Assembly: GCF_013410655.1 (NCBI RefSeq) | Contig: NZ_JACCFP010000001.1 | Coordinates: forward strand, 4,363,501-4,427,500 | Direction of reading: 5' to 3' | Length of the DNA stretch: 64,000 bases | Source: Nocardioides thalensis | GTDB taxonomy: Bacteria; Actinomycetota; Actinomycetes; Propionibacteriales; Nocardioidaceae | Shown: piece after piece, positions 1 through 64,000 of the stretch | Layout of the letters: each line of letters starts with the position of its first letter | Numbering within the stretch: position 1 is the stretch's first letter | Translations under genes and position numbers: made by a program | Notes under the pieces: model-generated | What the model was told of the DNA's origin: nothing | What the model saw: the letters and a program-made list of their open reading frames with translations, nothing else | Database searches by the model: none

Positions 1-282
1 GCGTTCGCCGTCGCCGACGAGGGCCAGCGCGCGGAGCTGGCGATCCGCGACTGGGCCCGGCGCGATCCCGCCGTCGAGGCCCGGCTGCGTGGGGTCGACG
101 AGCGCCGGATGGCCTACCTGCGCGACCTCTTCGCCCAGATCTGCGACGACCCGCTGGACACCGAGGCCCGCGCGCTCACGGCCTACTCGCTGTTCGTCGG
201 CCAGCACTTCCTGGCCACGGGGCACGACGGCCACACCCGTCACGAGGTGCTCCGCGCGGCCCTCGAGGGGCTTCTGCGCTGA
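1..282 (+). CDS. TetR family regulator, C-terminal part (cut by window edge)
   Basis: Frame 1 is open from the first base to TGA at 280-282 and gives the last 93 residues of a protein. The helical stretch with ELAIRDWARRDP followed by RMAYLRDLF resembles the ligand-binding, dimerising C-terminal domain of TetR repressors. The DNA-binding helix-turn-helix lies outside the window, so the assignment rests on the C-terminal half only and the target is unknown. The gene runs head-on into the DUF1905 gene with no gap. It could also be another all-helical regulator. Confidence 0.6.
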   Translation, partial: AFAVADEGQRAELAIRDWARRDPAVEARLRGVDERRMAYLRDLFAQICDDPLDTEARALTAYSLFVGQHFLATGHDGHTRHEVLRAALEGLLR

Positions 283-576
283 TCAGGCGATCGGCTCGAC
301 CCGCATCCGTACGGCGACGTGGTCGCCCTCGTCGATGCCCTCGGCACGGCGGACCGCGACCTTGAGGCCGAGCAGGTAGCGCCCGTCCTTGGGGAACAGC
401 GAGGTGGTGAACTCGGTGTCGCCCACCGTCGCCGTCACCGGGATGCAGCCCCAGCCATAGCTGAGCATCGCCTCGTCGGCCTTGATGTCGGCGCTGTCCT
501 CCTCGGGCACGGCGACGTAGTAGAACGGCGCGGGCCCGCGCCACTCGAACACCGGGCCGCTGAACTCGAGCTCCAT
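283..576 (-). CDS. DUF1905 domain protein
   Basis: This 97-residue protein fits the short, single-domain DUF1905 family: a beta-rich start with FEWRGPAPFYYV, then SYGWGCIPV and TTSLFPKDGRYLL, and an EGIDEGDHVAVR strand near the end. The family has no firm biochemical role. The ATG at 574-576 has a GGAGAG ribosome site 8-10 bases ahead, and it shares one base with the stop of the gene upstream (TGATG), so the two are probably translationally coupled in one transcript. Confidence 0.8.
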   Translation of the reverse strand: MELEFSGPVFEWRGPAPFYYVAVPEEDSADIKADEAMLSYGWGCIPVTATVGDTEFTTSLFPKDGRYLLGLKVAVRRAEGIDEGDHVAVRMRVEPIA

Positions 577-1031
577 CAGCTTCTCTCCTGCAGCGCCCTG
601 ATCGCCTCGTCGACCGTCTCCGCGACCACGACCTCGTCGCCCGCGAAGGACGGCACCTCGCCCGCGACCACCGCTAACGGCACGGCCGTCCGCGCAGCCA
701 GGGCGACCTCGGACAGCGTGCCCCACGACCCACCGATCGCGAGCACCGCGTCGGCGCTGCGCACGAGCAGCGCGTTGCGCATCTCCCCCATCCCGGTCGG
801 CAGGGCGAAGGCATGGCCCGGGGCGGCGGCAGACCGGTCGGTGCCCGGGAGGATCGCGATCGCCGTACCGCCGGCGGCGGACACGCCCTCGGCGGCCGCG
901 GCCATCACTCCACCGAGGCCGCCGGTGAGCACGACCCAGCCCCCCGCCGCCAGCAGCCGCCCGGCACGCCGGGCATGGTCGAGCAGCGCGGGGTCGGCGT
1001 CGGCCGGTCCGCACACGGCGACGTAGCGCAT
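576..1031 (-). CDS. SLOG / TIGR00725-type nucleotide-binding protein
   Basis: A 151-residue Rossmann-like protein. GGLGGVMAAAAEG is the glycine-rich nucleotide-binding loop, and GMGEMRNALLVRSADAVLAI followed by GGSWGTLSE is the second conserved block of the SLOG (LOG / lysine-decarboxylase-like) superfamily. Relatives bind or cleave nucleotide derivatives, and LOG enzymes release cytokinin-like bases. Nothing here shows which substrate is used. It overlaps the DUF1905 gene by one base (TGATG) and begins about 45 bases after the dehydrogenase stop, so the three minus-strand genes may form one operon. Confidence 0.8.
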   Translation of the reverse strand: MRYVAVCGPADADPALLDHARRAGRLLAAGGWVVLTGGLGGVMAAAAEGVSAAGGTAIAILPGTDRSAAAPGHAFALPTGMGEMRNALLVRSADAVLAIGGSWGTLSEVALAARTAVPLAVVAGEVPSFAGDEVVVAETVDEAIRALQERS

Positions 1032-1075
1032 GGTCCCGAGGATAGGACCGGGGAGCCCGGCGGGGTCCGCGGCCG

Positions 1076-2536
1076 TCAGATCAGGTCGACGGAGAAGTAG
1101 CGGGTCTCCTGGAACTCCCGGATCCCCTCGCGCGCGCCCTCGCGGCCGAGCCCGCTCTGCTTGACCCCGCCGAACGGCGCGGACGGGTCGGAGACCAGCC
1201 CGCGGTTGATGCCGACCATGCCGGCCTCGACCCGCTCGGCGATCTTGAGGGCGTCCTGGAGGCGGCCCGCGTAGACGTAGGCGGCCAGGCCGTACTCGGT
1301 GTCGTTGACGAGGCGGATCATCTCCTCCTCGTCGTGCCAGGTGACGACGGGCGCGACCGGCCCGAAGACCTCGTCGGTGAGGATCTCGGCGTCGGGTGCG
1401 ACGTCGGTCAGGATGACCGGCGCGACGTAGGCGCCGCCGTCGGGAGCCGTGGCCTGGTGGGCGATCCGGGCGCCTGCGGCGACCGCCGCGTCGACCTTCT
1501 CGCGGATCTCGCCCGCGGCCTTCTCGGTGATCATCGGGCCGATCTCGGTCTGCTCGTCCGACGCGGGCCCCACGCGCAGGGCCTCGACCGCCTTGCCGAA
1601 GCGGGCGACGAAGGCGTCGGCGACGTCGGCGTGGACGTAGAACCGGTTGGCAGCGGTGCACGCCTGGCCGCCGTTGCGGAACTTCGCGATCATCGCGCCC
1701 GCGACGGCGGCGTCGAGGTCGGCGTCGGCCGTGACCACGAACGGCGCGTTGCCGCCGAGCTCCATGCTCGCGTTGACGACACGGTCGGCCGCCTGGTGCA
1801 GCAGCCGCCGGCCCACCGGCGTGGAGCCGGTGAACGAGATCTTGCGGACCCGCTCGTCCTCGAGCCACGCGCCCACGACGGCGCCGGAGTCCTTGGTCGT
1901 GACCAGGTTGACCACACCGTCGGGCAGGCCGGCCTCCCGCATCAGGTCGACGATCGCGATCGCGGTGAGCGGGGTCTCCGACGCGGGCTTGAGCACCACG
2001 GTGCAGCCCGCGGCCAGCGCGGGCGCGATCTTGCGCGTCGCCATGGCGGCCGGGAAGTTCCAGGGGGTCACGAGCACCGCGACGCCCACGGGCTGGTGCG
2101 TCACGAACGTCTTGGCCCCGGTCGCGGGCGCGGTCGCGTAGTCGCCCTCCGATCGCACCGCCTCCTCCGCGAACCAGCGGAAGAACTCGGCGGCGTAAGC
2201 GACCTCCGCCTTGGCGTCGGCCTGCGCCTTGCCGTTCTCGGCGCTCATCAGCGCGGCGAGGCGGTCGCCGTTGGCGACCATCAGCTCGAACGTACGGCGC
2301 AGCACCTCGGCGCGGACACGCGGCGCCGAGGCCGCCCACTCGCCGAGGGCTCCGGCAGCGGCGTCGACCGCGGCGGTGGCGTCGGCCGCCGTACCGTCGG
2401 GGACGTGGGCGAGCGGGCTGCCCGTCGCGGGGTCGTTGACCGGGAAGGTGGCGCCGGCGCCGCGCGGCCGGCCGCCGATCCGCAGGCCCCGCTCCGGGTC
2501 GAGCTCGGCGATGACGTCGGCGATCACGAGACTCAT
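1076..2536 (-). CDS. NAD(P)-dependent aldehyde dehydrogenase, succinate-semialdehyde type
   Basis: This 486-residue protein is the usual length for the ALDH superfamily. The catalytic cysteine is Cys293 in GGQACTAANR and the general base is Glu259 in MELGGNAP. The cofactor-binding PWNFP and FTGSTPVG motifs are present. The closest family by pattern is succinate-semialdehyde dehydrogenase (GabD), which oxidises succinate semialdehyde to succinate in GABA breakdown, but no transaminase gene lies nearby, so the substrate is inferred. It is probably the first gene of the minus-strand group ending with the DUF1905 gene. Confidence 0.88.
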   Translation of the reverse strand: MSLVIADVIAELDPERGLRIGGRPRGAGATFPVNDPATGSPLAHVPDGTAADATAAVDAAAGALGEWAASAPRVRAEVLRRTFELMVANGDRLAALMSAENGKAQADAKAEVAYAAEFFRWFAEEAVRSEGDYATAPATGAKTFVTHQPVGVAVLVTPWNFPAAMATRKIAPALAAGCTVVLKPASETPLTAIAIVDLMREAGLPDGVVNLVTTKDSGAVVGAWLEDERVRKISFTGSTPVGRRLLHQAADRVVNASMELGGNAPFVVTADADLDAAVAGAMIAKFRNGGQACTAANRFYVHADVADAFVARFGKAVEALRVGPASDEQTEIGPMITEKAAGEIREKVDAAVAAGARIAHQATAPDGGAYVAPVILTDVAPDAEILTDEVFGPVAPVVTWHDEEEMIRLVNDTEYGLAAYVYAGRLQDALKIAERVEAGMVGINRGLVSDPSAPFGGVKQSGLGREGAREGIREFQETRYFSVDLI

Positions 2537-2664
2537 GCCGTCGACACTACGCGCGCAGCGTCGGTTGCAGCAGGACGAGTTTTGGCCGATGAAGCAACGT
2601 GGGGGTGGGGTACGGCGTCCACATGAGAGCGTGAGAGTCGTCTCGCAACGCGGAGGGAGCCACA

Positions 2665-3597
2665 GTGAAGAGCACCAGCAGTGCCGGACGGGTGATCAAC
2701 AAGGGTCGTGCCCGGCTGAAGCTGCGCACCCGGCTGCGCGCGTTCGCCCACCCGGCGCCGGCCCACCCGGCCAACGGCGCGCTCCCGACCCTGGACGCCG
2801 CCGGGCCCGTCGAGTCGCTGCCCGCGCGCCGGACCGCGCCGGGCTCGTGGACCATCGCGCCGGGCACGGGGTTCATCGACCAGCACCCGCGGTTCCTCGA
2901 CACGAGCACCACCGCAGCGACGCGGTCGCGGCTCAACCTGCGGCACGAGGCGATCATCACCGACAACAAGGACGTGCTCGAGGGCGCCCGGGTGCTCGAC
3001 ATCGCGAGCCACGACGCCCGCTGGACGTACGCCGCGCTCCGGGCCGGCGCGAGCCACGTCACCGGCGCCGAGGGCCGCCCGGAGCTGGTCGCGCACGCGG
3101 AGGAGAACCTCCAGCACTACGGCGTCGACCCCGACCGCTACCGGTTCATCGTGGGCGACATCTTCACGACGCTGGACAAGGAGCGGCCGCAGGCCGACGT
3201 CGTGCTCTGCCTCGGCTTCCTCTACCACACGATGCGCTACGACGACGTCTTCCACGTGATGAGCCAGAGCAACGCCGAGTTCCTCATCCTCGACACCCAG
3301 GTCGAGCCGTCGCGCGAGGCGATCCTGCGCGTGCGGACCAACGGCGTCGTCGGACAGGGCAGCGCGTTCACCGACAGCCCGATCCACACCGGGCAGGTGC
3401 TGGTCGGCCGCCCGTCGGTGCGGGCACTGCGCACGATGGCGTGGGTCTACGGCTACCGGCTCGACCGGTTCTCCGACTGGTCCGGCATCCTCGAGGACAA
3501 CCCTCCCGGACGGACCGTCAAGGTCTACCGGGCCGGCGCGCGGGCCACGCTGCGCTTCAAGCGCGACCCGTCGCTCGGCACCCCTCCGGAGGAGTAG
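2665..3597 (+). CDS. SAM-dependent methyltransferase
   Basis: A 310-residue class I methyltransferase. GARVLDIASHDARWTYAAL is the SAM-binding motif I region (with SHD in place of the common GxG), VTGAEGRPELV is the acidic motif II, and VVLCLGFLYHTMRYDDV is the post-II strand typical of the tRNA-cmo5U / DUF1698-like group. The first 80 residues are an extra segment rich in Ala and Pro. The start is GTG with a GGAGGGA site 7 bases upstream. It stands alone on the plus strand. The substrate is unknown. Confidence 0.8.
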   Translation: MKSTSSAGRVINKGRARLKLRTRLRAFAHPAPAHPANGALPTLDAAGPVESLPARRTAPGSWTIAPGTGFIDQHPRFLDTSTTAATRSRLNLRHEAIITDNKDVLEGARVLDIASHDARWTYAALRAGASHVTGAEGRPELVAHAEENLQHYGVDPDRYRFIVGDIFTTLDKERPQADVVLCLGFLYHTMRYDDVFHVMSQSNAEFLILDTQVEPSREAILRVRTNGVVGQGSAFTDSPIHTGQVLVGRPSVRALRTMAWVYGYRLDRFSDWSGILEDNPPGRTVKVYRAGARATLRFKRDPSLGTPPEE

Positions 3598-3611
3598 TCG
3601 CGCCGACCTCG

Positions 3612-4899
<1,288 letters not shown>

Positions 4900-4928
4900 C
4901 ACTCCGACCGCCCCCGCACCCGTTGGAC

Positions 4929-4934
4929 TAGGCT
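4929..4934 (+). promoter_or_regulatory. -10 box (TAGGCT), likely leaderless lrp transcript
   Basis: TAGGCT fits the actinobacterial TANNNT -10 pattern and ends 6 bases before the ATG at 4941. No Shine-Dalgarno sequence lies in between, so the mRNA probably begins at or next to the start codon. Confidence 0.45.
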
Positions 4935-4940
4935 CTGTGC

Positions 4941-5441
4941 ATGGCTCTGGACCGTCTGGACATCGCGCTGCTCACCGCCCTTCGCGAGCACCCCCGCGCC
5001 GGCGCCCTCGAGCTGTCCCGGAGGCTCCAGGTCGCGCGCGCCACGGTGCAGGCCCGGCTGCAACGGCTGGAGGCCTCCGGCGTGGTCACCGGGTACGGCC
5101 CCGACGTCGACCTCGAGGCGGCCGGCGTCCAGCTCACGGCGTTCGTCACCCTCGAGATCGCGCAGGGAGCGTTGGACGAGGTCGCGGCCGAGCTGGAGGC
5201 GCTGCCGACGATCCTCGAGGCCCACATGACCACCGGCAGCGCCGACGTGGTCTGCAAGGTCGGCGCCAGCTCGCACGCCGACCTCCAGGAGACGCTGCTC
5301 GAGCTCAACCGCTCGACGTCGGTCGTGCGGTCCACGAGCGTCGTGGTGCTGGGCACGGTGGTGCCGCCGCGCGTGCTCCCCCTCCTGGCGCGCTCGGCCG
5401 AGGAGCGCGAGGCCCGGGCACCCGCCTACCGCAACGACTGA
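4941..5441 (+). CDS. Lrp/AsnC family transcriptional regulator
   Basis: A 166-residue protein with an N-terminal winged helix-turn-helix (residues about 4-60, with LDIALLTALREHPRAGALEL and ATVQARLQRLEASGVVTGY) and a C-terminal RAM (ligand-binding) domain of alternating strands and helices with MTTGSADVVCKV. Lrp proteins form multimers and respond to amino acids or related small molecules. Divergent placement beside hppD suggests that it controls tyrosine catabolism, possibly sensing an aromatic acid; this is inferred from context. It probably has a leaderless mRNA. Confidence 0.9.
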   Translation: MALDRLDIALLTALREHPRAGALELSRRLQVARATVQARLQRLEASGVVTGYGPDVDLEAAGVQLTAFVTLEIAQGALDEVAAELEALPTILEAHMTTGSADVVCKVGASSHADLQETLLELNRSTSVVRSTSVVVLGTVVPPRVLPLLARSAEEREARAPAYRND

Positions 5442-5480
5442 GTCCCTGTTTCAACCCGTCGGGCTGGGTACCTCCCCGTC

Positions 5481-5693
5481 ATGACTGATCAGGAGCGATT
5501 GGAAGCCATCCAGGCCGTCGTCGACCGCGTCACGTCGTGGCAGGACGGCGCCACCGAGGGCACCGTCGCCGCGGAGCTGCGGCACGGCGCCGAGGAGGTC
5601 GGCGTCGACCTCACCGACGAGGAGATCCGCAAGCTCGCCGACGCGATCGAGGACGAGCACGCCACGGTTCACGCCGCAGAGGTGCTCGGCTGA
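5481..5693 (+). CDS. Small acidic hypothetical protein
   Basis: A 70-residue, mostly helical acidic protein with two amphipathic stretches, LEAIQAVVDRVTSWQDGATE and LTDEEIRKLADAIEDEHATV. I do not recognise a family. No cysteines, signal peptide or membrane segment are seen. It lies between the lrp gene (39 bp after it) and the acyltransferase gene (15 bp before it), with start ATG at 5481 and no good ribosome site. Coding bias (third-position G/C) supports it being real. Confidence 0.6.
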   Translation: MTDQERLEAIQAVVDRVTSWQDGATEGTVAAELRHGAEEVGVDLTDEEIRKLADAIEDEHATVHAAEVLG

Positions 5694-5708
5694 CCTACGC
5701 TGTCGCCC

Positions 5709-6917
5709 ATGGCGACCATCCCGGCCGACGGGACCGGGACCGGCGCTCCTCCCGAGCGCCGCACCGAGATGGACGCCCTGCGCGCGCTGGTCGTCGTCGG
5801 CCTGGTGTTCTTCCACTCGGCACTCGTCTTCGACAGCGAGGACGACTTCTACGTCAAGAACGACGACACGGCGCCGCTGATGCTGGTCATCGGCGTGCTG
5901 GTCGTGTGGGCGATGCCGCTGCTGTTCGTGATCGGCGGCTTCGGCGCCCGCCAGTCGCTGGTGCGGCGCGGGCCCGGCGGCTTCGCCGTGGAGCGGCTGC
6001 GCCGCCTCGGCGTCCCGCTGGTGTTCGCGACGTTCGTCCTGCTGCCGCTGCCGCAGTGGCTGCGGCTGCGCGCCGCCGAGTCGAGCTATGACGAGTCGTA
6101 CGCCGACTTCTACCCGCGGTTCTTCGACGTCCACCTGTCCGTCGACCACCTGCCGTTCGTCGTGCAGGGCGAGCACTTCGAGTCCGGCCACCTGTGGTTC
6201 GTCGTGCTCCTGCTGTGCTTCTCGCTGCTCCTCGCCGTCCCGGCGGCGGTGGTGCCTCCCCGTTGGACCGGACGACTGGGCGACGCGGCAGGGCGAGCCG
6301 TCGAGCGCGCGCCCGCCCTGGTGCTGCTGCCCGCAGTGCCCCTGGCCGCGGTCTGCGCCGGTCTCGGCCTCGAGGAAGCCTACGGCGGGTGGCACCGCGT
6401 CGCCTATCTGCTGTTCTTCGCCGCCGGCCTCTTCCTCGTGGCCGACCGGCGCTTCCGCGACGCGGTGCGCGGCTGCGCGCGGCTCGCGCTGTGGACGGGC
6501 ATCGCGCTGTTCGTGCTCGGCGCCCCCGCGATGATGAGCGTGGACGACCCGTTCACCGACATGGGCGTGCTCGCCGTGCTGGGTCGAGCGGGGTTCGGCG
6601 TGACCGGGTGGTGCGCGGTGGTGGCGATCCTGGGGCTGCTGGACCGCCCGCGCCCGCCGTCGGCCGCTCCCGCCACCGGCCGGCCGCCCACCACGACCCA
6701 GCGAGTGTCGACGTACCTCGGCGACGCCGTGCTGCCGCTCTACGTCTTGCACCAGCCGGTCGTGGTGGCCGTCGCCTTCGGCGTCGTCGGCTGGGACCTC
6801 GCCGCGCCGCTGAAGTACGTCGTCATCGTGGTCGTGTCCCTCGCGCTCACCGTGGCCACGTACGACCTACTCGTCCGGCGGACCGCCCCCACGCGGTTCC
6901 TCTTCGGGATGCGGTGA
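5709..6917 (+). CDS. Acyltransferase 3 family membrane protein
   Basis: A 402-residue polytopic membrane protein. The opening RRTEMDALRALVVVGLVFFH carries the family's early conserved region with a His at the end of the first membrane helix, followed by about nine more hydrophobic segments. Acyltransferase 3 proteins move acyl groups onto sugars or glycans across the membrane, and this one is closest in pattern to the OpgC/glucan-modifying type. The acceptor is unknown. A TACGCT -10 box at 5696-5701 lies exactly 7 bases before the ATG, which suggests a leaderless mRNA separate from the small gene upstream. Confidence 0.85.
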   Translation: MATIPADGTGTGAPPERRTEMDALRALVVVGLVFFHSALVFDSEDDFYVKNDDTAPLMLVIGVLVVWAMPLLFVIGGFGARQSLVRRGPGGFAVERLRRLGVPLVFATFVLLPLPQWLRLRAAESSYDESYADFYPRFFDVHLSVDHLPFVVQGEHFESGHLWFVVLLLCFSLLLAVPAAVVPPRWTGRLGDAAGRAVERAPALVLLPAVPLAAVCAGLGLEEAYGGWHRVAYLLFFAAGLFLVADRRFRDAVRGCARLALWTGIALFVLGAPAMMSVDDPFTDMGVLAVLGRAGFGVTGWCAVVAILGLLDRPRPPSAAPATGRPPTTTQRVSTYLGDAVLPLYVLHQPVVVAVAFGVVGWDLAAPLKYVVIVVVSLALTVATYDLLVRRTAPTRFLFGMR

Positions 6918-6920
6918 CGG

Positions 6921-7526
6921 TCAGGACGCCTGCTCCCAGGTGTAGCCGTCCGGGTCGGTGAAGGACCCGACGCCGCTGATGGTGATCCGGTGCGGGCCCT
7001 CGGCGTCGGGCACGCCGGCGTCCTTGGCCACCTCGGCGCGGCGCAGGAGCGCGAGCTTCACGCCGCCGTCGGGCGCGAACTCGGCGTACTTCTTGCCGAA
7101 GCTCTTGGCGACCTTCAGGCCGCGGTCGACGTAGAACTCCTTGCTGGCGCGGACGTCCTCGACGCCGATGAGCAGGACGATCGCCTCGATCTCGCCGGTC
7201 GCCGGGCCCTTGTTCTTCTTGCTCTCCGAGACGAACTTCCAGACCGCGCCGTCGGGCGCCTGCACGACCCCGCCGTAGCCCCACATCGACTTGGTGACCG
7301 GCTTGATGACGGTGGCTCCGGCGGCGACGGCGGACTCGAAGTAGCTGTCGGCGTCGGCCGGCTGGGCGACGATCAGCGAGATGCTGTAGCCGCCGAACCC
7401 GGTGGCGGGGTCGGCGGACGCCCGCAGCTGCAGGCGGTCGCCGAGGTCGCCGAACGCCGCGGCGTAGAACTCGCGGGCGGCGTCGACGTCGGGGACGTCG
7501 AGGATCAGTGACTCGATGCTGGGCAT
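6921..7526 (-). CDS. Glyoxalase/bleomycin-resistance (VOC) family protein
   Basis: A 201-residue protein made of two VOC modules: residues about 1-105 (SLILDVPDVDAAREFYAAAF to DGAVWKFVS) and about 115-200 (EAIVLLIGVEDVRASKEFYV to DPDGYTWEQAS). VOC proteins are metal-dependent lyases, isomerases or dioxygenases, or drug-binding proteins. The usual metal-binding His is not obvious in either module, so a catalytic role is uncertain. The ATG at 7524-7526 has an AGGAG site 5 bases ahead. An exact ECF41 sigma promoter lies 38 bp upstream, which ties the gene to the sigma factor encoded at 11052-11960. Confidence 0.85.
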   Translation of the reverse strand: MPSIESLILDVPDVDAAREFYAAAFGDLGDRLQLRASADPATGFGGYSISLIVAQPADADSYFESAVAAGATVIKPVTKSMWGYGGVVQAPDGAVWKFVSESKKNKGPATGEIEAIVLLIGVEDVRASKEFYVDRGLKVAKSFGKKYAEFAPDGGVKLALLRRAEVAKDAGVPDAEGPHRITISGVGSFTDPDGYTWEQAS

Positions 7527-7563
7527 GTCTGCTCCTGGGGTGAGGGGATGCGTTCGTGGGGCT

Positions 7564-7590
7564 GACGTCGGGCGGAGCGGGTTTGTGACA
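7564..7590 (-). promoter_or_regulatory. ECF41-type promoter of the glyoxalase-like gene
   Basis: Read on the minus strand: TGTCACA (7590-7584), a 16-bp spacer, then CGTC (7567-7564). This is an exact match to the promoter motif I know for ECF41 sigma factors. It points at the VOC gene, whose ATG is 38 bp downstream. Confidence 0.8.
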
Positions 7591-7618
7591 CGGGTGGCGA
7601 CAGGCCTGCCCGTCGTCG

Positions 7619-7990
7619 TCAGTGGACGATCCGCACGAGCACGTCGGCCTCGACGCCCTCCTCGTCCAGTCGCTCGCGCAGCTGCCGCGCCACCTCGTCG
7701 TAGACCATCCGCTGGAGCATCGACGGCCGCACGCGGTTGAGCAGGCCGGCCGCCCGGTTCTCGCGGACCGCCAGCTCGGCGACGTTGTTGATCACGATCG
7801 CGATCTCCCTGGTCGTGCTGGCCGGCGCCTCGTCCCACTCGGCCAGCCGCTCCGCGGAGTCCGCGTCGAGCAGGCTCTCCATCTCGGCCTGCCGGCCGCG
7901 CAGCCGCGCGTTCGACCGCATCAGCACGGCGGAAGAAGCCAGGGCGGCGAGCGCGACGACGACGCCCGCGACGGCGACGAACGTGGTCAC
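7619..7990 (-). CDS. Membrane-anchored hypothetical protein
   Basis: A 123-residue protein with one N-terminal membrane helix (about residues 3-24, TTFVAVAGVVVALAALASSA) and a cytoplasmic or periplasmic helical, charged domain ending in VEADVLVRIVH. I do not recognise the family. A longer frame exists, but the GTG at 7988-7990 overlaps the stop of the upstream SDR gene as GTGA, a clear sign of translational coupling, so I chose it. The pair is probably one operon. Confidence 0.65.
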   Translation of the reverse strand: MTTFVAVAGVVVALAALASSAVLMRSNARLRGRQAEMESLLDADSAERLAEWDEAPASTTREIAIVINNVAELAVRENRAAGLLNRVRPSMLQRMVYDEVARQLRERLDEEGVEADVLVRIVH

Positions 7991-8730
7991 CGACCCCGCT
8001 CCGCGAACCAGTCGTCCCAGGTCTGGGTGCCGACTCGCCACGGCGCCGACGGCACCAGGTGGCCCGCGGTCATCGCCTTGCCGGCCGCGCCGGGCAGCCG
8101 GGCAGAGATCACCTTGCCCGCGCCGCGCGCCTTCCCGACGCGGCTCACGAGCTCGGACATCTCCAGCTGCTCGGGGCCACCCATCTCCAGGGTCTCGCCG
8201 TGGGGCGTCCCCGCCGCCAGCTCGGCCAGCGCCGCGCCCACCTCCCGCGCCGCGACCGGCGCCGAGAGCATCTTCGGCGCCATCACGACCGGCCCGATCT
8301 TCGCCCGCTCGAGCATCTGCTCGGCGAACTCGTGGAACTGGGTCGCCCGCAGGATGGTCGCCGGCCGGCCGCTGTCGCGCACCCGCTGCTCCTGGGCGAC
8401 CTTGCCGTCGTAGTAGCCGAACGGCACCTCGTCGATGCCGACGATGGAGAGCAGCACGTGGTGCGCGACGCCGGCCTGCTCCTCCGCGGCGAGCAGGTTG
8501 TCGCTCGTCGCGGTGAAGAACTCCACGGCCGGCCGCTTGCGGCTGGTCGCGATGTTGAGGCAGTCGATGACGGCGTCCACTCCGTCGAGACGGGCCGCCA
8601 GCCCGTCGCCGCTGAGGACGTCGACCCCGAGGCTGCGCGCGAGCGGGACGACGTCGTGGCCCTGGTCGGTCGCGGCCTCGGCAGCGTGGCGGCCGACGAC
8701 ACCGGTCGCACCGGCGATGGCGATCTTCAT
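7987..8730 (-). CDS. NAD(P)-binding SDR / NmrA-like oxidoreductase
   Basis: A 247-residue atypical short-chain dehydrogenase. IAIAGATGVVGRHAAEAA is the N-terminal GxxGxxG dinucleotide-binding loop, and HHVLLSIVGIDEVPFGYYDG contains the conserved Ser and Tyr region of NmrA/HSCARG-like proteins. Such proteins act as redox sensors or as reductases on quinones and small ketones; the substrate cannot be read from the sequence. It begins 29 bp after the HelR-like stop on the same strand and overlaps the membrane protein gene (GTGA), so all three may be co-transcribed from the helR promoter. Confidence 0.85.
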   Translation of the reverse strand: MKIAIAGATGVVGRHAAEAATDQGHDVVPLARSLGVDVLSGDGLAARLDGVDAVIDCLNIATSRKRPAVEFFTATSDNLLAAEEQAGVAHHVLLSIVGIDEVPFGYYDGKVAQEQRVRDSGRPATILRATQFHEFAEQMLERAKIGPVVMAPKMLSAPVAAREVGAALAELAAGTPHGETLEMGGPEQLEMSELVSRVGKARGAGKVISARLPGAAGKAMTAGHLVPSAPWRVGTQTWDDWFAERGR

Positions 8731-8759
8731 GGGGGCAGGCTAAGGGGGCCGGGTGTCGC

Positions 8760-10895
8760 TCAGGTGAGCACGACCAGCTGCTGGGTCGCCCGGGTCATGG
8801 CGACGTAGCGGTCGACGCCGCCCTCGATCCCCGCCCCGAGCGCGTCGGGCTCGACCAGGACGACCAGGTCGAACTCCAGGCCCTTGGCCAGCTCCGGCGT
8901 GAGCGACCGCACCCGGTCGGTCTCCCGGTAGGCCGGATCGCCGATCACGCAGGCCGTGCCCTCGAGGTGCTCGTCGAGCCACGCCGCCAGGATCGCGTCG
9001 CGCTCGGACACCGTCGCGTGCACGACGGGTACGCCGGTGCTGCGCACCGATGTCGGGACGTTGGCGTCGGGCAGCACCGCGCGGATGACCGGCTCCGCCT
9101 CGGTCATCACCTCGGCGGGCGTGCGGTAGTTGATGCTCAGCGACGCCATCGTGACGGCGTCGAGGCCGACCCGCGAGAGCCGCTCCTCCCAGCTCTCGAG
9201 GAAGCCGTGCCGGGCCTGCGCGCGGTCGCCCACGATCGTGAAGCTCCGCGACGGGCAGCGCGCCAGCAGCGCCTGCCACTCCGCGTCGGTGAGCTCCTGC
9301 GCCTCGTCGACGACGACGTGGGCGAACGGCCCGGCCAGCAGGTCCGGGTCGGCGGACGGCAGCGCGTCCTCGTCGACGAGCGCCGCACGGATCCCGTCCT
9401 GGCGGAGCTGGGCGAACATGCCCTCCTCGTCGTGACGGATGAGCTCGTCGACGACCTCCTCCATCCGAGCCTCCTCCGCGCGCTGCGCGGCCTCCCGCTG
9501 CCGCGCTCGGCGCGCAGCGTCGGGGTCGCCGAGCCGGAGACGAGCGGCGTCGAGCAGCGGGAGGTCGGAGATCGTCCACGCCCGAGGGTCGTCGCGCTGG
9601 AGGAGGCGTACCTCGTCGGGCGTGAGCCACGGCGCGCACATCCGCAGGTAGGCCGGAACGTCCCACAGGTCGCCGACGACGTCCTCCGGGTCGAGCACCG
9701 GCCAGGACCTGCCGAGCTCCTCCTCGATGCCGCGGTGCGCGAGCAACGCGCGCCGCAGCTGGTCCTCCGGCACGTCGTCCTCGTCCGCGAGCTTGTCGAC
9801 CAGGATGTCGACGAGCGCCTGTCGCACCTGCGCCCGCGCCTCGTTGTGCGGCGTGCCCGGGTCGGGAGCGCCGAACGCCTCGGCCCAGTCGGCCGTGCTG
9901 ACCCAGACGTCGGACCAGGGCGTCTCGACCTCCATGCCCTCCTTCGGCGGCTCCTCGTAGAGCCCGACCGCCGGCTCTATCGCGCCGACCATCGCGGCCG
10001 TTGCCTTCAGCCGGGCCACCTCGGGGTCCGGCTCCTCGCCGAGCTTGTCGCCGCCGGGCACGAGGTCGCGCAGCGTGCAGGTCTGCACGCCCTCCTCCCC
10101 GAGGCTCGGCAGGACGTCGGCGACGTACGAGAGGTAGGGCCGGCTGGGCCCGACGAACAGCACGCCGCCGCGGCGGTGCCCCAACCGCGGGTCGGCGTAG
10201 AGGAGGTACGCCGCCCGGTGCAGCGCGACCACGGTCTTGCCCGTGCCGGGGCCGCCGTCGACGACGAGCGCGCCGCGCGACCCGGCACGGATGATCGCGT
10301 CCTGGTCGGCCTGGATGGTGCCGAGCACGTCGCGCATCCGCTGCGACCGGCTGCTGCCGAGGCTGGCGATGAACGCCGACTGGTCGTCGAGCGCCGCGTG
10401 TCCCTCGAGGCCCTCGGGGGTGAAGACCTCGTCCCAGTAGTCCGTGACCCGGCCCTTGGTCCAGCGGTAGCGCCGCCGGCTCGCCAGCCCCTGCGGGTCG
10501 GCGTGCGTGGCGGCGAAGAACGGCTCTGCCGCGGGCGATCGCCAGTCGACGAGCAGGCGCCGCCCGTCCCGGTCCGTGAGGCCGAGGCGGCCGACGTACA
10601 CCGGCTGCGCGTCGGCGTCGGCCGGGACGACGCGACCCAGGCACAGGTCGAGGGTGTAGCGCCGCAGCGTGCGCAGGCGCGCGGTCAGCCGGTGCACCTC
10701 GAGGTCGCGGTCCATCGCGGCCTGTCCGGTGCCGCCGGCCCGCTTGCGCTCCGTGTCGAGCCTTTCGGTGAGCTCGGCGAGGGTCTCGTCGAGGCTGCGC
10801 TGGATGGCGGCGAAGTGCCGCTCGTCAGCGGCGATGAGGTCGGGGTCGGACTTGGCGTCGAGGTGGTCGGGCAGCGCGAACGCTGAGGTGCTCAC
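8760..10895 (-). CDS. helR: HelD/HelR-type RNA polymerase-associated helicase
   Basis: A 711-residue UvrD/Rep-like superfamily 1 protein. An N-terminal helical arm (about residues 10-70), typical of HelD, inserts into RNA polymerase. GGPGTGKT is the Walker A loop, HVVVDEAQEL the Walker B/DEAD-like motif, ITRATQQLVVLT-type motif VI ends the protein, and ELAKGLEFDLV is motif V. HelD removes stalled RNA polymerase, and the actinobacterial HelR group also displaces rifamycins. The RAE-like palindrome upstream favours HelR. Start GTG at 10893-10895; the open frame runs further, but the region before it holds the regulatory elements. Confidence 0.85.
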   Translation of the reverse strand: MSTSAFALPDHLDAKSDPDLIAADERHFAAIQRSLDETLAELTERLDTERKRAGGTGQAAMDRDLEVHRLTARLRTLRRYTLDLCLGRVVPADADAQPVYVGRLGLTDRDGRRLLVDWRSPAAEPFFAATHADPQGLASRRRYRWTKGRVTDYWDEVFTPEGLEGHAALDDQSAFIASLGSSRSQRMRDVLGTIQADQDAIIRAGSRGALVVDGGPGTGKTVVALHRAAYLLYADPRLGHRRGGVLFVGPSRPYLSYVADVLPSLGEEGVQTCTLRDLVPGGDKLGEEPDPEVARLKATAAMVGAIEPAVGLYEEPPKEGMEVETPWSDVWVSTADWAEAFGAPDPGTPHNEARAQVRQALVDILVDKLADEDDVPEDQLRRALLAHRGIEEELGRSWPVLDPEDVVGDLWDVPAYLRMCAPWLTPDEVRLLQRDDPRAWTISDLPLLDAARLRLGDPDAARRARQREAAQRAEEARMEEVVDELIRHDEEGMFAQLRQDGIRAALVDEDALPSADPDLLAGPFAHVVVDEAQELTDAEWQALLARCPSRSFTIVGDRAQARHGFLESWEERLSRVGLDAVTMASLSINYRTPAEVMTEAEPVIRAVLPDANVPTSVRSTGVPVVHATVSERDAILAAWLDEHLEGTACVIGDPAYRETDRVRSLTPELAKGLEFDLVVLVEPDALGAGIEGGVDRYVAMTRATQQLVVLT

Positions 10896-10964
10896 GAGGG
10901 CATCGGCTCCGGGTCGGTGGGCCGCGGCCGGTGGACCGCGGAGCGGGGATTCTGCCGCCCCGAT

Positions 10965-10985
10965 GGGGCCTTGCCGCAAGGCCCC
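10965..10985. promoter_or_regulatory. Rifamycin-associated element (RAE)-like palindrome
   Basis: GGGGCCTTGC at 10965-10974 and GCAAGGCCCC at 10976-10985 are perfect complements around one central base. From memory the RAE consensus is GGGGCTTGCRGCAAGGCCC; the minus strand here differs from it at one position. The element lies 70 bp before the helR start codon, as expected for rifamycin-inducible genes. Confidence 0.75.
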
Positions 10986-10999
10986 CTGTGCGCTATACC
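10971..10999 (+). promoter_or_regulatory. Sigma70-like promoter overlapping the RAE, facing right
   Basis: TTGCCG (10971-10976) and TATACC (10994-10999) are separated by exactly 17 bp on the plus strand. The -35 box lies inside the RAE palindrome. Transcription would start near 11006, directly before a hairpin with a T tract. On the minus strand the mirror TTGCGG has only a poor -10 (CAGAAT at 10954-10949, 19-bp spacing), so which direction the element really drives is unclear. Confidence 0.4.
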
Positions 11000-11007
11000 T
11001 TGGAAGT

Positions 11008-11035
11008 GGAGAGGCCGCCGGGCCTCTCCTTTCTT
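11008..11035 (+). terminator. Intrinsic terminator hairpin beside the RAE
   Basis: GGAGAGGCC (11008-11016) and GGCCTCTCC (11021-11029) form a perfect 9-bp stem with a GCCG loop, followed on the plus strand by TTTCTT. No plus-strand gene ends here, so it would end only a very short transcript from the RAE-linked promoter. Read leftward, it lies 16 bp after the ECF41 sigma stop but lacks a T tract on that side. Confidence 0.6.
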
Positions 11036-11051
11036 GTCTCTGCGCGTCGGA

Positions 11052-11960
11052 TCAGGCCTCGCCGCGGAGGAGCGCGGTGAGGTCGCCGACCGGGCCGAGG
11101 TGGCCGAGCTTGTCGGGGTTGATGACGTTGTGCAGCCGCGCGATCCGTCCGTCCTCGACGTCGATCGTCATCACGCCGAGGAGGGCGCCGTCCGCCCCGC
11201 GGGTGACCAGTGCGGGCTGGCCGTTGGCGACGGCGTGCTCGAGGAGCACGCCGAACCGCTCGCCGGCGCGCATCAGTCCGAGCAGGAACCGCGCGACGGC
11301 GGTCACACCGACCATCGGCTTCTGGATGGCCGGGGCGCGACCGCCGCCGTCGCCCACGAAGACCACGTCGTCGGCCAGGAGCCGCTCCAGGCCGGCCATG
11401 TCGCCGCCGGCGACCGCGGCGATGAACTGCGACGCGAGCCGAGCGCCCTGCTCGCGGGTGGCGTCGAACCGCGGGGTCCCGTCGCTGATGCGCTTCCTCG
11501 CGCGCGCGAAGATCTGCCGACAGTTGGCCTCGCTCTTCTCGACGACGGACGCGATCTCGTCGTACTCGTAGCCGATCACCTCGCGCAGCACGAAGACCGC
11601 GCGCTCCACCGGCGTCAGGGCCTCGAGCAGGACGAGGAACGCGGTCGACACGGTGTCATCGAGCTCGATCCGGTAGGCGGGGTCGAGGTCGTCGTCGTCC
11701 ACGATGGGCTCCGGCAGCCACGGCCCGACGTACTGCTCCCGGCGCACCCGTGCCGAGCGGAGCGTGTCGATGGCGAGCCGCGTCGTCACCGTCGTCGCGT
11801 AGGCCTCGAGGTTGTCGACGCCGTCCGGAGCGCTGCGGTGCAGCCGGAGGAACGCCTCCTGCACCACGTCCTCGGCCTCGACGACGCTGCCGAGCATCCG
11901 GTAGGCGATCGAGAACATCAGCGGCCGCAGCTGGTCGTGCGCCTCGGCGAGCGTCGTCAT
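11052..11960 (-). CDS. ECF41-family RNA polymerase sigma factor with SnoaL-like C-terminus
   Basis: A 302-residue sigma factor. Region 2 (residues about 5-72, with AEDVVQEAFLRLHR) and region 4 (about 107-160, with EIASVVEKSEANCRQIFARARKR) are followed by a SnoaL/NTF2-like domain (about 175-295). All three ECF41 signature motifs are present: WLPEP at 81-85 in the linker, DGGGR at 204-208 and NPDKL at 281-285. In this group the C-terminal domain replaces a separate anti-sigma factor. The divergent epimerase gene carries the cognate promoter, as is usual for the group. The ligand or signal is unknown. Confidence 0.95.
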   Translation of the reverse strand: MTTLAEAHDQLRPLMFSIAYRMLGSVVEAEDVVQEAFLRLHRSAPDGVDNLEAYATTVTTRLAIDTLRSARVRREQYVGPWLPEPIVDDDDLDPAYRIELDDTVSTAFLVLLEALTPVERAVFVLREVIGYEYDEIASVVEKSEANCRQIFARARKRISDGTPRFDATREQGARLASQFIAAVAGGDMAGLERLLADDVVFVGDGGGRAPAIQKPMVGVTAVARFLLGLMRAGERFGVLLEHAVANGQPALVTRGADGALLGVMTIDVEDGRIARLHNVINPDKLGHLGPVGDLTALLRGEA

Positions 11961-12014
11961 GGGACCAGCATGCCGTCCCGACGCAGGGGCCGGCTCGAGG
12001 TTTTTTCCGGGGAC

Positions 12015-12041
12015 TGTCACACGCAGGACGGCTGTCCCGTC
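12015..12041 (+). promoter_or_regulatory. ECF41-type promoter of the epimerase gene
   Basis: TGTCACA at 12015-12021, a 16-bp spacer and CGTC at 12038-12041 form an exact ECF41 promoter. It lies 46 bp before the ATG of the epimerase gene, next to the ECF41 sigma gene, the arrangement typical of this sigma group. Confidence 0.88.
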
Positions 12042-12086
12042 GAAGGGGCCAGCAACAACCCCCAACGACGTAGGAGGAGATGGATC

Positions 12087-13034
12087 ATGCGTATCTTCAT
12101 CGCCGGCGCGACCGGCGCCATGGGAACCCGGCTCGTCGGCCTGCTCACCGAGGCGGGCCACGACGTCTTCGGGTCCAGCCGCAACGACACCGGCCGCGCG
12201 GCCGTCGACGCCCTGGGCGCGACGGGCATCGTGATGGACCCGTTCGACGCGGCCAGCGTGGACGCGGCGGTCGCCGAGGCCAAGCCGGACGTGATCGTCC
12301 ACCAGCTCACGGCGCTCAGATCCATGAGCGGCAACCTGAAGAAGTGGGACCGGGACTTCGCGCTGACCAACCGGCTGCGGACCGAGAGCACCGACCACCT
12401 CCTCGCCGCGGCCCGGGCGCACGGCGTTCGCCGCTTCGTCGCCCAGAGCTATGGCGGGCACTGGACCAACCAGCGCACGGGCGGACCGGTCAAGACCGAG
12501 GCCGACCCGCTGATCGACGACCCCGGCAAGGAGGCGCGGCAATCGCTGGCCGCGATCAAGCACGTGGAGAGGGCGACGACCACGGCGCCGGGCATCGAGG
12601 GCATCGTGCTGCGCTACGGCAACTTCTACGGCCCCGGCAACACGATGTCCCGCACGGGCGAGATGGGCGAGGCCGTCCGGAAGGGCAAGTTCCCCGTCGT
12701 CGGCGGCGGCACCGGGGTCTGGTCGTGGCTCCACATCGACGACGGCGCGGCCGCGACGGTGGCCGCGATCGACCGGGCCGCGCCCGGGATCTACAACATC
12801 GTCGACGACGACCCGGCTCCGATGAGCGAGTGGCTGCCCTACCTGGCCGAGCAGCTGGACGGCAAGAAGCCGATGCGGCTGCCGGCATGGCTGGCGCGGC
12901 CGCTGATCGGCGAGTTCGGCCTGGCCCTGATGACCACCGTGCGCGGCTCGTCGAACGCCAAGGCGAAGCGTGAGCTCGGCTGGGCGCCGCACTGGTCCAG
13001 CTGGCGCGAGGGCTTCCGCTCCGGGATCGGCTGA
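12087..13034 (+). CDS. NAD-dependent epimerase/dehydratase family protein
   Basis: A 315-residue extended SDR. IFIAGATGAMGTRLVG gives the GxxGxxG cofactor loop, and LRYGNFYGPGN and WSWLHIDDGAAATVAAI are the substrate-domain motifs. The usual YxxxK active site is replaced at that place by SLAAIK, with Leu where Tyr should be, so it may not use the classic mechanism; many ECF41-linked epimerase-like proteins are of unknown function. The ATG at 12087 follows a strong TAGGAGGAG site. It is preceded by an exact ECF41 promoter. Confidence 0.88.
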   Translation: MRIFIAGATGAMGTRLVGLLTEAGHDVFGSSRNDTGRAAVDALGATGIVMDPFDAASVDAAVAEAKPDVIVHQLTALRSMSGNLKKWDRDFALTNRLRTESTDHLLAAARAHGVRRFVAQSYGGHWTNQRTGGPVKTEADPLIDDPGKEARQSLAAIKHVERATTTAPGIEGIVLRYGNFYGPGNTMSRTGEMGEAVRKGKFPVVGGGTGVWSWLHIDDGAAATVAAIDRAAPGIYNIVDDDPAPMSEWLPYLAEQLDGKKPMRLPAWLARPLIGEFGLALMTTVRGSSNAKAKRELGWAPHWSSWREGFRSGIG

Positions 13035-13036
13035 GG

Positions 13037-13798
13037 TCAGGAGGCGAGCGGCTTGAGCTTGGTCCAGCCGGTCCAGCCGCGCTCCTCGAGCAGCTCGAGG
13101 ATGCGCGGCGCGACCGGCACGGAGGCGAGGAACGCCTGGTCGAGCAGCGCCGCCAGGTCGTCGGACAACGCCTCCTCCTGCTCCCACGCCTCTGCGGGCA
13201 CCTCCTCGAGCTGACTGATCATGGTCTCGACCACACCGATCAGCCGCGGGTCGTCGGGCGCCCATCCCGACATGTCCGTGAAGGTCCGGTAGAGCTCGAG
13301 CGTGCGCGGGTCCTCGAGCTGCTGGGTCTTCATCTCCATGTAGAACGGCATCTCGTCCGGCAGCTGCGCGGCGATCAGGATCCACGCATCGCGCTCCGCC
13401 TCGACCACGACCTCCGGCACGCCGACCGCGCGCATCCGGTCGAGATAGGCAACGGCTTCCGGCGGCAGCGCGAGGCTGTCACCGGCCGCCAGCTGGGCGA
13501 TCCGCTCCCGGCTTCGTTGCCGCTCTCGGATCTCGGCGCGCAGGCGGCGGTCGATCTCCTCGACCGCCGCCGCGAACTCCTCGTCACTCGCCCCGAGCAG
13601 CTCCTGCACCCGCGAGAGCGGCACTCCGGCGTCGGCGAGCGTCCTGATCCGGATCAACGCGACGACGGCCGCTGCGTCGTACCGCCGGTAGCCCGAGTGG
13701 TCCCGCTCGGGCTCCGGCAGCAGGCCCTTCTGGTGGTAGAAGCGCACGGCCCGCGGCGTGACCCCGGCGTACGCCGCGAGCTGGCTGATCGTCAGCAT
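13037..13798 (-). CDS. MerR family regulator with extended C-terminal domain
   Basis: A 253-residue protein: N-terminal MerR winged helix (residues 1-70, with ISQLAAYAGVTPRAVRFYHQ and SGYRRYD), a coiled coil (about 85-115, rich in Glu and Arg), then a 130-residue helical domain with aromatic patches (DEMPFYMEMKTQQL), like the drug-binding domains of TipA-type regulators. The frame is open upstream, but MLTISQLA at 13798 is the normal start. It is the third gene of an apparent drrA-drrB-merR operon, so it probably controls the exporter in response to a drug-like ligand. Confidence 0.88.
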   Translation of the reverse strand: MLTISQLAAYAGVTPRAVRFYHQKGLLPEPERDHSGYRRYDAAAVVALIRIRTLADAGVPLSRVQELLGASDEEFAAAVEEIDRRLRAEIRERQRSRERIAQLAAGDSLALPPEAVAYLDRMRAVGVPEVVVEAERDAWILIAAQLPDEMPFYMEMKTQQLEDPRTLELYRTFTDMSGWAPDDPRLIGVVETMISQLEEVPAEAWEQEEALSDDLAALLDQAFLASVPVAPRILELLEERGWTGWTKLKPLAS

Positions 13799-13823
13799 GG
13801 CGACTCCATGAACGCAGCCTGCC

Positions 13824-14585
13824 TCAGTCGATCTTGCGGTGGTAGGCACGCATCGCGAAGAAGTAGGCGACCACCAGCAGGCCCCCGCACCAGGCCACGG
13901 CGAGCCAGGCGTCGTCGCCGACCGGCTGCTCGGCGTAGAGCGCGCGGATCGCGTTGACGATCGGCGTGACCGGCTGGTTCTCGGCGAACCACCGCACCGG
14001 GCCGGGCATCCCGTCGGTGGGGACGAACGCCGAGCTCAGGAACGGCAGGAAGATCAGCGGGGTGCCGAACCCGCTCACGGCGTCGGCCGACCTGGCCGCG
14101 AGGCCGGGGATCACCGCGAGCCACGTCATCATCAGCGTGAACAGGGCCAGCAGACCGGCGACTCCCAGCCAGGCCACGACGCCCGCGCCGCTGCGGAAGC
14201 CCATCAGCAGCGCGACGAGCACGACGATCACCAGCGCGACCAGGTTGGCGACCATCGAGGTGAGGACGTGGCCCCACAGCACCGAGGACCGTGCGATCGG
14301 CATCGACTGGAACCGCTCGAAGATGCCGCCGGAGACGTCCATGAACAGGCGGTACGCCGTGTAGGCAGTGCCGGAGGCGACGGTCATCAGCAGGATGCCG
14401 GGCAGCAGGTAGTTGACGTACTTCCCGTCGGCCCCGGTGTCGATCGAGGCGCCGAAGACGTAGACGAACAGCAGCATCATCGCGATCGGCGTCAGCGCCG
14501 TGGTGATGATCGTGTCGGGGCTGCGCAGGATGTGGGTCAGCGAGCGCCCGGTGAGGGCGACGGTGTTGCTGATGGCGGTGCTCAT
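13824..14585 (-). CDS. ABC-2 type transporter permease (DrrB-like)
   Basis: A 253-residue membrane protein with six hydrophobic segments and the ABC-2 family hallmark region GGIFERFQSMPIARSSVLWG in the cytoplasmic loop. It matches permeases of daunorubicin-type exporters (DrrB), which work as a pair with a DrrA ATPase to export hydrophobic compounds. Its ATG overlaps the ATPase stop as ATGA, so the two are coupled and almost certainly form one complex. The transported compound is unknown. Confidence 0.9.
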   Translation of the reverse strand: MSTAISNTVALTGRSLTHILRSPDTIITTALTPIAMMLLFVYVFGASIDTGADGKYVNYLLPGILLMTVASGTAYTAYRLFMDVSGGIFERFQSMPIARSSVLWGHVLTSMVANLVALVIVVLVALLMGFRSGAGVVAWLGVAGLLALFTLMMTWLAVIPGLAARSADAVSGFGTPLIFLPFLSSAFVPTDGMPGPVRWFAENQPVTPIVNAIRALYAEQPVGDDAWLAVAWCGGLLVVAYFFAMRAYHRKID

Positions 14586-15382
14586 CGGGACTCCTCCTTG
14601 GTGGTCGAGGAGGTCGCCCCGCGACCGTCACGAGACCCGGTGATGCTCAGGAAGATCTCCTCGAGGGTGGGCTGCTTCTCGACGTAGGTGACCTCGGCCG
14701 GCGGCAACAGGGCCTTCAGCTCGGCGAGGGTGCCGTCGGCGATGATCACGCCCTCGTGGAGGATCGCGATCCGGTCGGCGAGGTGCTCGGCCTCGTCGAG
14801 GTACTGGGTGGTGAGCAGCACGGTCGTGCCGCCCGCCGCGAGCTCCTTGACGGCGTCCCAGACCTCGATCCGGGCCTGCGGGTCGAGGCCGGTGGTCGGC
14901 TCGTCGAGGAAGATCACCGGCGGGTCGCCGATGAGGCTCATCGCGATGTCGAGCCGGCGCCGCATCCCCCCGGAGTACGTCGCGACGCGGCGACCACCCG
15001 CGTCGGTGAGGGAGAACCGCGCGAGCAGCCGGTCGGCGACCGCGCCCGGGTCGGGCAGCTGGCGGAGCCGGGCGATCAGCGCCAGGTTCTCCCGGCCGGT
15101 CAGGATCTCGTCGACCGCGGCGAACTGTCCGGTCAGGCTGATCGACGCCCGCACCTCCGCGGGCGCGGTCGCGACGTCGTGGCCGGCGACGGTGGCGCTG
15201 CCTCCGTCGCCCTTGAGGAGCGTGGAGAGGATCTTCACACACGTGGTCTTGCCGGCGCCGTTGGAGCCGAGCAGGGCGAAGATGCTGCCCGGCGCCACGT
15301 CGAGGTCGACGCCGCGCAGCACGTGGTTGTCGCCGTAGGACTTGGTGAGCCCGGCGACGCGGATGGCTGGTGTGGTGGTCAT
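14582..15382 (-). CDS. ABC transporter ATP-binding protein (DrrA-like)
   Basis: A 266-residue ATPase with Walker A GSNGAGKTT (about residues 38-46), signature YSGGMRRRLDIA, Walker B VIFLDEPTTGLDP and a switch His in TTVLLTTQYLDEAEHL, where Gln-Tyr follows TT in the manner of DrrA proteins. The C-terminal EVTYVEKQPTLEEIFLSITG is the regulatory tail of the DrrA group. It is the first gene of the operon with the permease and the MerR regulator. A TTGACG palindrome lies 18 bp before the ATG. Confidence 0.93.
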   Translation of the reverse strand: MTTTPAIRVAGLTKSYGDNHVLRGVDLDVAPGSIFALLGSNGAGKTTCVKILSTLLKGDGGSATVAGHDVATAPAEVRASISLTGQFAAVDEILTGRENLALIARLRQLPDPGAVADRLLARFSLTDAGGRRVATYSGGMRRRLDIAMSLIGDPPVIFLDEPTTGLDPQARIEVWDAVKELAAGGTTVLLTTQYLDEAEHLADRIAILHEGVIIADGTLAELKALLPPAEVTYVEKQPTLEEIFLSITGSRDGRGATSSTTKEESR

Positions 15383-15399
15383 GGGAAGACCTTGCGAGG

Positions 15400-15414
15400 T
15401 TGACGCAGCGTCAA
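15400..15414. promoter_or_regulatory. Candidate MerR operator before drrAB-merR
   Basis: TTGACG (15400-15405) and CGTCAA (15409-15414) form a perfect inverted repeat around CAG. On the minus strand a TTGACC box (15420-15415) directly precedes it and a weak CAAGGT follows about 20 bp later. MerR regulators bind such repeats inside promoters with over-long spacers. The MerR gene at the end of this operon is the natural candidate. Confidence 0.6.
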
Positions 15415-15484
15415 GGTCAAGCCCGATCTCCCAGGATTTCCGACCTCACGCGACGAACCCGGGTGACACGAGCTCGGGCGAGGG

Positions 15485-15511
15485 TGTCGGATGGAGGGGG
15501 CGCCGTTCGTG
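15485..15511 (+). promoter_or_regulatory. Possible ECF42-type promoter before YCII gene 1
   Basis: TGTCGG (15485-15490), 17 bp, then CGTG (15508-15511). ECF42 promoters, from memory, read TGTCGA with CG(A/T)C; this copy has one mismatch in each box. It lies 55 bp before a YCII/DGPF-type gene, the usual ECF42 target. Confidence 0.35.
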
Positions 15512-15565
15512 GCGAGGGTGAGCGGCGGTCAGCGGGACCGCCGGACCGACACGAGGAGCAATGCG

Positions 15566-15934
15566 ATGACGAGGTACCTGATGACCGTCCACGGCCCCGC
15601 GGAGCAGGGCGAGTTCGGCGGCTACGGCTCGCGGGAGGAGATGCTCGCGTCGTTCGCCGCCACCGGTGCGTTCAACGAGCGGCTCCAGGAGGAGGGCTAC
15701 TGGGTCTTCGCCGACGGCCTGGACGACGCGACGAAGGCCGCGGTGATCGACGGCCAGGGCGAGGCTCCCGTCGTGACCGACGGGCCGTACCTGGAGGCGA
15801 AGGAGTACATCGCCGGGTTCTGGGTGATCGACGTCCCGGACCGCGACACGGCGGTGCGGCTGGCCGGCGAGGCGTCGAAGGCCTGCCGGGGCAAGGTCGA
15901 GATCCGGCCGTTCAACACCGAGCTGCCGACCTGA
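15566..15934 (+). CDS. YCII (DGPF) family protein
   Basis: A 122-residue protein beginning RYLMTVHGPAEQ and carrying the family signature as DGPYLEAKEYIAGFWVIDV, followed by a helix (AVRLAGEASKAC) and a last strand VEIRPF. These small ferredoxin-like-fold proteins are typically encoded beside ECF42 sigma factors and may bind or transform small molecules; no reaction is established. The frame is open upstream, but the ATG at 15566 has GAGGAG at 5-10 bases before it. An ECF42-like promoter lies upstream. The sigma gene itself is 5 kb away. Confidence 0.85.
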   Translation: MTRYLMTVHGPAEQGEFGGYGSREEMLASFAATGAFNERLQEEGYWVFADGLDDATKAAVIDGQGEAPVVTDGPYLEAKEYIAGFWVIDVPDRDTAVRLAGEASKACRGKVEIRPFNTELPT

Positions 15935-15977
15935 CGGACCCGACCTGACAGAACCGGCCTGCCCGAGGGTCCGAGGG

Positions 15978-16460
15978 TCAGGCCGTGCCGACGCCCTTGA
16001 CGTAGCGGTGGCACGGCACGGCGATCGGGCCGTCGGGGCCGGGCGCGGCGTGCTCGAACGGCCCGTCGTCGCGCCAGCCCTGCCGTTCGTAGAACCGTCG
16101 CGCCCGCCTGTTGGCCGGGACCACCGCCAGCCAGGCCGTCGGGTGCCCGGCTTCGGCGACCCGCCGCTCGCCGGCGGCCAGCAGGGGCGCGGCGGTGCCG
16201 GTGCCGCGGTGCGCCGCGGCGACGTACACCTGGTCGATCTCGTCGCCCTCCACCATCACGAACCCGACGACCTCGCCGTCGGCGACGGCGACGATCGTGT
16301 CGGGCACGCGATCGACGGCGCGCCGGTCGAACGACTCCCGTGGGCGCGCGGCCACGAGCGCGTCGGGCACCTTGCCGTCGTGGGCGTCGTGCCAGCCGGC
16401 GTGCCAGATCTCGGCGACGACGGCGCTGTCGGCCGCGGTCGCCGGGCGGATGTCGACCAT
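15978..16460 (-). CDS. GNAT family N-acetyltransferase
   Basis: A 160-residue GNAT protein. DIRPATAADSAVVAEIW is strand 1 and helix 1, DEIDQVYVAAAHRGTGTAAP is motif A with the acetyl-CoA pyrophosphate loop (RGTGTA in place of the common RxxGxG/A), and AWLAVVPANRRARRFYERQGW is motif B. It transfers an acetyl group from acetyl-CoA to an unknown amine. It stands alone between the YCII gene and the GlxA-type regulator. Confidence 0.88.
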   Translation of the reverse strand: MVDIRPATAADSAVVAEIWHAGWHDAHDGKVPDALVAARPRESFDRRAVDRVPDTIVAVADGEVVGFVMVEGDEIDQVYVAAAHRGTGTAAPLLAAGERRVAEAGHPTAWLAVVPANRRARRFYERQGWRDDGPFEHAAPGPDGPIAVPCHRYVKGVGTA

Positions 16461-16586
16461 CGGCTCACCCTACGGTCACCGCGATCGCCCCGACGGCCGG
16501 TCGCGGCCGACCGGAGTCCGGAATCTTGGGGAACCCGTCATTCCTGACCTCTCGCGGAGGGACACCGGGCGGCCTAGCGTGGGGGA

Positions 16587-17576
16587 ATGGCTCCCCGCCG
16601 CGTCCTCGTCGTCGGCTACCACGCCGCCGAGGCCCTCGACATCGCCAGCGTGGTCAGCGCGCTCCAGCTCGCCAACCAGGTGACCGGACGCGCCGTCTAC
16701 TCCGTGCAGCTGGCGGCACCGGGCGGCGGCACGGTCCACACCGGCACCGGGCTCACCCTGGTTGCCGACCGCGTGCTGGAGCGGACGCGCGGCCCGCTCG
16801 ACACCCTGGTCGTCTCCGGGGGCATCGGGTACGTCGACGCGATGGACGACGCCGTGGTGGTGGCGCACGTGCGCCGCCTCGCGCGCGACGCCCGCCGGGT
16901 GGCCTCGGTCTGCACGGGGGCGGGGATCCTCGCTGCCGCGGGCATCCTCGACGGCCGGCGCGCGGCGACCCACTGGGACCACGCGCAGCTGCTCGCCGAC
17001 CGGTTCCCGCGGGTCCGGTGGGACCCGGCCCCGATCTTCGTGGTGGACGGCCGCTTCTGCACGTCGGCCGGCGTCACCGCGGGCCTCGACCTGACCCTCT
17101 CGTTCGTCGAGGAGGACGCCGGGCCGCGGGTGGCGCGCGACGTCGCCCGCCAGCTCGTGACCTACATGCAGCGGCCGGGCAACCAGGCCCAGATGAGCAT
17201 GTTCACCTCGTCGCCCCCCGCGGCGTCGTCCGTCGTCAGCGAGGCCGTCGACCACGTCAAGGCGCACCTCGACGCCGACCTGACCACGGCCGGCCTCGCG
17301 GAGCGATCCGGTGTGAGCGAGCGGCACCTCACCCGGTTGTTCCTGCGCGAGCTCGGGATCCCGCCCGGCCGGTTCGTACGACGCGCGCGGTGCGAGGCCG
17401 CGGCCCAGCTCCTCGCCACGACCGACCTCACCGTCGAGGCGATCGCCGACCGGTGCGGCTTCGGCACGGACGAGACCCTGCGCCAGGCGTTCCAACGCAG
17501 CTACGGGGTCTCCCCGTCGCACTACCGGATGACCCACTCGACGACGCGGCGTGCCGGGGTGCGCGCGTCGGGGTGA
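16587..17576 (+). CDS. GlxA-type regulator (DJ-1/PfpI domain + AraC HTH)
   Basis: A 329-residue fusion: a DJ-1/PfpI class I amidotransferase-like domain (residues about 5-185) with the nucleophile-elbow Cys109 in VASVCTGAGIL, and a C-terminal AraC-type double helix-turn-helix (about 225-322, ending CGFGTDETLRQAFQRSYGVSPSHYR). GlxA-type proteins regulate catabolic or stress genes, and the amidase-like part is thought to sense a ligand. A TAGCGT -10 box at 16575-16580 lies 6 bases before the ATG, so the mRNA may be leaderless. The reductase gene 49 bp downstream is a likely target or operon partner. Confidence 0.92.
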   Translation: MAPRRVLVVGYHAAEALDIASVVSALQLANQVTGRAVYSVQLAAPGGGTVHTGTGLTLVADRVLERTRGPLDTLVVSGGIGYVDAMDDAVVVAHVRRLARDARRVASVCTGAGILAAAGILDGRRAATHWDHAQLLADRFPRVRWDPAPIFVVDGRFCTSAGVTAGLDLTLSFVEEDAGPRVARDVARQLVTYMQRPGNQAQMSMFTSSPPAASSVVSEAVDHVKAHLDADLTTAGLAERSGVSERHLTRLFLRELGIPPGRFVRRARCEAAAQLLATTDLTVEAIADRCGFGTDETLRQAFQRSYGVSPSHYRMTHSTTRRAGVRASG

Positions 17577-17625
17577 GCGGCCACCGACCGTCGGCACACC
17601 CGCCGGCTCTCACGAAAGGGAAACG

Positions 17626-18195
17626 ATGGCGGAACTGATGATCGACTACATCACCTCGCTCGACGGCTTCGGCTCCGCCGAGGGCTGGCCGGGCCTGTGG
17701 GGGATGGGCGGACCCGACTACTACGACTTCCTCGGCAAGGACGGCGCGTCCGAGTACGCGCTGCTGATGGGCGCGACGACGTACCGGATGTTCCGCGGCT
17801 TCGCCGAGGCCGGCGAGGACTTCATCGACGAGCTGACGCGCCGTCCGAAGCTCGTGTTCTCCTCGACCCTCGACGAGCCTCTCGACTGGGAGAACTCCAC
17901 GCTGGTGTCGGGCGATGCGGTCGAGGCGGTGGGGGAGCTCAAGCGGGACGGGGACCTCCCGCTGCGCACCATCGGCAGCGTGAGCCTGTGCCGGTCGTTG
18001 CTGACCGCCGGCCTCGTCGACCGCTACCGCGTCGTCGTGTTCCCCGTCGTCAACGGAGCGACCGGCGCCGACCGGATGTACGACGGCTGGCCGGACGTCC
18101 GGCTCGACCTGATCGAGGCGCGGACGCTCGACGGTCGGCTGCAGCTGCTCGAGTACGCGCCCACCGTCCTCGACGGCCCGCCAGGCACGGAGTAG
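17626..18195 (+). CDS. Dihydrofolate reductase family (RibD C-terminal-like) protein
   Basis: A 189-residue protein with the pattern of the RibD C-terminal / DHFR superfamily: an opening strand IDYITSLDGF, LLMGATTYRMF, KLVFSSTLDEPL, and LRTIGSVSLCRSLLTAGLVD followed by RVVVFPVVNG. These enzymes reduce pterin- or pyrimidine-like substrates with NADPH, but most stand-alone members are uncharacterised. The ATG at 17626 follows GAAAGGGAAA. It lies 49 bp behind the GlxA-type regulator gene on the same strand, which suggests shared control. Confidence 0.87.
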   Translation: MAELMIDYITSLDGFGSAEGWPGLWGMGGPDYYDFLGKDGASEYALLMGATTYRMFRGFAEAGEDFIDELTRRPKLVFSSTLDEPLDWENSTLVSGDAVEAVGELKRDGDLPLRTIGSVSLCRSLLTAGLVDRYRVVVFPVVNGATGADRMYDGWPDVRLDLIEARTLDGRLQLLEYAPTVLDGPPGTE

Positions 18196-18228
18196 CCACG
18201 ACCCCTCCGTGATGCTTCCCGCGTCCGA

Positions 18229-19938
18229 TCAGTCGTCGGGCGTGTCCTCGGCGTACATCTCCTCGATGACGTCGGCGTACTTCGCGCCGATCGGCTTGCG
18301 CTTGAGCTTCATCGTCGGTGTCAGCTCGTCACCGCCCGGAAGCCAGTCGGTGGCGAGGATCCGGTGCTTCTTGACCTGCTCGACGCGCGACAGCCGGGCG
18401 TTGGCCGTGGCGATCGCGTCGGCGACCTGCTGCTGCACGCCCGGGTCGTCGGCCAGCGCCGCTGCCGATCCGTCGGCCAGGCCGGCCTGCTCGGCGTACG
18501 CCGCGCACACGTCGGGGTCGAGGACGACGAGCGCGACGTTGTAGGGGCGCCGGTCGCCGACCACGACCGCCTGGCCGATCAGCGGGTGCGCGGCCTTGAC
18601 GGCCTGCTCGATGTTGGCCGGCGACATGTTCTTGCCGGCGGAGTTGATGATCAGCTCCTTCTTGCGGTCGACGATCGTGACGTAGCCGTCGTCGTCGATG
18701 GTGGCGATGTCGCCGGTGTGCAGCCAGCCCTCGCCGTCGATCACCTCGGCGGTCTTCTCGGGCTGGTTGCGGTAGCCCCGCATCAGCTGGGCACCGCGCA
18801 CGAGCAGCTCCCCGTCGTCGGCGAGCCGGACCTCGAGGCCGGGGAGGGCCTTGCCGACGGTGCCGATCCTGACGGCATCGGGCGGGTTGACCGTGCCGCA
18901 GCACGAGATCTCGGACATGCCCCACAGCTCGCAGATCGGGATGCCGAGCTCGGCGAAGTAGGTCAGCACCTCGGGCGCGATCGGCGCCGCCCCCGACACG
19001 GTGTAGCGGACGTCGTCGAGACCGATGAGCTGGCGGACCACCGTGCGGGTCTCCTCGTCGAGCGCCGCGGGGTCGGTGACGCCCTTCGCCTCGAGGCCGG
19101 CCTTGAGCTTCTCCCAGATGCGCGGCACCCCGCCCCACACGGTCGGCCGGACCTCGCCGAGCACGCCGACGACCGCCTTCGGGTCGGTGACGTAGGTGAT
19201 CGTGCCGCCGAAGACCATCGGCGAGTAGTGGGCGCCCCAGCGGTCGGCGATGTGGGCGGCCGGGAGGTACGACGTGCCGCGGTCGCCGGGCTTCGCCTCC
19301 AGCACGGCGTTGATGCCGCGCAGCTGGGCCAGCATGCTGCCGTGCGTCAGCTCCACGCCCTTGGGCGGGCCGGTGGTGCCGGAGGTGTAGATCAGCGTGA
19401 GCACGTCGTCGGGCCCGACCGCGCGCCAGGAGGACTCGAAGTCGAAGTCGTCGGCCCCGGCCGTCTCGACGTCGTCGAGCGAGATGGTGCCCTCGCCCCC
19501 GTCGATGCTGATGATCGTCTCGGCGCCGGTCTCGGCGGCGCGGATCTGCGGGAGGAACATCTGCTCGGTCACGACGACCTTGTTGCCGGCGTTGCCGAAG
19601 AGGTAGGAGATCTGCTCGGGCGAGGACGTGTTGTAGATCGAGAACGGGATCGCGCCCAGGTGCAGCGCCGCGGTGTCGCCCAGCGCGAACTCCGGCCGGT
19701 TGAGCAGCATGAACCCGACGGTGTCGCCGGGCCCGACGCCGAGCGCCGCCAGTCCGGCCGCGATCCGGCGGACGCGGTCGCCGTACTCCTGCCAGGTGAT
19801 CTCCTGCGCGCCGCCGGGCGTGCGGAGGGCGACGTCGCCGCCGCACCGCGCAACGGTGTTCTGGAACGCCTCGCACATCGTCGCGACGTCGAGCGGGTCG
19901 GTGGTGGTCGTGTCCGGGGTGGCGTCGGTGGCCGTCAT
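18229..19938 (-). CDS. Long-chain acyl-CoA synthetase (AMP-forming)
   Basis: A 569-residue ANL-superfamily adenylating enzyme. LTLIYTSGTTGPPKGVEL is the ATP/AMP P-loop, YTVSGAAPIAPEVLTYF and ICELWGMSEISC are the core motifs, and WLHTGDIATIDDDGYVTIVD followed by RKKELIINSAGKNMSP is the hinge and C-terminal domain. It activates a fatty acid to acyl-AMP and then acyl-CoA, like FadD15-type enzymes. The frame is open upstream; the ATG at 19938 is chosen because MTATDATPD is followed at once by conserved sequence, but no clear ribosome site is visible. Its neighbours are convergent or divergent, so it is transcribed alone. Confidence 0.93.
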   Translation of the reverse strand: MTATDATPDTTTTDPLDVATMCEAFQNTVARCGGDVALRTPGGAQEITWQEYGDRVRRIAAGLAALGVGPGDTVGFMLLNRPEFALGDTAALHLGAIPFSIYNTSSPEQISYLFGNAGNKVVVTEQMFLPQIRAAETGAETIISIDGGEGTISLDDVETAGADDFDFESSWRAVGPDDVLTLIYTSGTTGPPKGVELTHGSMLAQLRGINAVLEAKPGDRGTSYLPAAHIADRWGAHYSPMVFGGTITYVTDPKAVVGVLGEVRPTVWGGVPRIWEKLKAGLEAKGVTDPAALDEETRTVVRQLIGLDDVRYTVSGAAPIAPEVLTYFAELGIPICELWGMSEISCCGTVNPPDAVRIGTVGKALPGLEVRLADDGELLVRGAQLMRGYRNQPEKTAEVIDGEGWLHTGDIATIDDDGYVTIVDRKKELIINSAGKNMSPANIEQAVKAAHPLIGQAVVVGDRRPYNVALVVLDPDVCAAYAEQAGLADGSAAALADDPGVQQQVADAIATANARLSRVEQVKKHRILATDWLPGGDELTPTMKLKRKPIGAKYADVIEEMYAEDTPDD

Positions 19939-20000
19939 GCGTCGATGGTGGTCGGTGTGACCCGGATCACGCAACGGTGGCCGGCCGATGTCCCACGGGT

Positions 20001-20027
20001 TGTCCATCGGAGCGGTGGCGCTTCGTC
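20001..20027 (+). promoter_or_regulatory. Possible ECF42-type promoter before the microprotein-YCII-sigma operon
   Basis: TGTCCA (20001-20006), a 17-bp spacer and CGTC (20024-20027). It differs by one base from the ECF42 motif I recall (TGTCGA and CG(A/T)C) and lies 38 bp before the first gene of the ECF42 operon, which fits autoregulation. Confidence 0.5.
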
Positions 20028-20064
20028 GTACCGACAAGAGCCGCCACCCGAAGGAGAGCACGAC

Positions 20065-20220
20065 ATGGTGAAGAGCAACGCCTACCCCGAGATGATCCTC
20101 GCCTCCGCGCGCGAGCGGATCGCGGCCCTCGAGCGCGAGGCCGAGCGGCGCGAGCGGCGAAGGTCCGTGCTGCGCCGTACGCTCGGCCGCGTGACCGGAT
20201 CCGGGCGTGAGCGCCGATGA
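20065..20220 (+). CDS. 51-residue basic microprotein, first gene of the ECF42 operon
   Basis: A short ORF with ATG at 20065, an AAGGAGAG ribosome site 6-13 bases ahead, and a stop that overlaps the YCII start (ATG at 20217, TGA at 20218-20220). The protein is helical and very rich in Arg and Glu (ILASARERIAALEREAERRE). I recognise no family. Its position between a candidate ECF42 promoter and the YCII gene, plus the coupling overlap, argues that it is translated. It could be a small partner of the sigma factor or simply a leader peptide for coupling. Confidence 0.6.
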   Translation: MVKSNAYPEMILASARERIAALEREAERRERRRSVLRRTLGRVTGSGRERR

Positions 20221-20558
20221 GGTACCTGATGCTGGTCTGCGGCGACGAGGACCTGGAGCTCACGCCGGAGGAGCGCCGGGCGCTCGACCAGCGCGCCGCG
20301 GCGTGGGTCGAGGAGATGACGGCCCGCGGCGTGCGCGTCGACGGCAACCGGCTGGCGCGCGCCGACACCGCGACCACCGTGCGCGTCCGGAACGGCGAGA
20401 TGCTCGTCTCCGACGGGCCCTTCGCGGAGACCAAGGAGCAGGTCGGCGGCTACGACCTGCTCGAGTGCGCGGACCTCGACGAGGCGCTCGAGGTCGCTGG
20501 CCAGCACCCGGTCGCGGAGATCGGGACGCTCGAGCTGCGCCCGCTCCACGTCCCGTGA
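20217..20558 (+). CDS. YCII (DGPF) family protein, ECF42-linked
   Basis: A 113-residue protein opening RYLMLVCGDEDLELTPEE and carrying the exact DGPF signature (SDGPFAETKEQVGGYDLLE), then a helix and a closing strand LELRPLHV. DGPF proteins are the standard neighbours and targets of ECF42 sigma factors. Their activity is unknown. It overlaps the microprotein gene by 4 bases and ends 7 bases before the sigma gene, so the three form one operon. A second copy of the family lies at 15566-15934. Confidence 0.9.
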   Translation: MRYLMLVCGDEDLELTPEERRALDQRAAAWVEEMTARGVRVDGNRLARADTATTVRVRNGEMLVSDGPFAETKEQVGGYDLLECADLDEALEVAGQHPVAEIGTLELRPLHVP

Positions 20559-20565
20559 TGCCGCG

Positions 20566-21807
<1,242 letters not shown>

Positions 21808-21824
21808 TGGCCCAGACTGAGGGC

Positions 21825-22304
21825 TCAGACGTTGCCCGCCAGCCAGTCGGCGCCCACCTCGTGCTCGGTGTCGAGGCCCTTGCCGGTCAGGTCGCACACC
21901 AGCGCCTCCAGCTTCTTGCCGACGATCGGCACGCCGCAGCGGACGTCCAGGTCGTAGGTGACGACGGTCGACCGGCCGCTCTCGGCCACGGTCGCGCTGC
22001 CGGTGATGGAGATCGGGCTGCCGGGCGTGTCGATCACGTAGTCGGCCGCATCGCCCCGCCAGGTCTGGCGGATGATCGCCCGGGTGGTCTCGCCGACGAA
22101 CTTCTTCGCGAACGCGGGCACGCCGACCACCTTCTGGTCCTGCTCGGTCACCACCTCGATCGTCTCGCCGGCCTCGGTGACCTGCGTCGATGACGACGTC
22201 GCGCCGGTCGCCCGGGCGACCCGGTCCCAGAAGCCCGGGTAGCGGAGCATCGCCAGGACCTGGCCGGCCGGGGCGTCGTAGATGAACGTTCGGGTCAGCT
22301 GCAT
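21825..22304 (-). CDS. DUF2505 family protein
   Basis: A 159-residue protein of the START/SRPBCC-like fold: QLTRTFIYDAPAGQVLAML at the N-terminus, TYDLDVRCGVPIVGKKLE and a final helix ending ADWLAGNV match the DUF2505 pattern of actinobacteria. Such proteins probably bind lipids or other hydrophobic ligands. The ATG at 22304 follows the SnoaL-like gene by 14 bp on the same strand, so both are likely under the KstR-type operator upstream of that gene. This would fit a lipid or steroid role, which is inferred only. Confidence 0.8.
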   Translation of the reverse strand: MQLTRTFIYDAPAGQVLAMLRYPGFWDRVARATGATSSSTQVTEAGETIEVVTEQDQKVVGVPAFAKKFVGETTRAIIRQTWRGDAADYVIDTPGSPISITGSATVAESGRSTVVTYDLDVRCGVPIVGKKLEALVCDLTGKGLDTEHEVGADWLAGNV

Positions 22305-22318
22305 GGGCGCATCCTCGC

Positions 22319-22771
22319 TCAGAGATCCAGGTGGTGGGAGAGGTCGCCGGTCTGGTCGATGAAGATCGTCCGCGACGCGAAGCACCACGCGCCGTCGACG
22401 ACGTGGAACGTGTCGTGGTACCGGCCGGTGACGATCGGCTGGAGCGGCAGGTCCGGGGTCGCCTGCAGCACGCAGTAGCTCGAGCGGCTGCTCGCCGTAC
22501 CCGCCTCCTCGTCGACCTCGATGATCGCGTTGGTGGTCAGGTGCTTGGTCCGGGGCGTGCCGTCGTCGTGCCGGCGGGTGGTCGTCTCGTAGAGCCTGCG
22601 CACGGCCTCGGCGCCGTGGAAGCGGGTCTCGGGCGGCCCGTCGGGGACGCCGTGGATGGTGGCGTGCGCGAACAGCTCGGCGACACCGTCGAAGTCGCCG
22701 AGGTCGACCCGCTCGGCGTAGGTGTAGAGGAGGTTCTCGATCGCGCGGCTCGCGTCCACCCGCGACAGCAT
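22319..22771 (-). CDS. SnoaL-like / NTF2-fold protein
   Basis: A 150-residue NTF2-superfamily protein (same fold as ketosteroid isomerase). ASRAIENLLYTYAERVDLGD is the opening helix, ATIHGVPDG and EAVRRLYETTTR follow, then alternating strands ending TIFIDQTGDLSHHLDL. This subgroup includes dehydratases and isomerases of steroid and polyketide metabolism. GGAGG stands 6 bases before the ATG. A perfect KstR-type operator lies 12 bp upstream, so the gene is probably induced by steroid breakdown products. It is followed closely by the DUF2505 gene. Confidence 0.85.
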   Translation of the reverse strand: MLSRVDASRAIENLLYTYAERVDLGDFDGVAELFAHATIHGVPDGPPETRFHGAEAVRRLYETTTRRHDDGTPRTKHLTTNAIIEVDEEAGTASSRSSYCVLQATPDLPLQPIVTGRYHDTFHVVDGAWCFASRTIFIDQTGDLSHHLDL

Positions 22772-22782
22772 AGGGGGCCTCC

Positions 22783-22796
22783 TAGAACACGTTCTA
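22783..22796. promoter_or_regulatory. KstR-type operator
   Basis: TAGAAC and GTTCTA are perfect inverted arms around AC, giving the KstR pattern TnnAACnnGTTnnA known from steroid-catabolic genes of mycobacteria and rhodococci. It overlaps the likely start of the SnoaL-like mRNA and sits close to the divergent yjbR-like promoter, so one repressor could control both. Confidence 0.75.
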
Positions 22797-22820
22797 TTCG
22801 TGCCTGTCGGCGGAGCCGCC

Positions 22821-22826
22821 TACCGT
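22821..22826 (+). promoter_or_regulatory. -10 box (TACCGT) of a leaderless transcript
   Basis: TACCGT ends exactly 7 bases before the ATG at 22834 and no ribosome site is present, so the yjbR-like mRNA probably starts at its start codon. Confidence 0.5.
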
Positions 22827-22833
22827 CTCCGGC

Positions 22834-23193
22834 ATGGCGACCTTCGACGACGTGCGCGAGCTCGGCGACGAGCTGGAGCGGTCGTACGTCGCCCAGGTGC
22901 GCGGCCGGTGGCGGTTCCGCGTCGGGCAGATCGTCTACGCCGCCTTCTCCCTCGACGAGACCGTCATGGGCTTCGCGTTCCCGAAGGAGGAGCGGGCGGG
23001 CCTGGTCGACGGCGAGCCGCACAAGTTCCACCTGCCACGCGAGTCGGAGATGCGGTTCAACTGGGTCGAGGCCGACCTCGGCGCACTCGAGCCGGCCGAG
23101 GCCAGGGAGCTCGTCGTCGAGGCCTGGCGGATGGTGGTGCCGCAGAAGGTCGCGCGGGCCTACGACCTGGCGCACCCCGACGGGCCCGGCTGA
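22834..23193 (+). CDS. MmcQ/YjbR-like protein
   Basis: A 119-residue protein with the double-wing fold pattern of the MmcQ/YjbR family: TFDDVRELGDELERSYVAQV, a strand RWRFRVGQIVYAAF, MGFAFPKEERAGLVDG, and EMRFNWVEADLGALEPAEA followed by a last helix ELVVEAWRMVVPQKVA. The family may bind DNA or small ligands; its role is not established. It probably has a leaderless mRNA and shares the KstR-type operator region with the divergent SnoaL-like gene. Confidence 0.75.
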   Translation: MATFDDVRELGDELERSYVAQVRGRWRFRVGQIVYAAFSLDETVMGFAFPKEERAGLVDGEPHKFHLPRESEMRFNWVEADLGALEPAEARELVVEAWRMVVPQKVARAYDLAHPDGPG

Positions 23194-23214
23194 GGCCCCG
23201 CCGGGCCCGGTCCG

Positions 23215-23799
23215 TCAGCTGGCAGGCTGGGTGAGGATGAGCCGGGCGAGGCCGCGGACGAGCTCGACCTCGCGACGGCCGGGCGGCTTGCCGGCCTGGA
23301 GGCTGCGACGCACGACCGCGAGCGGCAGCTCCAGCATGGCGAACACGATCTGGTCCGCATTCGCCCCACTCGATGCCTGGACCTGGGCGACGATGCGGCC
23401 GATGTCGCGGCGCAGGTGCTTGTCGGTCGTGTCGGCCGCCCTCGCCTCGGGCGGCCACTCGTCGCGACCGAGGGCGCGGGCGCCGGCCTGCAGCACCTGG
23501 GCCTCCGCCACGTGGGCCCGGCACCACTCCACGACCCAGACCGCGGCGTCCACGGCGCTGTCGGCCGACGGCTCGCCCAGCGTCTCGCGGTAGCCGGACG
23601 CGAACCGGTCCGACGTGCGGAGCCACACCGCCGCCAGGAGCGAGGGCCGGTCGGGGAACCGGTGGTAGATCGAACCGTTCGCCGCACCGATCGACTCGGC
23701 GACCGCGCCGAGCGTCACCGTCCGGATCCCGCCTTCGGCGTACAGGGCGATGGCGGCGTCGATGAAGTCGTCGGCGCTGTGCTTCGGTGGCCTTCCCAC
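23215..23799 (-). CDS. TetR family transcriptional repressor
   Basis: A 194-residue TetR protein. The N-terminal helix-turn-helix covers residues about 5-55, with DDFIDAAIALYAEGGIRTVT and SIGAANGSIYHRFPDRPSL. The helical C-terminal domain has VVEWCRAHVAEAQVLQAGAR. A longer frame starting at 23844 exists, but it would begin inside the operator; the GTG at 23799, giving MGRPPKHSADDF, is the usual TetR start. Two palindromes directly upstream are its likely autoregulatory operators and would also repress the divergent DUF1330-like gene. Confidence 0.92.
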   Translation of the reverse strand: MGRPPKHSADDFIDAAIALYAEGGIRTVTLGAVAESIGAANGSIYHRFPDRPSLLAAVWLRTSDRFASGYRETLGEPSADSAVDAAVWVVEWCRAHVAEAQVLQAGARALGRDEWPPEARAADTTDKHLRRDIGRIVAQVQASSGANADQIVFAMLELPLAVVRRSLQAGKPPGRREVELVRGLARLILTQPAS

Positions 23800-23804
23800 A
23801 GATA

Positions 23805-23820
23805 TGGAGTATATGCTCCA
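23805..23820. promoter_or_regulatory. TetR operator, proximal copy (imperfect palindrome)
   Basis: TGGAG at 23805-23809 and CTCCA at 23816-23820 flank TATATG; only one inner pair is mismatched. It starts 6 bp from the tetR GTG, and its TGGAG half-site is shared with the larger palindrome next to it. Confidence 0.65.
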
Positions 23821-23823
23821 ATA

Positions 23824-23847
23824 ATTGTGGAGCGATCGCTCCACAAT
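23824..23847. promoter_or_regulatory. TetR operator, perfect 24-bp palindrome
   Basis: ATTGTGGAGCGA at 23824-23835 is followed directly by its exact reverse complement at 23836-23847. It lies midway in the 68-bp gap between the tetR gene and the divergent gene, so binding would block both promoters. Confidence 0.8.
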
Positions 23848-23867
23848 CTTGAGCTCGAGGAGTCGCC

Positions 23868-24257
23868 GTGGTCACGCTCGAAGAGAACCTCCCTGCGTAC
23901 GTCCTGGTACGGACGGCCGACCTGCAGGTCGGCCCGGAAATCGGGGAGTACGTGCGGTCGGTGGACCTCTCCCTCGAGGCGTACGGCGCCGAGATCCTCG
24001 TGCAGAACTTCCCTGCGCGGGTGCTCGAAGGCGAGTGGGACGGCTTCGTGACGCTGCTGCGCTTCAGCGATCGCGAGGCGGCCCAGCGCTGGTACGGCTC
24101 GCCCGAGTACCAGGCGATCCGGCACCTGCGGACCGACAGCTCCACGCCGACCTGCATCCTCGTCGAGGGCGTCCGGTCCGGACATCGATCCGCCGACCTC
24201 GCGCAGATCTTCGGTCTCGACGGGCCGCCGCCGGCGGGCGACCTGGCGCGCGCCTAG
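23868..24257 (+). CDS. DUF1330-like protein controlled by the divergent TetR
   Basis: A 129-residue protein whose core resembles DUF1330 (dimeric ferredoxin-like fold): a first strand AYVLVRTADL, EYVRSVDLSLEAYGAEILVQ, WDGFVTLLRFSDREAAQRWY and SPEYQAIRHLR. The family is uncharacterised. The start is GTG at 23868 with GAGGAG 5-10 bases ahead. Its promoter must overlap the two TetR palindromes. It converges on and overlaps by 4 bp the GNAT gene on the other strand. Confidence 0.8.
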   Translation: MVTLEENLPAYVLVRTADLQVGPEIGEYVRSVDLSLEAYGAEILVQNFPARVLEGEWDGFVTLLRFSDREAAQRWYGSPEYQAIRHLRTDSSTPTCILVEGVRSGHRSADLAQIFGLDGPPPAGDLARA

Positions 24258-24724
24258 CTGTCGGGCTGACCTTCCGCGGTCGCGAGCGTGGTCTCCAGCT
24301 CGATCCACGGGATCGTGTCCTCGGGCCGCAGGTAGCGCTCGGTCTCGACGAAACCGTGGTCCTGGGCGAAACGGAGGCCGTCGGTGTTCGAGGCCAGCAC
24401 GACGGTGCCCAGCCTCGTCGCACCCAGGCGGCGCGCATGTGCGACGGCACGTCGGTAGATCTGCTCGCCGTACCCGCGTCGGCGGTGGTCCGGCAGCACG
24501 CGAGCGATCACCCGTGCGACCGGGATCTCGGCCGACGGCGGCCACACCGTGCTGTTGCCGACCAGCACGTCATCGACGTACGCGAGCTCGAGGTGGTTGC
24601 GGGTGCTGCGCTCGCGCACCTCCTCGAGCGACAGCGGCGCGGTCGGGATGATGACGTTGTGGACGTGGCGCCACTCCTCGAGGAGGGCGTCGGTCGCAGG
24701 CGTCTCGAACCGGATCGCGGGCAT
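24254..24724 (-). CDS. GNAT family N-acetyltransferase
   Basis: A 156-residue GNAT protein. VARVIARVLPDHRRRGYGEQ is motif A with the RRRGYG acetyl-CoA loop, and LGTVVLASNTDGLRFAQDHG is motif B. The substrate is unknown. The frame is open upstream to 24781, but MPAIRFET at 24724 fits the family better, and only a weak GGGGG site precedes it. It may be transcribed alone; the SDR gene on the same strand ends 63 bp before it starts. Confidence 0.87.
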   Translation of the reverse strand: MPAIRFETPATDALLEEWRHVHNVIIPTAPLSLEEVRERSTRNHLELAYVDDVLVGNSTVWPPSAEIPVARVIARVLPDHRRRGYGEQIYRRAVAHARRLGATRLGTVVLASNTDGLRFAQDHGFVETERYLRPEDTIPWIELETTLATAEGQPDS

Positions 24725-24787
24725 CCCCCGATTCAACGAGCGCGGTGCCGCGAGGTCAACGCGATTTGCGGTGGATCGCATTGGCCG

Positions 24788-25528
24788 TCAACGGCCGCCG
24801 GCCACCCTGATCGTCGTGGCGGTGACGTACGACGCGGCGTCGCTCATCAGCCAGGCGACGGACTCGGCGATCTCGGCCGGGGCGGCCGGGCGCCCGAGCG
24901 GGATGGTCGGGGCCATGGCTGCGAGCCTGCCCGGATCGCCGGTCGCCGCGTGCAGGTCGGTGTCGACGAGACCGGGCGCGACGGCGACGACGCGGACGCC
25001 CTGGCGCCCGACCTCGATCCCGAGGCCCTTCGTCATCAGGTCGAGCCCCGCCTTGGCCGCTGCGTAGTGGACGTACTCGCCCGGGGACCCGAGCGTCGCC
25101 GCGCCGGAGGTGATGTTGACGATGACCCCGCCGGCCCCGCCCGCATCCGTGCTCAGCGCACGGACCGCTGCCTGCGCGACCAGCACCGGAGCGGTCAGGT
25201 TGAGCTCGATGACGCGCCGTACCTCGTCGGGAGGCGTGTCCGCCAACGGCGCGTAGCGGTAGGTCGCACCGGCGTTGTTGACGACCCCGGTGAGGCGGCC
25301 CAGGTCGGCGGCAGCGCCGAACAGCGCCTCGATGCCGCCGTCGTCGAGGAGGTCGGCGCGAACGGTCGCACACCGGACCCCGGCCGCGCGCACCTCTGCC
25401 GCGGTCGCCGCGGCTGCTTCCTCGTCGCGCGCGTAGCCGAGCACGAGGTCGTGGCCGTCACTCGCCAGGCGCGTGGCGATCGCCGCGCCGATCCCGCGCG
25501 TGCCGCCGGTGACGATCGTGAGGCTCAC
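24788..25528 (-). CDS. Short-chain dehydrogenase/reductase
   Basis: A 246-residue classical SDR. TIVTGGTRGIGAAIATRLAS is the TGxxxGIG cofactor loop, VVNNAGATYRY the NNAG strand, VIVNITSGAATLG holds the catalytic Ser, and YVHYAAAKAGLDLM holds the YxxxK pair. It oxidises or reduces a hydroxyl or ketone group with NAD(P). The start GTG (25526-25528) overlaps the stop of the YCII-like gene as GTGA, so the two are coupled. The substrate is unknown. Confidence 0.92.
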   Translation of the reverse strand: MSLTIVTGGTRGIGAAIATRLASDGHDLVLGYARDEEAAAATAAEVRAAGVRCATVRADLLDDGGIEALFGAAADLGRLTGVVNNAGATYRYAPLADTPPDEVRRVIELNLTAPVLVAQAAVRALSTDAGGAGGVIVNITSGAATLGSPGEYVHYAAAKAGLDLMTKGLGIEVGRQGVRVVAVAPGLVDTDLHAATGDPGRLAAMAPTIPLGRPAAPAEIAESVAWLMSDAASYVTATTIRVAGGR

Positions 25529-25857
25529 GGCAGCGAGTCCCCCGGGAAGCCGTGGCAGGGGTGCACGTCGCACGTCATCATCCCCGCCTGGACGCACGGG
25601 TCGTCGGCCATCACCGCACGCGCCTCGTCGGCCGGGACGGTCATGATGGCGACGCCGCACACGGTGTCGGACGCCACCGGACACAGCACCGCGATGACGC
25701 CGGCGGCGCGCAACGAGACCATCCGGCGCTGGTGCGCGCGCTCGATCTCGTCGGCTCCGGCCTGCTCGCGCCGCGGACCCCACGACAACAGCGCCACGCT
25801 GTAGGGCTGCGCCGTCGCGGCGAGCTCCTGGACCTGCTCATCGGTGATGGTGCTCAT
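25525..25857 (-). CDS. YciI-like small protein
   Basis: A 110-residue protein with the YciI-type ferredoxin-like pattern: YSVALLSWGPRREQAGADEI, a helix RAHQRRMVSLRAAGVIAVLC, VCGVAIMTVPADEARAVMAD and DDPCVQAGMMTCDVHPCHGF. Unlike the two DGPF proteins it lacks the DGPF motif, and it carries five Cys residues. YciI proteins may act as small hydrolases or dehydrochlorinases. It is translationally coupled to the SDR gene. Confidence 0.75.
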   Translation of the reverse strand: MSTITDEQVQELAATAQPYSVALLSWGPRREQAGADEIERAHQRRMVSLRAAGVIAVLCPVASDTVCGVAIMTVPADEARAVMADDPCVQAGMMTCDVHPCHGFPGDSLP

Positions 25858-25886
25858 GGATCCTCCCTGTGCTCACGGCTCGGCGA

Positions 25887-26198
25887 TCACCCGCTGCGGT
25901 GGGCGGCGACTGCTGCCGCCACGGCCGAGCGCCATTGTCGTCCTTGGTCTCCCCGGTAGAGGTCCCGGCTGAAGTACGGCGAGTCGCCCCGGTACGGCGC
26001 GCTCATGTGGATCGCGGTCGCGAGCTCGCTGATGTGGTCGCGACCGCCGGCCCGGTAGGCGGCGACCTCCTCCGGGTCGAGCTCGACCAGGGCGGAGTCG
26101 TCGATGACCGCGCTGTAGCTGTAGCGGGCGTCCAGGTAGAGGCGTCCGTCCTCCTCGAGCAGGAACCAGCCGCCGGAAAGCTCGTCGATGACCTTCAT
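25887..26198 (-). CDS. Hypothetical protein
   Basis: A 103-residue protein with a beta-rich start (DELSGGWFLLEEDGRLYLDA, RYSYSAVIDDSALVEL) and a helical end with a conserved-looking aromatic patch (SAPYRGDSPYFSRDLYRGDQ). I recognise no family. No signal peptide or membrane segment is visible. It lies 29 bp before the YciI-like gene on the same strand, so co-transcription is possible. The ATG at 26198 is the only good start. Confidence 0.65.
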   Translation of the reverse strand: MKVIDELSGGWFLLEEDGRLYLDARYSYSAVIDDSALVELDPEEVAAYRAGGRDHISELATAIHMSAPYRGDSPYFSRDLYRGDQGRQWRSAVAAAVAAHRSG

Positions 26199-26208
26199 CT
26201 CGGCAGTG

Positions 26209-26235
26209 TGTCGGATCGGGCGCTGTCTGTTCGTG
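26209..26235 (+). promoter_or_regulatory. Possible ECF42-type promoter before the MFS gene
   Basis: TGTCGG (26209-26214), 17 bp, then CGTG (26232-26235): the same two boxes and spacing as the candidate at 15485. It lies 52 bp before the MFS start. One mismatch in each box against the recalled consensus keeps this tentative. Confidence 0.3.
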
Positions 26236-26287
26236 GGATGGGTGAGGGGCCGGTACGGCGGCCCACCTGACGCAGGAGCGGATCGCG

Positions 26288-27544
26288 ATGTCGAACGGGT
26301 CGGACAACTGGAAGCGGAACGTGCTGGTCTTCCTCGGAGGCCAGACGGTCTCGTCGCTCGGGTCGATGATCGTCAGCTACGCCGTGATGTGGCACCTCAC
26401 GATCGAGACGGGCTCGGCGGCCGTGCTGACGACGAGCGTCGTGGCCAGCATGCTTCCGCAGGCCGTGGTCTCGGTCTTCGGTGGCGTCTGGGCCGACCGG
26501 CACTCGCGCAAGCTGCTGATCATCGGCGCTGACTCGACGATCGCCGCGGTCACGCTGCTGCTCGCGCTGCTGATGCTGACCGGGTCCGGCGACCTGTGGA
26601 TGATCTACCTCGCGCTGGCGGCGCGCTCGGCCCTCGCGGGCGTCCAGTCGCCGGCGGTCAACGCGATGCTCCCCCAGATCGTGCCCAAGGAGCACCTGAT
26701 GCGGGTCAACGGCATCCAGCAGTCGATCAGCTCGGGGATCATGCTGTTCGCGCCGGCGCTCGCGGCCGCGGTCTACGCGAGCGCGGGCATCGTCACGGTC
26801 TTCTTCATCGACGTGGTGACCGCCGTCGGGGGCGTGCTCCTCCTGACCCTGGTGCCGACCACGCGGGTGGTCCGCTCCGGTGAGCAGCTGTCCTACTTCG
26901 GTGACCTGGTGGCCGGCGTGCGGTACGTGCGCGGTCACGCGTCGGTCCGCTGGGTGATGACCCTGGTGGCGGTGGTGATGTTCATGGCCGGCGCGCCGGC
27001 GCACCTGACGCCGCTGATGGTCTCGCGCAGCTTCGGCGACGCGGTGTGGATGCTCAGTGTGAACGAGCTGTTCTGGAGCGTCGGGATGCTCCTCGGAGGC
27101 GCGGCGATGGCCACCGTCGGGCCCAAGGTGAAGCGGCCGATGCGGCTCATGGCTGCGGCCTCGGTCGTCGTCGGCGTGCTGGTGGTGGGGCTGGGTGTGT
27201 CGGCCAACTTCTGGGTCTTCTCCGTGCTGGGGCTGGTCATCTGCCTGGGGTTCCAGGCGCTGCTCGTGCCGGCGACCACGGTGCTCCAGGAGCGGGTCGA
27301 GGAGAGCATGAGCGGGCGCGTCTTCGGCTTCTACGGGATCGTGATCTCGGTGGCGATGCCTCTGTCGATGGTGGTCTTCGGGCCGCTCGCGGACCGGATC
27401 GCCGTCGAGTCGGTGATGGTCCTGGCCGGCGTGCTGCTGCTGGTGGCGGTCCTCGGGATGCTGGCCGCCGGCGCGCGCAAGCCGCGTCCCATGCACCCGC
27501 ACACCGGTGAGGCGGTCGCGTTGCAGCCCGCCGCTGCTGCGTGA
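26288..27544 (+). CDS. MFS transporter (enterobactin/macrolide exporter-like)
   Basis: A 418-residue membrane protein with about 12 hydrophobic segments and a cytoplasmic GGVWADRHSRKLLIIGAD loop, the MFS motif A. WHLTIETGSAAVLTTS and the opening FLGGQTVSSLGSMIVSYAVM match the MFS_3 group of drug or siderophore exporters. The substrate is unknown. The ATG at 26288 has AGGAG 10 bases upstream. An ECF42-like promoter lies upstream. Confidence 0.9.
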   Translation: MSNGSDNWKRNVLVFLGGQTVSSLGSMIVSYAVMWHLTIETGSAAVLTTSVVASMLPQAVVSVFGGVWADRHSRKLLIIGADSTIAAVTLLLALLMLTGSGDLWMIYLALAARSALAGVQSPAVNAMLPQIVPKEHLMRVNGIQQSISSGIMLFAPALAAAVYASAGIVTVFFIDVVTAVGGVLLLTLVPTTRVVRSGEQLSYFGDLVAGVRYVRGHASVRWVMTLVAVVMFMAGAPAHLTPLMVSRSFGDAVWMLSVNELFWSVGMLLGGAAMATVGPKVKRPMRLMAAASVVVGVLVVGLGVSANFWVFSVLGLVICLGFQALLVPATTVLQERVEESMSGRVFGFYGIVISVAMPLSMVVFGPLADRIAVESVMVLAGVLLLVAVLGMLAAGARKPRPMHPHTGEAVALQPAAAA

Positions 27545-27551
27545 CCGAGCG

Positions 27552-27797
27552 TCACTGGCCCGGTTCCGCGGCCGTCCGGAAGCCCACCCGCAGGTGGCTG
27601 CCGTCGCAGAACGGCTTCCGAGCCGAGGCTCCGCAGCGGCAGAGGTAGGCCGACGGCCGATCGCCGAGGTCGTGGGTCGTGCCGTCGGGGTCGACCACCC
27701 GGAACGCCCCCTCGACCTGGAGGGGCCCGTCGTCGAGCGGGGTCACGGTCGCGAGGTCGGCTGCGTCGCCGGCAGGTCGGGGCAGTGGAGTGGACAT
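27552..27797 (-). CDS. CDGSH iron-sulfur domain protein
   Basis: An 81-residue protein ending in the CDGSH cluster-binding motif: CRCGASARKPFCDGSH, which provides the three Cys and one His that hold a [2Fe-2S] cluster. Such proteins act in redox sensing or electron or cluster transfer. A longer frame exists, but the ATG at 27797 has GGAAGGAA 7 bases before it. It converges on the MFS gene with a 7-bp gap. Confidence 0.9.
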   Translation of the reverse strand: MSTPLPRPAGDAADLATVTPLDDGPLQVEGAFRVVDPDGTTHDLGDRPSAYLCRCGASARKPFCDGSHLRVGFRTAAEPGQ

Positions 27798-27948
27798 CGA
27801 GGTTCCTTCCGAGGCGAGCGGGCTTCTCGGCAGCGTTGTCGACCTCCTCCACGCGTCCCTGTCGCGGAGCCGCAACAGGTCCGGAATCCTGGCAGGGAGG
27901 GCCGCCAGCAGCGGTGCCTCGAGAGCGAGCCGGACATAGGGTTCGAGC

Positions 27949-28446
27949 GTGCTGCCTGCTCCCACGCCGCGGCTGCGGTTCCGCGAGATGACCGAGGCTG
28001 ACCTGCCGGACATCGCGCGGCTGGAGATCGGTGGCACACGGGGCCCCGAGGGCTGGATCGACTGGACGCGCCGCAACTACGCCGAGTACGGCTTCGGACT
28101 CTGGGTGGTCGAGACCCACCAGGGGGAGTTCGTGGGCGACTGCGGTCTGACCATGCAGGAGGTCGAGGGAGAGCAGTTGCTCGAGGTGGGGTGGCACGTC
28201 CACGCCCCACTCCGGCGCCGGGGCTACGCCGCCGAAGCAGCGGCCTCCGTTCGAGACTCCGCGTGCGACGCAGGGGCCGAGCACCTCGTCGCCATCATCA
28301 GGCCCGACAACGTCGCCTCGCAGCGGGTGGCGGCCAAGATCGGCCTCGTTCTCGAACGTGAGGTCCACGCCCACGACGGCCCGGCACTCGTCTTCGGGGC
28401 GGACCTGCGCGCGGTCCCCGGCACGTCCGCGAGTGGCGGCTCGTGA
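27949..28446 (+). CDS. GNAT family N-acetyltransferase (RimJ/RimL type)
   Basis: A 165-residue acetyltransferase of the RimJ/RimL subgroup: RLRFREMTEADLPDIARLE at the start, LEVGWHVHAPLRRRGYAAEA with the RRRGYA acetyl-CoA loop, and LVAIIRPDNVASQRVAAKIG as motif B. The substrate is unknown. The start is GTG at 27949. Its stop overlaps the start of the broken kinase gene as GTGA, so the pair was once a coupled operon. Confidence 0.88.
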   Translation: MLPAPTPRLRFREMTEADLPDIARLEIGGTRGPEGWIDWTRRNYAEYGFGLWVVETHQGEFVGDCGLTMQEVEGEQLLEVGWHVHAPLRRRGYAAEAAASVRDSACDAGAEHLVAIIRPDNVASQRVAAKIGLVLEREVHAHDGPALVFGADLRAVPGTSASGGS

Positions 28447-29368
28447 CGCCGGGGCGGGGGGTCGGCACTGCTGTCCCGGACTCCGAGGTCGTGGTCCGGC
28501 TGCTCCGCGAGCAGGCTCCGCACCTGGCCGAGCTCCCGGTCCGAGAGGTCCGCGCGGCGGGGAGCAGCAACTGGGTGTTCCGCGTCGGCGACGATTGGGC
28601 GATCCGCCTGCCGCGATCCGACGAGTACGTCGCGGACCTGGCCAACGAGGTGCGCTGGTTGCCCCGCCTCGCGCCGCATCTTCCGGTCGCGGTCCCCGAG
28701 GTGGTCACCGTCGGCGAGCCCGGCCCTGCGTTCCCACGGCCATGGGCCGTCGTGTCGTGGGTGCCGGGCGACCTCCCCCTTGCACTGGATGCCACCCAGC
28801 AGGCTGCGATGGCGGAGTCCCTGGGCACCTTCGTACAGTCACTCCACGCGAGCTGCCCATCGTGGTGCGCCAGGATGTTCTCCACGGAGAGGTCGGTGTG
28901 CACCCAGCAGGGCGCCTCGGTAGCCGCGGGGACGTCGCGAACGCGGCGCCACGCCTCGCGAACGCTGTCGGGGTCGAACAGGTCCCGCAGCTGTGCTGCC
29001 GCCTGGTCGGCCCAGCGGTCGATCGTGTCGGTCACCGGCTCACCGCAGCGATAGCCCCACTTCTCGGACCCGGCCGGAATGTCGGCGGCGCTGACACCGG
29101 AGTGATCGACTTCGGCGGGCTCGGTGTCGGGGACCGGTCCGTAGACCTGCTCTACGCGTGGAGCATGTTCGACGCGCCAGCTCGCGAGGTGCTCCGCGTC
29201 GCGGCCGCCGCCGACGACGGGACCTGGGCCCGCGCCCGTGCGTGGGCCTTCGTCGGCCCCGGGCTGCTGACCATCGCCGACTATCGCCACACGATGCCGT
29301 CACGAATGGATCGCCTCACCACGATGGTCGAGACGATCGCAGCCGAGGTAGGAGTCCGGCTCCGGTGA
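28443..29368 (+). pseudogene. Aminoglycoside phosphotransferase-type kinase gene broken by an internal inversion
   Basis: The first about 135 residues (frame from GTG 28443) are an APH N-lobe with AAGSSNWVFRVGDDWAIRLP and WAVVSWVPGDLPLALDA. The last part (29099-29368, plus strand) holds GVIDFGGLGVGD, the Mg-binding DFG-like motif, and the C-terminal helices. The middle, including the catalytic CWVHTDLSVENILAHHDGQ, reads on the minus strand at 28848-29098. Turning this block round restores one APH of normal length apart from a 1-base shortfall at one junction. As it stands, the plus frame runs into nonsense and stops at 29054. It is coupled to the GNAT gene upstream. Confidence 0.88.
28839..29105. 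repeat. Inverted segment bounded by a 7-bp inverted repeat
   Basis: TCACTCC at 28839-28845 and GGAGTGA at 29099-29105 are inverse copies that flank the flipped 251-bp block (about 28848-29098) of the kinase gene. Best junctions, judged by reading frame, are after CTCCAC on the left and before GGAGTG on the right. Such short repeats fit either a microhomology-driven inversion or a fold-back artefact of amplification or assembly. Confidence 0.75.
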
Positions 29369-29381
29369 GGGCCTCCGTGGG

Positions 29382-29768
29382 TCACGGCGTCGTCGCGGTC
29401 GTGCGTTGCAGTCGCAGGCGCAGGAAGAGAGCGATCGCCCCCACGCCGGCGAGGACCAACAGCTGGATCCAGTCGCCGTCCCGACCGCCGTCGGCGCGGT
29501 CCGCGAAGTGGTTCTGCGCGTGGAAGAGGTTCGTGAAGACGAAGCCCGCCAGGCCCACCGTCAGCGCGTCGCGGCACCACAGCCCGAGAGCCATCATCAG
29601 TCCGATGGCGATCTGGAAGACGCCCGCGTCGTGCAGGAAGTGCTCGTGGTTGGGCCACCCCGCCCATTCGGCGAAACCTGCTGGGTCCACCCGGCACCAC
29701 ACGCCGACGAGGATCATGGAGGCGGCTCCGAGCAAGACGAGCGCGGAGATGATGCGCATGCGGGCCAT
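29382..29768 (-). CDS. DoxX family membrane protein
   Basis: A 128-residue protein with four hydrophobic segments, including IISALVLLGAASMILVGVWC, FQIAIGLMMALGLWC and LTVGLAGFVFTNLFHAQNHF, the layout of DoxX-like proteins. Family members take part in thiol or oxidative-stress responses or serve as small membrane oxidoreductase subunits; here the role is open. The ATG at 29768 follows an AGAGAGG site. An exact ECF41 promoter lies 43 bp upstream, so this is a likely member of the ECF41 regulon. Confidence 0.82.
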   Translation of the reverse strand: MARMRIISALVLLGAASMILVGVWCRVDPAGFAEWAGWPNHEHFLHDAGVFQIAIGLMMALGLWCRDALTVGLAGFVFTNLFHAQNHFADRADGGRDGDWIQLLVLAGVGAIALFLRLRLQRTTATTP

Positions 29769-29810
29769 CGACCTCTCTTTCTGTTTCGAGACTCTTCGGA
29801 CGGCCCGGTC

Positions 29811-29837
29811 GACGAGATGACACGGCGATCTGTGACA
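29811..29837 (-). promoter_or_regulatory. ECF41-type promoter of the DoxX gene
   Basis: On the minus strand: TGTCACA (29837-29831), 16-bp spacer, CGTC (29814-29811). It is an exact match and lies 43 bp before the DoxX ATG, the same distance range as the other two copies in the window. Confidence 0.82.
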
Positions 29838-29914
29838 GCCGGGCGCCGCTGGTGCTCTCGGCATGACGTCCGCGGTGTCGTTTGGCCAGTTCTTGCCCGC
29901 GTTGGTGGCGCCCC

Positions 29915-31033
29915 ATGAGTCGACGGGCCTGGATCGCAGCCGCCGTTGCAGGCGCCGCCGTGCTCGGTCTTGCGTGGTGGCAGCCGTGGCGTGACGTGGC
30001 CGAGGACGGCCAGATGGTCGCCATCTCTGGCCTGGACGGCGGCGACTCCGGTCTCGAGGTCGCGCACCGCGTGGAGGTGCGGATCCCGACCGCGGTGCTG
30101 GAGGTGACGATCGGCGAACCGGTGGAGCGATTGCCGCGCGGATCCAGGGGCGGCGACCGGTCATCGGAGGACGGCGGTGAGCTCCATGCGCCCGACGGGA
30201 GCGTCTTCGTCCCGATCGAATGGGGTGGTAGGACGACTGCCGGCACGGCCCTCGCCACGGCATACGGAGCATCCGAGGAGGACCCGGCACAGGCCTTCGA
30301 AGCACTGGCCGCAGAGGGTGCCGCGGTCGTGCTTCGGGTCGGCCAGGAGGAGACCGAGCTCGGGGAGGTGACCACGGAGTCCTCGGAATGGGGTCAGCCC
30401 GGCGCCTTCGTCGTGGCCGACGAGGACCTCGCCGAGGCGACCTGGGAGGTCACCTTCGACGGTGTCACCCAGCGCGTGAGCCTGGAGACGGGCGAGCTCG
30501 AGATGGGCGTCGCCGAAGGGCTCTACTCGACGCCGGAGCTCGCGCGAGCCGGCAGGAGAACCGTAGGAGAGGTCGACCTTCCCACGAGATTCGCACGCCG
30601 CCCCGGTGTCCTCCGACCCACGCTGGCTCACGCGAGGCCGCACACGGCGGCGTGGCTGCCGGACCGTGGCTGGGTCCGCGAACCGGGCCAGGCGTGGGTC
30701 ATCGTCAGTGGACGGGCCGGCGTCGAGCCGACCCTCTGGAGTCGCGGATCGCGGCCCGGCCTCGACGAGGTGACGCATGAGGCGGAGGCGAGCTCCGCCT
30801 CGGTCCTGCTGGGCGGTGCGCACCCGCTCGACCGGGTGCCGGTCGAGCCGGACCGCGCCGCGGTGGACTTCGTGGCCGTGTGGTTGGTCGACGACGCAGC
30901 CAGCCCACCCACCGGCCTCGAGATCCGCGTCGAGTACGACCTGGTGCCTCTGGCGCCCTACGCACGGCGGACGGGGGACGACAGGGTCCTCACCGGTGCC
31001 CTCTACGGCACCCTGGACCTGGCAGCCTCCTGA
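29915..31033 (+). CDS. Exported or membrane-anchored hypothetical protein
   Basis: A 372-residue protein with an N-terminal hydrophobic anchor (RRAWIAAAVAGAAVLGLAWW) and a beta-rich extracellular body with no motif I recognise. The start ATG at 29915 is chosen because it places the anchor correctly; no strong ribosome site is seen. No lipobox Cys is present. It is the last accessory gene before the dnaB region and converges with dnaB. Confidence 0.7.
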   Translation: MSRRAWIAAAVAGAAVLGLAWWQPWRDVAEDGQMVAISGLDGGDSGLEVAHRVEVRIPTAVLEVTIGEPVERLPRGSRGGDRSSEDGGELHAPDGSVFVPIEWGGRTTAGTALATAYGASEEDPAQAFEALAAEGAAVVLRVGQEETELGEVTTESSEWGQPGAFVVADEDLAEATWEVTFDGVTQRVSLETGELEMGVAEGLYSTPELARAGRRTVGEVDLPTRFARRPGVLRPTLAHARPHTAAWLPDRGWVREPGQAWVIVSGRAGVEPTLWSRGSRPGLDEVTHEAEASSASVLLGGAHPLDRVPVEPDRAAVDFVAVWLVDDAASPPTGLEIRVEYDLVPLAPYARRTGDDRVLTGALYGTLDLAAS

Positions 31034-31096
31034 GCACGAGGCATCTGCCAGGTCCTGGAGCCCGTTAGGAGGAGTCGAGGACAGACCCAGGTGCTC

Positions 31097-32503
31097 TCAG
31101 TGGGCCATGTCGACGAAGCGGCTGTAATGGCCCTGGAAGGCCACGACGATGTCGCGGGTGGCGCCGTTGCGGTGCTTGGCCACGATCAGGTCGGCCTCGC
31201 CGGGGCGGGTCGACTCCTTCTCGAAGACGTCATCTCGATGCAAAAGGATGACCATGTCCGCATCTTGTTCGATACTGCCCGATTCGCGAAGATCCGACAT
31301 CATCGGCCGCTTGTCGGCACGCTGCTCGGGACCACGGTTGAGCTGCGAGAGCGCGATGACCGGGATCTCGAGCTCCTTCGCGAGGAGCTTGATCTGCCGC
31401 GAGAACTCGGAGACCTCGAGCTGGCGGGACTCGACCTTCTTGCCCGACGTCATCAGCTGGAGGTAGTCGATGACCATCAGCTTGAGGTCATGGCGCTGCT
31501 TGAGCCGGCGCGCCTTCGCGCGGATCTCCATCATCGTCATGTTGGGGCTGTCGTCGATGAAGAGCGGCGCCGAGGAGACCTTCGCCGTGTGGCGCGCCAT
31601 CCGGTCCCACTCCTCCGTCGACATCTTGCCGTTGCGGATGTGGTTGAGCGGGACCCGTGCCTCGGCCGAGAGCATGCGCATCGTGATCTCGGAGCGCGTC
31701 ATCTCCAGGCTGAAGAAGGCGCTGGTCAGGTTGTGCTGGATGGACGCTGCGCGGCACAGGTCGAGAGCCAGCGTTGACTTTCCCATCGCGGGGCGCGCCG
31801 CCACCACGATCATCTGGCCGGCGTGCAGGCCGTTGGTCAGGTCGTCGAGGTCGGCGAAGCCGGTGGGCACGCCGTAGATGCCGGCCTCGCGGCCCTCGAT
31901 CGCCTCGATCTCGTCGAGGACGGCGTCCATGATCTCGCCGATCTGGACGTAGTCCTCGGCCTTGCGGCGGTCGGTGACCTGGTAGACCTCGGCCTGCGCG
32001 GCGTCGACGATGTGGTCGACCTCGCCCTCGCCGGCGTAGCCGATCTGGACGATCTTGGTGCCGGCGTCGACCAGCTTCCGCAGGATCGACTTCTCGCGCA
32101 CGATCTCGGCGTAGAAGCCGGCGTTGGCGGCGATCGGCACGTTGGCCGCGAGGGTGTGGAGGTAGGGGGCGCCACCGACCCGCTGGAGCTCTCCGCGGCG
32201 CTGGAGCTCGCCGGCGACGGTGATCATGTCGGCCGGCTCGCCGCGACCGTAGAGGTCGATGATCGCGTCGTGGATCGCCTCGTGGGCCGGGCGGTAGTAG
32301 TCGACGCCGCGGACGGTCTCGATGACGTCGGCGATGGCGTCCTTGGAGATCATCATCGCGCCGAGCACGGACTGCTCGGCCGCCATGTCCTGCGGAGGCG
32401 TGCGGCCGGTGGAGTCGCGCGGGGCCTGTCCGGGCTCGTAGGGAGCCGGCCCGTCGCCCCAGTCGTCGGGCGGGTAGTCGGTCACGTCCTCCGCGAGACT
32501 CAC
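31097..32503 (-). CDS. dnaB: Replicative DNA helicase DnaB
   Basis: A 468-residue hexameric helicase that unwinds DNA at the fork. The N-terminal DnaB domain (about residues 35-135) begins PPQDMAAEQSVLGAMMISKD, and the RecA-like C-terminal domain has Walker A RPAMGKSTLALDL, Walker B LMVIDYLQLM and the arginine-finger region HRNGATRD. No intein is present. The start is GTG with GGGACA ahead. It lies upstream of a divergent MATE gene across a 437-bp gap with DnaA-box-like sequences. The order dnaB ... rplI-rpsR-ssb-rpsF is the actinobacterial norm. Confidence 0.97.
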   Translation of the reverse strand: MSLAEDVTDYPPDDWGDGPAPYEPGQAPRDSTGRTPPQDMAAEQSVLGAMMISKDAIADVIETVRGVDYYRPAHEAIHDAIIDLYGRGEPADMITVAGELQRRGELQRVGGAPYLHTLAANVPIAANAGFYAEIVREKSILRKLVDAGTKIVQIGYAGEGEVDHIVDAAQAEVYQVTDRRKAEDYVQIGEIMDAVLDEIEAIEGREAGIYGVPTGFADLDDLTNGLHAGQMIVVAARPAMGKSTLALDLCRAASIQHNLTSAFFSLEMTRSEITMRMLSAEARVPLNHIRNGKMSTEEWDRMARHTAKVSSAPLFIDDSPNMTMMEIRAKARRLKQRHDLKLMVIDYLQLMTSGKKVESRQLEVSEFSRQIKLLAKELEIPVIALSQLNRGPEQRADKRPMMSDLRESGSIEQDADMVILLHRDDVFEKESTRPGEADLIVAKHRNGATRDIVVAFQGHYSRFVDMAH

Positions 32504-32940
32504 TGCTGTCCCTTCCGCACTTGCTCATCGATCCGCACCCGGAACGGCACCTAACGGGGCACCCCCGACACAACCCCGCCTCGCCCGGTGGAGCCGGGCC
32601 GAGGGAGACTCGAGTCGCGAACCTACGTGGCGCGCAGGGCGCGGGAAAGCCCGTTGTTCACAAGCCTTGGGGATAACCCGGGGTCGGAGGTGGACGACAC
32701 GCGTGGCGCGTGTGCAGTGGTTGGGGACGAGGCTGTGGAGGCAGGTGTGAGAAGACCGGCGAACCGCGCTCTGACCTGCGCAGACACGAGTCCACAGGTG
32801 TGGAGCGGAAATACCCGGCAGATTTCCTCGTTCACCCGGCCGACATGTGGACGCCTCCCGGTGGACGGCCACCAGCGAGCGGCGCGTCCTCGATATCCAC
32901 AGGTCCAGACCAGTTATCCACCGGCTGGGACGAAGGGCCC
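32504..32940. promoter_or_regulatory. dnaB-MATE intergenic region with a cluster of DnaA-box-like sites
   Basis: This 437-bp gap holds no ORF that I believe. It contains TTGTTCACA (32654-32662), TCCACA-GG-TGTGGA (32791-32804, two facing boxes), a minus-strand GCGTCCACA (32854-32846), ATATCCACA (32893-32901) and TTATCCACC (32914-32922). Compared with TTGTCCACA or TTATCCACA, each of the four 9-mers (32654, 32846, 32893, 32914) has one or two mismatches. No dnaA or dnaN gene is nearby, so this is not the usual oriC. It may regulate dnaB or bind DnaA. Confidence 0.5.
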
Positions 32941-34323
32941 GTGACGGCGCCCCTGGCGCCGCGCGGGCGCGGCCGTGTGCGGCTGACGAGCGACGACCGG
33001 GAGATCGGCCGGCTGGCGATACCTGCGTTCCTCGCCCTCGTCGCCGAGCCGCTGTTCCTCCTCGGAGACGCCGCCGTCGTCGGCCACCTCGGCACCCCGG
33101 AGCTGGCGGGCCTCGGCATCGCGGGCACGATCCTGCAGACCCTCGTCGGCCTGTGCGTCTTCCTCGCCTACGGCACCACGGCCGGCGTCGCGCGCCAGCT
33201 CGGCGCCGGGCGGCGCGGCGACGCCCTCACCCAGGGCGTCGACGGCCTCTGGCTGGCGGTGGCGATCGGCGTGCCGGTGACGGTCGCGGGCGTGCTCCTC
33301 ACCGAGCCCCTCGTCGCGCTGCTCGGACCGGGGGCGGACGTCGCGGGGCCGGCGGCGACGTACCTCCGGATCGCCATGCTCGGCGTCACGCCGCTGCTGC
33401 TCATGCTCGCGGCGACCGGAGTGCTCCGCGGCCTCCAGGACACCCGGACCCCGCTCGTCGTCGCGGTCGCCGGCAACGTGCTCAACCTGCTGCTCAACGT
33501 GCTCCTGGTGTACGGCGCCGGCGCCTTCGACGGGCTCGGCATCGCCGGGTCGGCCCTCGGCTCGGTGCTCGCGCAGCTGGCGTGCGCGGGCGTCCTCGTC
33601 GCCGTCGTCGCCCGCTCGGCTCGCCGCGAGGGCTCGTCGCTGCGGCCGCACCTGCCCGGCATCCGCAGCGCCGCGCGGGCCGGCGTACCGCTCCTCGTCC
33701 GCACCCTGACCCTGCGCGCCTCGCTGCTGGTCACGACGTACGCCGTCGTCGTGGCCGGGCGCCACGGCGGCGACCCGGCGGTCCCGATCGCCACCCACCA
33801 GCTCGCGATGACGATCTGGGGCTTCCTCGCGTTCACCCTCGACGCCATCGCGATCGCGGCGCAGGCGATCACGGGGCGCTACCTCGGCGCCGGTGACGTC
33901 GAGGCCGCCCGGAGCGTCACCCGGCGGATGGTCGGCTGGGGCGTGGTGTGCGGGGTCGTCACCGGCGTCGGCCTCGCCGCGACCAGCCCGTGGCTCGGGC
34001 CGTTGTTCACCTCCGACCACGCGGTCCACGACGCGCTCGTCCCGGCCCTGCTCGTGGCCGCGCTCGCGCAACCCGTCGCCGGGGTGGTGTTCGTGCTCGA
34101 CGGCGTGCTCATCGGCGCGGGCGACGGGCGCTACCTCGCGGTCGCCGGCCTCGTCGTGCTCGCCGGATACGCTCCGCTGGTGCTCCTCGCCGCCGCCGTG
34201 CCCGACGCGACGCTCACCTGGCTGTGGGCGGTCTTCTGCCTGGTCTTCATGGGCGGCCGGCTGGTGACCCTCGTCCGTCGTGCGTACGGCGACCGCTGGC
34301 TGGTGACCGGGGCGAGCCGGTGA
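32941..34323 (+). CDS. MATE family efflux transporter (DinF-like)
   Basis: A 460-residue membrane protein with about 12 hydrophobic segments. IPAFLALVAEPLFLLGDAAV and VGHLGTPELAGLGIAGTILQ are the first MATE repeat, and a second half starts at about residue 235. MATE proteins export cationic drugs using H+ or Na+. The frame is open far upstream through the DnaA-box region, so I chose the GTG at 32941, which has GAAGGG ahead and gives a normal N-terminus. In Streptomyces a MATE gene also sits beside dnaB. Its stop overlaps the next start (GTGA). Confidence 0.92.
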   Translation: MTAPLAPRGRGRVRLTSDDREIGRLAIPAFLALVAEPLFLLGDAAVVGHLGTPELAGLGIAGTILQTLVGLCVFLAYGTTAGVARQLGAGRRGDALTQGVDGLWLAVAIGVPVTVAGVLLTEPLVALLGPGADVAGPAATYLRIAMLGVTPLLLMLAATGVLRGLQDTRTPLVVAVAGNVLNLLLNVLLVYGAGAFDGLGIAGSALGSVLAQLACAGVLVAVVARSARREGSSLRPHLPGIRSAARAGVPLLVRTLTLRASLLVTTYAVVVAGRHGGDPAVPIATHQLAMTIWGFLAFTLDAIAIAAQAITGRYLGAGDVEAARSVTRRMVGWGVVCGVVTGVGLAATSPWLGPLFTSDHAVHDALVPALLVAALAQPVAGVVFVLDGVLIGAGDGRYLAVAGLVVLAGYAPLVLLAAAVPDATLTWLWAVFCLVFMGGRLVTLVRRAYGDRWLVTGASR

Positions 34324-34886
34324 AGCCGCTCTACGCGATCGCCCTCGCCGTGGCCGTCATCCTGCTCGAGACCCCGACGCTGCGGTTCGACCTCTACGCC
34401 AACCCACTCGGGTGGCTGCTGCTCCTCCTGGCCCTCCGCACGCTGCGCGACGATCCGCCGTACCGCTTCAACGCGGCGCTCTGGACGCTCGGCCTGCTGG
34501 CGCTCGTCACCGACTCGGTCCTCTGGTTCCCCGGGCCCTCCGAGTGGCTCGACGACGCCGAGCCGGCGCTGGCGTGGGCGGCGGGCCTGCCGCGCTTCGG
34601 CTGCTTCGCGCTGCTGTGCCACCGGCTCGGCTCCGCGGCCGTCGAGGACTCCCGCGTCGCGGCCGGCCTCTTCCAGTGGACGGCGGTCGCGATGGCCGCC
34701 GTCATGGTCGGTCCGGTGCTCGTCTACGGCGGCGGCATCGACGAGGTCGAGGACGTCGTCGGCACCCTGGTGCCGCTGGCGCAGCTCGCGTTGATCGTGC
34801 TGAGCCTGGTGTTCGCGGGGCGGGAGTGGGCGGCGGCTCGGGAGACGCCGCCCGGCGATCAGCCCAGCTTGCCCACGACCACCTGA
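34320..34886 (+). CDS. Hypothetical membrane protein
   Basis: A 188-residue protein with about five hydrophobic segments, such as YAIALAVAVILLETPTLRF, GWLLLLLALRTL, WTLGLLALVTDSVLWF and VAMAAVMVGPVLVYGGG. I recognise no family. It starts with GTG at 34320, overlapping the MATE stop, so it is probably co-translated with it. Its 3' end overlaps by 28 bp the end of the convergent lipoprotein gene. Confidence 0.72.
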   Translation: MKPLYAIALAVAVILLETPTLRFDLYANPLGWLLLLLALRTLRDDPPYRFNAALWTLGLLALVTDSVLWFPGPSEWLDDAEPALAWAAGLPRFGCFALLCHRLGSAAVEDSRVAAGLFQWTAVAMAAVMVGPVLVYGGGIDEVEDVVGTLVPLAQLALIVLSLVFAGREWAAARETPPGDQPSLPTTT

Positions 34887-35509
34887 GCGAGCCCGATCGT
34901 CTGCATCTGCGGGTCGCCCTCGTGCTGGTAGCCCTCCTCGAACTCCAGGGTCAGGTCGAACACGTAGTCGGCGGTGCACACCCGCAGCGAGCCCTCGAAG
35001 GGCTGGCCGTCGGAGACCTCCCAGCTCGCGGAGTCGGCGCCGGGGACCTTGACCTTCTTGACCGTCGACGCCACGTCGGTCTGCAGCGGGCAGGTGAAGC
35101 CGGCCGGGAAGTCGTCGGGGCCGGCGAGCGCGAGCTCGAGCTCGAAGAAGTCCTCGGCCTCGAAGTCGCAGTTGTCGGTCTGCCACTCGACGTCGTTCTC
35201 GCTGTAGCCGCCGCCACCGATGGAGCCCTCGCCCGGCGTCGCGCCATAGGCGGTCGCCACGTCGATCGGCGCGATCACGTCGCACGCGGCCGGCAGGCCG
35301 GCGGCGGTGGTCTCGGACTCGGTCGGGCTGGTCTCGACGGGGTCCACGCTCTCGGTCGGCGTCGCGAGCGACTCGCTGGGCTCCTCCGACGCCGCAGAGG
35401 TGGCCGGGTCGTCCGCCTGCTCCTCGGGATCGTCGTCGCCGCACGCCGCCAGCAGCGGCGAGAGGGCCAGGACACCGGTCACGGACAGGATCCAACGCTT
35501 CGATCGCAT
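34859..35509 (-). CDS. Putative lipoprotein (DUF3558-like)
   Basis: A 216-residue secreted lipoprotein. The signal peptide ends in the lipobox LAAC with the lipidated Cys at residue 23. It is followed by a Ser/Thr/Glu-rich linker (about 25-70) and a folded domain with four Cys (LPAACDVI, TDNCDFE, GFTCPLQ, LRVCTAD). The layout recalls DUF3558-type actinobacterial lipoproteins. The ATG at 35509 is preferred over an upstream GTG that lies in the terminator. Confidence 0.7.
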   Translation of the reverse strand: MRSKRWILSVTGVLALSPLLAACGDDDPEEQADDPATSAASEEPSESLATPTESVDPVETSPTESETTAAGLPAACDVIAPIDVATAYGATPGEGSIGGGGYSENDVEWQTDNCDFEAEDFFELELALAGPDDFPAGFTCPLQTDVASTVKKVKVPGADSASWEVSDGQPFEGSLRVCTADYVFDLTLEFEEGYQHEGDPQMQTIGLAQVVVGKLG

Positions 35510-35527
35510 GCGGCCGACCCTAACGAT

Positions 35528-35573
35528 CAGAAAGGACGAAGCGGCCGCCCCCACGCAGGGGACGGCCGCTTCG
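35528..35573 (-). terminator. Terminator of the rpsF-ssb-rpsR-rplI operon
   Basis: CGAAGCGGCCG (35537-35547) and CGGCCGCTTCG (35563-35573) pair perfectly. The stem then continues with CCCC/GGGG around an ACGCA loop with one mismatch. On the minus strand it is followed by TCCTTTCT. It lies 63 bp after the rplI stop and 28 bp before the lipoprotein start. Confidence 0.75.
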
Positions 35574-35580
35574 ACGTACT

Positions 35581-35625
35581 GGTCTCGATACGCCCGAGCC
35601 CCAGGGGGCTCGGGCTACTCGACCA
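35581..35625. repeat. Intergenic palindromic repeat (GGTCTCGATACG...CTACTCGACC type)
   Basis: A perfect 10-bp stem, GCCCGAGCCC (35592-35601) and GGGCTCGGGC (35606-35615), is flanked by GGTCTCGATAC and CTACTCGACC. This outer pair is a recurrent intergenic motif in Nocardioides-type and other actinobacterial genomes, from memory. It sits directly behind rplI. Confidence 0.55.
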
Positions 35626-35635
35626 ACCTGTCAGA

Positions 35636-36082
35636 TCAGGCAGGGATGACGTTGAGCGCGACCGAGGCCGACACGTCGTCGAGCAGCTTGACCGAGACGG
35701 CGTGGTTGCCCAGCGTCTTGATCGGGCTGCCGAGGACGATCGTGCGCTTGTCGATCGACTCGCCGGTGACCTCACCGAGCGCCGAGGCGATGTCGGCGAC
35801 CGTGACGGCGCCGAAGAGGCGGCCGCCCTGGCCGGCCTTCACCTTGACGTCGACCGGCGCACCCTCGAGCTTGCTCTTGATCTCGGCGGCGTGCGCCTCG
35901 TCGCGGACGGCCTTGGCCTTCACGGACGCCTTGATGGCGTCGGCCTCGGACTGGGCGCCGCGCGTCCAGCGGATCGCGAAGCCCTGCGGGAGGAGGTAGT
36001 TGCGACCGTAGCCGCTCTTGACCTCCACGACGTCGCCGGCGGCACCGAGGCCGTCGACCTCCTGGGTCAGGATGATCTTCAT
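35636..36082 (-). CDS. rplI: 50S ribosomal protein L9
   Basis: A 148-residue protein that binds 23S rRNA near the L1 stalk. The N-terminal domain [20 protein letters not shown] with [12 protein letters not shown] is diagnostic, joined by a long helix to a C-terminal domain with [19 protein letters not shown]. It is the last gene of rpsF-ssb-rpsR-rplI, 19 bp after rpsR, and is followed by a palindromic repeat and a strong terminator. Confidence 0.97.
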
Positions 36083-36101
36083 CTCAGCTCTCCCTTCCCG
36101 C

Positions 36102-36338
36102 TCAGCGACCGGCCGAGGTGTACGGCAGCAGCGCGAGCTCGCGGGCGTTCTTGACCGCGGTCGCCACGTCGCGCTGGTGCTGGACGCAGTTGCCGGTCAC
36201 GCGACGCGCGCGGATCTTGCCGCGGTCGGAGATGAACTTGCGGAGCAGCGCGGTGTCCTTGTAGTCGACACCGGTCGCCTTCTCCTTGCAGAACTGGCAA
36301 ACCTTCTTCTTCGGCTTGCGGATGACTGGCTTCGCCAT
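36102..36338 (-). CDS. rpsR: 30S ribosomal protein S18 (zinc-ribbon form)
   Basis: A 78-residue S18 protein, with [20 protein letters not shown] as the family core. It keeps the zinc ligands of the C+ form: Cys14 and Cys17 in VCQFC, and Cys51 and His54 in NCVQHQ. Actinobacteria often carry an extra zinc-free S18 used under zinc limitation; none is seen here. It binds S6 in the 30S platform, and its gene lies in the same operon. Confidence 0.97.
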
Positions 36339-36461
36339 TGTGGTGCTCCTCCTTCAGAAGCCCGGCCGCTCAGTCACGACGGCCGGAATGGTTGATGTGG
36401 AATGTCGGTGCCGGGGTCTCGTGACGGTCGCGGGGCGACCTCCTCGACCACCGGCGGTGGA

Positions 36462-37001
36462 TCAGAAGGGAGGCTCGTCCGAGCCGACGCCCGGAGCCGC
36501 CCACGGGTCGTTGCCGCCTGCGGGAGCAGACTGCTGCGACTGCGCGGGAGCGCCCTGCGAGGCCCACGGGTCGTTGGCCGGGGCACCGCCCTGACCGCCT
36601 CCCTGGCCACCGCCGTAGCCGCCGCCACCGCCCGAGCGCTGGGCCCGGGTGACCTTGGCGGTCGCGTAGCGCAGCGCGGGACCGACCTCTTCGACGTCGA
36701 TCTCGAAAGCGGTCCGCTTCTCACCCTCGCGCGTCTCGTACTGCCGCGACTTCAGGCGCCCCTGGACGATCACGCGCATCCCCTTGGTGAGGGACTCCGC
36801 GACGTTCTCGGCGTACTGCCGCCAGACGGCGCACGACAGGAAGAGGGCCTCGCCGTCCTTCCACTCGTTGCTCTGGCGGTCGAAGGTGCGCGGCGTCGAC
36901 GCGATCCGGAAGTTGGCCACGGCCGCACCCGACGGGGTGAAGCGCAGCTCCGGGTCATCGACGAGGTTGCCGATGACGGTGATGACGGTGTCGCCTGCCA
37001 T
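36462..37001 (-). CDS. ssb: Single-stranded DNA-binding protein
   Basis: A 179-residue SSB. The OB fold (residues about 4-115) has [20 protein letters not shown] and [20 protein letters not shown]. It is followed by a Gly-rich flexible tail and the acidic tip DEPPF, which recruits replication and repair proteins. It coats exposed single strands at forks. It sits between rpsF and rpsR. The 123-bp gap before rpsR, larger than the other spacings in this group, could hold a further promoter. Confidence 0.97.
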
Positions 37002-37098
37002 TGCGTGTCTCCCTAGAGATCAGATGCGTGGTGTGTTGGTCCATCGTGGCCGTGACCTCCGACAAGCGGAAGGCGCAGTCCACAAGGACCTGCCGGAC

Positions 37099-37383
37099 TC
37101 AGGCCGGGCGGAGCACCTTGGTGCGCAGCACGGCCTCGTTGAGACCCAGCTGGCGGTTGAACTCGGCGACCGTCGCGGGCTCGGCGGACAGGTTGATGAC
37201 CGCGTAGATGCCCTCGGCGTTCTTCTTGATCTCGTAGGCCATCCGGCGGCGACCCCAGACGTCGACCTTGTCGACGGTGCCGCCGTCCTTGCGGATGACG
37301 TTGAGGTACTTGTCGAGCGACGGCTCGACGGTGCGCTCGTCGAGGCTGGGCTCGAGGATCACCATGACTTCGTAGGCGCGCAA
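37099..37383 (-). CDS. rpsF: 30S ribosomal protein S6 (TTG start)
   Basis: A 94-residue S6 protein, with [20 protein letters not shown] and [20 protein letters not shown] as family motifs. A GTG nine bases upstream is in frame but touches the Shine-Dalgarno sequence. TTG at 37381-37383 stands 8 bases after GGAGG and gives the standard MRAYEVM start, so I chose TTG. It heads the operon with ssb, rpsR and rplI. A hairpin that could serve S6:S18 feedback lies in the leader. Confidence 0.95.
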
Positions 37384-37409
37384 TGCACCCACCTCCTTCG
37401 GTCTCAGCG

Positions 37410-37428
37410 GCCACGGTCCTTCCGTGGC
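37410..37428 (-). promoter_or_regulatory. rpsF leader hairpin
   Basis: In the rpsF mRNA, GCCACGG and CCGTGGC form a 7-bp stem with an AAGGA loop, ending 16 bases before the GGAGG ribosome site region. Many bacteria regulate rpsF by S6:S18 binding to a leader hairpin with a CCG bulge. The fit here is only general. Confidence 0.35.
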
Positions 37429-37532
37429 AGGAGGAACCCGCCCGTTGGATCCGGGCGAGCAGCGGCCAAGGCTATCAGCGGTGTACGGCGCCGCGGGAAT
37501 CGTCGTGCCCCGCGGCCGCCGTACGACTGCGC

Positions 37533-37576
37533 TGTGTCGGTCCGTGTGTCGGTCCGTGTGTCGGTCCGTGTCGGTC
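37533..37576. repeat. 12-bp tandem repeat
   Basis: Three exact copies of TGTGTCGGTCCG (37533-37544, 37545-37556, 37557-37568) are followed by a partial copy, TGTCGGTC, that touches the stop codon of the FHA-protease gene. Copy number may vary by slippage. Confidence 0.9.
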
Positions 37577-39581
37577 AGCCGAAGAAGACCGGGTTGTCGA
37601 CCCCCGCGTCGCCGACGACCATCACCGCGTTGAGACCCTCGAGCTCGATCGGGATCTCGATGGTGATCGAGACGCAGATCGTGTCGGGGCCCTGGTCCCA
37701 GGTGCCCTGCAGCGGCTCGCCGAGCTGCTTCTTGCCGTTGAGCGCCCAGAACTGGATCTCGAACGGGGTCCCGTCGGGCACGCCGGTCACGTTGTACTCG
37801 GCGTAGACGGTGCCCGGGATCTCCGCGCCCGTCAGGGTCTGCGGGTTGTCGGGCGTGCTCGGGGTGGCGCAGGTCGCCGCCCCGTCGAGCGACCAGCCAC
37901 CCGACTCCAGCGTCACGCTGGCGTCGTCGGGCGTGGGCGGCTCGGGCACGTCCTCGAGGTAGGGGGAGACGTAGGACTCGTCGCCGCCGGCCTCCGCGAT
38001 CTCGAGGATGTCGGCGGCGAGGTCGACCGGGCGGATCAGCGCGGAGCCGCCGGTGAACTCCCCGGCCTGGCCCTGCGAGGTGCCGGCGGTGACGACGGCC
38101 GAGTTGATGCCGACCAGCTCGCCGTCGTCGTTGATCGAGGCGCCGCCCGAGTTGCCGGAGCCGATCCGGATATCGCTGTCGATCCAGGCGCGGTCGCCCA
38201 CGCCCTCCTCGGCGTTGAACGTCGACACGACGCCGCGAGTCACCGTGAGGCCGCGGTGCGACGGGTCGTCGAGGGTGATCGCCGCGAGGCCCGGGAACCC
38301 GAGAGCGCGGATGTCGTCGCCGGTCTCGACGTCGCCGCTGGTGCCGAGCGGCATCGGCTCGGGCAGGTCGAGGTCCTCCGGCGCGATCGCGTTGCCGTCC
38401 TTGTCGCCGGTGATCTGGAGGACCGCGAGGTCGAGCACGCCGTCGGCGACGAGCGGCTCGGCGGCGTACTTCACCTCGACGGCACCGTCGAGGTTGTCGG
38501 CGGGCGGGAACGCGACGAGCAGGCCGGCCGGGTCCTCGGCAGGGGGCTCCTGGCCGGGCGCCGACGGCTTGCCGACGTGGGCGTTGGTGAGGATCAGGCC
38601 GTCCTCGCTGATCAAGCTGCCGGACCCGGTGTAGATCGACTCACCGGCCTCGTCGACCGCGATGATCCAGACGCTCGCGGCCTTGGCCCGGTCGAGCTCG
38701 GCCTCGGTGAGCTCCTCGCCCGCGGTGGTGGTGCCCGAGGGCTTCGGGTCGTCCTTCCACGGCTGGGCCACGCCGACCGCGATGCCACCGGCCACCACGA
38801 GCACGGCGACCGCGGCGGCCGCGATGACCAGCGCCCTGTTGCGCTTCTTGGCGGCCAGCTGCTTCTGGGCCTGGCCCGCGGCGACGATCGGGATGATCTC
38901 GACCTCGACGCCCGCCGTGGGGTGGCCGAGCATCAGCGTGACCGGCTCCTCGAGCCGGCGCTGACCGACGCGGTCCTCCTCGTCGAACGTGCCGGCCGTC
39001 GAGCGGTCGAAGAACCACCAGCCGTCGGCGCGCATCTCGACCGTCGCGTGCAGCCGGGACACCGACGGGTCGTCGACCGTGACCTCGCCCTGGGGGTCGC
39101 GGCCGATCCGCACGATGGTGCCGGGCGCGAACCGCTTGCCCTCGCCGCCGACGCGCACCAGCACGCCCGGGCCGCCACCGAGACCGGGCATCGCCGGTCC
39201 GGCGCCGGGCACGATCGTCTGGTCGAGGCCCGGCGGGATGCCCGCGGCGGGGCCGGCCGGATGACCGGGTCGCGGCGGCGCCGGCTGGGCGCCCACGACG
39301 GTGAGCCGCATCGGCTCGCCGTCGACGGCACCGAAGCGGACCTCGGTCTGCCCGGTGAGGCGCACCTCGGTGACCCGGGTGCCGTTGAGGTAGGTGCCGC
39401 TGCTGCTGCCGACGTCGACCAGCACCCAGCCGTTGCCGTCGGAGCGCAGCTCGGCGTGCCGGCGCGAGGTGGACGCGCCGGTCAGCGCGACGACGCTCGC
39501 GGGGTCGCGGCCGATGGTCACGACCAGCGGCTCCTCGAAGGTCCACGACCGGCCGCCGGTCTCCACGGTCAGGGTGCTCAT
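37575..39581 (-). CDS. FHA-domain membrane protein with trypsin-like protease domain
   Basis: A 668-residue protein: two cytoplasmic FHA domains (about residues 20-80 with GRD, STSRRH and LNG; and about 155-215 with IGRDPQGE and SVSRLHA), one membrane helix (249-272) and an extracytoplasmic serine protease domain with His335 (TNAHVG), Asp384 (VLDLAVL) and Ser478 (GSGNSGG). A C-terminal beta domain of about 130 residues follows. FHA domains bind phosphothreonine, so a Ser/Thr kinase may control an outside protease. It is transcribed alone, upstream of the rpsF region. Confidence 0.93.
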
Positions 39582-39668
39582 GGCAGGGATCGTAGGCCGC
39601 GGCGACCCCGCCTAAACGGAAGTCTCGGCAAGTTCATCCTGAGGGAGGGCGTTGTCCCTGCTCCCTCC

Positions 39669-39674
39669 TATGGT
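39669..39674 (+). promoter_or_regulatory. -10 box (TATGGT), likely leaderless nfo transcript
   Basis: TATGGT ends exactly 7 bases before the ATG at 39682, with no ribosome site between. Confidence 0.45.
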
Positions 39675-39681
39675 GGTCCGC

Positions 39682-40479
39682 ATGAGCGCCATCGCCATCG
39701 GAGCCCACGTCGACCAGTCCGACCCGATCGCCGAGGCGCAGGCCCGCAACGCCCCGCTGGTGCAGTTCTTCCTGGGCAACCCGCAGAGCTACAAGGGCCC
39801 CGTCCTCGCCTACGACGGCGGCGCGGCCGCGCTCCGGGCGGCGGCCGAGTCGGCCGGCGTCGACCTCTACGTCCACGCGCCGTACCTGATCAACGTCGCC
39901 ACGACCAACAACCGCCAGCGGATCCCCAGCCGCAAGCTGCTCCAGCAGCACATGGACGCCGCCGCCGAGCTCGGCGCGAAGGGACTGATCGTCCACGGCG
40001 GCCACGTGCAGGACGACGACGACCCCGCCAAGGGCTTCGACAACTGGCGCAAGGCCGTCGAGGCGACCGACATCAAGATCCCGCTGCTGATCGAGAACAC
40101 CGCCGGCGGCACCAACGCGATGACTCGCTACCTCGACCGCATCGCCGGCGTCTGGGCCGCGATCGAGTCCGCCGAGGGCGCCGACATGGTCGGGTTCTGC
40201 CTCGACACCTGCCACGCCCACGCCGGCGGCAACGCCCTGGAGACCGTGGTCGAGGACGTCAAGAAGATCACCGGCCGCATCGACCTCGTCCACTGCAACG
40301 ACAGCCGCGACGCCTTCGACTCCGGCGCCGACCGCCACGCCAACTTCGGCCAGGGCCAGATCGACCCCGACCTCCTCGCCTCCGTGGTCCGCGACGCCGG
40401 CGCCCCGGTCATCTGTGAGACCCCCGGCCCCGCCGACGCCCACGTCGCCGACTTCGCCTGGCTGCGCGAGAGGCTCTGA
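39682..40479 (+). CDS. nfo: Deoxyribonuclease IV (AP endonuclease)
   Basis: A 265-residue TIM-barrel AP endonuclease that cuts 5' to abasic sites in base-excision repair. The trinuclear zinc ligands appear in their usual settings: His in VHAPYLINVAT and IVHGGHVQDD, Glu in LLIENTAGG, Asp and His in FCLDTCHAHAGG, VHCNDSRDAFDSGADRH, and Glu in ICETPG. The ATG at 39682 is preferred to an upstream in-frame start because a -10 box lies 7 bases before it. Confidence 0.95.
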   Translation: MSAIAIGAHVDQSDPIAEAQARNAPLVQFFLGNPQSYKGPVLAYDGGAAALRAAAESAGVDLYVHAPYLINVATTNNRQRIPSRKLLQQHMDAAAELGAKGLIVHGGHVQDDDDPAKGFDNWRKAVEATDIKIPLLIENTAGGTNAMTRYLDRIAGVWAAIESAEGADMVGFCLDTCHAHAGGNALETVVEDVKKITGRIDLVHCNDSRDAFDSGADRHANFGQGQIDPDLLASVVRDAGAPVICETPGPADAHVADFAWLRERL

Positions 40480-40751
40480 GCGGAGCGTCCGGAGGTTTCG
40501 AGGCTCGGCCGCGGGCGGCCTCGCACCTCAACCACCGGACGCGGGCTGGTCGACCGGCGGCGACGGACGGTCCGCTCCCGGCGATTTCGCGACGACACGC
40601 CGGCGCCCCGAGCACTGCGGCGCGCAACCGCAGAGCGCCGTCGCGCGGCGGAGCGAGCAAGCCGGGAGCGGGCCGGCCGGCGCAGCCGGTCGCCCAGCCC
40701 CAGGACCCCGGCCCTGCCCGGCCACCACCGGCCACCGTTAGCCTGTCGGGC
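40480..40751. repeat. Intergenic region with an imperfect palindromic repeat
   Basis: Between nfo and the femX-like gene, GAGGTTTCGAGGC (from 40492) can pair imperfectly with GCCTCGCACCTC (40518-40529). This resembles a Nocardioides intergenic repeat known to me from memory and may end nfo transcription. The rest of the gap is very GC-rich with no credible gene. TAGCCT at 40739-40744 is a -10 box 7 bases before the femX-like ATG. Confidence 0.5.
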
Positions 40752-41879
40752 ATGCCGAGCGTGCGCCCGATCACCCCGACCGAGCACCGCGACCACCTCG
40801 CCAGCCTCCCGTCGGCGAGCTTCCTCCAGACCCCGGGTTGGGCCCAGGTCAAGAGCGAGTGGCGCAGCGAGTCGCTCGGCTGGTTCGACGACTCCGGCAA
40901 GCAGCGGGGCGCCGCGCTCGTGCTCTACCGCAAGCTGCCGAAGCTCAACCGCTTCCTCGCCTACCTCCCCGAGGGCCCGGTCATCGACTGGGACAGCGAC
41001 TGCCTCCGCGACTGGCTGGACCCGATGGTCGCCCACCTCAAGCGGCAGGGCGCGTTCGCCGTACGCATCGGACCGCCGGTCGTCACCCGCCGTTGGACCG
41101 CCGCCCAGGTCAAGGAGGGTGTCGCCGACCCGGACGTGAAGCTGCTCGGCCAGGTGCCGCCGGAGGAGCGCTCGGCCGCCGGCGCCCGGGTCGTCGCCCA
41201 GCTGCACGACCTCGGCTGGCGCCACCAGGCCGCCGAGGGCGGCTTCGCGGCAGGGCAGCCGCAGTACGTGTTCCAGGTCCCGCTGCGCCACCCCGACGGC
41301 ACCGCGCGCACCGAGGACGAGGTCCTCAAGGGCATGAACCAGCTCTGGCGCCGCAACATCAAGAAGGCCGCCAAGGAGGGGGTCGAGGTGAGCGCGGGCA
41401 CCCGCGACGACCTCAAGGCGTTCCACGACCTCTACGTGCACACCGCCGAGCGCGACCACTTCACCCCGCGCCCCCTCCCCTACTTCGAGGTCATGTGGGA
41501 CGCGCTCAACGCCGACGCGCCTGATCGGTTGAAGCTCTGGCTGGGCCGTCACCAGGGCGACCTGGTCGCGGCCACGCTCGCGGTCCGCGTGGGCGAGCAC
41601 TACTGGTACTCCTACGGCGCCTCGTCCACCGAGAAGCGCGAGGTGCGCGGCTCCAACGCCGTCCAGTGGGCGATGATCCAGGACGCCCTCGCGTCCGGCT
41701 GCGCGGTCTACGACCTCCGCGGCATCACCGACACCCTCGACTCCGACGACTCCCACGTCGGGCTGATCCAGTTCAAGGTCGGCACCGGCGGCGAGGCGGT
41801 CGAGTACGCCGGCGAGTGGGACCTGCCGATCAACCGGGCGCTCTACAAGGCGTTCCAGATCTACCTCGCGCGGCGCTGA
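40752..41879 (+). CDS. FemX-like peptidoglycan bridge aminoacyl ligase
   Basis: A 375-residue FemABX protein of two GNAT-like halves. ASFLQTPGWAQVKSEWRSES and LPEGPVIDW mark the first, and LWRRNIKKAAKEGVEVSAGT, AVRVGEHYWYSYGASS and VYDLRGITDTLDSDDSHVGL the second. Such enzymes use aminoacyl-tRNA to add the first bridge residue to lipid-linked peptidoglycan precursors. The added residue is unknown. The mRNA is probably leaderless. The next gene, an alanine-racemase-fold protein, follows after 14 bp with GGAGGAG. Confidence 0.9.
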   Translation: MPSVRPITPTEHRDHLASLPSASFLQTPGWAQVKSEWRSESLGWFDDSGKQRGAALVLYRKLPKLNRFLAYLPEGPVIDWDSDCLRDWLDPMVAHLKRQGAFAVRIGPPVVTRRWTAAQVKEGVADPDVKLLGQVPPEERSAAGARVVAQLHDLGWRHQAAEGGFAAGQPQYVFQVPLRHPDGTARTEDEVLKGMNQLWRRNIKKAAKEGVEVSAGTRDDLKAFHDLYVHTAERDHFTPRPLPYFEVMWDALNADAPDRLKLWLGRHQGDLVAATLAVRVGEHYWYSYGASSTEKREVRGSNAVQWAMIQDALASGCAVYDLRGITDTLDSDDSHVGLIQFKVGTGGEAVEYAGEWDLPINRALYKAFQIYLARR

Positions 41880-41893
41880 GCCGGAGGAGCACG

Positions 41894-42961
41894 ATGAGCC
41901 TCACCCTCACCGTCGACGGCCCGCGCTGGCGGGCCCACCTCGAGGACGTCGCCCGCACCCACCCCGGCCTGGTGCCGGTGGCGAAGGGCAACGGCTACGG
42001 GTTCACGCTGGGCAGGCTCGCCCGCAAGACGCAGTGGCTCGCCGACCGCGAGCACGACGTCACGACCCTGGCGGTCGGCACGTACGACGAGCTGCCCGAG
42101 GTCGCGTCGCGCTGGCGCGGCGACGTGCTCGTGCTGACGCCGTGGCGGCCGTTCGTCGAGCCGGTCGACCCCGCCCTCGCCCGGCGGGTGGTCCACACCG
42201 TCAGCAGGTACGACGACCTCCGCGCCCTGCTCGCCGCCGAGCCCGAGGCCCGGCTGGTGCTCGAGCACGCCACCTCGATGCGGCGGCACGGCATGACCGG
42301 CCGCGAGCTGTGGGACGCCGGAGCGCTGCTGCGCAAGCACCCCGGCGCCCGCGTCGAGGGCGTCGCCCTCCACCTCCCGCTCCAGCAGGGCTCCCACCTC
42401 GGCGAGGTCAACCGGATCCTGACCTCGACGGTCGCCGCCGACGCCGGGCTCACGACGGCCTGGGTCAGCCACCTCACCGACGCCGAGCTCAAGTCGCTCT
42501 CCGCGAGCTGGCCGGACTTCACGTTCCGCCCGCGCATCGGCACCAGCCTGTGGCTCGGCGACCGCGGCGCGCTGAAGGTGACGGCCACCGTCCTCGACGT
42601 GCACCCGGTCGAGCGCGGCGACGTGTTCGGCTACCGCGGCCGCACCGCGCCGAAGTCGGGGCACGTCCTCGTCGTGAGCGGTGGCACCGCCCACGGCATC
42701 GGGCTCGAGGCGCCCACCGGCGACCAGTCCGTCAAGGCGCGCGCGGCGACGCTCGCCCGCGGCGGGCTCGACGCGATCGGCTTCGTGCGGTCGCCGTACT
42801 CAATCGAGGGCAAGCAGCGGCTCTTCGCCGAGCCGCCGCACATGCAGGCGTCGATGCTGTTCGTGCCGCAGGGCGCGCGGGTGCCCGAGGTGGGCGACCA
42901 GGTCGACGTGCGGGTGCGCTACACGGCGACGACGTTCGACCGGATCGTGGTCGAGGGCTGA
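41894..42961 (+). CDS. Alanine racemase-fold PLP protein
   Basis: A 355-residue protein whose N-terminal barrel carries LVPVAKGNGYGFTLGRLA, the Lys-containing PLP site of alanine racemases, here with GNGYG where classic enzymes have ANAYGHG. The C-terminal beta domain (about 225-355) with FRPRIGTSLWLGDRGALKV is also related. It may racemise or bind an amino acid used in the cell wall, which fits its coupling to the femX-like gene. The divergence means that true alanine racemase activity is not certain. The ATG at 41894 follows GGAGGAG. Confidence 0.82.
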   Translation: MSLTLTVDGPRWRAHLEDVARTHPGLVPVAKGNGYGFTLGRLARKTQWLADREHDVTTLAVGTYDELPEVASRWRGDVLVLTPWRPFVEPVDPALARRVVHTVSRYDDLRALLAAEPEARLVLEHATSMRRHGMTGRELWDAGALLRKHPGARVEGVALHLPLQQGSHLGEVNRILTSTVAADAGLTTAWVSHLTDAELKSLSASWPDFTFRPRIGTSLWLGDRGALKVTATVLDVHPVERGDVFGYRGRTAPKSGHVLVVSGGTAHGIGLEAPTGDQSVKARAATLARGGLDAIGFVRSPYSIEGKQRLFAEPPHMQASMLFVPQGARVPEVGDQVDVRVRYTATTFDRIVVEG

Positions 42962-42962
42962 C

Positions 42963-44426
42963 CTACGAGCTCAATCGGTGAGCGGGGGTCGCAGCTACGC
43001 TCGCTTCGCTCACTCCGCTTCGCTGCTCCCCCCGCCTGCCTGCGGTTGGGGACTCCGCCACCGGGTCGTGCTCCGGGCGGAACATGTCGCGCACGATCAC
43101 CGCGCACAGGTAGAGCTCGGCCAGCACGCGCACCACGATGGCGACCCAGTAGAAGCCCGGCTCACCGTCGCCCGGTGAGCTGAGGTAGCCGCCGAGGTAC
43201 CACCACACCGAGCAGAAGTAGAAGATCTCACCGGCCTGCCAGACGATCTGGTCGCGCCACCGCGGGCGCGCCAGCACCGCGAGCGGCAGCAGCCACAGCA
43301 CGTACTGCGGCGAGTAGACCTTGTTGACGATCAGGAAGCCCGCCACCACCAGGAACCCGAGCTGCGCGAGGCGCGGGTGGTGGCCGTGCGCGCGGGTCGC
43401 GGTCATGCCGAGCGCGAACACCCCGACGCACCACGCGCCGAAGAGGATCCACGACCACACGTTCACCGTGTGCGCCGTGATGCCGAGGTCGCCGGCCTGC
43501 TCGGCCACCAGCCACAGCGACCCGAGGTCGGGGCCGCGCTCGGCGTTGAAGCTCCAGAAGACCTCCCACTGCTCGCGGCCGGTGAGGTAGCCGGGGGCGT
43601 TCGCGAGCGCCCACGCACCGGCGGCGCCGAGGAACGCGAGCGCGCCGGCGCCGTACCTCTTCTGGCGCAGGACCAGGATCAGCACGCCGCCGAGCAGGAA
43701 CAGGGGGTAGAGCTTGGTCGCGGTCCCGAGCCCGATCAGGATCCCGGTGAGCAGCGGGCGGTCACGCGCCCAGGCCAGCAGGGCTCCGGCGACCAGCGCG
43801 ACCGCCATCAGGTCCCAGTTGATGAGCCCGGTCAGCAGCAGCGCCGGGGACAGGGCGTACGCCGCCGCGTCCCACGGTCGGCCAGGGTTCACCCGGGCGA
43901 GCAGCCACACGCTCAGCAGCGCGAGGGCCGCGAAGCCGACGGCGTTGACGAGCACGAAGATGTTGGTCTCGCGCCGCACGTCGTCGAGGCCGTAGAGGCC
44001 GTCGACGGGCATCCGATAGCGCTCCTCGACGTCGGGCGACCCGTTGAGCAGGTGCGTCGCCCACGCCGTGCCCCACGCCCAGTAGGCGATGGCCGCCGGG
44101 TACTCCATGACCTCGTAGCGCTCGCGGGTCTGGTCGTCACCGGAGTAGGGCCACGCGTGCTCGGCGAGCCCGCGCCCGACGTACAACGGCCGCAGGTCGG
44201 AGTAGCACATGTGGGAGTAGGTCCAGTTCTGGTCCTTGCCCTCCGCGAGCGAGCACGGGGCCTTCTGCACCATGCCGAGCGCGAACACCACCGCCGTCAT
44301 CAGCAGCAGCACCCGGGTGGGCGTCCACCAGGGGTGCCGTCCGGCGTGGTCGCCGAGCGGCCCGCCCACGCCCTCGCTGACCGCGGCGACCACCCGGTCG
44401 TCGCGGGTCGGGTGGACGCGGGTCAC
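42963..44426 (-). CDS. GT87-like (DUF2029) membrane glycosyltransferase
   Basis: A 487-residue protein with about 10-12 membrane segments, such as TRVLLLMTAVVFALGMVQKA, IFVLVNAVGFAALALLSVWL and LLTGLINWDLMAVALVAGAL. INWDLMAVAL and TKLYPLFLLGGVL match polyprenyl-phosphate mannosyltransferases of the GT-C (GT87) type, which add mannose to cell-envelope glycans. It lies 10 bp after the penicillin-binding protein gene, as in other actinobacteria. The last 25 residues or so are encoded by a palindromic repeat and are probably not conserved. Confidence 0.87.
   Translation of the reverse strand: MTRVHPTRDDRVVAAVSEGVGGPLGDHAGRHPWWTPTRVLLLMTAVVFALGMVQKAPCSLAEGKDQNWTYSHMCYSDLRPLYVGRGLAEHAWPYSGDDQTRERYEVMEYPAAIAYWAWGTAWATHLLNGSPDVEERYRMPVDGLYGLDDVRRETNIFVLVNAVGFAALALLSVWLLARVNPGRPWDAAAYALSPALLLTGLINWDLMAVALVAGALLAWARDRPLLTGILIGLGTATKLYPLFLLGGVLILVLRQKRYGAGALAFLGAAGAWALANAPGYLTGREQWEVFWSFNAERGPDLGSLWLVAEQAGDLGITAHTVNVWSWILFGAWCVGVFALGMTATRAHGHHPRLAQLGFLVVAGFLIVNKVYSPQYVLWLLPLAVLARPRWRDQIVWQAGEIFYFCSVWWYLGGYLSSPGDGEPGFYWVAIVVRVLAELYLCAVIVRDMFRPEHDPVAESPTAGRRGEQRSGVSEASVAATPAHRLSS
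42982..43035. repeat. Long palindromic repeat inside the 3' end of the GT87-like gene
   Basis: GCGGGGGTCGCAGC (42982-42995) pairs with GCTGCTCCCCCCGC (43022-43035) with one or two mismatches, around a loop of the type GCTCGCTTCGCTCACTCC. The element overlaps the end of the coding region, so it supplies the C-terminal tail and also the hairpin that would end transcription. Confidence 0.65.
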
Positions 44427-44435
44427 GCCGCGAGA

Positions 44436-46907
44436 CTAGGACACGTCCGGCTGGACCGGCCGCCGGCGTCGCCGCGTCGTCGTCCGCTGTGCGGCCGTTG
44501 CGGGGCGTCCGTCGCCGCCACCACCGCCGCCGCCGCCCGGGTTGTCCGGGTTGTCGGGGTCGTCTCCGCCGCCGCCGCCATCGCCGTCGTCACACAGGTT
44601 CAGCGGGTCGTTCGGGCACGGGTCGTCGCTGTTCGGGATGTCGTCGCCGTCGCTGTCCGGCTCCTCGGTGCACGCGTCCTGCGGGTCCTGGGGGCACGGG
44701 TCGGAGTCGTCGGGCGTGCCGTCGCCGTCGCTGTCCTGCGGCCCGCTCTGGTCGCCCACCTCGCAGTTGCCGTCGGGGTCGGGCGAACCCGGGATGTCCG
44801 GGTTGTCCGGGCACTTGTCCCGGTCGTCGGGCACGCCGTCGCCGTCGCTGTCCTTCGGCTCGGGGTCCGGCTTCTTGGTCTTCGGCGGCGGCGGGGGCGG
44901 GGTGTACGGCGCGTGGCCCTCCGCGGGCGCCTCGCCGTCGACCCAGGCCGGCTCCGGGAAGTCCTCGATCGGGAGGCCCTCCATCGCGCCGTTCATCACC
45001 GCGACCCAGGTGTCGAGCGGGAACGCGCTGCCGAAGAACTCGGGCAGCCACCCGTCGATCTGGTCGGCACCGTCACCACGCACGTAGGTCACTGCCGTGG
45101 ACAGCTGCGGCGTGTAGCCGGCGAACCACGCCGAGACGACCTCGCCGTCGTCGTTGGTCGCGGTGCCGGTCTTGCCAGCGGCCGGCCGGCCGATCGCCTG
45201 GGCGCCGGTGCCGGTGCCGACCTCGACCACCTGCTGGAGGGCGTACGACGCGTCGGCCGCGATGTCCTCGCTGAGCACCCGCTCGGAGTCGACCTTGTGG
45301 GTCCAGGTCTCGCCGTTGGGCTCGACGACCTTCTCGATGATGTAGGGCTCGGCCATGACGCCGTTGGCCGCGAGCGTCGCGTAGCCGTTGGCCATGTTGA
45401 TCGGGCTGACCGTCTGCGAGCCGAGCGCGACCTGTGCGTTGGCCTGGAGGCCGCGAGTGTCGGTCGGGAAGCCGTACTTGTCGCTGCCGGGCTTCTCCGG
45501 CGGGATGCCCATCTCGTTGGCGGTCTCGATGATCCGCTCCGGGCCGTTGGGCGTCTCGAGGGTCATGTCGACGAACGCCGTGTTGACCGAGTCCTCGGTC
45601 GCGGCGAGCAGGCTGACCGCGGAGCCGTAGTCCTGGTCGCCCTGGTTCTCGAAGTCGTTGCCGTCGGGCGCGATGTAGGGGGAGTTGCCGTCGAACGTGT
45701 CCTTGAGCGACCAGCCCTCCTTCAGGGCGGCGGCCACGGCGAAGGCCTTGAACGTCGAGCCGGCCTGGCCCCCCTCGATCGCCCAGTTCAGCTGGGACTG
45801 GAGGTAGTCCTGGCCCGCGTAGAACCCACGGACCGCCCCGGTGCCGGGCTCCACGCTCGCGACGCCGACGTGCAGCTCCTTGTCGCTGAAGCCGTCGGGC
45901 CTGGCCGCGAGCACGCCGTCCTCGGCAGCGGTCATCGCCTGCTCGGTGAACGTCGTGGTGACCTCGAGGCCGCCGCCGTCGATCTCCTCCTCGGTGTAGC
46001 CGAGGCGGAGCAGCTCCTGGCGCACCATCTGGAGCATGTGCCCCTTCTGCCCGCCGTAGGAGTCCTCGCGCGCCTCCTCCTCGACCTTCGGCAGCTTGTT
46101 GCGCGCCTTCTCGCCCCGGCTCGAGTCGATCTCCTCCATCTCGACCATCGAGTCGATGACGTACTGGTAGCGGCCCTTGAGGTCGCGCTTGGCGGCGCGG
46201 CCGTTGTCGGGGTCGAGGTCGTTGGGGTCGTTGAGGATCGCGGCGAGCACGGCCGACTGCTTGAGGTCGAGGTCCTTGGCGTCGATGCCGAAGTAGGCCT
46301 GCGCGGCGGCCTGGATGCCGTAGGCGCCGCGGCCGAAGTAGATGGTGTTGAGGTAGCCCTCGAGCACCTGCTCCTTGGAGTACTGGTTCTGGATCTTCAG
46401 CGACAGGATCGCTTCCTTGAGCTTGCGCTTCCAGGTGCGCTCCTGCGTGAGGTACAGGATCTTCACGTACTGCTGGGTGATCGTCGACGCCCCCCGCGTC
46501 GTACCGCCCGAGGCGTTGTTGAACGCGGCGCTGAGGATGCCCTTGGGGTCGATGCCCTCGTCGGTCCAGAACGACTGGTTCTCGGCCGCGACCACGGCGT
46601 CCTTGATCGACTCGGGCATCTCGTCGTAGTCGATCGCGTCCCGCTCCTGGATCGCGAAGCTGCCGAGGTCGGTCTTGCCGTCGGCGAAGTAGACGTGGGT
46701 GGTCTCGGTGAGGAACTCGTCGTTGGGGTCCGGGATGTCGATCATCCGGTAGGCGACGAAGAAGCCGGCAGCGGCGATGAGCAGCATGACGAGACCGCCG
46801 ATGAGTCCCCACTTGAGGAACCAGAGGATCCGCTGCTTGGCGGTCTTCGGGGTCTTCGGGGACTTCGCCGTCTTCGACCGGGATGCTGCCGCGCGCTTGC
46901 CTGCCAC
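44436..46907 (-). CDS. ponA: Class A penicillin-binding protein with C-terminal TSP3-like calcium repeats
   Basis: An 823-residue bifunctional enzyme: a cytoplasmic Lys-rich tail, a membrane helix (about 28-52), a GT51 transglycosylase (Glu109 in AAEN, then GASTITQQYVK) and a transpeptidase with S384-T-F-K387, S440-V-N442 and a KTGT motif. It polymerises and cross-links peptidoglycan outside the membrane. From residue 686 on, three DSDGDG-type repeats with spaced Cys residues (CPDNPD, CPQDP, CPNDP) resemble thrombospondin type 3 calcium modules, followed by Gly-rich and Arg-rich ends. The GT87-like gene follows closely. The padR gene is divergent. Confidence 0.95.
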   Translation of the reverse strand: MAGKRAAASRSKTAKSPKTPKTAKQRILWFLKWGLIGGLVMLLIAAAGFFVAYRMIDIPDPNDEFLTETTHVYFADGKTDLGSFAIQERDAIDYDEMPESIKDAVVAAENQSFWTDEGIDPKGILSAAFNNASGGTTRGASTITQQYVKILYLTQERTWKRKLKEAILSLKIQNQYSKEQVLEGYLNTIYFGRGAYGIQAAAQAYFGIDAKDLDLKQSAVLAAILNDPNDLDPDNGRAAKRDLKGRYQYVIDSMVEMEEIDSSRGEKARNKLPKVEEEAREDSYGGQKGHMLQMVRQELLRLGYTEEEIDGGGLEVTTTFTEQAMTAAEDGVLAARPDGFSDKELHVGVASVEPGTGAVRGFYAGQDYLQSQLNWAIEGGQAGSTFKAFAVAAALKEGWSLKDTFDGNSPYIAPDGNDFENQGDQDYGSAVSLLAATEDSVNTAFVDMTLETPNGPERIIETANEMGIPPEKPGSDKYGFPTDTRGLQANAQVALGSQTVSPINMANGYATLAANGVMAEPYIIEKVVEPNGETWTHKVDSERVLSEDIAADASYALQQVVEVGTGTGAQAIGRPAAGKTGTATNDDGEVVSAWFAGYTPQLSTAVTYVRGDGADQIDGWLPEFFGSAFPLDTWVAVMNGAMEGLPIEDFPEPAWVDGEAPAEGHAPYTPPPPPPKTKKPDPEPKDSDGDGVPDDRDKCPDNPDIPGSPDPDGNCEVGDQSGPQDSDGDGTPDDSDPCPQDPQDACTEEPDSDGDDIPNSDDPCPNDPLNLCDDGDGGGGGDDPDNPDNPGGGGGGGGDGRPATAAQRTTTRRRRRPVQPDVS

Positions 46908-47029
46908 GGGGGGTCAGCGTACGTGTCGGGCGGATGAGCCTCCATTCGACGGACGGGAGACCCACCCCGGAGGCGGCCCTGGGTACGCTCCGACGACACC
47001 TGCGATCCATCGGATGTTCGCATTCCGCG

Positions 47030-47050
47030 GATATATCGGTACGATAGATC
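47030..47050. promoter_or_regulatory. PadR operator palindrome overlapping the padR-ino1 promoter
   Basis: GATATATCG (47030-47038) and CGATAGATC (47042-47050) are inverse repeats with 8 of 9 pairs matching around GTA. TACGAT (47040-47045), a -10 box ending 7 bases before the padR ATG, lies inside. A -35-like TTCGCA (47017-47022) stands 17 bp upstream of it. A bound PadR dimer would block this promoter. Confidence 0.65.
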
Positions 47051-47052
47051 GC

Positions 47053-47643
47053 ATGGCACGGCGTGGCGACACCATCGAGCTGGCGGTCCTCGGACTGCTG
47101 CACGAGGGACCCATGCACGGCTACGAGCTGCGCAAGCGGCTCAACCTGATGCTCGGGTGGGGGCGGATCCTGTCCTACGGGTCGCTCTACCCCGCGCTGA
47201 AGAAGATGCTCCGCAACAACCTCATCGAGGAGCTCACCGGCTCGGCCCAGCCGACGTCGCGGCGGCAGCGGATCGTCTACCAGGTGACCGAGAAGGGCAC
47301 CGAGGAGTTCTCGCGACTGATGTCCGAGGTGGGTCCTGCCGCGTGGGAGGACGACAACTTCGACATCCGGTTCCGGTTCTTCAGCTCCACCGACATGGAG
47401 ATCCGGCTCCGCGTCCTCGAAGGGCGCCGGTCCCGGCTCCAGGAGCGCCTCGACCGGGTGCAGCGCGAGCTCGCGATGACCCAGCGCGAGGTCGACCGCT
47501 ACGCCGCCGAGCTCGAGCGGCACGGCGTCGAGTCGGTCGAGCGCGAGGTCCGCTGGCTCTCCGACCTGATCAACGCAGAACGCGGCACCGACACCAAGAC
47601 AGCAGCAGCTGAAGCAGAGACGACCAAGGAAGGGCTCCCATGA
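47053..47643 (+). CDS. PadR family transcriptional regulator
   Basis: A 196-residue PadR protein. The winged helix (about residues 8-85) has [39 protein letters not shown] and [12 protein letters not shown], and a C-terminal helical dimer domain (about 125-175) follows. The ATG at 47053 has no ribosome site and lies 7 bases after a -10 box, so the mRNA is probably leaderless. It overlaps ino1 as ATGA, and the pairing padR-ino1 is conserved in actinobacteria, so it is likely to control inositol synthesis, and itself, through the palindrome at its start. Confidence 0.93.
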
Positions 47644-48722
47644 GTTCCGTTCGAGTAGCGATCGCCGGCGTGGGCAACTGCGCCACGTCCCTGATCCAGG
47701 GCGTGCACTACTACCGGGACGCCGACCCCAACGGCACGGTGCCCGGCCTGATGCACGTCCAGTTCGGCGACTACCACGTGGGTGACGTCGAGTTCGTCGC
47801 CGCGTTCGACGTCGACGACAAGAAGGTCGGCAAGGACCTGTCCGAGGCCATCAACGCCTCGGAGAACAACACGATCCAGATCGCCGACGTGCCCACCCTC
47901 GGTGTCGAGGTCCAGCGCGGCCCGACGCTCGACGGCCTCGGCAAGTACTACCGGCAGACCATCGAGGAGTCGGCGGCCGACCCGGTCGACGTCGTCCAGG
48001 CGCTCAAGGACGCCGAGGTCGACGTGCTGGTGTCCTACCTGCCGGTGGGCTCGGAGGAGGCCGACAAGTTCTACGCCCAGTGCGCGATCGACGCCGGCGT
48101 GGCCTTCGTCAACGCGCTGCCCGTCTTCATCGCCTCCGACCCCGAGTGGGCCAAGAAGTTCGAGGACGCGGGCGTCCCGATCGTCGGTGACGACATCAAG
48201 TCGCAGGTTGGCGCGACCATCACCCACCGGGTGATGGCCAAGCTGTTCGAGGACCGCGGCGTGGCGCTGGACCGCACCTACCAGCTCAACGTCGGCGGGA
48301 ACATGGACTTCAAGAACATGCTCGAGCGCGAGCGCCTGGAGTCCAAGAAGGTCTCGAAGACCCAGGCCGTGACCTCCAACCTCGAGGGCTCGCTCGCCGG
48401 CAAGATCGACGACAAGAACGTCCACATCGGCCCCTCCGACTACGTCGCCTGGCTCGACGACCGCAAGTGGGCCTACGTGCGCCTCGAGGGACGCGCGTTC
48501 GGTGACGTCCCGCTCAACCTCGAGTACAAGCTCGAGGTCTGGGACTCGCCCAACTCGGCCGGCATCATCATCGACGCCGTCCGCGCGGCCAAGATCGCCA
48601 AGGACCGCGGCCACGGCGGCCCGATCATCCCGGCGTCGGCCTACCTGATGAAGAGCCCGCCGGTGCAGATCGAGGACACCGAGGGTCGCGCCCAGCTCGA
48701 GGCCTTCATTCGCGGCGAGTGA
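47640..48722 (+). CDS. ino1: Inositol-3-phosphate synthase
   Basis: A 360-residue NAD-dependent enzyme that turns glucose 6-phosphate into myo-inositol 3-phosphate, the first step to mycothiol and phosphatidylinositol. [19 protein letters not shown] is the cofactor loop, [18 protein letters not shown] and [20 protein letters not shown] contain the catalytic Lys region, and [20 protein letters not shown] is the family signature. It overlaps padR by 4 bases and is followed by a very strong terminator. Confidence 0.97.
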
Positions 48723-48742
48723 TCGCCCCACCTGTGTGAAGA

Positions 48743-48786
48743 ACGCCGAGTCGGCTCGTGATCACGAGCCGACTCGGCGTCATTTT
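48743..48786 (+). terminator. ino1 terminator, perfect 38-bp palindrome
   Basis: The 19-base half ACGCCGAGTCGGCTCGTGA (48743-48761) is followed directly by its exact reverse complement, then CATTTTT on the plus strand. On the minus strand it is followed by TTCTTC, so it probably also ends the SRPBCC gene transcript coming from the right. Confidence 0.9.
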
Positions 48787-48809
48787 TGCGTGAAGACGCG
48801 CCGACTCGA

Positions 48810-49277
48810 TCAGGACTCGAGCTCGGCCTTGATCCGCGCGAGCGTGGTCTCCATGCCCGCCTGGACCTCGCGGTCGAACTTGTCGAGCCCGCCCATCATC
48901 ACGCCCTGCAGCTTCGCCGAGATCGGCGAGAGGCCGTCGGGCGCCGTACGTGTCAGGCGGACGTGGGTGCCGGCGGCCGTCGGGGTCAGCTCGTAGGTCC
49001 AGTGCAGCCAGTTGTCGGCGACACGGAACGAGATCCGCTTCGCCGGCTCGAAGACGGTGACCTTCGACTGGGTGGGCCACACCTTCCAGCCGCTGCGGTT
49101 GATGTTGATCGCCTTGGCGCCCTCGCGCACCTCGCCCCCGCGCACGATGGTCCGCACCACCTGCGGGCTCCAGCTCGCCATCCGCGGCAGGTCGGAAACG
49201 AGCTCCCAGACCTGCTCCGGGGACGCCGCGATCTCCGTCTCGGCCTCGAGCATCCGGGCCTCGTGGGTTGTCGTCAT
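48810..49277 (-). CDS. SRPBCC (polyketide cyclase-like) family protein
   Basis: A 155-residue START-like protein: EAETEIAASPEQVWELVSDL at the start, then MASWSPQVVRTIVRGG, FRVADNWLHWTYELTPTAAG and a long last helix GGLDKFDREVQAGMETTLAR. The fold binds hydrophobic ligands; the role is unknown. The frame is open upstream into the sulfatase end, but MTTTHEARML at 49277 is the sensible start, although the ribosome site is weak. Confidence 0.85.
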   Translation of the reverse strand: MTTTHEARMLEAETEIAASPEQVWELVSDLPRMASWSPQVVRTIVRGGEVREGAKAININRSGWKVWPTQSKVTVFEPAKRISFRVADNWLHWTYELTPTAAGTHVRLTRTAPDGLSPISAKLQGVMMGGLDKFDREVQAGMETTLARIKAELES

Positions 49278-49368
49278 GAGCCGTGACCCTGCCACGGCGC
49301 CCACCGGGCCCACGTCCTGCTGCGGTAGTAACTTCAGGTGGCCCCGGTCACAGCGCTCGAGGCGAGTC

Positions 49369-50994
49369 TCAGGGTCCGGCCTGGAGGGACCGCGGCAGCG
49401 GCTTGGCGCACGAGCCGCCCTTGCAGAGGCGCAGGTCGCGGAGGTACTTGGCGAGGGCCGCGACGTCATCGGCGTAGGCCGGGAGGTCGACGACGTTCCT
49501 CACCTGCGCCGGGTCGCTCTCCATGTCGTAGAGCTCGCGGAAGCCGTCCGCGTGCTCGACGTACAGATAGCGAGCGGTGCGTACGCCGGTGCTGTAGCTG
49601 AGCGACTCGCGATCGCCGCGCCGGAGCTGGAGCGGCGGGCCGGACTCGTCGAGATTGGCGATCACGTTGCGCGGCCCGGTCTCGGTGAGCACGCCCCGAC
49701 GCCAGCCCTGGTCGCCGTGCCGCGCGACCTCGAGGAGGGAGACGCCGTCGAAGGGCCAGTCGACGTCGACGCCGGCCGCGGCGAGCAGCGTCGGCGCGAA
49801 GTCGGTGGTCGTGAACGGGTCACTGCGCACCTCGCTCGCCGGGATGCCGGGGCCCCGCACGAGGAGCGGCACGTTGAGGGCGGGCTCGTAGGGCAGCGTC
49901 TTGCCCTGCCGGATCCGGTGCTCGCCGAGGAAGTAGCCGTTGTCGGAGGTGAGGACGACCAGGGTGTCGTCGAGCTCCCCGCTCGCCTCGAGGGCCGTGA
50001 TCGTCCGGGCGACCGCCTCGTCGGTGGCGCCGAGGGCTTCCGCGCGCTGGCGCGCCGTCTCGAGGAGCCCCGCCTGCTCGGCGTCGTTGAGCGGCGGCAG
50101 GGTGCGGATGAAGAACGGCTTGTCGCTGACGTCGTCCTCGCCCGCTGCGCCCGGCGCGACCGTGAGCTCCTCGTCGAGCGTGTTGCGCCACCGCGGCGGG
50201 CGGGCCGTCGTCTGGAAGTCGGTGACCTTGCCGTCGTCGCGGGTGATCGGGGCAGGGTCGTCGGCCTCGCCGGGTTGGCCGTGGTGCGGGGCGACGTAGT
50301 TGGCCCAGAGGAAGAACGGGCCGTCCGCCGCCGCCTGCTCGGCGACGATCGTCTCGGTGAGGTTCGCGAACGCGTCGGACTGGTAGACACCCGGCTGGAG
50401 CGCGAACGTGCCGTTGTCGTTGAGCGTGGTGTTGAAGAACCGGTAGGTGCCGCCCGCGAGCGGTTCCCCGGGCCCGGGCCCACCGTCGAGCGCGCCCTGC
50501 CAGTCGCTCCAGCCGGGCGGGATGTAGCGCCGCGAGTCCGCCGCGCTCCCGTCGGGGGCGGGCTGGACGCCGTACCCGTTGAGGTACTTGCCGAAGAAGA
50601 CCGTGTCGTAGCCGGCGTCCTGGAGCCAGACCGGCAGCGCCTCCGCGTCACGCAGCGTCTTGAACCCGTACGGCTCCAGGTGCGACCACACCTCGTGGTT
50701 GTGGGCGTGCTGGCCGGTGAGGAACGACGAGCGGGCCGGGCAGCACAGCGGGTAGGACGAGTAGGCGTGCTCGAACGTCACTCCCTGGTCGCCGATGAGC
50801 GCGCGGGTGCGGGGCATCCACTGGAGGTCGTCGGCGCGCATGTCGTCGAGGGTGATCACGACGATGTTGGGCTTGGTCGCGTCCGTTGCGACCTGGGCAG
50901 ACGGGCGTCCCGTCGCCGGGACGGCGGCGAGGGTGGCGGCGAGGAACGCGAGCAGCACGCCGGTCAGGGCGGCGACGACAGGGCGGCGGGACAT
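49369..50994 (-). CDS. Secreted sulfatase (arylsulfatase-type)
   Basis: A 541-residue sulfatase-family enzyme with a signal peptide (about residues 1-33). The metal-binding start is PNIVVITLDDMRADDLQWMP, and the formylglycine motif C-x-P-x-R is met by Cys84 in LCCPARSSFLTGQHAHNHEV. DNGYFLGEHRIRQGKTLPYE is the second conserved block. It should hydrolyse sulfate (or phosphate) esters outside the cell; Cys84 would need a formylglycine-generating enzyme, not seen here. The ATG at 50994 is chosen for the signal peptide. Confidence 0.92.
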   Translation of the reverse strand: MSRRPVVAALTGVLLAFLAATLAAVPATGRPSAQVATDATKPNIVVITLDDMRADDLQWMPRTRALIGDQGVTFEHAYSSYPLCCPARSSFLTGQHAHNHEVWSHLEPYGFKTLRDAEALPVWLQDAGYDTVFFGKYLNGYGVQPAPDGSAADSRRYIPPGWSDWQGALDGGPGPGEPLAGGTYRFFNTTLNDNGTFALQPGVYQSDAFANLTETIVAEQAAADGPFFLWANYVAPHHGQPGEADDPAPITRDDGKVTDFQTTARPPRWRNTLDEELTVAPGAAGEDDVSDKPFFIRTLPPLNDAEQAGLLETARQRAEALGATDEAVARTITALEASGELDDTLVVLTSDNGYFLGEHRIRQGKTLPYEPALNVPLLVRGPGIPASEVRSDPFTTTDFAPTLLAAAGVDVDWPFDGVSLLEVARHGDQGWRRGVLTETGPRNVIANLDESGPPLQLRRGDRESLSYSTGVRTARYLYVEHADGFRELYDMESDPAQVRNVVDLPAYADDVAALAKYLRDLRLCKGGSCAKPLPRSLQAGP

Positions 50995-51029
50995 CGGACC
51001 TCCGAGCAGGCGGGATGATGCCGCGCAAC

Positions 51030-52511
51030 CTAACCCGCGGGCGGACGGCCCTCCGAGCGTTCTGCCCACCATGCAAGTAATGCGGCCTTCGCCTCGTCGG
51101 GGGACTTCGGGCCCTCGTCGAGCCGCAGGTCGAGCAGGAACCGGTACGCCTCGCCGACCTCGGGGCCGGGCTTGATGCCGAGGATCTTCATGACCTGGTT
51201 GCCGTTGAGGTCGGGCCGGATCGCCGCCAGCTCCTCCTCCTCGGACAGCCGCTCGATGCGGGCCTCCAGGTCGTCATAGGTACGGCGCAGCCGGTCGGCC
51301 TTGCGCTTGTTGCGGGTGGTGCAGTCGGCCCGGGTCAGGACGTGCAGGCGGACGAGCTCGTCGCCGGCGTCGCGCACGTAGCGCCGTACGGCGGAGTCGG
51401 TCCACTCGCCGGTGCCGTAGCCGTGGAACCGCAGGTGCAGCTCGACCAGCTTGCACACGGCGTCGGTCTCGTCGCCGGAGAAGCGCAGCGCCTGCATCCG
51501 CTTGCGGGTGATCTTGGCGCCGACGACGTCGTGGTGGTGGAACGTCACGGTGCCGTCGTCGAGGAAGCGGCGCGTCTTCGGCTTGCCGACGTCGTGCATG
51601 AGGGCGGCGAACCGGGAGACGAAGTCGGGCTTGCCGCCGAACCTCGCCTCCTCCTGCTCGATCGCCTGCTCGAGCACGGTCAGCGAGTGCTCGTAGACGT
51701 CCTTGTGGCGGTGGTGCTCGTCGCGCTCGAGCTTGAGGGCGGGCAGCTCGGGCAGCACGATGTCGGCGAGGCCGGTGTCGACGAGCAGCGTCAGTCCGAG
51801 CCGCGGGTGGGGCGCCATGATCAGCTTCACGAGCTCGTCGCGGATCCGCTCGGCGGACACGATCGAGAGCCGCTCCGCCATCTCGGTCATCGCGCGGACC
51901 ACGTCGGGATCGACCGAGAAGCCCAGCTGCGCGGCGAACCGCGCCGCCCGCATCATCCGCAGCGGGTCGTCGGAGAAGGAGTCCTCGGGGCGGCCGGGGG
52001 TGCGCAGCACCTGGTGCGCCAGGTCGACGACGCCGCCGAACGGGTCCTCGATCTCGCGGCCGGGCACCCGCACCGCCATCGCGTTGACCGAGAAGTCGCG
52101 CCGCCCGAGGTCGCCGGCCAGGGTGTCGCCGTAGTCGACGTCGGGCTTGCGGCTGTCGGGGTCGTAGGTCTCGGAGCGGTAGGTCGTCACCTCGACCACC
52201 CAGTCGCCCTTGCGGCAGCCGATGGTCCCGAAGCTGCGGCCCATGTCCCACCAGGCGTCGCCCCACCCGCGCAGGATCCGCTCGGTGACCTCGGGCCGGG
52301 CCGACGTCGCGAAGTCGAGGTCGTTGGAGCGGCGGCCGAGCATCGCGTCGCGCACCGGGCCCCCAACCAGCGCCAGCTCGTGCCCGGCGTCTGCGAACCG
52401 GGCGCCGAGGTCGTCGATCACCGGCGCGATCCGGTCGAGCTCCGCGGTCACCGCCTGCTGGACGTCGACGAGCCGCAACGGCTCGGACGCGGGGCGGTTC
52501 TGGTCGGACAC
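51030..52511 (-). CDS. cca: CCA tRNA nucleotidyltransferase
   Basis: A 493-residue enzyme that adds or repairs the 3' CCA of tRNA (called PcnA in mycobacteria). HELALVGGPVRDAMLGRRSN and DLDFATSARPEVTERIL form the nucleotidyl-transfer site, RRDFSVNAMAVR and DPLRMMRAARFAAQLG follow, and a C-terminal HD domain has AALMHDVGKPKTR. The start is GTG at 52509-52511, giving MSDQNRPASEP. A gene for a DUF6049 protein diverges from it. The NUDIX gene usual between them in mycobacteria is missing here. Confidence 0.95.
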   Translation of the reverse strand: MSDQNRPASEPLRLVDVQQAVTAELDRIAPVIDDLGARFADAGHELALVGGPVRDAMLGRRSNDLDFATSARPEVTERILRGWGDAWWDMGRSFGTIGCRKGDWVVEVTTYRSETYDPDSRKPDVDYGDTLAGDLGRRDFSVNAMAVRVPGREIEDPFGGVVDLAHQVLRTPGRPEDSFSDDPLRMMRAARFAAQLGFSVDPDVVRAMTEMAERLSIVSAERIRDELVKLIMAPHPRLGLTLLVDTGLADIVLPELPALKLERDEHHRHKDVYEHSLTVLEQAIEQEEARFGGKPDFVSRFAALMHDVGKPKTRRFLDDGTVTFHHHDVVGAKITRKRMQALRFSGDETDAVCKLVELHLRFHGYGTGEWTDSAVRRYVRDAGDELVRLHVLTRADCTTRNKRKADRLRRTYDDLEARIERLSEEEELAAIRPDLNGNQVMKILGIKPGPEVGEAYRFLLDLRLDEGPKSPDEAKAALLAWWAERSEGRPPAG

Positions 52512-52567
52512 GAAGGGTGAGTCTAGGAGTGCAGCGCGCCCCGGTCCGAGTCGGTATGGCGCGGCAC

Positions 52568-52573
52568 TACCCT
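52568..52573 (+). promoter_or_regulatory. -10 box (TACCCT) before the DUF6049 gene
   Basis: TACCCT ends 6 bases before a GTG at 52580 that gives a good signal peptide. This suggests a leaderless mRNA for the murJ operon and supports the chosen start. Confidence 0.4.
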
Positions 52574-52579
52574 CGTGGC

Positions 52580-54880
52580 GTGGTCCGTCGCTGTCGTCCT
52601 GCCCTCGTGCGTGGGGCAGTGGTGGCCGCACTCGCCGGCGGCGGGCTGACGACGGCCTCGGTGGTCGCGCCCGGGCCGGCGCGCGCAGCCGCGGAGGAGG
52701 CGCCGTACGAGCCGGCGCTGACGCTCACCATCGACGAACTGGCTCCCGGCTACGTGCCCGAGAGCGGACCGATCGAGATCACCGGGACGGTGACCAACAC
52801 CGACGTCGTCGCGTGGGAGGACGTCACCGTCTACCCGTTCTTCGACTGCTCGGCGGACCCGGCGTGCGGCGCCGGGTTCGACCAGAAGCCCATGACCACC
52901 GCCGCCGAGCTCGCGGAGGCCGCGCAGGCCGACCCCGAGGAGGTCGTCGGCAACCGGATCCTCACCGAGGGCGTCGAGGACGAGGTCGGCGACATCGACC
53001 CGGGGGAGTCCGCGTCGTACTCCCTCACCGTCCCGCGCTCGGAGCTCGCGCCGTTCCTCACCGGCCCGGGCGTCTACTGGTTCGGCGTGCACGCGCTCGG
53101 GAGCAGTGAGGCGACGCCGTACGACTCGAACTCCGACGGGCGCGCACGGACCTTCCTTCCCTACATCGGCCCGCGGATGGCCGAGGACCGCACCGTCGAC
53201 GCGGCCGTCGTGATCCCGCTGCGGCGGCGGATCACCCACCTGCCCAACGGCGCGGTCGGCCGCCGGGGCCTGTGGGACCAGGCGCTCTCCGCCGATGGCA
53301 ACCTCGGCCGGCTGCTCGCGTTCGGCAGCGCGTCGGTCGACGACCCGGTGAGCTGGCTGGTCGACCCCGCCGTCCCCGACGCGGTGCGCCAGCTGGCCCG
53401 CGGCAACAAGGGGCGCTCGATCGCGCCGACCGGCCCCGCGCCCGGCGAGGACGGCCAGGAGGAGGGCGAGGGCGTGGACCCCGAGGCCACCGACACCGCC
53501 GTCGGCGAGGACGCCGGCGAGGAGGAGTCGGCCGAGCCGGCGAACCCGGAGGCGCAGGCCTGGCTCGACGACCTCGAGGACGAGCTCGGCACCGGCCTGT
53601 CCAACGGCCAGGTGCTCGCGCTGCCGTACGGCGACCTCGACGTGGCCGGTGCGGCGGAGAGCGACCCGCGGCTCTACCGGCGGGCGCGCGAGCAGACCTC
53701 GATCCTCGACGACTGGGGCATCATCACCACGCCGGTGCTCGGGTCGCCGGGCGGCTACCTCGACGCCAACGGCTTCCTGCTCGCCGACGACTCCTCGGCG
53801 GTGCTGCTCACCGACCGGATGTTCGGCCCCGAGGCGTTCCCCGACGGCCCGCCCCGGGTGGGCAAGGTCGGGCAGCACCGGGTGGTCGTCACGTCGTACG
53901 CCGCCTCGACCGGCGGTCCGGGCCCCGACCCGCGGCTGACCGGGCTCCAGCTGCGCCAGCGGATGCTGAGCGAGGCCGCCGTCCGCCTGCTCTCGCCGGA
54001 CCCGGCGCCGCTCGTCGTCGTGCTGCCCGGCTCGGTCGACCCCGCCGACGCCGGCGACTTCTGGTCCGGCCTCGATCCCCGGTGGCTCGACGTCGGCACC
54101 GTCGGCCAGGTGGCTGCGGGCGCGACCGAGGAGATCGGGCTCGACGACCTCGACTACCCCGAGGACCAGGAGGACTACGAGCTCCCCGACTACCTCTTCG
54201 ACCAGGCGCGCGGGCTCGCGGACGCCGGCGACACCCTCCAACGCATGCTCAGCCGCAACGACACGGTCGGCGACCAGGTCCGCACCGAGGCGCTGACCGG
54301 CGCGTCGTACTCCGCCCGTCCCGACCCGAGCGGCACCGCCTCGATGCTGTCGGCGTCCGAGGACTGGATCCGCCGGGTGCAGGCGCGGGTGCGGATCAGC
54401 GCGCCGCCCGGGGTCACGCTGTCCAGCGCCGACGGCAGCTTCGCCGTCACCGTCAGGAACCAGCTCAAGCAGCCGGTCACCGTGCGGATCTCGGCCGACA
54501 CCGAGGACGGCATCGCCATCGAGTCCGGCGACCCGGTCGAGCTCGCCCCCAACAGCCGCACCACCGTGGTCCTCGACGCCCACACCGACGCGCTCGGCGT
54601 GCACAACGTCCGGCTCGCGGTGACCGACATCGAGGGCAACTCCCTCGGCGCGACCGCCGTGGTGCCGGTGCGCTCGGGCCAGGTCGGCGAGATCATCTGG
54701 TGGTTCATCGGCGGCGGGTGCGGCATCCTCTTCGTGGCGATCGCGATCCGGCTGGTACGGCGCATCCGCGGCACGGGTGGGAGCGAGGACGAGCCCGACG
54801 GGGGCACCGCAGGCGAGGACGCCACCGCGCCGGAGCCGGCCGGCGCCGCACCCACCGAGGCCCCGACGAGCGGCGCATGA
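52580..54880 (+). CDS. DUF6049 family cell-envelope protein
   Basis: A 766-residue exported protein: signal peptide (VRGAVVAALAGGGLTTASVV up to about residue 38), beta-sandwich-like parts (EITGTVTNTDVVAWEDVTVY), a central domain with deacetylase- or transferase-like alternation (LALPYGDLDVAG, ILDDWGIITTPVLG), an acidic Glu-rich insert (about residues 293-325), then a C-terminal membrane helix (GEIIWWFIGGGCGILFVAIA) and an acidic tail. It is the Rv3909-like partner always placed before murJ, and overlaps murJ as ATGA. The role is unknown. Start: GTG 52580 preferred, ATG 52556 possible. Confidence 0.82.
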   Translation: MVRRCRPALVRGAVVAALAGGGLTTASVVAPGPARAAAEEAPYEPALTLTIDELAPGYVPESGPIEITGTVTNTDVVAWEDVTVYPFFDCSADPACGAGFDQKPMTTAAELAEAAQADPEEVVGNRILTEGVEDEVGDIDPGESASYSLTVPRSELAPFLTGPGVYWFGVHALGSSEATPYDSNSDGRARTFLPYIGPRMAEDRTVDAAVVIPLRRRITHLPNGAVGRRGLWDQALSADGNLGRLLAFGSASVDDPVSWLVDPAVPDAVRQLARGNKGRSIAPTGPAPGEDGQEEGEGVDPEATDTAVGEDAGEEESAEPANPEAQAWLDDLEDELGTGLSNGQVLALPYGDLDVAGAAESDPRLYRRAREQTSILDDWGIITTPVLGSPGGYLDANGFLLADDSSAVLLTDRMFGPEAFPDGPPRVGKVGQHRVVVTSYAASTGGPGPDPRLTGLQLRQRMLSEAAVRLLSPDPAPLVVVLPGSVDPADAGDFWSGLDPRWLDVGTVGQVAAGATEEIGLDDLDYPEDQEDYELPDYLFDQARGLADAGDTLQRMLSRNDTVGDQVRTEALTGASYSARPDPSGTASMLSASEDWIRRVQARVRISAPPGVTLSSADGSFAVTVRNQLKQPVTVRISADTEDGIAIESGDPVELAPNSRTTVVLDAHTDALGVHNVRLAVTDIEGNSLGATAVVPVRSGQVGEIIWWFIGGGCGILFVAIAIRLVRRIRGTGGSEDEPDGGTAGEDATAPEPAGAAPTEAPTSGA

Positions 54881-56589
54881 GCGACCCGATCGACCCGGCC
54901 GGGCCGTCGACACCGGCCTCGCCCGCCGCCGAGCCGGCCGGTGAGCAGCGCCGGATCCTCGCCAACAGCGCGGTGATGGCCGCCGGCACCGTGGTCTCGC
55001 GGTTCAGCGGGTTCATCCGCTCCACGCTGCTCGCGGCCGCGCTCGGGGCCGGCGTCGGCGCCGACGTGTTCACGGTCGCCAACACCGTGCCCAACATGCT
55101 CTACATCCTGCTCGCCGGCGGCGTCTTCAACGCGGTGCTCGTGCCGCAGCTGGTCCGGGCGATGAAGGGCGACGCGGACGGTGGGGCGGCGTACGTCGAC
55201 CGCATCATGACGCTCGCGGTGCTGTTCCTCGGCGCGGTGACCGTGCTGCTCGTCATCGCGGCGCCGACCGTGATGGACGTGATGCTCGACGCCGACTACC
55301 GCGACCCCGAGCTCGCGGCCCAGCGCCAGTCGGCGATCGACTTCGCGCGGTTCTGCCTGCCGCAGGTCTTCTTCTACGGGATGTTCGTGCTGGTCGGCCA
55401 GGTCCTCAACGCGCGCGGCCGGTTCGGCCCGATGATGTGGGCGCCGATCGCCAACAACGTGATCGCCGTCAGCGTGCTGGTGATCTACCTGCTCGCGTTC
55501 GGGCCGGCGTCCGAGCCCGAGCAGGGCGGGCTGTTCACCGGGGGTCAGGAGGCGCTCCTCGGCATCGGCTCGACGGTGGGGATCCTGGCCCAGCTGGTGA
55601 TCCTGGTGCCGTTCCTGAGCGCAGCCGGCGTCAGCTACCGCCCGCGGTTCGACTTCCTGCACACCGGGCTGGGCGCGACGTTCCGGCTCGGCGTGTGGAC
55701 CGTGCTGTTCGTCATCGTCAACCAGGCGGCGTACGTCGTCGTGGTGCGGCTCGCCTCCGGGGGCACGGCCGAGTCCGACGACGGCACCGGTGTGTTCGTC
55801 TACTCGAGCGCCCAGCTGGTGACGATGGTGCCGCACTCGATCATCACGGTGTCGCTCGCGACCGCGATCCTGCCGCGGCTCGCCGCCCACGCGGCCGGCA
55901 GCGACCTGCCCGCGCTGGGGCGGACGCTCACCGACACGATCCGCGCCGCGCTGGTGGTGCTGGTGCCGTTCGCGCTGCTGCTGCCCGTGGTCGCCGACGA
56001 CATCGCCCAGGTGATCTGGGGCCACGGCGCCACGGCCGCGAAGTACCACCTCTTCGAGACGCCGCTCTCGCTGTTCGGGGCCGGAATCGTGCTGTTCACG
56101 ATCCACTACCTGACGCTGCGCGGGTTCTACGCGCTCGAGCTCAACCGCACGGTGTTCTTCATCCAGTGCCTGATCGCCGCGGTCAACGTCGGTCTGGCCG
56201 TGTGGTTCGTCGGGATGTCCGACGCCGGCAACACCGCACCGGCGCTGATCCTCGCCTACACCGGCGCGTACGGCGTCGGCGCCGCGGTGTCGTTCGCGAT
56301 GCTGCAGCGGCGGATCGGTAGCAGCGGCCTCGGGACGCTGGGAGGCTTCGCGCTCCGGCTCCTCGTGGCGGCCGGCGTCGCGAGCGCCGTCGCGGCGATC
56401 GCGGCCTGGGTCGTCGGCGGCGCAAGCGACCAGCTCCCCGGTGCGGACAGCTGGCCGTGGGCACTGCTCGAGGGGGTGCTGATCACGGCCGTCGACGTGG
56501 TCGCGTTCGTCGTGCTGGCGCGCCTGCTGGGGCTGCGTGAGGTGACGTCGGTGCTCGCCACGGTGACCGGCCGGTTGCGACGCGGTTGA
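54877..56589 (+). CDS. murJ: Lipid II flippase MurJ (MviN)
   Basis: A 570-residue polytopic protein that moves lipid II across the membrane for peptidoglycan synthesis. RRILANSAVMAAGTVVSRFS and GFIRSTLLAAALG are the family opening, VANTVPNMLYILLAGGVFNA the next conserved block, and about 14 membrane segments follow. In mycobacteria MviN carries a C-terminal pseudokinase; here the protein stops after the membrane domain and the pseudokinase is a separate gene 93 bp downstream. It overlaps the DUF6049 gene by 4 bases. Confidence 0.96.
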   Translation: MSDPIDPAGPSTPASPAAEPAGEQRRILANSAVMAAGTVVSRFSGFIRSTLLAAALGAGVGADVFTVANTVPNMLYILLAGGVFNAVLVPQLVRAMKGDADGGAAYVDRIMTLAVLFLGAVTVLLVIAAPTVMDVMLDADYRDPELAAQRQSAIDFARFCLPQVFFYGMFVLVGQVLNARGRFGPMMWAPIANNVIAVSVLVIYLLAFGPASEPEQGGLFTGGQEALLGIGSTVGILAQLVILVPFLSAAGVSYRPRFDFLHTGLGATFRLGVWTVLFVIVNQAAYVVVVRLASGGTAESDDGTGVFVYSSAQLVTMVPHSIITVSLATAILPRLAAHAAGSDLPALGRTLTDTIRAALVVLVPFALLLPVVADDIAQVIWGHGATAAKYHLFETPLSLFGAGIVLFTIHYLTLRGFYALELNRTVFFIQCLIAAVNVGLAVWFVGMSDAGNTAPALILAYTGAYGVGAAVSFAMLQRRIGSSGLGTLGGFALRLLVAAGVASAVAAIAAWVVGGASDQLPGADSWPWALLEGVLITAVDVVAFVVLARLLGLREVTSVLATVTGRLRRG

Positions 56590-56682
56590 GGGCTCGGTGC
56601 GGTTCGGCGGCGGGCCGCGGCGTACCCGCACATCGCCGGTGCGAGCGGCCTACGATGAACGAGGGACACGGAAAGGACTGGG

Positions 56683-58788
56683 GTGGCTCCCGTGGCACAG
56701 TCGACGCGGCCGGGTGACGTGCTCGCCGGCCGCTACCGCTTGGTCGACCTGCTGAGCGAGAGCGGGAGCGGCCGGTTCTGGCGCGCCCACGACCTGGTCC
56801 TCGAGCGCCCCGTCGCCCTGCACGTGCTCGCCGAGGACGACGAGCGGGCGCAGCCCCTGCTCGACGCCGCGAGCCTCTCGGCGCAGGTGCTCGACGCCCG
56901 CATCCTGCGCGTGCTCGACGCCGACCACCGCGACGGGCTCTGCTACGTCGTCAACGAGTGGGGCACCGGCATCTCGCTCGACATCCTCGTCCGCCAGACC
57001 GGGCCGCTCGGCCCGCGGCGCTCGGCATGGCTCACCGCCGACGTCGCCGGCGCGATCGCTCGGGCGCACGCGGCCGGCGTCGTGCACGGCCGGCTCAACC
57101 CCGAGAACGTGCTCATCGACCGCTACGGCGCGGTCCGGCTGATCGGCCTGTGCGTCGACGCGGCGCTGCACGGCATCACCGGGAGCGACGAGGCCACCGA
57201 CCGCGCCGACCTCGCCGGCCTGCTCTACTGCGCGCTCACCGCGACCTGGCCCGGCCCCTCGACGTCGGCCGTCGCGGCGGCGCCGGTCGCGCACGGCGAG
57301 GTACTGTCGCCGCGGCGGGTCCGCGCCGGGGTACCGCGACCCCTCGACCAGCTGTGGCTCGACCTCACCGCCCACCGCTCCGGCGAGGGCCGGCTCCGCT
57401 GGGCCTCGAGCGCCTCCGCCGACCTCGAGACCGTGCCCGCGATCCAGCAGCGGCTGCTGGACTTCCTCGGTGATCCCACCGGGTTGCCGGAGGCACTCGC
57501 CGCGTCGGTGCCGCCGGTCAACGAGGTGCGTCCCGTGGTCCTGCCCACGGTCGACGACCCGTTGCCGCACGAGCGCGACGACACCGACGGCATACCGACG
57601 GTCCGGCCGGTCGCGCAGGCACAGGCCGCGCCGGAGCGGTCGGCCGGCGAGAGTGCCGCCGCGGCGGACCCGCCGGCCACGCAGCGCATCGCGACGCTCA
57701 CCGCGTCCTCCCCGAAGCCCGGCCCGGCTCCCGACGGGGACGAGCCCGAGACCCGGCTGGTCGACGCCGACGCCGAGGCCGACGACGAGGACGACGATGA
57801 GGACCTTGACGTCGCCGCTGACGCCGAGCCAGAAGCCGACGCCCGCAGCGACGCCGATGCCGACACTGATGGGACAGCGGCGCCGGCCGTCGTGGACCTG
57901 CCGACCGAGGCCGGCATGCCGGTCTTCGGCGACGGCGACGACGTCGCCTGGCTCCGCGCCCGGGCGACCCCGCCGCCCCCGCCCCCGCCGTTCGAGGAGC
58001 CGCCGGAGCGCCCGCTCTTCGCGCCCGACCCGGTACGCCGGCCGCGGGACGACGTACCCCGTCCGGCGCCGGTGTCGATGCCGCCTCCGCCGCCCGCCGA
58101 GGGCAAGGAGTACTGGCCGTGGACGGCCGACACCGACGGGTTCGGTCCGGCGACCGGAGAGATCGGCGAGGACGACGCCGTGCCGGGGCGGAGCTGGCTG
58201 CGCCTGGCGATGGGCATCTCCGCCGCTCTGCTGCTGCTGCTCGCGGTGATCGTCGCGTTCAACCTCGGCCGCGGGCGCACGCCGCTGGGCGCCGAGCCCG
58301 ACCCCACGCCGTCGCGGTCGGCCAGCTCCCCGGCCGCCGCGCCGGTGCGCCAGCTGACCGGCCTGACCGCGTCGGACCTCGACCCGTTCGGCGACGACGA
58401 GCACCCCGACGAGGTCTCCAACGCGATCGACGGCGACCCGGCCTCGACCTGGCCCACCGACACCTACGAGCAGCAGTTCGGCCCCGGCGGGCTCAAGCCC
58501 GGCGTGGGGCTGGTCCTCGACCTCGGCGACGCCGCGACGGTGCACTCCGCCGACCTGACCTTCCTCGGCGCTCCGACGACGGTGCGCATGTACGTCACCG
58601 ACACCGCGCCCACCGGCGCCCCGACCGGCGACCCCGTCGCGGAGGTGGAGGCGACCGGGCCGACGGCCTCGCTCGAGCCGGAGGAGCCGGTCGACGGTCG
58701 CTACGTGCTGCTCTGGATCACCTCGCTTCCGGAGGTCTCGGGCGGCTACCGTGCAGAGCTGGCAGAGGTGGTGGTCCGTGGCGACTGA
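56683..58788 (+). CDS. Membrane pseudokinase with extracellular discoidin-like domain
   Basis: A 701-residue protein. The kinase-like domain (about 15-260) lacks key residues: the VAxK Lys is His47 (VALHVL), the HRD loop reads HGRLNPENV, and DFG is lost (RLIGLCVDA). A long Pro- and Asp-rich linker follows (about 265-500), then a membrane helix (about 508-528, AMGISAALLLLLAVIVAF) and an outer domain with DGDPASTWPTDTYEQQFG, which looks like an F5/8C-type sugar-binding fold. It matches the pseudokinase part of mycobacterial MviN, which recruits FhaA to control MurJ. The start GTG has AAAGGA upstream. Confidence 0.87.
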   Translation: MAPVAQSTRPGDVLAGRYRLVDLLSESGSGRFWRAHDLVLERPVALHVLAEDDERAQPLLDAASLSAQVLDARILRVLDADHRDGLCYVVNEWGTGISLDILVRQTGPLGPRRSAWLTADVAGAIARAHAAGVVHGRLNPENVLIDRYGAVRLIGLCVDAALHGITGSDEATDRADLAGLLYCALTATWPGPSTSAVAAAPVAHGEVLSPRRVRAGVPRPLDQLWLDLTAHRSGEGRLRWASSASADLETVPAIQQRLLDFLGDPTGLPEALAASVPPVNEVRPVVLPTVDDPLPHERDDTDGIPTVRPVAQAQAAPERSAGESAAAADPPATQRIATLTASSPKPGPAPDGDEPETRLVDADAEADDEDDDEDLDVAADAEPEADARSDADADTDGTAAPAVVDLPTEAGMPVFGDGDDVAWLRARATPPPPPPPFEEPPERPLFAPDPVRRPRDDVPRPAPVSMPPPPPAEGKEYWPWTADTDGFGPATGEIGEDDAVPGRSWLRLAMGISAALLLLLAVIVAFNLGRGRTPLGAEPDPTPSRSASSPAAAPVRQLTGLTASDLDPFGDDEHPDEVSNAIDGDPASTWPTDTYEQQFGPGGLKPGVGLVLDLGDAATVHSADLTFLGAPTTVRMYVTDTAPTGAPTGDPVAEVEATGPTASLEPEEPVDGRYVLLWITSLPEVSGGYRAELAEVVVRGD

Positions 58789-59515
58789 GCGCACAGTGCG
58801 CACCGACGAGCGCACCGACGCCGAGCTCCTCGCCGCCCACGTCGCGGGCGACGCCGAGGCGTTCGGCGAGCTCTTCGCGCGCCACCGCGACCGGCTGTGG
58901 GCGGTGGCGCTGCGCACGATGGGCGAGCCCGAGGGGGCGGCCGACGGTCTCCAGGACGGGATGATCGCCGCGTTCCGCCGGGCGGGCTCCTACCGCGGCG
59001 ACGCCGCGGTCACCTCCTGGCTGCACCGGGTGGTGGTCAACGCCTGCCTCGACCGCCTGCGTGCGGCGAAGGTACGACGCGCCGACCCCCTGCCCGACGA
59101 CGTCGACGAGACGGGCCGGGGCTCGCTCGACACCGCCGCGTCCGGGACCGACGAGACGCTCGACCCGGCCGAGCACTCCGCGCGCGCCGACCAGCGCCGC
59201 CAGGTGCTGGCCGCGCTCGGCGAGCTGTCGGCGGACCAGCGGGCGGCGATCGTGCTCGTCGACATGGAGGGCTACTCGGTGGCCGAGGCGGCGGCCATCC
59301 TCGACTGTGCGGAGGGCACGGTGAAGTCCCGCTGCTCCCGCGGGCGGGCCCGGCTCGCCGAACTGCTGCGGCCGCTGCTCGACGACACCGACACCAGCGC
59401 CGACGCGGCGGCCGTCACACCGGTCACGGGGAACCCGCCGTCCGGACCGGACGTCGGACCCACATCCCCTCCGCGCGGCCCGCCCGACGAGGACCGCGCC
59501 CCCTCCCGACTATGA
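58778..59515 (+). CDS. sigM: ECF sigma factor, SigM-like
   Basis: A 245-residue sigma factor with region 2 (about 12-80; DAEAFGELFARHRDRLWAVA and GLQDGMIAAFRRAGSYRG) and region 4 (about 135-185; LGELSADQRAAIVLVDMEGY, ILDCAEGTVKSRCSRGRARL). The tail of 55 residues is Pro- and Thr-rich. It starts with GTG at 58778 inside the end of the pseudokinase gene, and the next gene encodes a membrane protein like an anti-sigma factor. Position before trxBA matches sigM of other actinobacteria. Confidence 0.93.
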   Translation: MATERTVRTDERTDAELLAAHVAGDAEAFGELFARHRDRLWAVALRTMGEPEGAADGLQDGMIAAFRRAGSYRGDAAVTSWLHRVVVNACLDRLRAAKVRRADPLPDDVDETGRGSLDTAASGTDETLDPAEHSARADQRRQVLAALGELSADQRAAIVLVDMEGYSVAEAAAILDCAEGTVKSRCSRGRARLAELLRPLLDDTDTSADAAAVTPVTGNPPSGPDVGPTSPPRGPPDEDRAPSRL

Positions 59516-59543
59516 GTCACTGACTCCCGAGCACAGGACAGCC

Positions 59544-60368
59544 ATGACCTCCCCCACCGACGACGAGCGCCAGGACGGACCCGCCTCCGCCGCCGACGAC
59601 GCGGCCGTGCGCCGGCTGCTCGCCGACGCCCGGGCCGCCGGTCCGGTGCCGCCCGAGGTCGCGTCCCGGCTCGACGCCACCCTCGCCGGCCTCGTCGCCG
59701 ACCGCGAACAGGAGGCCGGCCCGGCGGACGGCACGACGGACGACACGGAGGACGACCGCACCGCCGCGGTGGTCCCGCTCGCGAGCCGGCGGCGCCGTAC
59801 GGCGGCCGGGCTGCTGGTCGCCGCGGCGGCCCTCGTGGTCGGCGGCGTCGCCGTGGGCCAGTACCTGGACCAGTCGTCGTCGCCCGACCAGGCGAGCGCC
59901 GGCGCCGACGCCGATGGCGGTGCGGTCGACCGCGGCGAGGCCGAAGCCGCCGACGACCTCGGGTCGGCGAAGGCCCCCTCCGACGGCACCGGCCCGGGCG
60001 AGATGGTCCTCGGCAACGAGGACCGCCCGGCCCTCCGAACGCTCCGGATCAAGGCGCCCGCCACGACGCCGCAGGTCCGGACGGGCCACCTCAAGGCCGA
60101 CCTCGAGTGGCTCCAGATCGAGAAGCTCGACGGGGTACGACGCGGCTACTACCTCGGATCGTTCGTGGTGCTTCCGCGTGGGTTCCAGTGCGCGCCGGCC
60201 GCCTGGGGTCCCGGCATCCACTTCGGCGTCCGCTACGACGGGCGCTCGGCGATGGCCGCCTTCCGCGAGCCGCAGGGCGACAACCAGGTCGTCGACGTGC
60301 TCCAGTGCGACACCGCCGACGTGCTGCGGTCGACGACGCTGCCCTCGCGGGCGCGCGGCGGCCGCTGA
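59544..60368 (+). CDS. Putative membrane-bound anti-sigma-M factor
   Basis: A 274-residue protein with a cytoplasmic N-terminal part (about 1-88, with [20 protein letters not shown]), one membrane helix (about 90-108, [20 protein letters not shown]) and an outer domain with two Cys (FQCAPAAWG and VLQCDTADV) that may form a disulfide. No zinc HxxxCxxC motif is present. Location 28 bp after sigM, and the topology, indicate the anti-sigma partner (RsmA-like), which is an inference. Confidence 0.78.
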
Positions 60369-60395
60369 CCGTCCGGCGGGCGGGCCTCGGGCCGG

Positions 60396-60421
60396 GGAAC
60401 ATCCCGGCCTACGATCGGGTT
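60396..60421 (+). promoter_or_regulatory. SigR/SigH-type thiol-stress promoter of trxB
   Basis: GGAAC (60396-60400), 18 bp, GTT (60419-60421) matches the GGAAY-N18-GTT pattern of SigR and SigH, which induce thioredoxin genes under disulfide stress. It lies 54 bp before the trxB ATG. Confidence 0.65.
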
Positions 60422-60475
60422 GACACCACACGGTCCCACCAGCCCCCCCCTGCCCTCCCGAGGAGCACTCCGCAC

Positions 60476-61456
60476 ATGTCCGACACCGGTTTGAGCACCG
60501 CCACCGAGCCGCGCAACGTCATCATCATCGGCTCCGGTCCCGCCGGTTACACGGCCGCCGTCTACAGCGCGCGGGCGAACCTGCACCCGCTCGTGTTCGA
60601 GGGCTCGGTGACCGCCGGCGGCGCGCTGATGAACACCACCGAGGTCGAGAACTTCCCAGGCTTCCGCGACGGCATCATGGGCCCGGCCCTGATGGACGAG
60701 ATGCGCGCCCAGGCCGAGCGCTTCGGCGCCGAGCTGGTGGCCGACGACGTGGTCGAGGTCGACCTGTCCGGTCCGGTCAAGGTCGTCAAGACCGCGACCG
60801 ACACCTACACCGCTCACACGGTGGTGCTGGCGATGGGCTCGGCCTACCGCAAGCTCGGCCTGCCCAACGAGGAGACCCTCTCGGGCCGCGGCGTCTCCTA
60901 CTGCGCGACGTGTGACGGGTTCTTCTTCCGCGAGCAGCACATCGCGGTCATCGGCGGCGGCGACTCGGCGGTCGAGGAGGCGACGTTCCTCACCCGGTTC
61001 GGCTCGAAGGTCTCGCTGATCCACCGCCGCGACGAGCTGCGCGCCTCGAAGATCATGCAGGAGCGCGCGTTCGCCGACCCCAAGCTCGAGATCGTCTGGA
61101 ACGCCGAGGTCGACTCGATCAACGGCACCGATTCTCTGGAGTCGATCACGCTCCGCGACACGGTGACCGGCGAGAAGCGCGACATGGCCGCGACCGGCCT
61201 GTTCATCGCGATCGGCCACGACCCGCGCTCGGAGCTGCTCACGGGCCAGATCGACCTCGACGACGACGGCTACGTCGTCGTACAGCCGGGCTCGACCGCG
61301 ACCAACCAGCCGGGCGTGTTCGCCGCCGGCGACCTGGTCGACCGCCGCTACCAGCAGGCGATCACCGCTGCCGGCACCGGCTGCGCGGCCGCGCTCGACG
61401 CCGAGAAGTACCTCGCCGAGATCGCGCACGCAGCCGCCACCGCCGGCGTCTCCTGA
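60476..61456 (+). CDS. trxB: Thioredoxin reductase
   Basis: A 326-residue flavoenzyme that reduces thioredoxin with [25 protein letters not shown] binds FAD, Cys143 and Cys146 in [10 protein letters not shown] are the redox pair, [20 protein letters not shown] binds NADPH, and [20 protein letters not shown] closes the FAD site. The ATG at 60476 has GAGGAG upstream; the frame is open further but without conserved sequence. trxA follows after 78 bp. A thiol-stress promoter precedes it. Confidence 0.97.
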
Positions 61457-61534
61457 CCGGGAATGCCAGCGGGGAGGCGTACGTTCTCCTGCTAGACGTT
61501 TCGTTCACTTTCCAGATCCGAAGGGTGGCCCTCC

Positions 61535-61864
61535 GTGGCTGACAACATCTCCGCCGTGACCGACGCCGAGTTCGAGGCGCAGGTCCTCAAGTCCGACAAG
61601 CCCGTCCTCGTGGACTTCTGGGCCGAGTGGTGCGGCCCGTGCCGCCAGGTCGCCCCGATCCTCGACGAGATCGCCGGCCAGCACGGCGACAAGATCGAGT
61701 TCCGGAAGATGAACGTCGACGAGAACCCGGTCACCCCGGCGTCGTACCGCGTCACCGGCATCCCGACCATCAACGTCTACCAGAACGGCGAGGTCGTGAA
61801 GACCATCGTCGGCGCCCGCCCGAAGGCCGCGATCCTCAAGGAGCTCGAGGACCTCATCAGCTGA
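61535..61864 (+). CDS. trxA: Thioredoxin
   Basis: A 109-residue thioredoxin with the active-site Cys33 and Cys36 in FWAEWCGPCRQVAP and the cis-Pro loop in GIPTINVYQNGEVV. It reduces protein disulfides with electrons from TrxB. The start is GTG at 61535, giving MADNISAVTD. It is followed by a terminator hairpin. Confidence 0.97.
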   Translation: MADNISAVTDAEFEAQVLKSDKPVLVDFWAEWCGPCRQVAPILDEIAGQHGDKIEFRKMNVDENPVTPASYRVTGIPTINVYQNGEVVKTIVGARPKAAILKELEDLIS

Positions 61865-61890
61865 CGAGGCCGAGCGCCTGACTAGTACGG

Positions 61891-61932
61891 CGCCCGCTTA
61901 CCGCTCGCGGTGGGCGGGCGTCGGCCGTTTTC
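61891..61932 (+). terminator. trxA terminator
   Basis: CGCCCGC (61891-61897) pairs with GCGGGCG (61914-61920), the stem extends through two G-U pairs and ACC/GGT to a 6-base loop, and TCGGCCGTTTTCT follows. It lies 27 bp after the trxA stop. Confidence 0.7.
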
Positions 61933-61935
61933 TCG

Positions 61936-61968
61936 GGTCCCGGGACCTTCCCCGGGGGTCCCGGGACC
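61936..61968. repeat. Two copies of the palindrome GGTCCCGGGACC
   Basis: GGTCCCGGGACC occurs at 61936-61947 and again at 61957-61968, separated by 9 bases. Each copy is self-complementary, and the pair could also fold as one long hairpin. It lies in the 186-bp gap before the GH18 gene. The function is unknown. Confidence 0.8.
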
Positions 61969-62050
61969 AAGGTCTCGTTGTCGTCCGTCTCGAGGATGAA
62001 TCTCGAGCGCCCCGGCACGCGGGGTGCCGCCGACGGCGCAGCATCGGCAC

Positions 62051-63667
62051 ATGCGAAGCCCCGTCCCTGCCGCCGTCGTCGCCTACGTTGCCGTCCTGTC
62101 GGCCGTCCTCGCGGGCCTCGTGCTCGTCGCGGCTCCCCCCGCGCCGGCCGAGCCGGGCAGGATCGGGTCGGAGTCGCGGCGGGCGTCGGGTATCCGGCTC
62201 GCGGCGCCCCACGCCGTACGCACCGGCACCCGGGTGCGTCTCACCGCGACGGTGCGCCCCGTGCGGCGGGGCCGGCCGGTCCGCCTGCAGGTGCGGCGAG
62301 ACGGTCGGTGGCAGACCGTGACGGGAGCGGGCCAGCAGCGCCGGCAGGTCGTGCTCGCCACGACGGTGGGACGGACGGCCCGTTATCGCGCCGTCGCGCC
62401 GCGCTGGCGGGATGCCGGGGCGATGCGGAGCCGGGCGGTGACCGTGGTCGCCGAGGATGCTCCCCACGGCAGCACCCCGTGGGTGACCGGCTACTACGCC
62501 GGCTGGTTCTGGGACCAGATGTATCCGCCGGAGGTCGTCGACATGGACGCGATGACCCACCTCGTGTTCGGTCGTGTCGCGCCGGGTGGCGGGTCCTTGG
62601 GCGGTCGGCCCGGCACGGTGGTCCCGGGCGCCGGCACGGCCCACGACCCAGGACTCGCTCCGGACGGCCGCGGCGACTCGGTCGAGGACTACCTGGTGCG
62701 AAGGGCTCACGCTGCCGGGACCGCGGCCCTCCTGATGCTCGGCGGGGACGGTCTGGACGGGCGCGGGTTCGTCGCGTCGACGAGCGACGCGCGTCGGCCG
62801 GCGTTCGTCGAGGCCGTAGCCGACTACCTGGTCGCCCACGACTACGACGGGGTGGACCTCGACTGGGAGAACTGCCTGGGCGGCGAGGCGGGCTGCGGCG
62901 TCGGTGCGGCCGAGGCCCGGCGCCGTCTTCGAGCACTCATCGCTGACCTCCGCACCGAGCTCGCGAGCCGCCCGCGCTACGACCGGACGCCCGCTCTCAT
63001 CACGTTCCCCGGCTATGCCGTCAACATCAACTTCCTCCGCCCGGGCGGCAAGGTCGAGCAGTGGCAGGCCGACGTCGCCAACGCGGTCGACCAGTACAAC
63101 CTGATGACGTACGGCGTCGGCACCACCTGGTGGGGTCACGGCACCGGGTGGCACTCCTGGTTCTCCGGTGCCCTGACCGGCGCCGGGCCCGACCACCCGG
63201 TCGACATCTCGTCCAGCATCGCGGCGTACGTCCGCACCGGCGTGCCCGCGGCCCGGCTCGGCATCGGCATCGGCTTCTACGGCATCTACTACGGCCCGGA
63301 GATCGACGGTCCGCGCGAGTACGACGCCGGCAACGACATCTTCGAGGTCCAGGACGCCGCGCTCGGCTATGCCGAGCTGGTCCGCAAGGGCTATCTCTCC
63401 CACGGATCGCTCCACTGGGACGCCGCGGCGCAGTCGACGTACCGGCTCTACGACGGCGGCGGCTACGTCCCTGCGGTCGATCCCGCGGCAGCACCGGCCG
63501 GCATGCTGTCCTACGAGGACGAGCGCTCGATCGGCGCCAAGGGTGCGTGGGTGCGCGAGCACGGGGTCGGTGGCACCATCCTGTGGACCCTCAACTACGG
63601 CTACCTCCCTGGCGCGGGGACCAACCCGCTCCTCGACGCCACCGCGGAGGCCTTCCTCGCCCCCTGA
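62051..63667 (+). CDS. Secreted glycoside hydrolase family 18-type protein
   Basis: A 538-residue exported protein: signal peptide (about residues 1-34), a beta-sandwich-like region (about 45-130, with TGTRVRLTATVRPVRRGRPV), then a GH18 TIM barrel starting VTGYYAGWFWDQMYPPEVVD, with the catalytic DxxDxDxE as DGVDLDWENC and YNLMTYGV late in the barrel. Such enzymes cut chitin or other GlcNAc polymers. The cell-wall amidase gene cwlM sits here in mycobacteria, so this may be a replacement with a wall-related job; that is inference. Confidence 0.9.
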   Translation: MRSPVPAAVVAYVAVLSAVLAGLVLVAAPPAPAEPGRIGSESRRASGIRLAAPHAVRTGTRVRLTATVRPVRRGRPVRLQVRRDGRWQTVTGAGQQRRQVVLATTVGRTARYRAVAPRWRDAGAMRSRAVTVVAEDAPHGSTPWVTGYYAGWFWDQMYPPEVVDMDAMTHLVFGRVAPGGGSLGGRPGTVVPGAGTAHDPGLAPDGRGDSVEDYLVRRAHAAGTAALLMLGGDGLDGRGFVASTSDARRPAFVEAVADYLVAHDYDGVDLDWENCLGGEAGCGVGAAEARRRLRALIADLRTELASRPRYDRTPALITFPGYAVNINFLRPGGKVEQWQADVANAVDQYNLMTYGVGTTWWGHGTGWHSWFSGALTGAGPDHPVDISSSIAAYVRTGVPAARLGIGIGFYGIYYGPEIDGPREYDAGNDIFEVQDAALGYAELVRKGYLSHGSLHWDAAAQSTYRLYDGGGYVPAVDPAAAPAGMLSYEDERSIGAKGAWVREHGVGGTILWTLNYGYLPGAGTNPLLDATAEAFLAP

Positions 63668-63687
63668 GCGCCAGGGGGGTCAGCGCG

Positions 63688-64000
63688 TCAGTTGAGGTCG
63701 CGGTGCGCGGGCGTCGGCCGCTTCTGCGGCTGCACGACGCCGACCAGCTTCTCGATCGCGGCCTCGACCTCGTCGCGCCACGTGACGATCGACCGCAGCT
63801 CCATCCGCATCCGCGGCGTGCGCGGATGGGCGCGATGGGTCTTGAACCCCACCCGCGCCAGGAACTCCGCCGGCACCACGCACCCCTCGCCGCTGCGCAG
63901 GCGCCCCGTGGTCGCGAACGCCTCCACCGCCCGCACCCCGTCGCCGCGCCCGATCAGGTCGCGCGCCATCCCCTGCACCAGCAGCCGGCCGATCCCCGCG
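63688..64000 (-). CDS. GNAT-like acetyltransferase, C-terminal part (cut by window edge)
   Basis: The minus-strand frame is open to the window edge and ends at TGA (63690-63688). The visible 104 residues begin AGIGRLLVQGMARDLIGRGD, which looks like the acetyl-CoA loop of motif A, and continue VVPAEFLARVGFKTHRAHPR, resembling motif B. Genes of this type lie between trxA and parB in related genomes, from memory. The N-terminal half is outside the window. Confidence 0.7.
   Translation of the reverse strand, partial: AGIGRLLVQGMARDLIGRGDGVRAVEAFATTGRLRSGEGCVVPAEFLARVGFKTHRAHPRTPRMRMELRSIVTWRDEVEAAIEKLVGVVQPQKRPTPAHRDLN

Follow-up and report, generated by a model that had tools for sequence, protein, structure and literature searches.

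An ECF41-type promoter core before dispersed genes in Nocardioides, probably shared by several paralogous SnoaL-tailed sigma factors

In this study, we describe three ECF41-type promoters in a window of 64,000 nucleotides of Nocardioides thalensis (the whole stretch of DNA that was analysed), and we propose, with a probability of about 0.65, that their core is common to several paralogous sigma factors, each of which would serve a small, partly dispersed set of targets. The sites are exact matches to TGTCACA-N16-CGTC and precede a gene for an epimerase (12015-12041, plus strand, 45 bp before the ATG at 12087), a gene for a VOC/glyoxalase-fold protein (7564-7590, minus strand, 37 bp before the ATG at 7526) and a gene for a small DoxX-like membrane protein (29811-29837, minus strand, 42 bp before the ATG at 29768). 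The preliminary description had listed these three sites, and a new search recovered all of them as the full set of exact matches in the window, inside 22 kb. Measured from the end of the site to the start codon, the gaps are 37-45 bp, close to the 38-46 bp given before. Even if spacers of 14-18 bp are permitted the count remains three, as against a mean of 0.17 in dinucleotide shuffles of the window. Judged from the sequence and its recurrence, the three sites are genuine ECF41-type promoters with a -35 element TGTCACA, a 16-bp spacer and a -10 element CGTC.

The whole genome (4.57 Mb) contains six exact sites and not one match to the reversed control pattern. A genome-wide search near gene starts had been suggested in the preliminary description; it placed five of the six 35-45 bp upstream of a start (37-45 bp in the window), while the sixth lies at 104 bp. 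Beyond the window, one site (C1:4333730) lies 35 bp upstream of the GTG start of a sigma factor gene that has a ribosome-binding site, a second (C1:4565688) 43 bp upstream of a gene for a 155-aa protein devoid of any Pfam match, and the third (C1:3412772) 104 bp upstream of an MMPL transporter gene; this last site recurs before MMPL homologues in four other genomes. Relaxing the -10 element to YGTY adds four sites, among them one 34 bp before a CMD gene that adjoins a further sigma gene, L009. Another of the four stands before a second VOC gene of the genome, with TGTCACA-N16-TGTC at C1:2230295-2230321, 35 bp before the ATG. Two other matches with a TGTC -10 element were not counted: the one at qcrB may by eye overlap the preceding gene at its end, and the one at a TetR gene lies far from the start.

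Across 118 genomes of the genus we found 179 exact sites, compared with 26 matches to the reversed control. Among the matches listed, the downstream genes comprise 16 DoxX_2 genes, 14 SnoaL-ECF sigma genes, 11 CMD and 11 NmrA-like genes, 10 epimerases, five MMPL genes, four members of the 155-aa family, three DUF1059 genes and two VOC genes. The spacers of recurrent sites mostly differ, and conservation of the core therefore exceeds what recent common descent would leave; because the core returns upstream of the same kinds of gene while the spacers have diverged, we take the sites to be promoters.

The sigma factor encoded in the window (11052-11960, minus strand, 302 aa) carries WLPEP, DGGGR and NPDKL, the signature motifs that had been reported for it. 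Its Pfam domains are Sigma70_r2, Sigma70_r4_2 and a C-terminal SnoaL_2 tail. Domain layout, WLPEP linker, C-terminal NPDKL and an adjacent COE gene with TGTCACA-n16-CGTC all identify it as ECF41; it passes the NCBIfam cut-offs of both SigJ and SigX4, and its closest solved structure is that of Mycobacterium tuberculosis SigJ (PDB 5xe7, E 2e-46). Orthologues with 76-79% identity occur in 9 of the 117 other genomes sampled from the genus. No exact TGTCACA-N16-CGTC site precedes the sigma gene itself. Its immediate neighbours, which were the genes examined, encode a UvrD/HelD-like ATPase (8760-10979; the HelD call was made by eye) and the divergent epimerase. An NmrA-like oxidoreductase gene (7987-8730) lies close by; it was considered as a target and rejected, the 30-bp gap to its upstream gene being free of the motif. 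Elsewhere, NmrA-like homologues that adjoin other ECF41 genes do have the ECF41 promoter.

The divergent gene encodes an NAD-dependent epimerase/reductase of 315 aa (12087-13034, plus strand; Pfam Epimerase, E 2e-24). The exact site stands before it in nine of the ten orthologues of the genus, the clade of the window sigma comprising ten genomes, and at most of the named loci in other genera an exact site likewise precedes an epimerase beside the sigma gene. By this conservation, the divergent epimerase is the sole target that can be firmly linked to the window ECF41. The top NCBIfam match of the epimerase is AvaA7, a 3-diazoavenalumate denitrifying reductase; it extends over the full length and scores 289 bits, below the cut-off of 400, and may give a clue to the kind of substrate on which ECF41 epimerases act.

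SigJ-type SnoaL-ECF sigma factors are encoded at no fewer than six loci of this genome, one of which lies in the window. Four of the six are ECF41 proper with WLPEP (the window sigma, L008, L009 and L010) and two, L011 and L012, are devoid of it. The ECF41-proper paralogue at C1:4176610 is 50% identical to the window sigma. L012 is encoded at G000:C1:4333792, about 37-42 kb away, and an exact site precedes its own gene. Both WLPEP and NPDKL are absent from L012, which scores 220 bits against the NCBIfam SigJ model, under the cut-off of 271. The ECF56 promoter CCG-N17-CCCTCC does not describe the region before the L012 gene, where TGTCACA-N16-CGTC is found. L012 would act like an ECF41 at the promoter, yet it is not classed as ECF41. 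Exact sites also precede the sigma genes of some members of the L008 clade; L009-like sigmas adjoin CMD genes, and those of another clade adjoin NmrA-like genes.

The clearest link between a sigma clade, here L012, and a dispersed target is provided by the 155-aa gene. In 7 of 14 homologues an exact site lies 38-54 bp before the gene, with seven different spacers. All seven genomes with the motif (G000, G006, G049, G060, G067, G090 and G106) possess a sigma of the L012 clade, as against none of the seven genomes in which the homologue is motif-less, where the same search was applied (Fisher p 0.0006). The gene tree implies about six changes of motif state, and two of the six contrasts fall on well-supported branches. 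This and the other co-occurrence associations are post hoc, and outside ECF41-bearing genomes they cover the matches listed. A sigma factor that does not have the ECF41 signature motifs thus appears, from its phyletic distribution, to act through the ECF41 core at the dispersed 155-aa target.

The same clade is associated with the promoter of the VOC gene (6921-7526, minus strand, 201 aa; Pfam Glyoxalase, E 6.5e-16). Among the 27 homologues in the genus the motif is confined to two, those of G000 and G106; in both it lies 37 bp before the gene, the spacers are unrelated, and the two genes are not sisters on the tree. Both genomes have a sigma of the L012 clade, and no member of this clade was placed in the other 25 genomes with a VOC homologue (p 0.003). 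For the clade of the window ECF41 the association with the VOC motif gives p 0.10, and in seven other genomes that have this clade together with a VOC homologue the motif is absent. Sigma paralogues that could confound the comparison were placed outside the L012 clade. We consider the VOC promoter more likely to be read by the L012 sigma than by the window ECF41, the association resting on two positive genomes. Conservation of the promoter was discarded as proof, the motif being present in the two homologues just named and a different element in 24. That element, found in 24 of the 27 homologues (L031-L056), is strongly conserved and consists of TCAGGAATCGAGAAGC, about 17 bp and CCTAGCGTC; it lies about 33-61 bp before the matched start, with an ATG a few bases beyond it, and looks like a leaderless promoter of some regulator. 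The VOC gene of the window does not have it.

The third gene (29382-29768, minus strand, 128 aa) had been called DoxX. The site before it is real, but the Pfam match to DoxX (PF07681, E 0.008) reaches 17.2 bits, below the curated cut-off of 23.6, so that the protein is DoxX-like at most. No homologue of this gene was found in the other 117 genomes of the genus. Distant DoxX-like homologues in genomes of 8-9 Mb from another family have TGTCACA-N16-TGTC at 30-32 bp in two cases and farther off in a third, where the start position is ambiguous. Among the matches listed for the genus, nine genomes have sites before DoxX_2 genes, and all nine carry an ECF41 of the L008 clade. A weight matrix of the spacer and extended -10 region was built from 75 ECF41-proper and 17 L012-type promoters. 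It separates the two classes with an AUC of 0.87 in leave-one-out tests, a value reached by none of 200 label permutations, and with 0.71 when whole families are left out; CMD promoters are misclassified. Because of this weakness across families, the matrix serves as supporting evidence. The log-ratio is on the ECF41-proper side for the epimerase (+8.4) and DoxX-like (+6.1) promoters, the latter still scoring +5.6 once DoxX_2 sites are left out of training, and on the L012-type side for the VOC gene (-3.8), the VOC gene of G106 (-8.1) and the MMPL gene (-4.9). The scores favour, without proving it, an ECF41-proper character of the DoxX-like promoter, which would then be read by an ECF41-proper sigma.

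Taken as a model in which binding, transcription, sigma assignment and function are predicted from sequence and homology, several paralogous SnoaL-tailed ECF sigmas would recognise the same core promoter. The window ECF41 would, as homology suggests, have no anti-sigma and have its activity set by the fused SnoaL domain; this domain may hold or release the sigma, probably upon binding of a small ligand (Wecke 2012; PMC8999054), and the active holoenzyme would then initiate transcription just past CGTC. The window ECF41 would drive the divergent epimerase; the L012 sigma would also drive the 155-aa gene and more likely reads the VOC promoter; the DoxX-like promoter may be read by the window ECF41 or by its 50%-identical paralogue. 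The presumed targets are small enzymes and membrane proteins; as a guess, a reactive or hydrophobic compound could be what such a set responds to. The 'redox-type' label given to most of the target genes in the preliminary description is likewise a guess.

The sites could be chance matches in G+C-rich DNA, leaving the one before the epimerase as the only functional site. Some matches elsewhere in the genus do sit within coding sequence and probably arose by chance or from codon use, as in a conserved N17 cluster before in-frame transporter sequence, but this explanation is very improbable for the window: none of 100 dinucleotide shuffles gave three or more sites with spacers of 14-18 bp permitted, the reversed control is empty in the genome and far sparser across the genus, distances to the starts are uniform, and sites recur with differing spacers. 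It had further been claimed that the window ECF41 governs a dispersed regulon of all three genes. The ECF41 type of the sites and the dispersal of the targets hold, whereas common control by this sigma is doubtful, given the phyletic pattern of the VOC promoter and the sharing of the core. A single regulon would agree with the identical core at three sites within 22 kb, with the ECF41-proper character of the DoxX-like site and with a mean of 4.5 exact sites in genomes that have the window clade versus 1.2 in others. These counts, however, are confounded, as genomes with the window clade tend to have other SnoaL-ECF clades; moreover, the VOC homologue is motif-less in seven other genomes with the window clade, and the 155-aa site points to another sigma on the same core. 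The window sigma thus probably does not control all three genes, a single regulon being unlikely, and assignment of every site to it by proximity was rejected in view of the phyletic patterns.

Somewhat less unlikely, though still doubtful, is full cross-talk, in which every SnoaL-ECF paralogue reads every site and specificity lies in the time at which each sigma is activated. The -35 and -10 core is the same for all clades, and the spacer classes separate weakly when families are left out, both points in its favour; the complete agreement between the 155-aa motif and the L012 clade and the leave-one-out AUC with its permutation result speak against it. Cross-recognition among the sigmas would void any assignment to a single one. 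We prefer the shared core with partly separate target sets. Whether this extends to the genus, so that in Nocardioides the ECF41 promoter forms a shared code for at least four SnoaL-ECF clades, including one without the signature motifs, which would jointly constitute a dispersed, cross-connected regulon (epimerase, CMD, NmrA-like, VOC, DoxX-like/DoxX_2, DUF1059, MMPL and the 155-aa family), we regard as an evenly balanced question.

The statement that ECF41 systems are usually described with one adjacent target agrees with most published work. Ecf41/ydfG of Bacillus licheniformis and the ECF41 of Rhodobacter sphaeroides each have one adjacent COE target (Wecke 2012, PMC3426412), as does Sinorhizobium meliloti RpoE9 one adjacent target (PMC6180224); for published ECF41 promoters the listed distance is 31-32 bp, and the genome-wide search of those authors yielded no further regulon members (PMC3426412). 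A reported exception is the ECF41 RpoE10 of Azospirillum, with a role beyond one adjacent gene, in lateral flagella (Dubey 2020, cited in PMC12826043); it differs from the window system in its targets and belongs to another phylum. A review places M. tuberculosis SigJ, the source of the closest structure, in ECF41 (PMC8999054). The window system resembles published ECF41 in sigma architecture, WLPEP, NPDKL, a divergent COE (epimerase) gene, TGTCACA-n16-CGTC and a short distance to the start, and differs in that the same promoter stands before dispersed genes and several paralogous sigmas would share the core. ECF56 SigG1 of Streptomyces tsukubaensis (PMC7730460) is like the L012 clade in its SnoaL_2 tail, the absence of NPDKL and its dispersed targets, and unlike it in having an anti-sigma and another promoter motif, CCG-N17-CCCTCC instead of TGTCACA-N16-CGTC. 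Our search, largely of openly accessible papers, found no paper on a dispersed actinobacterial ECF41 regulon or on a core shared among SnoaL-ECF clades. If true, a shared code would overturn the view of ECF41 as one sigma with one target. ECF41 sigmas are widespread and have no anti-sigma, and conserved dispersed targets together with core-sharing sister sigmas would provide a set of genes on which a guess at the signal could be based. The system would also offer a clean case for studying how far paralogous sigmas remain specific, or overlap, when their promoters are almost the same; specific sigma-promoter pairs are named by the co-occurrence results.

Paired divergent exact sites, spaced 20-45 bp, were seen at two loci elsewhere in the genus. 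At G108:C3:110548-110622 (L083) they precede an ECF41 paralogue and a DoxX_2 gene, and at G050:C1:1383790-1383887 (L097, L165) they face an ECF41 paralogue on one side and an apparent oxidoreductase on the other.
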